Virus record (IMG/VR): IMGVR_UViG_3300023172_000254
Coordinates: 1-20,548 of that record
Strand: one strand, 5' to 3'
DNA from: a virus
Length of the DNA stretch: 20,548 nucleotides
The notes under the pieces were generated by a model. That model had not been told where the DNA came from, ran no database searches, and worked only from the letters and a program-made list of their open reading frames with translations. The position numbers and the translations under genes were made by a program. How positions within the stretch are numbered: the first letter of the stretch is position 1; each line of letters starts with the position of its first letter. This document shows positions 1-20,548 of this stretch, one piece after another.

Positions 1-891
1 GGGCCCTACGTCCATGACGAGGAGGTCTCTGATCTTCAGGGGGTACTTCTCGACATCGGAGAGCTGGGTGTTGAGCATGAATTGCAGGGCAAAGCCTGCC
101 TTACCGTACTCGGCCTTACGGGTAGCGAGGTCGATGTCAGAGAACCGCTGGGGATCGGTAGTGTCTCCCGGGCTCCTGTCCTTCATATTGCGGACATAAG
201 GGGCCAGGGCCTCCCCATACCGCTCTGCTTCCTCCTCTGAGGGCATCAGGGCAGGCCAGATGCGTGTCTCGAAGGTCTCGGGGAGCTGCTGGTAGATGGA
301 GCCCTCGGTCTGGGGCGTACCCAGGTAGATGATACGAGCTTCAGGGAGGGGCTTCAGGACCGCTGAGAACTCCCTCGTCCGCTCTATCAGCTTCTCTCTC
401 ATATCAGGGGTCGCTGAGTTGTTCAGGACCTCTACGTCATCGGCGACGATGATGTCTGCACGAGAGCCCGTGATCTGCCCGGTGATACCTACTGACTTCA
501 CGGAAGGCGACTGGTCTGCCGTTGCAGGCCCCACGTCGAACTCGATGCGGGAATTTCGTTGATCCTCTGTAGGCTGGAGGAACTTCAGGACGTCTACCTC
601 GGTTATGAGACGCTGGGTAAAGGTAGAAAAGGCGTCTGCCCGGTTCTTCGAGGCGGAGACCACAAGCACCTTCTTCTGAGGATCCCTGTAGAGCTCCCAG
701 AGGACATAAGCAGACGTGATGAAAGACTTCCCCACACCCCGGAAGGCTTGGATGCAGACCTTGGGGCGAGGGGAGGCTAGGAACTGGGCTATGTCGTATT
801 GAAGAGGTGTAGGCTTTGGTAGATTAAGGTGCTTCCAGATCAACCACAGGAACTTCCTGAAGTCTTTCTTTAGTGGGTCCTCTTCTGTCAA
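1..891 (-). CDS. terL: Terminase large subunit (DNA maturase B, T7 gp19-like), 3' end cut by the window
   Basis: This is the packaging motor ATPase and nuclease subunit; it docks on the portal and pumps concatemeric DNA into the prohead. The visible 297 codons form one uninterrupted frame that resembles T7 gp19 closely. A Walker A motif AFRGVGKS lies at about residues 49-56 and a Walker B stretch ADIIVADDVE at about 145-154. Other gp19-like signatures are SPSVKSVGITGQ, YLGTPQTE and EYGKAGFALQFMLN. The C-terminal nuclease domain is mostly beyond base 1. I place the start at TTG 891-889, because it overlaps the small terminase stop in a TTGA junction and has GAGGAG eight bases upstream. The frame-mate product begins MTEEDPLKK. 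No in-frame ATG fits the gp19 N-terminus. The function is sure; the rare TTG start is likely but not proven. Confidence 0.95.
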   Translation of the reverse strand, partial: MTEEDPLKKDFRKFLWLIWKHLNLPKPTPLQYDIAQFLASPRPKVCIQAFRGVGKSFITSAYVLWELYRDPQKKVLVVSASKNRADAFSTFTQRLITEVDVLKFLQPTEDQRNSRIEFDVGPATADQSPSVKSVGITGQITGSRADIIVADDVEVLNNSATPDMREKLIERTREFSAVLKPLPEARIIYLGTPQTEGSIYQQLPETFETRIWPALMPSEEEAERYGEALAPYVRNMKDRSPGDTTDPQRFSDIDLATRKAEYGKAGFALQFMLNTQLSDVEKYPLKIRDLLVMDVGP

Positions 892-1121
892 TTGGCATAC
901 TCCTCGTCATCATCGAACTTAGGCAGGCTCTCCCACAACTTGTGGAGGTTGCTACCCTCGGTGATGAGGGCTTCGATGTGGTTATCCTTTAGCATCTTCA
1001 GGCCGACGTTCAGGTCTGCCGTGGATGCTTCCCCCGCCATTACTCGGCGGAGTAGCTCTGCGGCGATAGCCTCGTGTAGCTGCCCTAGGAGGGCCTCTGA
1101 GGCTCTAGTCTTTTCAGTCAT
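888..1121 (-). CDS. terS: Terminase small subunit (DNA maturase A, T7 gp18-like)
   Basis: This 77-residue acidic-tailed helical protein sits directly upstream of the large terminase and overlaps it by four bases, which is the terS position of T7-like genomes. T7 gp18 is 89 residues, so the size fits. The sequence shows a helical core with motifs such as STADLNVGLKMLK and LHKLWESLPKF, and an acidic C-terminus DDDEEYAN. It is expected to form a ring that recognises phage DNA and stimulates the large subunit. I chose the ATG at 1121-1119 with AGGA five bases upstream. A GTG four codons earlier (1133) is also in frame and would overlap the preceding gene by 20 bases instead of 8. Function rests mainly on position, size and resemblance. 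Confidence 0.85.
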   Translation of the reverse strand: MTEKTRASEALLGQLHEAIAAELLRRVMAGEASTADLNVGLKMLKDNHIEALITEGSNLHKLWESLPKFDDDEEYAN

Positions 1122-1578
1122 AGTGTTCCTCACATATGTGCCAAGGCACCTGCCACAGGCCGTGCCAGACGTCGTAGTAGACGTACCCGTAGATGATGTA
1201 TTTCACCTTGGGGTTCTTCTTGAGGTATTCAGGCTTGGGTGCGCATAGTGACACAACCCCACGCTCCCCGTACCTAAGGGGAGGTCTTTTAGAGACCTTC
1301 ACGGTATGCAGGGATATGCGTAACGGGTGTGCCTCTCTCGTCTGCAATGTCCACGACTTGAATAACACCCGTCCTGGCCTGACCCTCTCAATGTCCATAC
1401 GAATGCAGACCTTGGAGCCATCAGGGGTTTCGTATTGTTCAAAAGAGTGGCTCACCTTCATTGGGAGAAGGAGAGACTCGGTCCACCCAGGTCCGCCTAG
1501 TCCGATCACGACGCCAAACATAGCAGCGAGTGTTGCGTAGAAGTATCTTCGGCATCTGTTTGAAATAAGTTTTTTCAC
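1114..1578 (-). CDS. Unknown membrane-anchored protein between lysis and terminase genes
   Basis: I do not recognise this 154-residue protein. The N-terminus is basic (MKKLISNRCRRYF) and followed by a hydrophobic segment at about residues 12-28, which is either a membrane anchor or an uncleaved signal. The remaining 120 or so residues look beta-rich and extracytoplasmic, with cysteines in KVCIR, SLCAP and HICEE. The start is GTG at 1578-1576: it forms a GTGA overlap with the previous gene and has a perfect AGGAGG nine bases upstream. A longer in-frame TTG start at 1608 would place that ribosome site inside the gene, so I reject it. The location suggests a role in lysis or its timing, or in superinfection exclusion, but nothing in the sequence proves either. 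Confidence 0.75.
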   Translation of the reverse strand: MKKLISNRCRRYFYATLAAMFGVVIGLGGPGWTESLLLPMKVSHSFEQYETPDGSKVCIRMDIERVRPGRVLFKSWTLQTREAHPLRISLHTVKVSKRPPLRYGERGVVSLCAPKPEYLKKNPKVKYIIYGYVYYDVWHGLWQVPWHICEEHYD

Positions 1579-1808
1579 CTTGGTAGTCCTCCTATTATGC
1601 CCGACCAAACGGCCAGCTTTGAGGAGAGGAAGCCTCCTACAGCAGCGGCGGCAATGATGAAGTACTTCGCCCCACGGGCCTGCTGTAATAGATCGTGCAT
1701 TTCGGCCACTTGTTTCGCCATTCTATTAACTTGGTTGGACAAGTGTACGATCTCGACCTCCATCTTGGTTATCCGATCTCTGTCAGGGCGTTCCATATCG
1801 TCACCCAT
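1575..1808 (-). CDS. Coiled-coil protein with one C-terminal membrane segment, holin candidate (XhlA-like topology)
   Basis: The 77-residue product has a charged helical region with heptad spacing at about residues 12-43 (MEVEIVHLSNQVNRMAKQV). A single hydrophobic segment follows at about 49-67 (YFIIAAAAVGGFLSSKLAVW). This layout of an N-terminal coiled coil and C-terminal membrane helix is that of XhlA/hemolysin-type phage lysis proteins and some small holins. The gene lies directly after the o-spanin (TAATG, one-base overlap) and inside the lysis block, and no better holin is visible, so a holin or holin-accessory role is the leading guess. The start at ATG 1808-1806 has a poorly spaced AAAGG, so translation probably relies on coupling to the o-spanin. 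An ATG at 1796-1794 is an alternative. Confidence 0.65.
   Translation of the reverse strand: MGDDMERPDRDRITKMEVEIVHLSNQVNRMAKQVAEMHDLLQQARGAKYFIIAAAAVGGFLSSKLAVWSGIIGGLPR
1588..1593 (-). promoter_or_regulatory. Ribosome binding site fixing the GTG start at 1578
   Basis: A perfect AGGAGG lies on the minus strand nine bases before GTG 1578-1576. It is inside the end of the preceding coiled-coil gene. It decides for the GTG start over the upstream in-frame TTG at 1608. Confidence 0.7.
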
Positions 1809-2014
1809 TACCTTTGACAGACGGACTTCCAAGCAGCGTTAGCTTCCTTAATCTGCTTGATCGTCAGGCGTGTATCCTTGGAGGACCATGTTATTGGCTT
1901 CAAGACGTCACAGGTCACGCTAGTCGCGTTTAAACCCGTCGTCTTCGAGCAGCCCCCCACGGTCGCTATCAAGAGCAGACCTGAGGCGAGCATCGTTAGC
2001 TTTCTTGATAGCAT
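1808..2014 (-). CDS. Outer-membrane spanin lipoprotein (o-spanin, Rz1-like)
   Basis: This 68-residue protein has a basic N-terminus (MLSRKLTM), a hydrophobic stretch and a lipobox ending VGGC at residues 19-22, predicting a lipidated Cys22 and a 46- to 47-residue mature chain. The mature part contains CDVLKPITWSSKDT and a C-terminal helix ending in AAWKSVCQR, the pattern seen in alphaproteobacterial phage o-spanins. The start codon lies inside the i-spanin gene in another frame, with AAGGAGG six bases upstream, so the two genes overlap by 95 bases. O-spanins join with i-spanins across the periplasm and fuse the inner and outer membranes in the last step of lysis, which implies a Gram-negative host. 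A longer open frame upstream of ATG 2014 only reflects the overlap. Confidence 0.85.
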   Translation of the reverse strand: MLSRKLTMLASGLLLIATVGGCSKTTGLNATSVTCDVLKPITWSSKDTRLTIKQIKEANAAWKSVCQR

Positions 2015-2171
2015 CTCGTGCCTCCTTAAAGGATTTGTTTTGTAATTCGAGTGTCGCCTGTGTCTTTCCCTTCTGGTAGATGTACCAGACAGCGAACAGG
2101 ACGCCTGCGACGGCGGATACGACCTTCCCAACTGGGGAGAGGACGTAGTTAGTAATAAGCGATAAGATCAT
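1920..2171 (-). CDS. Inner-membrane spanin subunit (i-spanin, Rz-like)
   Basis: The 83-residue product has one N-terminal membrane helix at about residues 14-32 (VGKVVSAVAGVLFAVWYIY). A charged, helix-forming periplasmic part follows, with KSFKEARDAIKKANDARLRSA. This is the type II topology and coiled-coil layout of Rz-like i-spanins, although it is short compared with lambda Rz (153 residues). The o-spanin gene begins inside it in another frame and runs past its end, the most common arrangement for phage spanin pairs. The start ATG 2171-2169 has GGAG seven bases upstream and overlaps the preceding small gene by 23 bases. The i-spanin identity is inferred from topology and partner and is strong. 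Confidence 0.82.
   Translation of the reverse strand: MILSLITNYVLSPVGKVVSAVAGVLFAVWYIYQKGKTQATLELQNKSFKEARDAIKKANDARLRSALDSDRGGLLEDDGFKRD
2021..2027 (-). promoter_or_regulatory. Strong ribosome binding site of the embedded o-spanin gene
   Basis: AAGGAGG on the minus strand lies six bases before ATG 2014-2012 and within the i-spanin coding sequence. It supports independent initiation of the o-spanin inside its partner gene. Confidence 0.7.
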
Positions 2172-2343
2172 CGTCAGGCTCCAATCCTATTATGAGCACG
2201 CTCTCATTGGGTGCGAGAGGCATCTGCTCGGTTGTGGTGAGGTAGGGGCGGGTAAGTGGCCACCTAGCGATGAAGAAGCGAAGGGGCGTTTGCCCCAACG
2301 CTGCTTTCTGTTTTGAGTATGGGCGGTGGTAGACTAGGATCAT
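2149..2343 (-). CDS. Small unknown protein between endolysin and spanins
   Basis: I do not recognise this 64-residue product. It begins MILVYHRPYSKQKAA, has a central mixed basic/aromatic region and ends with an acidic tail (EPDDDLIAYY). No convincing membrane helix or known motif is visible. Its ATG overlaps the endolysin stop in an ATGA junction and its end overlaps the i-spanin by 23 bases, so it sits in the coupled lysis block. Only a weak ribosome site precedes it, so coupling with the endolysin is likely. The tight fit between two sure genes argues that it is real. A lysis-related role is only a guess from location. Confidence 0.6.
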   Translation of the reverse strand: MILVYHRPYSKQKAALGQTPLRFFIARWPLTRPYLTTTEQMPLAPNESVLIIGLEPDDDLIAYY

Positions 2344-3095
2344 ACGTCGTCCGTCTTCCTGATGAACACCATGTAGACGCCAAGGCCTACGGCCACAGCG
2401 ACCACCAGTGCCACACCGACACGCCAGTCCACACCCTGTAGGGCAGCGGCTACGCCAGCCCCACCAGAGGCGATGGCTGTAGCTACCTTATCGAAGAACC
2501 CGGGTTTGGCCGTGGTCTTCAGGTCGCCTTCCTCGGCCCTCGAGGTTGTACGCTTGGCGGGTGGAGGCTCGAACGGTACGGCATTCCCCATCCGCAGGGC
2601 TCTTTTCTTGACATCAGCTACACGACGGGACCATCCTCTACCGAAGTATTTCCATGTGCGTAACCGTTTGAGAAAAGCTAACCGCCTCGCACACAGGCTA
2701 GTGATTAGTTCTTCCGGCTTATACTCTTTGATGGCATCGAGTAGGATCTGGCCTACATGGCCGTCTACCTTCTCGCCCATGACCCGCTGTAGGTCCTTGG
2801 CGGCCCGTGTAGGCCCCGAGTTCACAGCATAGTCGAACATGGCGTAGTCCAGACCGTCAGGCATCTCGTCAGCCCTTACAGCATCCCAGTACTGAAACTT
2901 GTAGATATCCTGTAACTCACGGTCCTCGATGGATCGTACAGACCTCCGTGGAGCCCCTCTACGCCTCCGGTAGGCATCGTACACCCGCTGGGTGACGCCC
3001 TTCATTGTAGCTCCCCCAGGATCGCGGGGGTGGTTGGAGTACCCGCCCTCGTGTTTTAAGACAAGGGCGAGTGCTTTGGGGAAATTGTTTTGCAT
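2340..3095 (-). CDS. Endolysin: GH108-type N-acetylmuramidase with C-terminal membrane segment
   Basis: The 251-residue protein opens with the GH108 signature: catalytic Glu16 in HEGGYSNHPRDPGGATMKG, followed by VTQ. Glycosyl hydrolase family 108 enzymes cut the MurNAc-GlcNAc bond of peptidoglycan. The region from about residue 95 to 170 (FDYAVNSGPTRAAKDLQ, VDGHVG) matches the peptidoglycan-binding domain that normally follows. A Lys/Pro/Thr-rich linker (about 175-200) leads to an Ala/Gly-rich stretch and a strong membrane helix at about 226-245 (VGVALVVAVAVGLGVYMVFI), then RKTDDV. The enzyme has no N-terminal signal, so the C-terminal helix is unusual and may anchor it in the membrane. It is first in the lysis block. 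The start ATG has AGGAG five bases upstream. Confidence 0.9.
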   Translation of the reverse strand: MQNNFPKALALVLKHEGGYSNHPRDPGGATMKGVTQRVYDAYRRRRGAPRRSVRSIEDRELQDIYKFQYWDAVRADEMPDGLDYAMFDYAVNSGPTRAAKDLQRVMGEKVDGHVGQILLDAIKEYKPEELITSLCARRLAFLKRLRTWKYFGRGWSRRVADVKKRALRMGNAVPFEPPPAKRTTSRAEEGDLKTTAKPGFFDKVATAIASGGAGVAAALQGVDWRVGVALVVAVAVGLGVYMVFIRKTDDV

Positions 3096-3103
3096 AATTA
3101 CTC

Positions 3104-3418
3104 CTAGAACGGTGCTGCTTTACCAACCACAGGAGGATTACGCTTGGCTTCAATAGCGGCTTCAATTCCGTTCTGTATGTCAGCCAAGGGCACAGATTGT
3201 ACGACGTTATCAATCGCCCACTGTTCTGAGATGGACGTGAACGGAGTGAATGCGCTGGGGTTGGGAGGCTCAAGGGCTACCGATCCGTAAGCACCAGCGG
3301 AATACTCCCCGTCAACACCGTCCACACGCCAGTGGATAGTCTTAACGACGTCAGTGAGACCGTCGGCTAATGGGGCTACGTCGAACTGAGGGAACGACCA
3401 TGTGTATATAGGTGCCAT
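3104..3418 (-). CDS. Small conserved phage protein between tail fibre and endolysin (DUF7936-like)
   Basis: The 104-residue acidic product has no membrane segment and looks beta-rich. The pattern of DVVKTIHWRVDGVDGEYSAG, a YGSVAL strand, PFTSISEQWAIDNV and a C-terminal amphipathic helix resembles a family of small proteins found next to tail-fibre genes in T7-like and marine podoviruses. I believe this is the group labelled DUF7936, but the assignment is from memory of the pattern only. It lies three bases after the tail fibre stop with AAGGAAA upstream, and eight bases before the endolysin. A minor tail or fibre-associated role fits the position; function is unknown. Confidence 0.65.
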   Translation of the reverse strand: MAPIYTWSFPQFDVAPLADGLTDVVKTIHWRVDGVDGEYSAGAYGSVALEPPNPSAFTPFTSISEQWAIDNVVQSVPLADIQNGIEAAIEAKRNPPVVGKAAPF

Positions 3419-3421
3419 TTG

Positions 3422-5413
3422 CTAGTTTCCTTCGAGTTGAGCCACACGGGCTTCTAATGTTTCGATTTTAGACTTGAGTTCCTTCACAGCGTTGACCAAG
3501 GCAAACGTCAGGGCGTGACCATTCCAGTTAAGGATGTCCGTCTCCACTCCATCAATTTCACCCCTTACCGCGCCAACACACTCAGGGAAATGTACCTGCG
3601 CCTCTTGAGCAATGATTGATATGTTCTCAGTTGTTGTGTCAGTGAAACCACCCTTACCATTGTAGGTGTAGGTGATAGGACGGAGGCCGCAGACAGCATC
3701 AAGGCCCTTGGTGTATTCGCCGGTTTCTGTTTTCAAACGACCGTCAGACGCTATTGTCCAAGTGTTTGTGGACGGTTTGGCGGCACTGTCAGAAGATAGC
3801 TGCAACTGATAGCTCGGCGAAGTCGTACCAATACCTACGTTACCGCTGCCGTCGATACGAAATTTTTCTGAAAAATCGCTCAAGGTAGAACCGGCAGTTC
3901 CGGGGCTTACTCCGGTGTAAACAGTAAATACGCCGGAGGCGTTACGAATAGCCCAACCGCCTTGGCTTGATACAGAGTTTTTCCAACTGGCGTCGAAATA
4001 AGCACCGCCGGAGAAGTAGTCTCCGTCCCCTGTAATGAGAATACCGCCTCCTGACATTGATAGGCTTGCTAATGGACTGGTAGTACCAATACCGACCCTA
4101 CCTGCGCTGTCGATTCGCATACGCTCAGTGCTGTTTGTTTGGAAAGCTATAGGGGCAGCCTCCGTTGTGATAAAGAAGAATTCACCAGTCCCACGGTGAT
4201 TTATTTGACTAGAAGCGTTCGCTCCACCGTTGGTGCGAATAATTCTCAGTCCATAATCCGTGTATGTAGCGTCTCCGATTAAGTCTATAAGGCTAAAGCC
4301 ATCGCCAGTTCGGGCCTCACCTATTTGAAATGAACATGTGCCTGTAGAACCATCTGAAGGCCTAATGTCTATTTTGCCGCCACCAACATTAACAATACCG
4401 TTGACGTCAAGCGCTTGTGTTGGAGAGCTAGTACCAATACCGACGTTGCCTCCACTCACTGCCAACTGGTCCGTCCCAACCGTCAGCCCGTTGCTAGGCA
4501 GATTGAGCGTGCCGGTCATCGTGTCGCCGGACTTGGAAACAAAAGAAGCACTATCGGCATATGCCGCTTCCCAAGTAGACCCTGTGTAAACCTTCATGCT
4601 CTCCGAGGTCGTATTGAAGTAGAGGGCACCAGCAATCAATGCAGCACCGTCATTATCAAGGGTAGGGTCGGAAGCCTTTGCACCGAGGTAACGATCATCG
4701 AAGTCGTCGTAAGCAGTTAGGGTAGAATCCCGTGCAGATTCTGCCGCAGCCTGGGCAGCTTGTGCTGACGTATTAGCCGAACTAGCTGCGTTTTCCGAGG
4801 ATAGCGCATTGGCGGCAGAGTTAGATGCAGCACTAGCCGAAGTAGACGCATTAGATGAGTAGGTGAGCGCGTCACTGGCCGCTGTTGATGCAGTAGAGGC
4901 GGACGAGGCGGCGTCACTTGCGGAAGACGAGGCTGCTGCTGCTGATGCAGCCGCTGCTACAACAGAGGAGCCAACACCCGTGTCAACATAGTTCTTGGTT
5001 GCCACGTCCTGGGCGTCAACCGGATCATCTGTGTTGGTAATCCGGCGAGATATGGCGTCCCAGTTGCCGTCGTTTGTAATACCAAACTGTGAGCCTGTGG
5101 TGTCACTGCTCTCCTGCATGGCGTTGAACAACTGGTTGAACCCGGCGTTCATCTGGCCTGCGGTGAAGGGGGAGCCATTGTTGAATACTACAGCCTTTTC
5201 GCTAAGGGAGGTATCGCGCTCGATCTTGAGGCTATCCCCGACAGCAAGTGGGGCTGAGATTCGGATTGTACTAGGGTTCAGGAAGATGTAGGACACTGCG
5301 CCACCTTGGCGGGTCACAACTACATCGTCCTCAGAGAGGTAGGAGAAGGGAATAGCAAAGTCGGTTGTGCTGTCATCTCCCACATAGTTTGCAAATGTGT
5401 TGTAGAAAGTCAT
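3422..5413 (-). CDS. Tail fibre with T7-type N-terminus and C-terminal S74 chaperone domain
   Basis: This 663-residue fibre binds the host receptor. Residues 1-100 match the T7 gp17 tail-attachment region (MTFYNTFANYVGDDSTTDFA, then SPFTAGQMNAGFNQLF). Residues about 150-230 are a nearly pure Ala/Ser stalk. Three copies of a GNVGIGTTSP-type motif lie at 322-331, 438-447 and 524-533. The C-terminus from about 556 is an intramolecular chaperone of the peptidase S74 type: SDGRLK places Ser556 and Lys561 five residues apart like the endosialidase Ser-Lys cleavage dyad, followed by GLDAVCGLRPITYTYNG and a final coiled coil. The domain should trimerise the fibre and then cut itself off. A terminator precedes the gene. 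The receptor-binding part between the repeats is unlike T7. Confidence 0.93.
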   Translation of the reverse strand: MTFYNTFANYVGDDSTTDFAIPFSYLSEDDVVVTRQGGAVSYIFLNPSTIRISAPLAVGDSLKIERDTSLSEKAVVFNNGSPFTAGQMNAGFNQLFNAMQESSDTTGSQFGITNDGNWDAISRRITNTDDPVDAQDVATKNYVDTGVGSSVVAAAASAAAASSSASDAASSASTASTAASDALTYSSNASTSASAASNSAANALSSENAASSANTSAQAAQAAAESARDSTLTAYDDFDDRYLGAKASDPTLDNDGAALIAGALYFNTTSESMKVYTGSTWEAAYADSASFVSKSGDTMTGTLNLPSNGLTVGTDQLAVSGGNVGIGTSSPTQALDVNGIVNVGGGKIDIRPSDGSTGTCSFQIGEARTGDGFSLIDLIGDATYTDYGLRIIRTNGGANASSQINHRGTGEFFFITTEAAPIAFQTNSTERMRIDSAGRVGIGTTSPLASLSMSGGGILITGDGDYFSGGAYFDASWKNSVSSQGGWAIRNASGVFTVYTGVSPGTAGSTLSDFSEKFRIDGSGNVGIGTTSPSYQLQLSSDSAAKPSTNTWTIASDGRLKTETGEYTKGLDAVCGLRPITYTYNGKGGFTDTTTENISIIAQEAQVHFPECVGAVRGEIDGVETDILNWNGHALTFALVNAVKELKSKIETLEARVAQLEGN

Positions 5414-5445
5414 TTGTTATTCCCTATGAATAAATGAAGTGGAAA

Positions 5446-5475
5446 GGAAAAGGCCCGCCCGGTTAGGGGCGAGCC
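5446..5475 (-). terminator. Rho-independent terminator after the large internal virion protein gene
   Basis: On the minus strand GGCTCGCCC, a six-base loop and GGGCGGGCC form a nine-pair stem with one wobble, followed by TTTTCCTTTCC. It lies just after the stop of the 1474-residue gene and before the tail fibre. It probably lowers or separates tail fibre expression. Confidence 0.8.
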
Positions 5476-5484
5476 GTTTGTTTG

Positions 5485-8400
5485 TTAATTTAGTTCGTCG
5501 CGGAGAATGGCGCTTGCACCGTAGGAACGCTCTTCTTGGAGCTTCTTGTTTCCACCCGGTATGACACCAGTGCCTTCCTCGAGTAGACCTTCCTTCTTCA
5601 GTGTAGCGGCCCATGCCTGCTCACGAGCTTTGGTAATGAGTTTCCGAACAGCCTCGAGACGTGCAGACTTCACTGGTCCGCCCAGTCCTAACCCGTTCTC
5701 CTTGAGCTTATCCTTCTCGACTACAAGGGCCTTGTGAAGGGCATCCATCAGTCCAGTCTTCCGAAGCTCTTTGGCGAACGTGTCGATGACATGGCGCTTC
5801 TCAGTGCTATCCAACCGGCGGAGGTCTGTGCCTGCCGCCCGTAGGAACTTGTCGGGGACCTGATCGTTGAAGATCACGAACCCTTTGCCTGAGAGCTTAC
5901 CCAAGTCGTACAGGGCCTGACGCACCTCGAGAACCTTGGGGTCCTCAGAGGTGGGCCTCATCGTATTGAGGGGGCCTCGTAAGCCACGTGGGTCCGTCGC
6001 TCGTTGGATAGGGTAGCCCATAGCGTCGTACTTCATGGACATGTCCTCCCGGTTGAGGGAGGCCTCGTTCTTGAAGGCATCGAGAAGCTCAGAGAGGGCA
6101 TACGTCTGTTCGTAGAGCTGGGGATCGTTGTAGTCCCTGATGCTCTTGTAGAGGGCAGGGACGAACTTACCGGCTTGGTTACGGAGGATACGTGAGAGGG
6201 CCTTCTGCTTGGCAGACTGGTCCTTCAGGGCGTTTGCCTTATCCTCACCGAACATAGCGCCTGCAAGGTCAACGATGTCCTTAACACCTGTGAACGCCGG
6301 GTTGTTAACCGCAGCAACACCCAACGCAGCGGCGATGGCGCCAGCAAACGCACCTGCTGTCTGGTAGGCATCAGGGGTATGGTCTGCGATGGGGCCAAGT
6401 AGGGACTGGTTCTTCAGCCCAGTGGCCTGCCGCTCAGCCTCGATCATACGATCCCGCTCCATGCGCTTGATAGAGCCGTGGAGGGCACCAACAAGGGCGA
6501 ACGGGATGGACACGGGGTCCAAGCCTGTCGTGTCGATCACTCGTCCACCACCGATGTCTACATAGTTCGGCTGGAGTCCACCTGCGGCCTGCTTGGCTTG
6601 ACGCTTCTCACGTTCACCAGCGCCTATGAACTCACCTACCATGTCGTTCTCGTACATCTGCCAGATGCCCAGCATGATGCCATACCCAAGGAACATCTTC
6701 CCGCGAGCCTCAGCGGCTACGAGGGGGTCTGCTGATTTGAGCTGGTTACGGAACTGGGATATGCCGGGGATGTTACGAATCACAGGGACGTACTCAAACC
6801 CACGAAGGAAGCCCTGTACCGGAGACCGGAAGAAGGGCACCAGGATACGAGCTTCAGGGACACTGTTGACGGCAATCTCTGCCTTCTTCCAGACGCCATT
6901 GAGGTCGTTCTTGAGGAGGATATACTCAGCCCGCTCGGCAGACTTCTCGTGTATCCACCGTCCTAGCTTATCCTTACTGGCCAGTACGTCTCGCTCGACG
7001 AACTCTTTCAGGGTCAACCCATCTACCGTTGCCTTCGATCCCTTCAGCGTCCGCAGCTCATCTTTCAGACGAGCGACAGTCTTGGGGCGAAGGTTTGGGT
7101 CACGGAGTTTTGCCTGAACCAGTTCAGCCCTCTTGAGGGCCTTCTCTGCGAACTCGAATGCGGAGTACTCAGCTCTGGCGGAGATGTTGTAGATGTTGGT
7201 CATCACCTCGTCAGAAAAGCGCATACCCAAGGTCTGTAGGTCTACAGCCTTGCCGAACACGTTAATGACACGGCCTAGTACACTATCGTCCTTCAGTCCG
7301 TAGTTCCCAGCGTTGATCCCGGAGCCTGCGGTGTCCATGATGGACCGGGTCATCCCAGGGGTGTTCCTCCAAGAGGACGCGGCAGCATCGGACAAGGCAC
7401 TTTTGAAGGTCTTGTACGCACTGTCTGTACCTGCTCGTAGACCAAAGGATCGGGCATCCCGCAGCATCCTGTACATGCGGATGCCTTCAGCTCCACCCTG
7501 AGCAATCTTACCCAACCGGAGTGTGGCGATGTTAGCGAGGGTTAGCTCCTTGGTTACCTGTCCTAAGAAAGTTGAGACGTTCATAGCGGCTCGATGTGCG
7601 AGACCACCAAGCACGTTTCTCTTGAGCGTTCCTAAGCCACTCAGCATGGCGTTAGTAGTGAAGGTGATTACATCCTTCACGATCTGCCGACCGATAGAGC
7701 CCACTTTCTGTAGGCCTGCACTGAACGCGGTTGTGGCCTCCTTCGTCATGGTGGTCTGGATGCGTTCCAGAGCCTTCTCCAGCTCGGTCTTCTTAACGAG
7801 GAGCTTCTCCACCTGACTGGGGCTTACCGCCTCTTCGATCTGCTTGTTAATAGCGGCGAGCTGCCGTAGGGCACGATTGAGGGACTCCTTGTTGATGGTC
7901 CTCTCCACCCGCATCGCTAGGTCTGCTATCTCATCGGGGGTAGCACCCCGCTTCATAGCGTCTTCGATGGGCTGACGAAGGGCCTTACGGACGTTCTCAG
8001 AGGTCTGACGGAGGGCGAGGTTGCGGCCTGAGAACAGGGACGCAGCATCGTTCACCTTGCTGTACTTCTCCAGCAGCTTCGTAGCCATGTCTTGGGCAGC
8101 AACCAGCTCATCGAGCTTGTCTGCATTGGTCACCTTGAGGGCCTTGGCAGCATCGAGTGCTTCCTTGGCAGCGGTCAGGTTCCGAAGTCCTTGCCGGTAG
8201 GTGGCGATGGCGAGCTGCTGTATCTTCGGGACGTAGTCGAGGATAGCAGGGGCGTTGAACACGTCCATGATCTCGTCTACCGATTTGCCTGCCACGTTCA
8301 ACCACCGGTCAAACACGTCGCTAACCGCCTCGTCCATCTGCTTGATGGTGAGGGTCTCGAACTTAGGCATATCGTCGAGGATACGGATTACACTGTTAGG

Positions 8401-9909
8401 CACGAAGCCGTCAGAGGTAGCACCCTTGAGGGCATTATCGTAGGCCACAGCCCCTGGGGGAGTGTCTGTGATGATAGCCTTCAGGGCATCTCTCTGGGGC
8501 ATGCTTGCTGTATCAGCAGCCTTAACCTCTGGAAGGGCTCTAGGAGCCTCTAGGGGGACCTCTGAGCCGGGTTTGGCTACAGGTGGTACCTCTGTGGCCT
8601 TGGGGCCTACAGGGGCCTCTACGGGCTTTACAGGGGCTTCCTGCGCCTTTTTAACTTTAGCACGGAACTCCTCAATGTGTTTGGCAGCTTCCTGAGGGGT
8701 TTTGGACCTGAATAGGCCTCCCAGCGCCTTGAAGGCACCAGCCACGACAATACCAGCAGCAGCACCGTATCCAGCGTTCAGGGCCCTTTTGGCCATCTCG
8801 CTTTCAAAGTCTGCCGCTGTGGGGGCAGGTAGACCAAATCGTTTGAACAGGTCGCCTAAGTTCGGGTCATCAGGGTTGAACGCGAAGGCGTCCACCAATG
8901 CTCCGATACCCAGCTCCTTGGCGAAGCCTCCTGCCTTACCGCCTATGGCAACACGACCGGCTAAGAACTGGCTCACCCCGGTGATCATATCGTTGATCAT
9001 GGGGTTCTGGGTGCCGACATTGGAGCCTGCACCGAAGTCGATCTGTTTGGAGACGTTGCTATCGCCGCCTGCGAGGAGGTCTGCGAGCCACATACCGGAG
9101 CGTACAAGCTCTTGGCCAGCCTTGGCGGCACCTGTGGTAGCAGCGTCGATGGTTTCCTTCACGACACCTGTGCGGCCTCCTATGGTCCTCTGGCCGAGGG
9201 CGAGGACCTCGATGAGTTCCCGCTTGTCCTGAGCCTTGGTATACCTGGAGCGAGCCGGGTCCATGAGGCGCAGGGCTAGGGCAGACGTGCCGCCGTACAC
9301 CCTGTCGAACTCTTTGACGACCTCGGGGTCATCCCGGTAGAGCCAAAGGTTGAACATGTGGCTCTCAGAGGGGAGCGACAGGTATCGCTTGGCTGAACCT
9401 GGGCCGAACTCCTCGTCGAACAGGGAGACCACATCAGGATCGCTCTGGTGCCTACGAAGGTTGTTGACGACTTCGGCAGGCGGTATCTTGTCAACGGAAC
9501 CTATATCGGTAAACGAGCGGTAGCCCGGTGTGAACTCTTTAGGGACCATCCATGAGGTTACTGCACCAAAGGCAGTACGAGAGGCGTCCAAGGGGTTAAC
9601 AATGACCTCTCCGATTTTATTTATGATGCCTACATCGGTAGGCTCAGGTTGCATATCATCGGGGGCCGGGTCGGCATCTAGGGCAGCGATGGTTTTAGCA
9701 GCGGCTGCATCCTCGGCTGCACGGATAGCGGTGTCCTCCGCGAAGGCAGTAGCCACCGGGTTAGGGATAACTACTGGTTCTTCTGGAGACATGTCATCAG
9801 GGGCAGGCCCCTCGTCTACAGAACTGGGAGCAGGTGCCACTGTGTTGACGCCCACGAGGGGTGTCTGTGTTTGGATAGGGGGCATGTTAGCCCCCAGTTC
9901 TTCTATCAT
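5485..9909 (-). CDS. Largest internal virion/ejection protein (T7 gp16-like)
   Basis: At 1474 residues this is the largest protein and holds the gp16 place, after the gp15-like gene and before the tail fibre; T7 gp16 has 1318 residues. The N-terminus is acidic and Pro-rich, with a repeated APDD-M motif at about 36 and 82. A hydrophobic patch with GAAAGIVVAGAFKALGG lies at about 381-397, a Pro-rich linker at about 420-465, and long helical and coiled regions through the middle. The segment RILVPFFRSPVQGFLRGFEY near residues 1020-1045 is typical of large phage ejection proteins. No transglycosylase signature is seen at the N-terminus, unlike T7 gp16. It should enter the cell during infection and help form the periplasmic DNA channel. 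AGGA precedes the ATG. Confidence 0.85.
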   Translation of the reverse strand: MIEELGANMPPIQTQTPLVGVNTVAPAPSSVDEGPAPDDMSPEEPVVIPNPVATAFAEDTAIRAAEDAAAAKTIAALDADPAPDDMQPEPTDVGIINKIGEVIVNPLDASRTAFGAVTSWMVPKEFTPGYRSFTDIGSVDKIPPAEVVNNLRRHQSDPDVVSLFDEEFGPGSAKRYLSLPSESHMFNLWLYRDDPEVVKEFDRVYGGTSALALRLMDPARSRYTKAQDKRELIEVLALGQRTIGGRTGVVKETIDAATTGAAKAGQELVRSGMWLADLLAGGDSNVSKQIDFGAGSNVGTQNPMINDMITGVSQFLAGRVAIGGKAGGFAKELGIGALVDAFAFNPDDPNLGDLFKRFGLPAPTAADFESEMAKRALNAGYGAAAGIVVAGAFKALGGLFRSKTPQEAAKHIEEFRAKVKKAQEAPVKPVEAPVGPKATEVPPVAKPGSEVPLEAPRALPEVKAADTASMPQRDALKAIITDTPPGAVAYDNALKGATSDGFVPNSVIRILDDMPKFETLTIKQMDEAVSDVFDRWLNVAGKSVDEIMDVFNAPAILDYVPKIQQLAIATYRQGLRNLTAAKEALDAAKALKVTNADKLDELVAAQDMATKLLEKYSKVNDAASLFSGRNLALRQTSENVRKALRQPIEDAMKRGATPDEIADLAMRVERTINKESLNRALRQLAAINKQIEEAVSPSQVEKLLVKKTELEKALERIQTTMTKEATTAFSAGLQKVGSIGRQIVKDVITFTTNAMLSGLGTLKRNVLGGLAHRAAMNVSTFLGQVTKELTLANIATLRLGKIAQGGAEGIRMYRMLRDARSFGLRAGTDSAYKTFKSALSDAAASSWRNTPGMTRSIMDTAGSGINAGNYGLKDDSVLGRVINVFGKAVDLQTLGMRFSDEVMTNIYNISARAEYSAFEFAEKALKRAELVQAKLRDPNLRPKTVARLKDELRTLKGSKATVDGLTLKEFVERDVLASKDKLGRWIHEKSAERAEYILLKNDLNGVWKKAEIAVNSVPEARILVPFFRSPVQGFLRGFEYVPVIRNIPGISQFRNQLKSADPLVAAEARGKMFLGYGIMLGIWQMYENDMVGEFIGAGEREKRQAKQAAGGLQPNYVDIGGGRVIDTTGLDPVSIPFALVGALHGSIKRMERDRMIEAERQATGLKNQSLLGPIADHTPDAYQTAGAFAGAIAAALGVAAVNNPAFTGVKDIVDLAGAMFGEDKANALKDQSAKQKALSRILRNQAGKFVPALYKSIRDYNDPQLYEQTYALSELLDAFKNEASLNREDMSMKYDAMGYPIQRATDPRGLRGPLNTMRPTSEDPKVLEVRQALYDLGKLSGKGFVIFNDQVPDKFLRAAGTDLRRLDSTEKRHVIDTFAKELRKTGLMDALHKALVVEKDKLKENGLGLGGPVKSARLEAVRKLITKAREQAWAATLKKEGLLEEGTGVIPGGNKKLQEERSYGASAILRDELN

Positions 9910-9925
9910 TCTTTGTTCCTATCAA

Positions 9926-12751
9926 TCATCGCCCGAATAGCTTCTTCTGCGCTGCCGACCGTTTCTCATCGACGGCGGGTTTGGCAGGGCTAGCTGCTGG
10001 GGCTGGTTTAGATTGGGGTTGTGGTTTGCCAGCCTTGAAGTCCTCATAGGACTGACCAGTGGCAAACTGATCGAGTTCAGCCGCCTTCTTTGGGAAGATC
10101 GACTTGACGTAGGGTACGATGGCTTTGGCCGCAGCCTCTGCCGCAGCAAACCGGTGCATGGTGTTTGATGGATCGAAGTCTTTACCCATCATGGCTTTGT
10201 TGAACTCCTGAACATACGCTGCCCGGATACGGGGCCAGTTCGGGTTCGCCTTCACCGTATTACTGAGGGACAGTGCCCCACCCTTCTGACCATCGATGAT
10301 TTCCTCAACAGTCTTCAGGCCAGCCTTGAACTCAGGGCCGGAGATGGCACCGGCATACTTAGGATCGAGATACTTCTCGACTTCCTTTACCAAGCCGTTT
10401 CGGAGGTCAGCCGGGACCTCACCATCGTTTATCTTGTTACGAAGGTCATGGAGACTATCTGTATCCCCACGCCACGCCGCGTTCAGTATCTTCTGGGTCC
10501 AATCACGCTTGAGTAGCTCCTTATTGGCCGTGGACATTCCGGTAGCATCCGTGAAGGACTTCCGCATCTTGATGGCGTATGCAGCAGCATCAAACCCATC
10601 AGGGGCGTTCGCTTGGATACGCTTCAAGTCATCCATGCTGATCTTGAACTCCTTACCGGCGTTCTGGGGATCAGAGTAGAAGCTTGTTATACGGGTGCGA
10701 TATTCACTTATAGCAGCCGTGTGGGCATCCTTACGAGCGCTCTCGCGGGCTTTACGGGCAGCAGTGATACCGGAGACCCGAATCTTCTCAATGTCCCGCA
10801 TAGACTTCTGTATAGCGGCATACTCACTGTCTGTGAGAAAGGCCTGCTTTTTACCATCCTTGTCTACATAGAACTTCGGTATCTGCTTCAGGAGGCTCGG
10901 ATCCTGTGTGGCCAGGGCACGGTTAGTGACGACCTCGATGAACTTCGCCTTACGCTCCTTCCGGCTGATGAGGTCACCAGACCGCAGCTCTTCGTTCGAA
11001 TCCCATTTCTGGAAGTTCTGGAATAGCTGGGAGGCTGGGAGGGTACTCTTCTGAACACCGATCTCAGGGTTAGGGGAGTTCTCGTCCAAGAAGTCACCGA
11101 CCATAGCGCCGGTAGCATTCGGGGTGCTTTCGGAGTTACCGCTACGAATAGCAGCGGCCTCAGCCATCCTGCGCCGGGACAGGCCCGGGAGCTTGGAGGG
11201 CAGCGCCTCAATGGCTGCGGCAATCTTATTGTTGTCGCCGGTCTTGAGGGCCTCCCGTACCGACTTAGGTACGTTGCCATAGTTGTAGGTGAGCGAGATT
11301 AGTGCGGCCCTCTGGCCTTCACTGGCACCCTTCCACCAACCACCAGCAGCTTTCTGCGCTCTCGGTGCGAACTCGGTCTTGATACGTCGTTCCAGATCAC
11401 GCTCTGCATCGGCCTTCGAGACGGTCATACCGGGTGTTACCGGGACGACGGTTCCGTCTGCCTTGGTGATGGTATCGCTACCAAAGCCAATGCGGTGCTT
11501 ATTGTCAGCGCCTTTATCGAGGTATGAGGTTGCCCTGAACCCCTCGAACTGGCGGATCATGGAGGAGGCGCTCACGGGGGAGCCTGAGGTTGTAGCCCCA
11601 CCACCGGCCTTGCGGAGGCGCATACCTTCAGCGTATGCAGCCTTCACCCATGCCGGGGCATTCTTAGAACTACCACCTGCGCCCCACGTCAGGCTACTGC
11701 CTCCGCCAACGTGAATACGGCCATCAGTCATATAACCCGGCCCAGCTCCGATGCCGTTGGCACCTGCTGCGACGATGTGGGTAATGAATGAGCTGATCTT
11801 GTTACGATCCGCTGGGTTGGAGAAGGACAAGCGCCGACCTGCACCGTCCGTAAGGTCGATGTCAGCGGCGTTACCGTGGTCATGCCGATTGCTTCCAGTC
11901 CGACGCGCACCAGGGCCCTTCGCATCCTGTCCACCTGAGTGTACAACTGCGTTCAGCCCGGTCATCTTACCGGCCTTGGCGATCTGGTTCTTCAGGCTGT
12001 CAGTAATCTCTTTGTTGCGTATCTTAGATTTGAAACTGTCAGCGTAGGTAACGTTACCACCGCCACCCGTAGACGACGTGTTAGCCTTAGAGCCAGCCTC
12101 GTCACCCTTCACGCCCTTGCCAAACAAGGACTCACTTAGGGTTTCGGAGCTGCGTTCAGCTATGAGCTTCTTCATCTTGGCGACACGAGTACGAGCCTCG
12201 TTAGCATCAGCGCCTGCAAAGTACTTCTTAGCGGCTGCAATGTATGCCGGACCGTAGAACTGGTTTGCGCCCACGCGGGCTGCCGCTTTCGCGGCCCAGT
12301 TCTGAAAGAACGCCTGCGCTGCTTCAGGTGTGTTGAAGGCCTCGGGGTTCTTGGCTATCTCAGCCTCGTACGCCTTGCGGGCCTCTGCGGCACCATGAGT
12401 AGCACCTATGCTCTCAGCCACCGCAGCACGCAGACGTGGCCTCATGTCAGGACGTAGCGTTGTTAGCTGCTCTTGAAGGGGCTTACCGCCTGGGCCGACC
12501 TTGATGTCATTCATCACAGAGGCCGCGATGACGTCCTTCTGCTTCAACTCTCGCTCTGCCTGTAGGGCCTCGGTCTGACCGACCTGTTTGGATAGGCCTG
12601 CCAAGGCGCGAGCGAGTTGGTCGGCATTGGCTACACTGTCGCGGTATTGGCTCTGGATGGCACGAGGATCAACCGCATATGTCTCACGGGGGGTAATCCT
12701 CGAATTACCCAAGTCTACAGTTTCTTGATCGGGGAGGGTGATCCCTGCCAT
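9926..12751 (-). CDS. Internal virion/ejection protein with M15-like peptidase and GH24 lysozyme domains (gp15 position)
   Basis: This 941-residue protein lies between the gp14-like and gp16-like genes. A helical N-terminus (1-220) and Ser/Gly linker lead to a metallopeptidase-like region of the M15/LAS type: HDHGNAAD places His290 and Asp297 in the HxxGxAxD motif, and GRIHVGGG provides a later His347. A second linker is followed by a GH24 lysozyme domain at about 397-540, with Glu403 in QFEGFRATSYLD, Asp412, HRIGFGSDT, SLTYNYGN and GLSRRRMAEAAAI. The C-terminal half is helical and resembles ejection proteins. The protein should cut peptidoglycan locally when DNA enters: lysozyme on glycan, M15-like on peptide. 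The start has AGGAG ahead of the ATG. Domain calls come from motifs only. Confidence 0.87.
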   Translation of the reverse strand: MAGITLPDQETVDLGNSRITPRETYAVDPRAIQSQYRDSVANADQLARALAGLSKQVGQTEALQAERELKQKDVIAASVMNDIKVGPGGKPLQEQLTTLRPDMRPRLRAAVAESIGATHGAAEARKAYEAEIAKNPEAFNTPEAAQAFFQNWAAKAAARVGANQFYGPAYIAAAKKYFAGADANEARTRVAKMKKLIAERSSETLSESLFGKGVKGDEAGSKANTSSTGGGGNVTYADSFKSKIRNKEITDSLKNQIAKAGKMTGLNAVVHSGGQDAKGPGARRTGSNRHDHGNAADIDLTDGAGRRLSFSNPADRNKISSFITHIVAAGANGIGAGPGYMTDGRIHVGGGSSLTWGAGGSSKNAPAWVKAAYAEGMRLRKAGGGATTSGSPVSASSMIRQFEGFRATSYLDKGADNKHRIGFGSDTITKADGTVVPVTPGMTVSKADAERDLERRIKTEFAPRAQKAAGGWWKGASEGQRAALISLTYNYGNVPKSVREALKTGDNNKIAAAIEALPSKLPGLSRRRMAEAAAIRSGNSESTPNATGAMVGDFLDENSPNPEIGVQKSTLPASQLFQNFQKWDSNEELRSGDLISRKERKAKFIEVVTNRALATQDPSLLKQIPKFYVDKDGKKQAFLTDSEYAAIQKSMRDIEKIRVSGITAARKARESARKDAHTAAISEYRTRITSFYSDPQNAGKEFKISMDDLKRIQANAPDGFDAAAYAIKMRKSFTDATGMSTANKELLKRDWTQKILNAAWRGDTDSLHDLRNKINDGEVPADLRNGLVKEVEKYLDPKYAGAISGPEFKAGLKTVEEIIDGQKGGALSLSNTVKANPNWPRIRAAYVQEFNKAMMGKDFDPSNTMHRFAAAEAAAKAIVPYVKSIFPKKAAELDQFATGQSYEDFKAGKPQPQSKPAPAASPAKPAVDEKRSAAQKKLFGR

Positions 12752-12765
12752 TGTGATCTCCTAGA

Positions 12766-13311
12766 TTATTTGAATGTCGGGAAGCTAAACGAGGAAGCCC
12801 AACCGGGGTTGGACGTGTTCATACCGCCTACTGCGGCACCCGCTATGTTAATTGCTAGACCGAGAGGGTTGGGGCCTTCCTTGAGGGGCATGGAGTTGAT
12901 ACGCTGCTGGGCCTCGGCCTCATACGTCTTCACTCGGCCACGGTAGGCCTCTGTCATATCTTCTCGTTTGGTCTGTACACGAGCCTCGTTCTCCGCAGCC
13001 TTCTGCTTGGAGGCAGCGATAAGCTGGTCGAGGGTCAGGGAGCCTGCTGCAATACCAGCAGAGCCTGACGAGGCTGTGCCGGTGGCTACTGCGGCCCTGC
13101 CCTTCAGGGCGGCTTCGTAGCCCTTCTGTTGGGCAGACCTAGAGTTATAAATGAGCTTACGCTGCTCGTCTGTGTATTTGTTGGATGCGGCTATACCGGC
13201 ATCCCGGTGTGCAGCCGCAGCCTGCGAATTGTAGGCATCGGTTGCCTGCTGTTGGCCTGCGAACTTGGCTACAGATGAGGCAGCACCTAGTGCCGCCATG
13301 ATTGTACACAT
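12766..13311 (-). CDS. Internal virion protein (T7 gp14-like)
   Basis: The 181-residue product has the size and style of T7 gp14 (196 residues), an inner core protein that leaves the particle first and forms the pore in the outer membrane. It opens with MCTIMAALGAASS, is Ala/Gln-rich and helical through about residue 135, then has a hydrophobic Gly/Ala stretch (LGLAINIAGAAVGG, about 150-164) and a Ser/Phe-rich end. Position between the gp13-like and the larger ejection protein genes supports the call. The ATG at 13311 has AAAGGAG seven bases upstream, overlapping the previous gene's stop. Confidence 0.85.
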   Translation of the reverse strand: MCTIMAALGAASSVAKFAGQQQATDAYNSQAAAAHRDAGIAASNKYTDEQRKLIYNSRSAQQKGYEAALKGRAAVATGTASSGSAGIAAGSLTLDQLIAASKQKAAENEARVQTKREDMTEAYRGRVKTYEAEAQQRINSMPLKEGPNPLGLAINIAGAAVGGMNTSNPGWASSFSFPTFK

Positions 13312-13315
13312 GGTG

Positions 13316-13780
13316 CTACTCCTTTAGTTTAGCAAAGGGGAGGAATATCTCTCCGTGGGGAGGGACAGTGATTGAAGGGAGGAATGTGAACCCGAGGTAC
13401 TTCAGCCACCGATGGTGGAGTGTGTTCCCGGACCACGTCATGTTGTGGAGGCATCGCCTACCTGAGGCCTCGAATAGATCGTCGAGTGCCTGTTTACTGG
13501 ATCGTAGGAAAGGCGAGCGATAGCGTTTGATCTTGTCCGTCCCCATCATCCAGACGGTGCCGAACTCAGGCCCTAGAGGGCTGGGACAGACGCCTGTGAT
13601 GCCTACGGGGTCGCCTTCATGGTGTAGGAAGTAGCATACCTCCGATGCATGGAAAGACGCCCACAGAGCATCCAGAGCGTTGAAGCCAGCGGCCTCACAC
13701 TCTTGGATGTCTGCGGTACGAAGGTTAGGTGCTACGAACTCTACGTCCTGCTCTATGGCAGGCCTGTAGTATTGGTTCAT
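13316..13780 (-). CDS. gp13-like protein (phage T7 Gp13 / DUF2833 family, GNAT-like)
   Basis: The 154-residue protein holds the T7 gp13 position. It shows the pattern of that family: an N-terminal strand-helix start (MNQYYRPAIEQDVEFVAPNL), then YFLHHEGDPVGITGVCP, GTVWMMGTDKI and a C-terminal HHRWLKYLGF. The fold is that of GNAT acetyltransferases, with the V-x-G-V-x-P strand and a late YLGF motif, though phage members are not known to be active enzymes. In T7 gp13 is needed for correct assembly of internal core proteins. The ATG forms an ATGA overlap with the tail tubular B stop and has AGAAGG five bases upstream. Confidence 0.83.
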   Translation of the reverse strand: MNQYYRPAIEQDVEFVAPNLRTADIQECEAAGFNALDALWASFHASEVCYFLHHEGDPVGITGVCPSPLGPEFGTVWMMGTDKIKRYRSPFLRSSKQALDDLFEASGRRCLHNMTWSGNTLHHRWLKYLGFTFLPSITVPPHGEIFLPFAKLKE

Positions 13781-16494
13781 ATACGCCTTCTAGATTTTGG
13801 TTGATACTCTGCCTGGTACTCGGCGTTGCCGAAGGAACAGGGGTAGGGAGTACTGTTTGTTAGCGTGATCGTTGAATCAGTGTTTACCGCTAGGACAGGG
13901 AGTCGGTAAGACCCACTATCGAGGGGGACAACACCTATATTGGATGATGCCTGTCCGACGATACGACCAGTGAACGTAAAGTTAAACGGGTCTCGTCCGA
14001 CGGTCTCCGACTTCACATCGAAGTAGGCTGTGTTGTTGTATGAGATAGTCAGATACCTCAACTGAACCCTACCATCGAGGAGGGCTACCTCGCCTTGTCC
14101 ACGCTGCTGCTTCGGATAGATCGTCGAGAACTCAAAGGAGAAGGTGTAGGGGATGCCTACATAGACCTCCTTCCCGGTCAGGTCCTCGTTAGCAACAGTG
14201 TATTCATCGGGGTTAGCCGTGGCAGACGTTGTGTGCCTCAGACCATACACCTCTAGAGTATGATCACATGAGATGGCCTCCACCTTACCTACAGGCTCGT
14301 ATGGAAGGGTCAGCGTGGTGTTACCTCCGGCGAACGAAATGTCTGCTGGGGCTAGTTCATACCGCCTGTCGATGTAGTACGTCAGGTCCTTAGTGTCTGT
14401 ATATACGTCCTCGTCGAGGAAGATGCGCTCGAAGAACAGACCATCGGTCCGCTGCATGAGTAGGTACATATACGATCCAGAGAAGCCAGCCCACAGAATG
14501 CGGGTAACAGCCGGGAAGGTCCACTTGCTCCAAGCGTTCTGTACCTTCTTATTTCCGGCCCAGAAGTATTTGTAGACGAATAGGGAGTTCGTCTCTCCCT
14601 GCGTCCCAACAATGTAGACCTGATTACGGTCAGAGCCAGCAACGAACTGAACATCATTTTTGATGTACTCAGGGATCGGGGCTGTTACGTCATCTGCATC
14701 ATCTATGGTGCCATTCTCCTTCGGGTAGAACTCGCGGACCTTGACGTAATTGTAGAACGGACGGTCATCTACCATGTAGAGCGAGGTGCCCAACATGGTA
14801 GGCTTGATGCGTTCCGAGACGTCAAAGCCAGAAGAGAACTGCACCTTGATGGTTTTAGGAGAGAGGTAGTTGTCGTAAGCGACACGGAACTGTTCTTTGG
14901 AGGACATGACAATCAAGTCTTTGTTGAACTGAACCGCATGGCGTAGGATGTTCACCTGATCGCTCAGGGCTGCTACATCGATGGGGTCACTGTCCACGAG
15001 CTGGGTCACGGTTGTCCGGTAGAAGTTCTCGTAGTTATTCGCTTCCGACATGATGATGTTCTCGTCAGACAGGAAGCCCAGACGGCCTACCCATGTGAAC
15101 AAGTCGTTAATGGTCCTGCCCACAAAGGATGGGTTCTGGGAGCTACTGGCGTCACCAGCGGTACGTCCCTTCCAGTTATGCTCTTGGAAGGTCCATGTAC
15201 CATCAGAGTTGCGGATCAGGGTATGGGGCATGGTAGCTAGTTGTAGCTCCTCGCCTTCACCATAGCCCACGCATTCTTCCCATAAGCCGTTTTTGAAGAT
15301 GACGTAGTAGTCATCCCCGGCCTCCTCAGGGTCTCCCTGGACGTTCACGATCTTGCCTTCAGGAGCGTTAGGAGGAAGGTCGGAGAAGGAGAGGACATTC
15401 TTGTAGAATGCCTTGAGGGCCTTGTCGCCTGAACCACCCTGCACCTCTATCTTCCCATCGGTAGGGAAGTCGGTGATCGTAAGGGTCGAGCCATTCTGTA
15501 TAACGGTCCAGCCATTCGTCTCCAAGTCCGTCTTCAGCTCCCCGGCAATAACGGCTGTATCAGGTACGGCGGTGCTCGCATCAGTGCCTACCGGGGTGAG
15601 GTAGGAGGCCTCGAGGGTTCCGTCGATGTAGACCGAGTAGTAGTGGTTAGCTACAGACTGCTGAACGTATACGATGGCCTCGTTCTGGGGGTTACGGCGA
15701 CCGGAGAAGTTAGGGGAAATTTGGGAGATGTCCCGTACCTGCCACTCATAGCTCACAGGAACGGCTGCTTGGGTCTCTACCAATTCGTATTCAAAGTAAA
15801 CAGGAAGCCCGTCACCATAATCCTCAGCCAAGACAATAGTATCACCTTCGCTACCCGAAGATGGGTTTGGGAGAGACCAAAAGAAGTCGTCACCCTCGGT
15901 TATTGTTACTTGACCAACCAATTCCCACTCCAACACCTGATCAACCCCCGGTATATCTACGCAGAGGTAGTAGAAGCTGGTGTCGGTCGTCTGGTAGACA
16001 TCCCCAAGATAACCTATAGCGGCTGTGGGGAGGGACGCGAAGTTAGCGGCGGTGCCATCAGGTGTATACCCGCCGGACTCAACCTTTGCTACTGTGCCAA
16101 CAGCCTTGGTCCTATTCAGGATGAAGGTGTAGTCACCAATCGTCTGGAATCGGTAGTCGTCGTTTGGGGAAGTGACATCCAGATAGCTCTTGCCGTCAGG
16201 GAAGGTCACCGTCTGTTCAGCACCGGTCTCTACATCAACTACCTTCAGGTCCCCGTTCATCGCAATGATGAGGTAGCGGTAGGTGTTAGACCTGTCGATG
16301 AAGTGCGCCTTGGCCTTGTTAGGGGCGGCGATGTTGACAGCAGAAACGTGTTCAGTAGGAGGACGCTTCTGTAGGCCAGACATGAGGCTGGGCCATGCGT
16401 TCTCCATCCGGCTGCACATAGTGGAGAGCCGGAGAGATGGCGGCTGCTGTGAGACGCCGCCGACCAAATTAACAAGTGAGCCGGATATTAGCAT
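13777..16494 (-). CDS. Tail tubular protein B (T7 gp12-like nozzle)
   Basis: This 905-residue protein is the tail nozzle; T7 gp12 has 794 residues, so it is about 110 longer. The N-terminus carries the family signature: GGVSQQPPSLRL, ENAWPSLMSGLQKRPPTEHV. Further typical patterns are FILNRTKAV, VGRLGFLSDENIIMSEANNY, FNKDLIVMSSKEQF and YFWAGNKKVQNAWSKWTF. The nozzle carries the tail tip, attaches to the gp11-like ring and with it binds the fibres. Its start overlaps the tail tubular A stop by one base (TAATG), and it ends in an ATGA overlap with the gp13-like gene. The extra length seems to be in the N-terminal third, where a beta-rich stretch (about 150-330) differs from T7. Confidence 0.94.
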   Translation of the reverse strand: MLISGSLVNLVGGVSQQPPSLRLSTMCSRMENAWPSLMSGLQKRPPTEHVSAVNIAAPNKAKAHFIDRSNTYRYLIIAMNGDLKVVDVETGAEQTVTFPDGKSYLDVTSPNDDYRFQTIGDYTFILNRTKAVGTVAKVESGGYTPDGTAANFASLPTAAIGYLGDVYQTTDTSFYYLCVDIPGVDQVLEWELVGQVTITEGDDFFWSLPNPSSGSEGDTIVLAEDYGDGLPVYFEYELVETQAAVPVSYEWQVRDISQISPNFSGRRNPQNEAIVYVQQSVANHYYSVYIDGTLEASYLTPVGTDASTAVPDTAVIAGELKTDLETNGWTVIQNGSTLTITDFPTDGKIEVQGGSGDKALKAFYKNVLSFSDLPPNAPEGKIVNVQGDPEEAGDDYYVIFKNGLWEECVGYGEGEELQLATMPHTLIRNSDGTWTFQEHNWKGRTAGDASSSQNPSFVGRTINDLFTWVGRLGFLSDENIIMSEANNYENFYRTTVTQLVDSDPIDVAALSDQVNILRHAVQFNKDLIVMSSKEQFRVAYDNYLSPKTIKVQFSSGFDVSERIKPTMLGTSLYMVDDRPFYNYVKVREFYPKENGTIDDADDVTAPIPEYIKNDVQFVAGSDRNQVYIVGTQGETNSLFVYKYFWAGNKKVQNAWSKWTFPAVTRILWAGFSGSYMYLLMQRTDGLFFERIFLDEDVYTDTKDLTYYIDRRYELAPADISFAGGNTTLTLPYEPVGKVEAISCDHTLEVYGLRHTTSATANPDEYTVANEDLTGKEVYVGIPYTFSFEFSTIYPKQQRGQGEVALLDGRVQLRYLTISYNNTAYFDVKSETVGRDPFNFTFTGRIVGQASSNIGVVPLDSGSYRLPVLAVNTDSTITLTNSTPYPCSFGNAEYQAEYQPKSRRRI

Positions 16495-17096
16495 TAGATT
16501 ACTCCTCGTGAGAAGGCTCCACGCATGAGCATGGAGGAGGTGCTGTAGCTGTCGTAAAGCATGTTGCGATCCGACACGTCAGACTCATCACGGAGAAGGT
16601 TCAGCCAAGCCCGTTGCTCATCTTGGACGTTAAACTTGTAGAGACTGTCAGACCCAAGTAGACGCTGCTGGGCAATACGGGCAGCCGCGAGGGCTATGTA
16701 CTGCTTGGCTGCAAACGGGAGGTCATCGAAGGGTAGACCAACGAATACCTCGACCGTGATCGGGTCGGTGAATGTGTAGGCGTTGTCCGTGCGATTGAAC
16801 AAACGAAGTCCACGCTGGATCACATCAATGTCAGACGAGGTGTCTACACTGTCTACACGGAGTGTATTGTTCGGGAGCACGAGCTCGTTATTAGTGTTGG
16901 GGGAGAGTATGTACTTCTCGATGTTCCAATGCCAGCCAATGGCCTGCACTGATCGTGAGGTTTCGTCGATAATGTCCGAGATAACCTGAGCGTCCGGGGC
17001 GGCGCTATCGAGAGTAGAGATGGGGGGTTCACCCATTGACGAGAGGCAGATGTTGACAGCCTGTAGCTTCGTCATGGGATTAACGTAGGTAGTCAT
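16494..17096 (-). CDS. Tail tubular protein A (T7 gp11-like adaptor)
   Basis: The 200-residue product matches T7 gp11 (196 residues). Family patterns visible are KLQAVNICLSSMGEPPIS near the N-terminus, IGWHWNIEKYILSP, VEVFVGLPFDDLPF and a C-terminal ARIAQQRLLGSD. Twelve copies of this adaptor form the ring between portal and nozzle. The ATG has GGAGG six bases upstream and follows the terminator after the capsid gene, so it starts the tail operon, and it is coupled to tail tubular B downstream. Confidence 0.94.
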   Translation of the reverse strand: MTTYVNPMTKLQAVNICLSSMGEPPISTLDSAAPDAQVISDIIDETSRSVQAIGWHWNIEKYILSPNTNNELVLPNNTLRVDSVDTSSDIDVIQRGLRLFNRTDNAYTFTDPITVEVFVGLPFDDLPFAAKQYIALAAARIAQQRLLGSDSLYKFNVQDEQRAWLNLLRDESDVSDRNMLYDSYSTSSMLMRGAFSRGVI

Positions 17097-17129
17097 CTAT
17101 GACCTCCGGTAAATAGGTAAAGTATGAAT

Positions 17130-17163
17130 AAAAGAAAAAGTGGGGAGAGCCGAAGCCCTCCCC
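17130..17163 (-). terminator. Rho-independent terminator after the capsid gene (T-phi position)
   Basis: On the minus strand GGGGAGGGC, a TTCG loop and GCTCTCCCC form a nine-pair stem with one G-T wobble, followed by ACTTTTTCTTTT. It lies nine bases after the capsid exon 2 stop. T7 has its main late terminator at this same place, where it sets high capsid expression against lower tail expression. Confidence 0.88.
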
Positions 17164-17172
17164 GTGTAAGGA

Positions 17173-17223
17173 TTAAGCCGCCTTACGCAGTTCGATGATG
17201 CATTCTGGACGAATGACGCCGTG
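17173..17223 (-). CDS. Major capsid protein, exon 2 (C-terminal 16 residues)
   Basis: The exon reads HGVIRPECIIELRKAA then TAA. Joined to exon 1, which ends KMAVG, it gives KMAVGHGVIRPE, which lines up with T7 gp10 KYAMGHGGLRPE. The junction keeps the frame with no codon split. I place the exon start at CAC 17223-17221, directly after the terminal G of the intron (17224), as group I introns end in G. The upstream intron bases are open in this frame for at least 15 codons, so the exon boundary rests on the splice signals and the T7 match. The total spliced protein would be 316 residues; T7 gp10A has 345. Confidence 0.85.
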   Translation of the reverse strand, partial: HGVIRPECIIELRKAA

Positions 17224-17870
17224 CATGAGTGTTCGCCACAGGTCGTTAAGCTGTGACCGCCTTTCGGCTGCTGTAGGTCGCCCTACAGATCAGACTATAT
17301 CTTTCTCCGAGATAGAATATATTGAGCCGCTTTGATTATTTTTTCAGGATCGTCGTGGAAGTGTCCAAGCCCTGAATTACAGGTTGGACAGAGCAGTCCA
17401 CGAACTTCGCCAGTTGTGTGACAGTGATCTATGACAAGCGGATTCGTTGTGTATTGTTTGTGCACAACCTCGGATGCGTGTATACCGCATATCTCGCAGC
17501 GGTTGCCCGCTCGGGCGACGAGGTTGTCAATATCTTCTACAGTAATATTATACCGATGAGCTGCCTCTTTCTTGTTCCGACAGTCTTTACATTCGGTTCG
17601 ATGTTTTCCATTATCCTTACGGAAGTGGAAGGCATCAAGAGGCTTCGGCTCATCGCATATGCGACAAGTCTGCATGAGAGCCTCCTCGGGGTGGAGAGGC
17701 TCAATACATTCTTCGGAGAGTTCCCATTTCAGACCACTTGGTCTTACTCCCTTGCGGGATAGTCGTTACACCTTCCTCTTGCGAGGCTTGGCTCGGTATT
17801 GTCTCATAGAGAGGTCCACCGAATTAGAGAACTTTGCTTTGCGGATTACTCCGCAGAGGGGCCATAATTA
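17224..17870 (-). ncRNA. Group I self-splicing intron in the major capsid gene, with HNH ORF
   Basis: The 647-base intron starts after exon base T (17871) and ends at G (17224). The last exon bases GGGT can pair with GCCC-type internal guide sequence just inside, giving P1 with a U-G at the splice site. Next come a P2-like hairpin (17840-17855, GTAA loop), a Q-like stretch AATACCGAGCCAAGCC (17785-17800), a CCTC/GAGG hairpin (17775-17786), the R-like AACGACTATCCC (17756-17767) and a CCC/GGG hairpin (17749-17758). The S-like AAGATATAGTC lies at 17293-17303. GACTAT (17759-17764) and ATAGTC (17293-17298) form a six-pair P7. P9-type hairpins follow at 17271-17288 (seven pairs, GCGA loop), 17259-17268 and 17237-17255. 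The layout is phage group IA-like. The endonuclease gene sits before the P7 3' strand. The intron core, splice sites and exon match agree with each other; only splicing itself is untested. Confidence 0.88.
17295..17675 (-). CDS. Intron-encoded HNH endonuclease, endonuclease VII-type
   Basis: The 126-residue protein is a His-Me (beta-beta-alpha metal) nuclease. The N-terminus has a zinc-finger-like pair C4xxC7 and C29xxC32 within CRICDEPKPLDAFHF and CKDCRNKK. The endonuclease VII core has zinc ligands C60xxC63 and C96xxC99, with IDHCHTTGEVRGLLCPTCNSG giving catalytic Asp83, His84 and Asn100 by comparison with T4 endonuclease VII (Asp40, His41, Asn62). As an intron ORF it is the probable homing enzyme that cuts intronless capsid genes. 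A GAGGAGG lies six bases before the ATG. Its last codons and TAG stop overlap the P7 3' strand of the intron, so it is folded into the ribozyme. Confidence 0.88.
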   Translation of the reverse strand: MQTCRICDEPKPLDAFHFRKDNGKHRTECKDCRNKKEAAHRYNITVEDIDNLVARAGNRCEICGIHASEVVHKQYTTNPLVIDHCHTTGEVRGLLCPTCNSGLGHFHDDPEKIIKAAQYILSRRKI

Positions 17871-18770
17871 ACCCACGGCCATCTTCGAAACCATCAGGGT
17901 GCCCTGACGGCGGATGTCGTATGCGCTCTCGGACTTCAGGTCCAGGAGCTTTACGGTGCCCATTGCGTATGGGTGCATAACCAGAGCCGCAGTGTCGGAG
18001 GCATCGACCTGGTACTTAGTACCGAAGTCTACAGTGCCGGTGACGTGGTTCTGGGCGAGGTTGTTGGTCTTCACGACCTTCATGCCAGCGACGTTGATGA
18101 CGGTGCCATCTTCGTATGCGCCGTTTTCGGAGGTGAAGTCCTTGTTCAGGATTTTGTCGTTCGTGACTAGGCCCCAGTAGGTAGCCGGAGATACGAAGAC
18201 GTAGCGATCCGATGCCGGAATGTTCTTCTCGTCGAGGGTCTGCGCCGCAGCGTAGATGCCATCAACGATCTGCTGAACAGTCGGGGTAGCGCCGATGTTG
18301 GTCGAAACCGCATCGCCTTGCCCAACTGCGCCTGCACCGATACCCGACGGGTCGCGAGCTGCCTTAACAGCCAGCGAGAACAGGTTGCGGTCGTAGGTCT
18401 GGGCGAGTGCTTCGCCGCAGCCACGGGCGTATTCCGAGCGGACCTCGTAGTGGTTCTTTGCCTCGTCGATGTTCGCGATGAACGCCGAGCTGATGAGCAT
18501 GTCGTCGATCGTGACGACCTTCTCATCGTGCTGGACAGCGTTGCCGGTGATCTCAGCACCCGGCGTGTGGTAGGCAGCCGAGTTGCCAGCAATAGCGGCG
18601 AACTGGGCAGACTTACCGTGCGACAGGTTGCGAACACGAGTCTTGTCCTTCATAACGCAGTTGTTATAGAAGACGGTCATCACTTCGCCGGACCATACCT
18701 TCAAGAAGAGGGCATCGGTGTCACCAGCGCCAGCGACCTGACCAAGACGGGAGGGAGTTGCATTAGCCAT
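17871..18770 (-). CDS. Major capsid protein, exon 1 (T7 gp10-like)
   Basis: The 300 codons encode the HK97-fold shell protein. The N-terminus MANATPSRLGQVAGAGDTDA and the stretches FLKVWSGEVMTVFY and SAFIANIDEAKNHYEVRSEY are typical of T7-like capsids. MHPYAMGTVKLLDLKSESAY leads to RRQGTLMVSKMAVG at the end of the exon. The frame would stop at TAA 17870-17868, the first three intron bases, so unspliced RNA gives a 300-residue product lacking the last 16 residues. The ATG has AAGGA eight bases upstream. The gene follows a free-standing HNH gene and scaffold, as in T7 heads. The usual T7 10B-type frameshift extension was not seen. The mature gene is the join of this exon with exon 2. Confidence 0.96.
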
Positions 18771-18901
18771 AATAATATTCCTTCTGAAATGAAAAGTGGT
18801 TGATTAAGGATTAGGGTTGAAATGTAGCACTTCTCACGATCTAGTTATCCACCTCCTCACACCCCGCAGGGTTGGGATTAGGGCCAGAAGGTTTGGTTGT
18901 T

Positions 18902-19132
18902 CTACTTGTGTTTGGGCTGCTTACGTCTGTTAGCAGACCGGGTTTTAATGGAGAGGTTACTCATCCGGTTATCGGTGGGGTTAAGGTTCTTGTGATCCAC
19001 CTCTTTACCCTTCAGAGCTTTCTCTCCATGTTTCTTTATCATCAAACGCCGCGCTCGTTGCCGCATTATGTTGGCGCGACGGCGCTCTGGCGTCCGCGAT
19101 GCTTTATACTCTTTATCGTAATCACGGGCCAT
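18902..19132 (-). CDS. Free-standing HNH endonuclease between scaffold and capsid genes
   Basis: The 76-residue, strongly basic product begins MARDYDKEYKASRTPERRRA. It carries an HNH-type core: Val45-Asp46-His47 in GKEVDHKNLNPTDNR, Asn55 and a later N59-L60 in MSNLSIKTRSANRR. Proteins of this short type occur as mobile genes beside the capsid or in other late genes of T7-like phages, often as free-standing homing endonucleases. The gene begins 12 bases after the scaffold stop, with AGGA nine bases before the ATG. It is not inside a recognisable intron. It differs in sequence and family from the endonuclease in the capsid intron, so the two arrived separately. Confidence 0.85.
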   Translation of the reverse strand: MARDYDKEYKASRTPERRRANIMRQRARRLMIKKHGEKALKGKEVDHKNLNPTDNRMSNLSIKTRSANRRKQPKHK

Positions 19133-19143
19133 CGATGTAGTTC

Positions 19144-19944
19144 CTAGAATATGTCGCTGTTGGCGAGTTTCTTCTCGACCTCGCGACGGAACGCCGGATC
19201 AGAGCTGTAACGTGGATCAGACATTTCAGCTCGCATCTCAGCAAGTGAACGGTAGGACTGTGGGGCAGCCTGGGCGGCAGCACCTTTGACAGACCTCCGG
19301 GGCTCAAAGCCTTCCGAAGCATCGAAACGTGCCTTCAGACCAGTCACTGCCATCTTGGCGGTGTTCAGGTCGGCACTGTTTACAGCCCGGTTGTAGGCCT
19401 CGATCTCTTCAGGTGGGAGAGTGTCCGCAGCCCACTCAATCATGGACTGGTAGTTCTCACCACCGCCGACGGTTTCAAACACCTCGTTCCGCGTACGGTC
19501 GAGGAGGGCTTCCTGCCCCTTGATGAAAGCATCGACTACGTTCTTAGGGATGCCGGACTGTTCGAGCTTTGCATAAGCATCCTCGCTCAGTTCTCCCGCT
19601 TCCCAATACTCTCTACTAAGGTCATCAAAGTCCAGTCCCGCTGCTTCTGTAGCTTCGCGAGCTGCTTGCTCAGTCTCCTCTTGTGATACTTCGGTGTCTG
19701 CTTCTTCTGCGTCTTCCGGGGTATCTTCAGTCGGGATGTCATCCGCAATATTCTGACCTCTGCTTTGTTTCTTCTCCAGTTCGGAATAGGCTTTGGCCAT
19801 GTCCTCGACGGAGGCGAACTTTTCAGGTAACCATGCTGGACGATCCGGGTCTACCGGGTCTTCGAACTTAGAAGCCTCGTCCTCGAGTGAAGGGTTGTAC
19901 TCTTCATCGAAGCTCTTGATTTCCACGCTTTCGGTTTCTGACAT
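19144..19944 (-). CDS. Capsid assembly scaffolding protein (T7 gp9-like)
   Basis: The 266-residue, very acidic product holds the gp9 position between portal and capsid. The pattern RPAWLPEKFASVEDMAKAYS near residues 34-53 is common to T7-like scaffolds. The middle is rich in Glu/Asp/Ala, and a helical C-terminal region ends in basic residues (SLAEMRAEMSDPRYSSDPAF, then RREVEKKLANSDIF), which in scaffolds binds the capsid. It shapes the prohead and leaves before packaging. It starts three bases after the portal stop with AGGA ahead of the ATG. Confidence 0.92.
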   Translation of the reverse strand: MSETESVEIKSFDEEYNPSLEDEASKFEDPVDPDRPAWLPEKFASVEDMAKAYSELEKKQSRGQNIADDIPTEDTPEDAEEADTEVSQEETEQAAREATEAAGLDFDDLSREYWEAGELSEDAYAKLEQSGIPKNVVDAFIKGQEALLDRTRNEVFETVGGGENYQSMIEWAADTLPPEEIEAYNRAVNSADLNTAKMAVTGLKARFDASEGFEPRRSVKGAAAQAAPQSYRSLAEMRAEMSDPRYSSDPAFRREVEKKLANSDIF

Positions 19945-19947
19945 TTA

Positions 19948-20548
19948 TCATTCCTGTGGGGATGTGGCTGCGGCCTCGTCGGCCCGTGCCTGTTGATCTG
20001 CAATGCCCTTGACTACGTTCGGTGCGGCCTTTCCTGCCACATCGCCCATCATCTGCTGCATCTGCTGCATCTGGGCTAGTTGCTGTGCCTGCTGCTCCTC
20101 CTGCATCATCTGATCCTCGCTCTTAACGAGCCCAGCGGCGTCGATTCCGAGGGAGGTTGCTACGCGGGAGATGTAGTCACCGGGGTTCATGTATTTTGCT
20201 AGGACCTCAGGGCCGAGAGGCTGGAGTGCCTTCAGCATCGTGAGGTACTTGTTTAGATCGTGTCCACGACCGAGGGCTTCCAGACCTGTGACGATGGCAG
20301 GCTTCACGACACCCTTAGGTAGGGGCGGGAGGCGCTTGGCCTTGGTCATGCGGTCCATGATGCGAGTGACGAGGGGCATCTGGAACTCTTGGCTCAGGAT
20401 CGAGTAGACGCCGCCGAGGGCGTCTTCGAGCTCCGAGGCCATGAACCTGATCTCCTCTGCGGTCACACGCTCGGCTTGCCGTTGCACGGAGGAGTGCATG
20501 AGGAAGGCAAACGATAGGCGCTCAGTGATGGTCTTGGCGGCTTCATAC
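19948..20548 (-). CDS. Portal (head-tail connector, T7 gp8-like), 5' end cut by the window
   Basis: About 200 C-terminal codons are visible and the frame runs open to base 20547, with YEAAKTITERLSFAFLMHSS at the upstream side, so the ATG at 20499 is internal. The sequence VQRQAERVTAEEIRFMASEL and EDALGGVYSILSQEFQMPLV closely matches T7 gp8. A Gln/Met-rich tail (about 20070-20110) follows and ends TSPQE. Twelve copies form the DNA entry ring at one vertex. The C-terminus overlaps nothing; the stop is four bases before the scaffold ATG. Confidence 0.95.
   Translation of the reverse strand, partial: YEAAKTITERLSFAFLMHSSVQRQAERVTAEEIRFMASELEDALGGVYSILSQEFQMPLVTRIMDRMTKAKRLPPLPKGVVKPAIVTGLEALGRGHDLNKYLTMLKALQPLGPEVLAKYMNPGDYISRVATSLGIDAAGLVKSEDQMMQEEQQAQQLAQMQQMQQMMGDVAGKAAPNVVKGIADQQARADEAAATSPQE

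Follow-up and report, generated by a model that had tools for sequence, protein, structure and literature searches.

A gp15-position protein of a T7-like phage that combines a GH24 lysozyme domain with a putative M15-like metallopeptidase domain

The locus and its genes

The window, i.e., the whole stretch of 20,548 nucleotides analysed here, comes from an IMG/VR virus record. On its minus strand, positions 12751 to 9926 form a single open frame of 941 codons, and the plus-strand reading of 9926–12751 is closed by stops. The minus-strand genes begin with the end of the portal, the scaffold, the capsid (PF21703), tube A (PF17212) and tube B/nozzle (PF25675). They continue with a gp13-like gene (phrog_308), a gp14-like gene (PF24072), the 941-aa gene and a 1474-aa gp16-like gene, and end with a T7-type fibre (PF03906), a GH108 endolysin, spanin-like genes and the terminase. 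Two small minus-strand ORFs with the look of HNH endonucleases are interspersed, one between tube A and capsid (17295–17675) and one between capsid and scaffold (18902–19132).

Both neighbours of the 941-aa gene resemble T7-type internal virion proteins. The gp14-like protein (12766–13311, minus strand) matches PF24072, T7_gp14, at E=2.4e-15. The gp16-like protein (5485–9909, minus strand) has relatives, found by tblastn and phmmer, that are annotated as internal virion proteins of Autographiviridae pelagiphages and roseophages. The sequence-only reading had described this protein as free of the transglycosylase known from T7 gp16, and our Pfam scan agrees, as no SLT/transglycosylase domain was found in it or elsewhere in the window. 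The endolysin is a separate gene (2340–3095, minus strand; PF05838 at E=9e-29, with PG_binding_3), which suggests that lysis is served elsewhere than by the 941-aa protein. Spanin-like genes adjoin it. At 1808–2171 on the minus strand, overlapping frames with weak Rz-like matches (phrog_1275, phrog_89) are probably an embedded spanin pair. From the spanin-like genes together with the T7-type ejection genes we infer a diderm host for this phage.

The 941-aa protein (9926–12751, minus strand) can be divided into four parts, all on the minus strand: an N-terminal helical region (aa 1–229, 12065–12751), an M15-like domain (aa 233–382, 11606–12055), a GH24 lysozyme domain (aa 401–531, 11159–11551) and a C-terminal helical region (aa 548–941, 9929–11110). 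Helices are predicted with low confidence in the N-terminal region and mostly with a pLDDT of 70–94 in the C-terminal one. No family match was found for aa 1–229, whose sequence matches are close relatives only, and aa 548–941 matched only the proteins of two other contigs, L001 and L002, with a further search for relatives returning the same phages. A MakB match, the only one in a whole-protein phmmer search of the PDB, was rejected as chance.

The full two-domain architecture occurs in three contigs only, the window, L001 and L002. The L002 protein is 87% identical over its full length and lies on a contig with a different metagenome number. Compared with it, the M15-like and GH24 domains of the window are under purifying selection, with dN/dS values of 0.24 and 0.26. 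The L001 contig is almost identical to the window, and the linker at about aa 385–392 reads GGGATTSGS against GGRATTPGS, so the linker is variable within the population.

A GH24 domain and a divergent M15-like domain

The lysozyme domain is recognized by several methods. Pfam PF00959 (Phage_lysozyme) matches aa 401–531 at E=3e-11, with 44.2 bits versus a curated cut-off of 22.3. A profile of ten relatives matched GH24 lysozymes in the PDB with E down to 2.7e-7, and Foldseek placed GH24 endolysins first for the full-length model (prob 1.00). The predicted catalytic acid is E403 (11543–11545, minus strand), which corresponds to E11 of T4 lysozyme (T4L), is invariant in the 10 relatives and aligns with the PDB GH24 enzymes. 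The alignment of relatives and PDB enzymes likewise points to D412 (11516–11518, minus strand; T4L D20) as the second catalytic residue. At the position of T4L Thr26, where Thr (or Ser) is the GH24 criterion, the window has R420 (11492–11494, minus strand). This position is Arg in 10 out of 10 members of the virion subgroup to which the window belongs, Thr in the PDB GH24 matches and Ser in gp35 of phage K1E, and the subgroup still scores as PF00959. By its sequence, we regard the domain as part of a virion subgroup with a consistent Thr26-to-Arg change, a variant inside PF00959 as drawn by Pfam.

Most GH24 relatives are located in tape-measure proteins of Ruegeria, Caulobacter, Rhizobium, Synechococcus and Burkholderia phages. 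Those of Ruegeria, Synechococcus, Caulobacter and Rhizobium phages are among the nearest lysozyme relatives, with 39–57% identity and the same E/D/R site. Unlike the window, however, they belong to long-tailed phages, and the match is restricted to the GH24 part. The tape-measure domains L095–L101 fall in the Arg-for-Thr26 subgroup, Arg being invariant in its ten sequences.

A gp15-slot lysozyme has been described before. The precedent is gp35 of the SP6-like Escherichia phages K1E and K1-5, for which lysozyme activity was reported (PMC8954989). Like the window protein, gp35 occupies the gp15 slot as an internal virion protein, contains a PF00959 domain (at 776–910 of 982 aa, E=4e-10 in our Pfam scan) and has a gp16-like partner without SLT. 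It differs in its C-terminal GH24 domain, the Ser at the Thr26 position and the absence of an M15-like domain. The N-terminal lytic transglycosylase of T7 gp16 is also a glycan cutter carried in the virion and ejected with the DNA (PMC8954989), but it has an SLT fold, stands alone and is part of a different protein.

The M15-like domain is not catalogued. Neither aa 233–382 nor its counterparts in 21 relatives had a credible match in Pfam, NCBIfam or PHROG. Peptidase_M15_3 (PF08291) did not match aa 233–382 even at E<=10, and none of the 21 members matched any of the Pfam M15 families. The domain belongs to a coherent family of more than 60 distinct sequences, with homologs at 50 IMG/VR loci, at 23 loci in bacterial genomes and in cultured Rhizobium and Agrobacterium phages. 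The bacterial loci are mostly from Alphaproteobacteria, and three are from Patescibacteria. These three copies (L063, L065 and L078, from Kaiserbacteria, UBA6201 and Gracilibacteria), two of them in ORFs of 1637–1881 aa, may belong to prophages or to cell-surface proteins. Another copy, L067, is filed as Enemella evansiae (Actinomycetota) and placed among the alphaproteobacterial copies in the tree; its record may be mislabelled or contaminated.

Over 55 aligned domains, fourteen residues are invariant: R245, S272, G273, G274, Q275, G286, R289, H290, D291, G293, A295, A296, D297 and H347. They include the motif HxxGxAxD (aa 290–297, 11861–11884, minus strand), whose H290 and D297, aligned with the H and D of M15_3, are the first two predicted zinc ligands. 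The third is H347 (11711–11713, minus strand), in an HVG context where M15_3 has HxD. The residues SGGQ (aa 272–275, 11927–11938, minus strand) occupy the place of SGYR in M15. HxxGxAxD occurs once in the protein and is present in 0.85% of composition-preserving shuffles; conservation across the 55 homologous domains is a stronger test than these shuffles.

By hhalign, we compared the profile of the family with one built from 28 Peptidase_M15_3 domains, which 12 of the bacterial genomes mentioned above also encode. This gave P=6.5e-6, prob 85 and a score of 40.7 over 96 collinear columns, versus scores of 8.8–25.5 for 20 column shuffles, 13.2 for the reversed profile and 11.4 for a GH24 profile. 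In the alignment, H290, D297 and H347 fall on the established zinc ligands of M15_3. AlphaFold2 modelled the domain with pLDDT 88.8 and pTM 0.87. In Foldseek searches of the PDB with this model, MepA, LysECD7 and ChiX were the top three matches and the M15A DD-peptidase 1lbu was the fifth, at weak E values of 0.02–0.12 and a TM of ~0.4–0.47. A search of BFVD yielded, at E values of 1e-5 to 7e-4, viral proteins that bear the names Peptidase M15A and Murein endopeptidase K. In profile searches of the PDB, M15C enzymes ranked first or close to it, but at E values of 0.015–0.036 and, in one run, alongside xylanases at similar E values; we therefore took the controlled profile-profile comparison, and not these searches, as proof.

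Together, the profile-profile comparison and the AlphaFold model support the LAS/M15-like assignment well, both as fold and as origin, and aa 233–382 likely represent a divergent LAS/M15 branch. With Peptidase_M15_3/YcbK-MepK (M15A-like; we take YcbK and MepK to be the same protein) the domain shares the zinc set H-x6-D ... H, the collinear motifs and the fold neighbourhood. It differs in the changes from SGYR to SGGQ and from HxD to HxG, in a longer loop with GAGxGYM and in the lack of a Pfam match.

The sequence-only reading had proposed an M15-like peptidase and a GH24 lysozyme in tandem within one gp15-slot protein. Two distinct folds are now supported by Pfam, hhalign, AlphaFold2 and Foldseek, and structure modelling, the check that it had suggested, recovered both the LAS/M15-like and the lysozyme fold. 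Its residue numbering was also right (R289-H290-D-H-G-N-A-A-D297, H347, E403, D412, and GLSRRRM from 523). The changes of SGYR to SGGQ and HxD to HxG in the M15-like site, and of Thr26 to Arg in the lysozyme, were absent from it.

Probable catalysis by the M15-like domain

LAS enzymes combine a zinc motif, H-x(3-6)-D ... H, with a catalytic residue, either a His (HxH) or a Glu (PMC4087270). The zinc motif is present, with H290, D297 and H347 invariant, and we consider the site well supported and the domain a putative zinc binder. The motifs HxH, ExxH and HxD are all missing from the window domain, which reads DGRIHVG, and no acid or His is conserved at −2 or −3 across the family. HxG is found in 56 of the 62 scored homologs, and HxD in the other six. 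Among the HxD members, L051, L055, L057 and L058 form the nearest branches to M15_3 and L049 is a long branch further in. As the tree has long branches, it was used for coarse conclusions only.

The main rival to the peptidase reading is that the M15-like domain is a zinc-binding module with little or no catalysis, which binds stem peptides and anchors the protein at the wall, and that the GH24 domain cuts alone. The absence of the usual HxH/ExxH, and of the M15_3 HxD in 56 of 62 scored members, as well as SGGQ in place of SGYR, would fit such a role. So would the frequent position of family members next to another hydrolase or within a structural protein, and Sonic hedgehog is an example of a LAS fold turned to other use (PMC4102407). 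On the other hand, a deep tree shows no variation at the three ligands or around them, a stricter conservation than a binding module requires, and some copies are single-domain proteins of ~190–300 aa. Furthermore, the missing motifs are insufficient alone to exclude activity, since YcbK, an M15_3 protein, likewise has neither HxH nor ExxH (PMC3927764), yet MepK of E. coli is described as an active LD-specific endopeptidase (PMC12729407). Even the E204A variant of LdcB retains residual activity (PMC4087270). We therefore regard a binding-only role as unlikely, though a serious alternative. A catalytically active M15-like domain is the probable case from these comparisons, with the stem peptide or its cross-link as the predicted target.

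Placement and pairing of the two domains

The 941-aa product is probably a gp15-like ejection protein. The order gp14 – gp15 – gp16 is present, with the PF24072 gp14-like gene upstream and the gp16-like gene downstream. It equals that of the Autographiviridae pelagiphages and roseophages, in which the same slot holds a protein of 538–707 aa; the additional length of the window protein roughly equals that of both wall-acting domains together. This assignment, and with it the presumed location in the virion, is based on gene position. In the full-length model (overall pTM 0.34) the C-terminal part is helical, and the 50 Foldseek matches listed include no gp15 structure. Alternatively, the protein could be a lysis or tail enzyme whose location between the gp14-like and gp16-like genes is coincidental. 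Attempts to link its N- and C-terminal flanks to the gp15 proteins of pelagiphages and roseophages found no sequence similarity, and the full-length model is of low confidence at the N-terminus. Yet gp15-like proteins are mostly recognized by size and synteny only (PMC8954989), and the window has its own endolysin and spanin-like genes, so that we consider a lysis or tail enzyme in this slot quite improbable. A functionless chance fusion or a contig artefact, for which one could cite that only three contigs have the full architecture, is very unlikely, as the L002 protein from another metagenome number is 87% identical over its full length with a dN/dS of ~0.25 per domain.

The sequence-only reading further held that the wall-cutting activity had moved from gp16 to gp15. 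Such an event is unsupported: neither the gp15-slot nor the gp16-like proteins of the nearest relatives have a credible Pfam hydrolase, and the gain of a module is thus an equally good reading.

The pairing itself is not restricted to this protein. In separate parts of the tree, members of the M15-like family are joined to glycan-cutting domains of five families: GH24 (window, L001, L002), SLT_3 (L017, L036), SLT (L038), Phage_lysozyme2 (in tail proteins of RHph_TM21B and RHEph12, two cultured Rhizobium phages whose M15-like domain has the HxD form) and Hydrolase_2 (L035, and a weak match in RHph_N3_13). The M15-like domain also occurs within tape-measure proteins (TMP_2; L025, L029, L031). 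In another T7-like lineage (L048–L050), the gp15 slot holds the M15-like domain alone, in its HxD form; in the L049 ORF at 5581–8940 it is the sole recognizable wall-acting domain. On a podovirus-like contig (L061), GH24 is the one domain of the two found in this slot. The window protein combines these two single-domain types. As the nearest relatives of each half are located in other virion proteins or large phage ORFs, both halves seem to originate from virion modules that phages have in common, and not from endolysins. We also considered whether the M15-like domain serves other phages as an ordinary endolysin. It does occur in small copies, but their long neighbouring ORFs in L064, L066, L026 and L015, read by eye, look structural and not lytic.

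Overall, we favor, with reasonable though not full confidence, a T7-gp15-position ejection protein of a T7-like phage with a diderm host, which acts as a two-domain virion lysin with GH24 and M15-like enzymes. The two domains would be held between the N- and C-terminal helical parts. During infection, the protein would exit the capsid and arrive in the periplasm. There, the GH24 domain would cleave the glycan strand (MurNAc-GlcNAc), and the M15-like domain, with zinc on H290, D297 and H347, would most likely cleave the stem peptide or a cross-link. Both kinds of bond would be opened around the DNA channel.

What makes this protein of interest is the pairing. Virion lysins with two catalytic domains, as in phi29 gp13 and staphylococcal phages, are those of Gram-positive hosts (PMC9863714, PMC5380687). 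Phi29 gp13 likewise unites a lysozyme-like and a LAS endopeptidase domain in one virion protein (PMC9863714, PMC9662197), but it is a tail knob protein, its peptidase is M23 and not M15-like, and its lysozyme precedes the peptidase. In reviews, the virion lysins of Gram-negative phages are described as enzymes with one catalytic domain (PMC9863714), and endopeptidases as almost confined to Gram-positive phages (PMC6116005). As of 2017, endopeptidase activity had been shown for one Gram-negative virion lysin only, P5 of phi6 (PMC5380687). Against this single-domain, almost peptidase-free picture, drawn from a literature compared mostly outside subscription papers, stands a T7-like phage with glycan- and peptide-type enzyme folds in one ejection protein. 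Cultured Rhizobium phages, whose Gram-negative hosts are known, pair such domains likewise in tail proteins. If the two-enzyme reading is true, these proteins would be a systematic exception to the one-domain, no-peptidase rule for Gram-negative virion lysins.

The unnamed M15 branch is a more general result than the single tandem protein. It may be a widespread, uncatalogued branch, altered at the active site (SGGQ, HxG), that supplies the peptide cleavage in two-enzyme virion lysins and has repeatedly been joined to different glycan-cutting enzymes, in phages that infect Alphaproteobacteria and other diderms; we hold this tentatively, at a little short of an even chance. Activity of the M15-like half would assign a function to a large unnamed peptidase family and make a metallopeptidase without the usual catalytic residue testable, and it would mean that the opening of the cell wall by Gram-negative phages is less simple than has been held.
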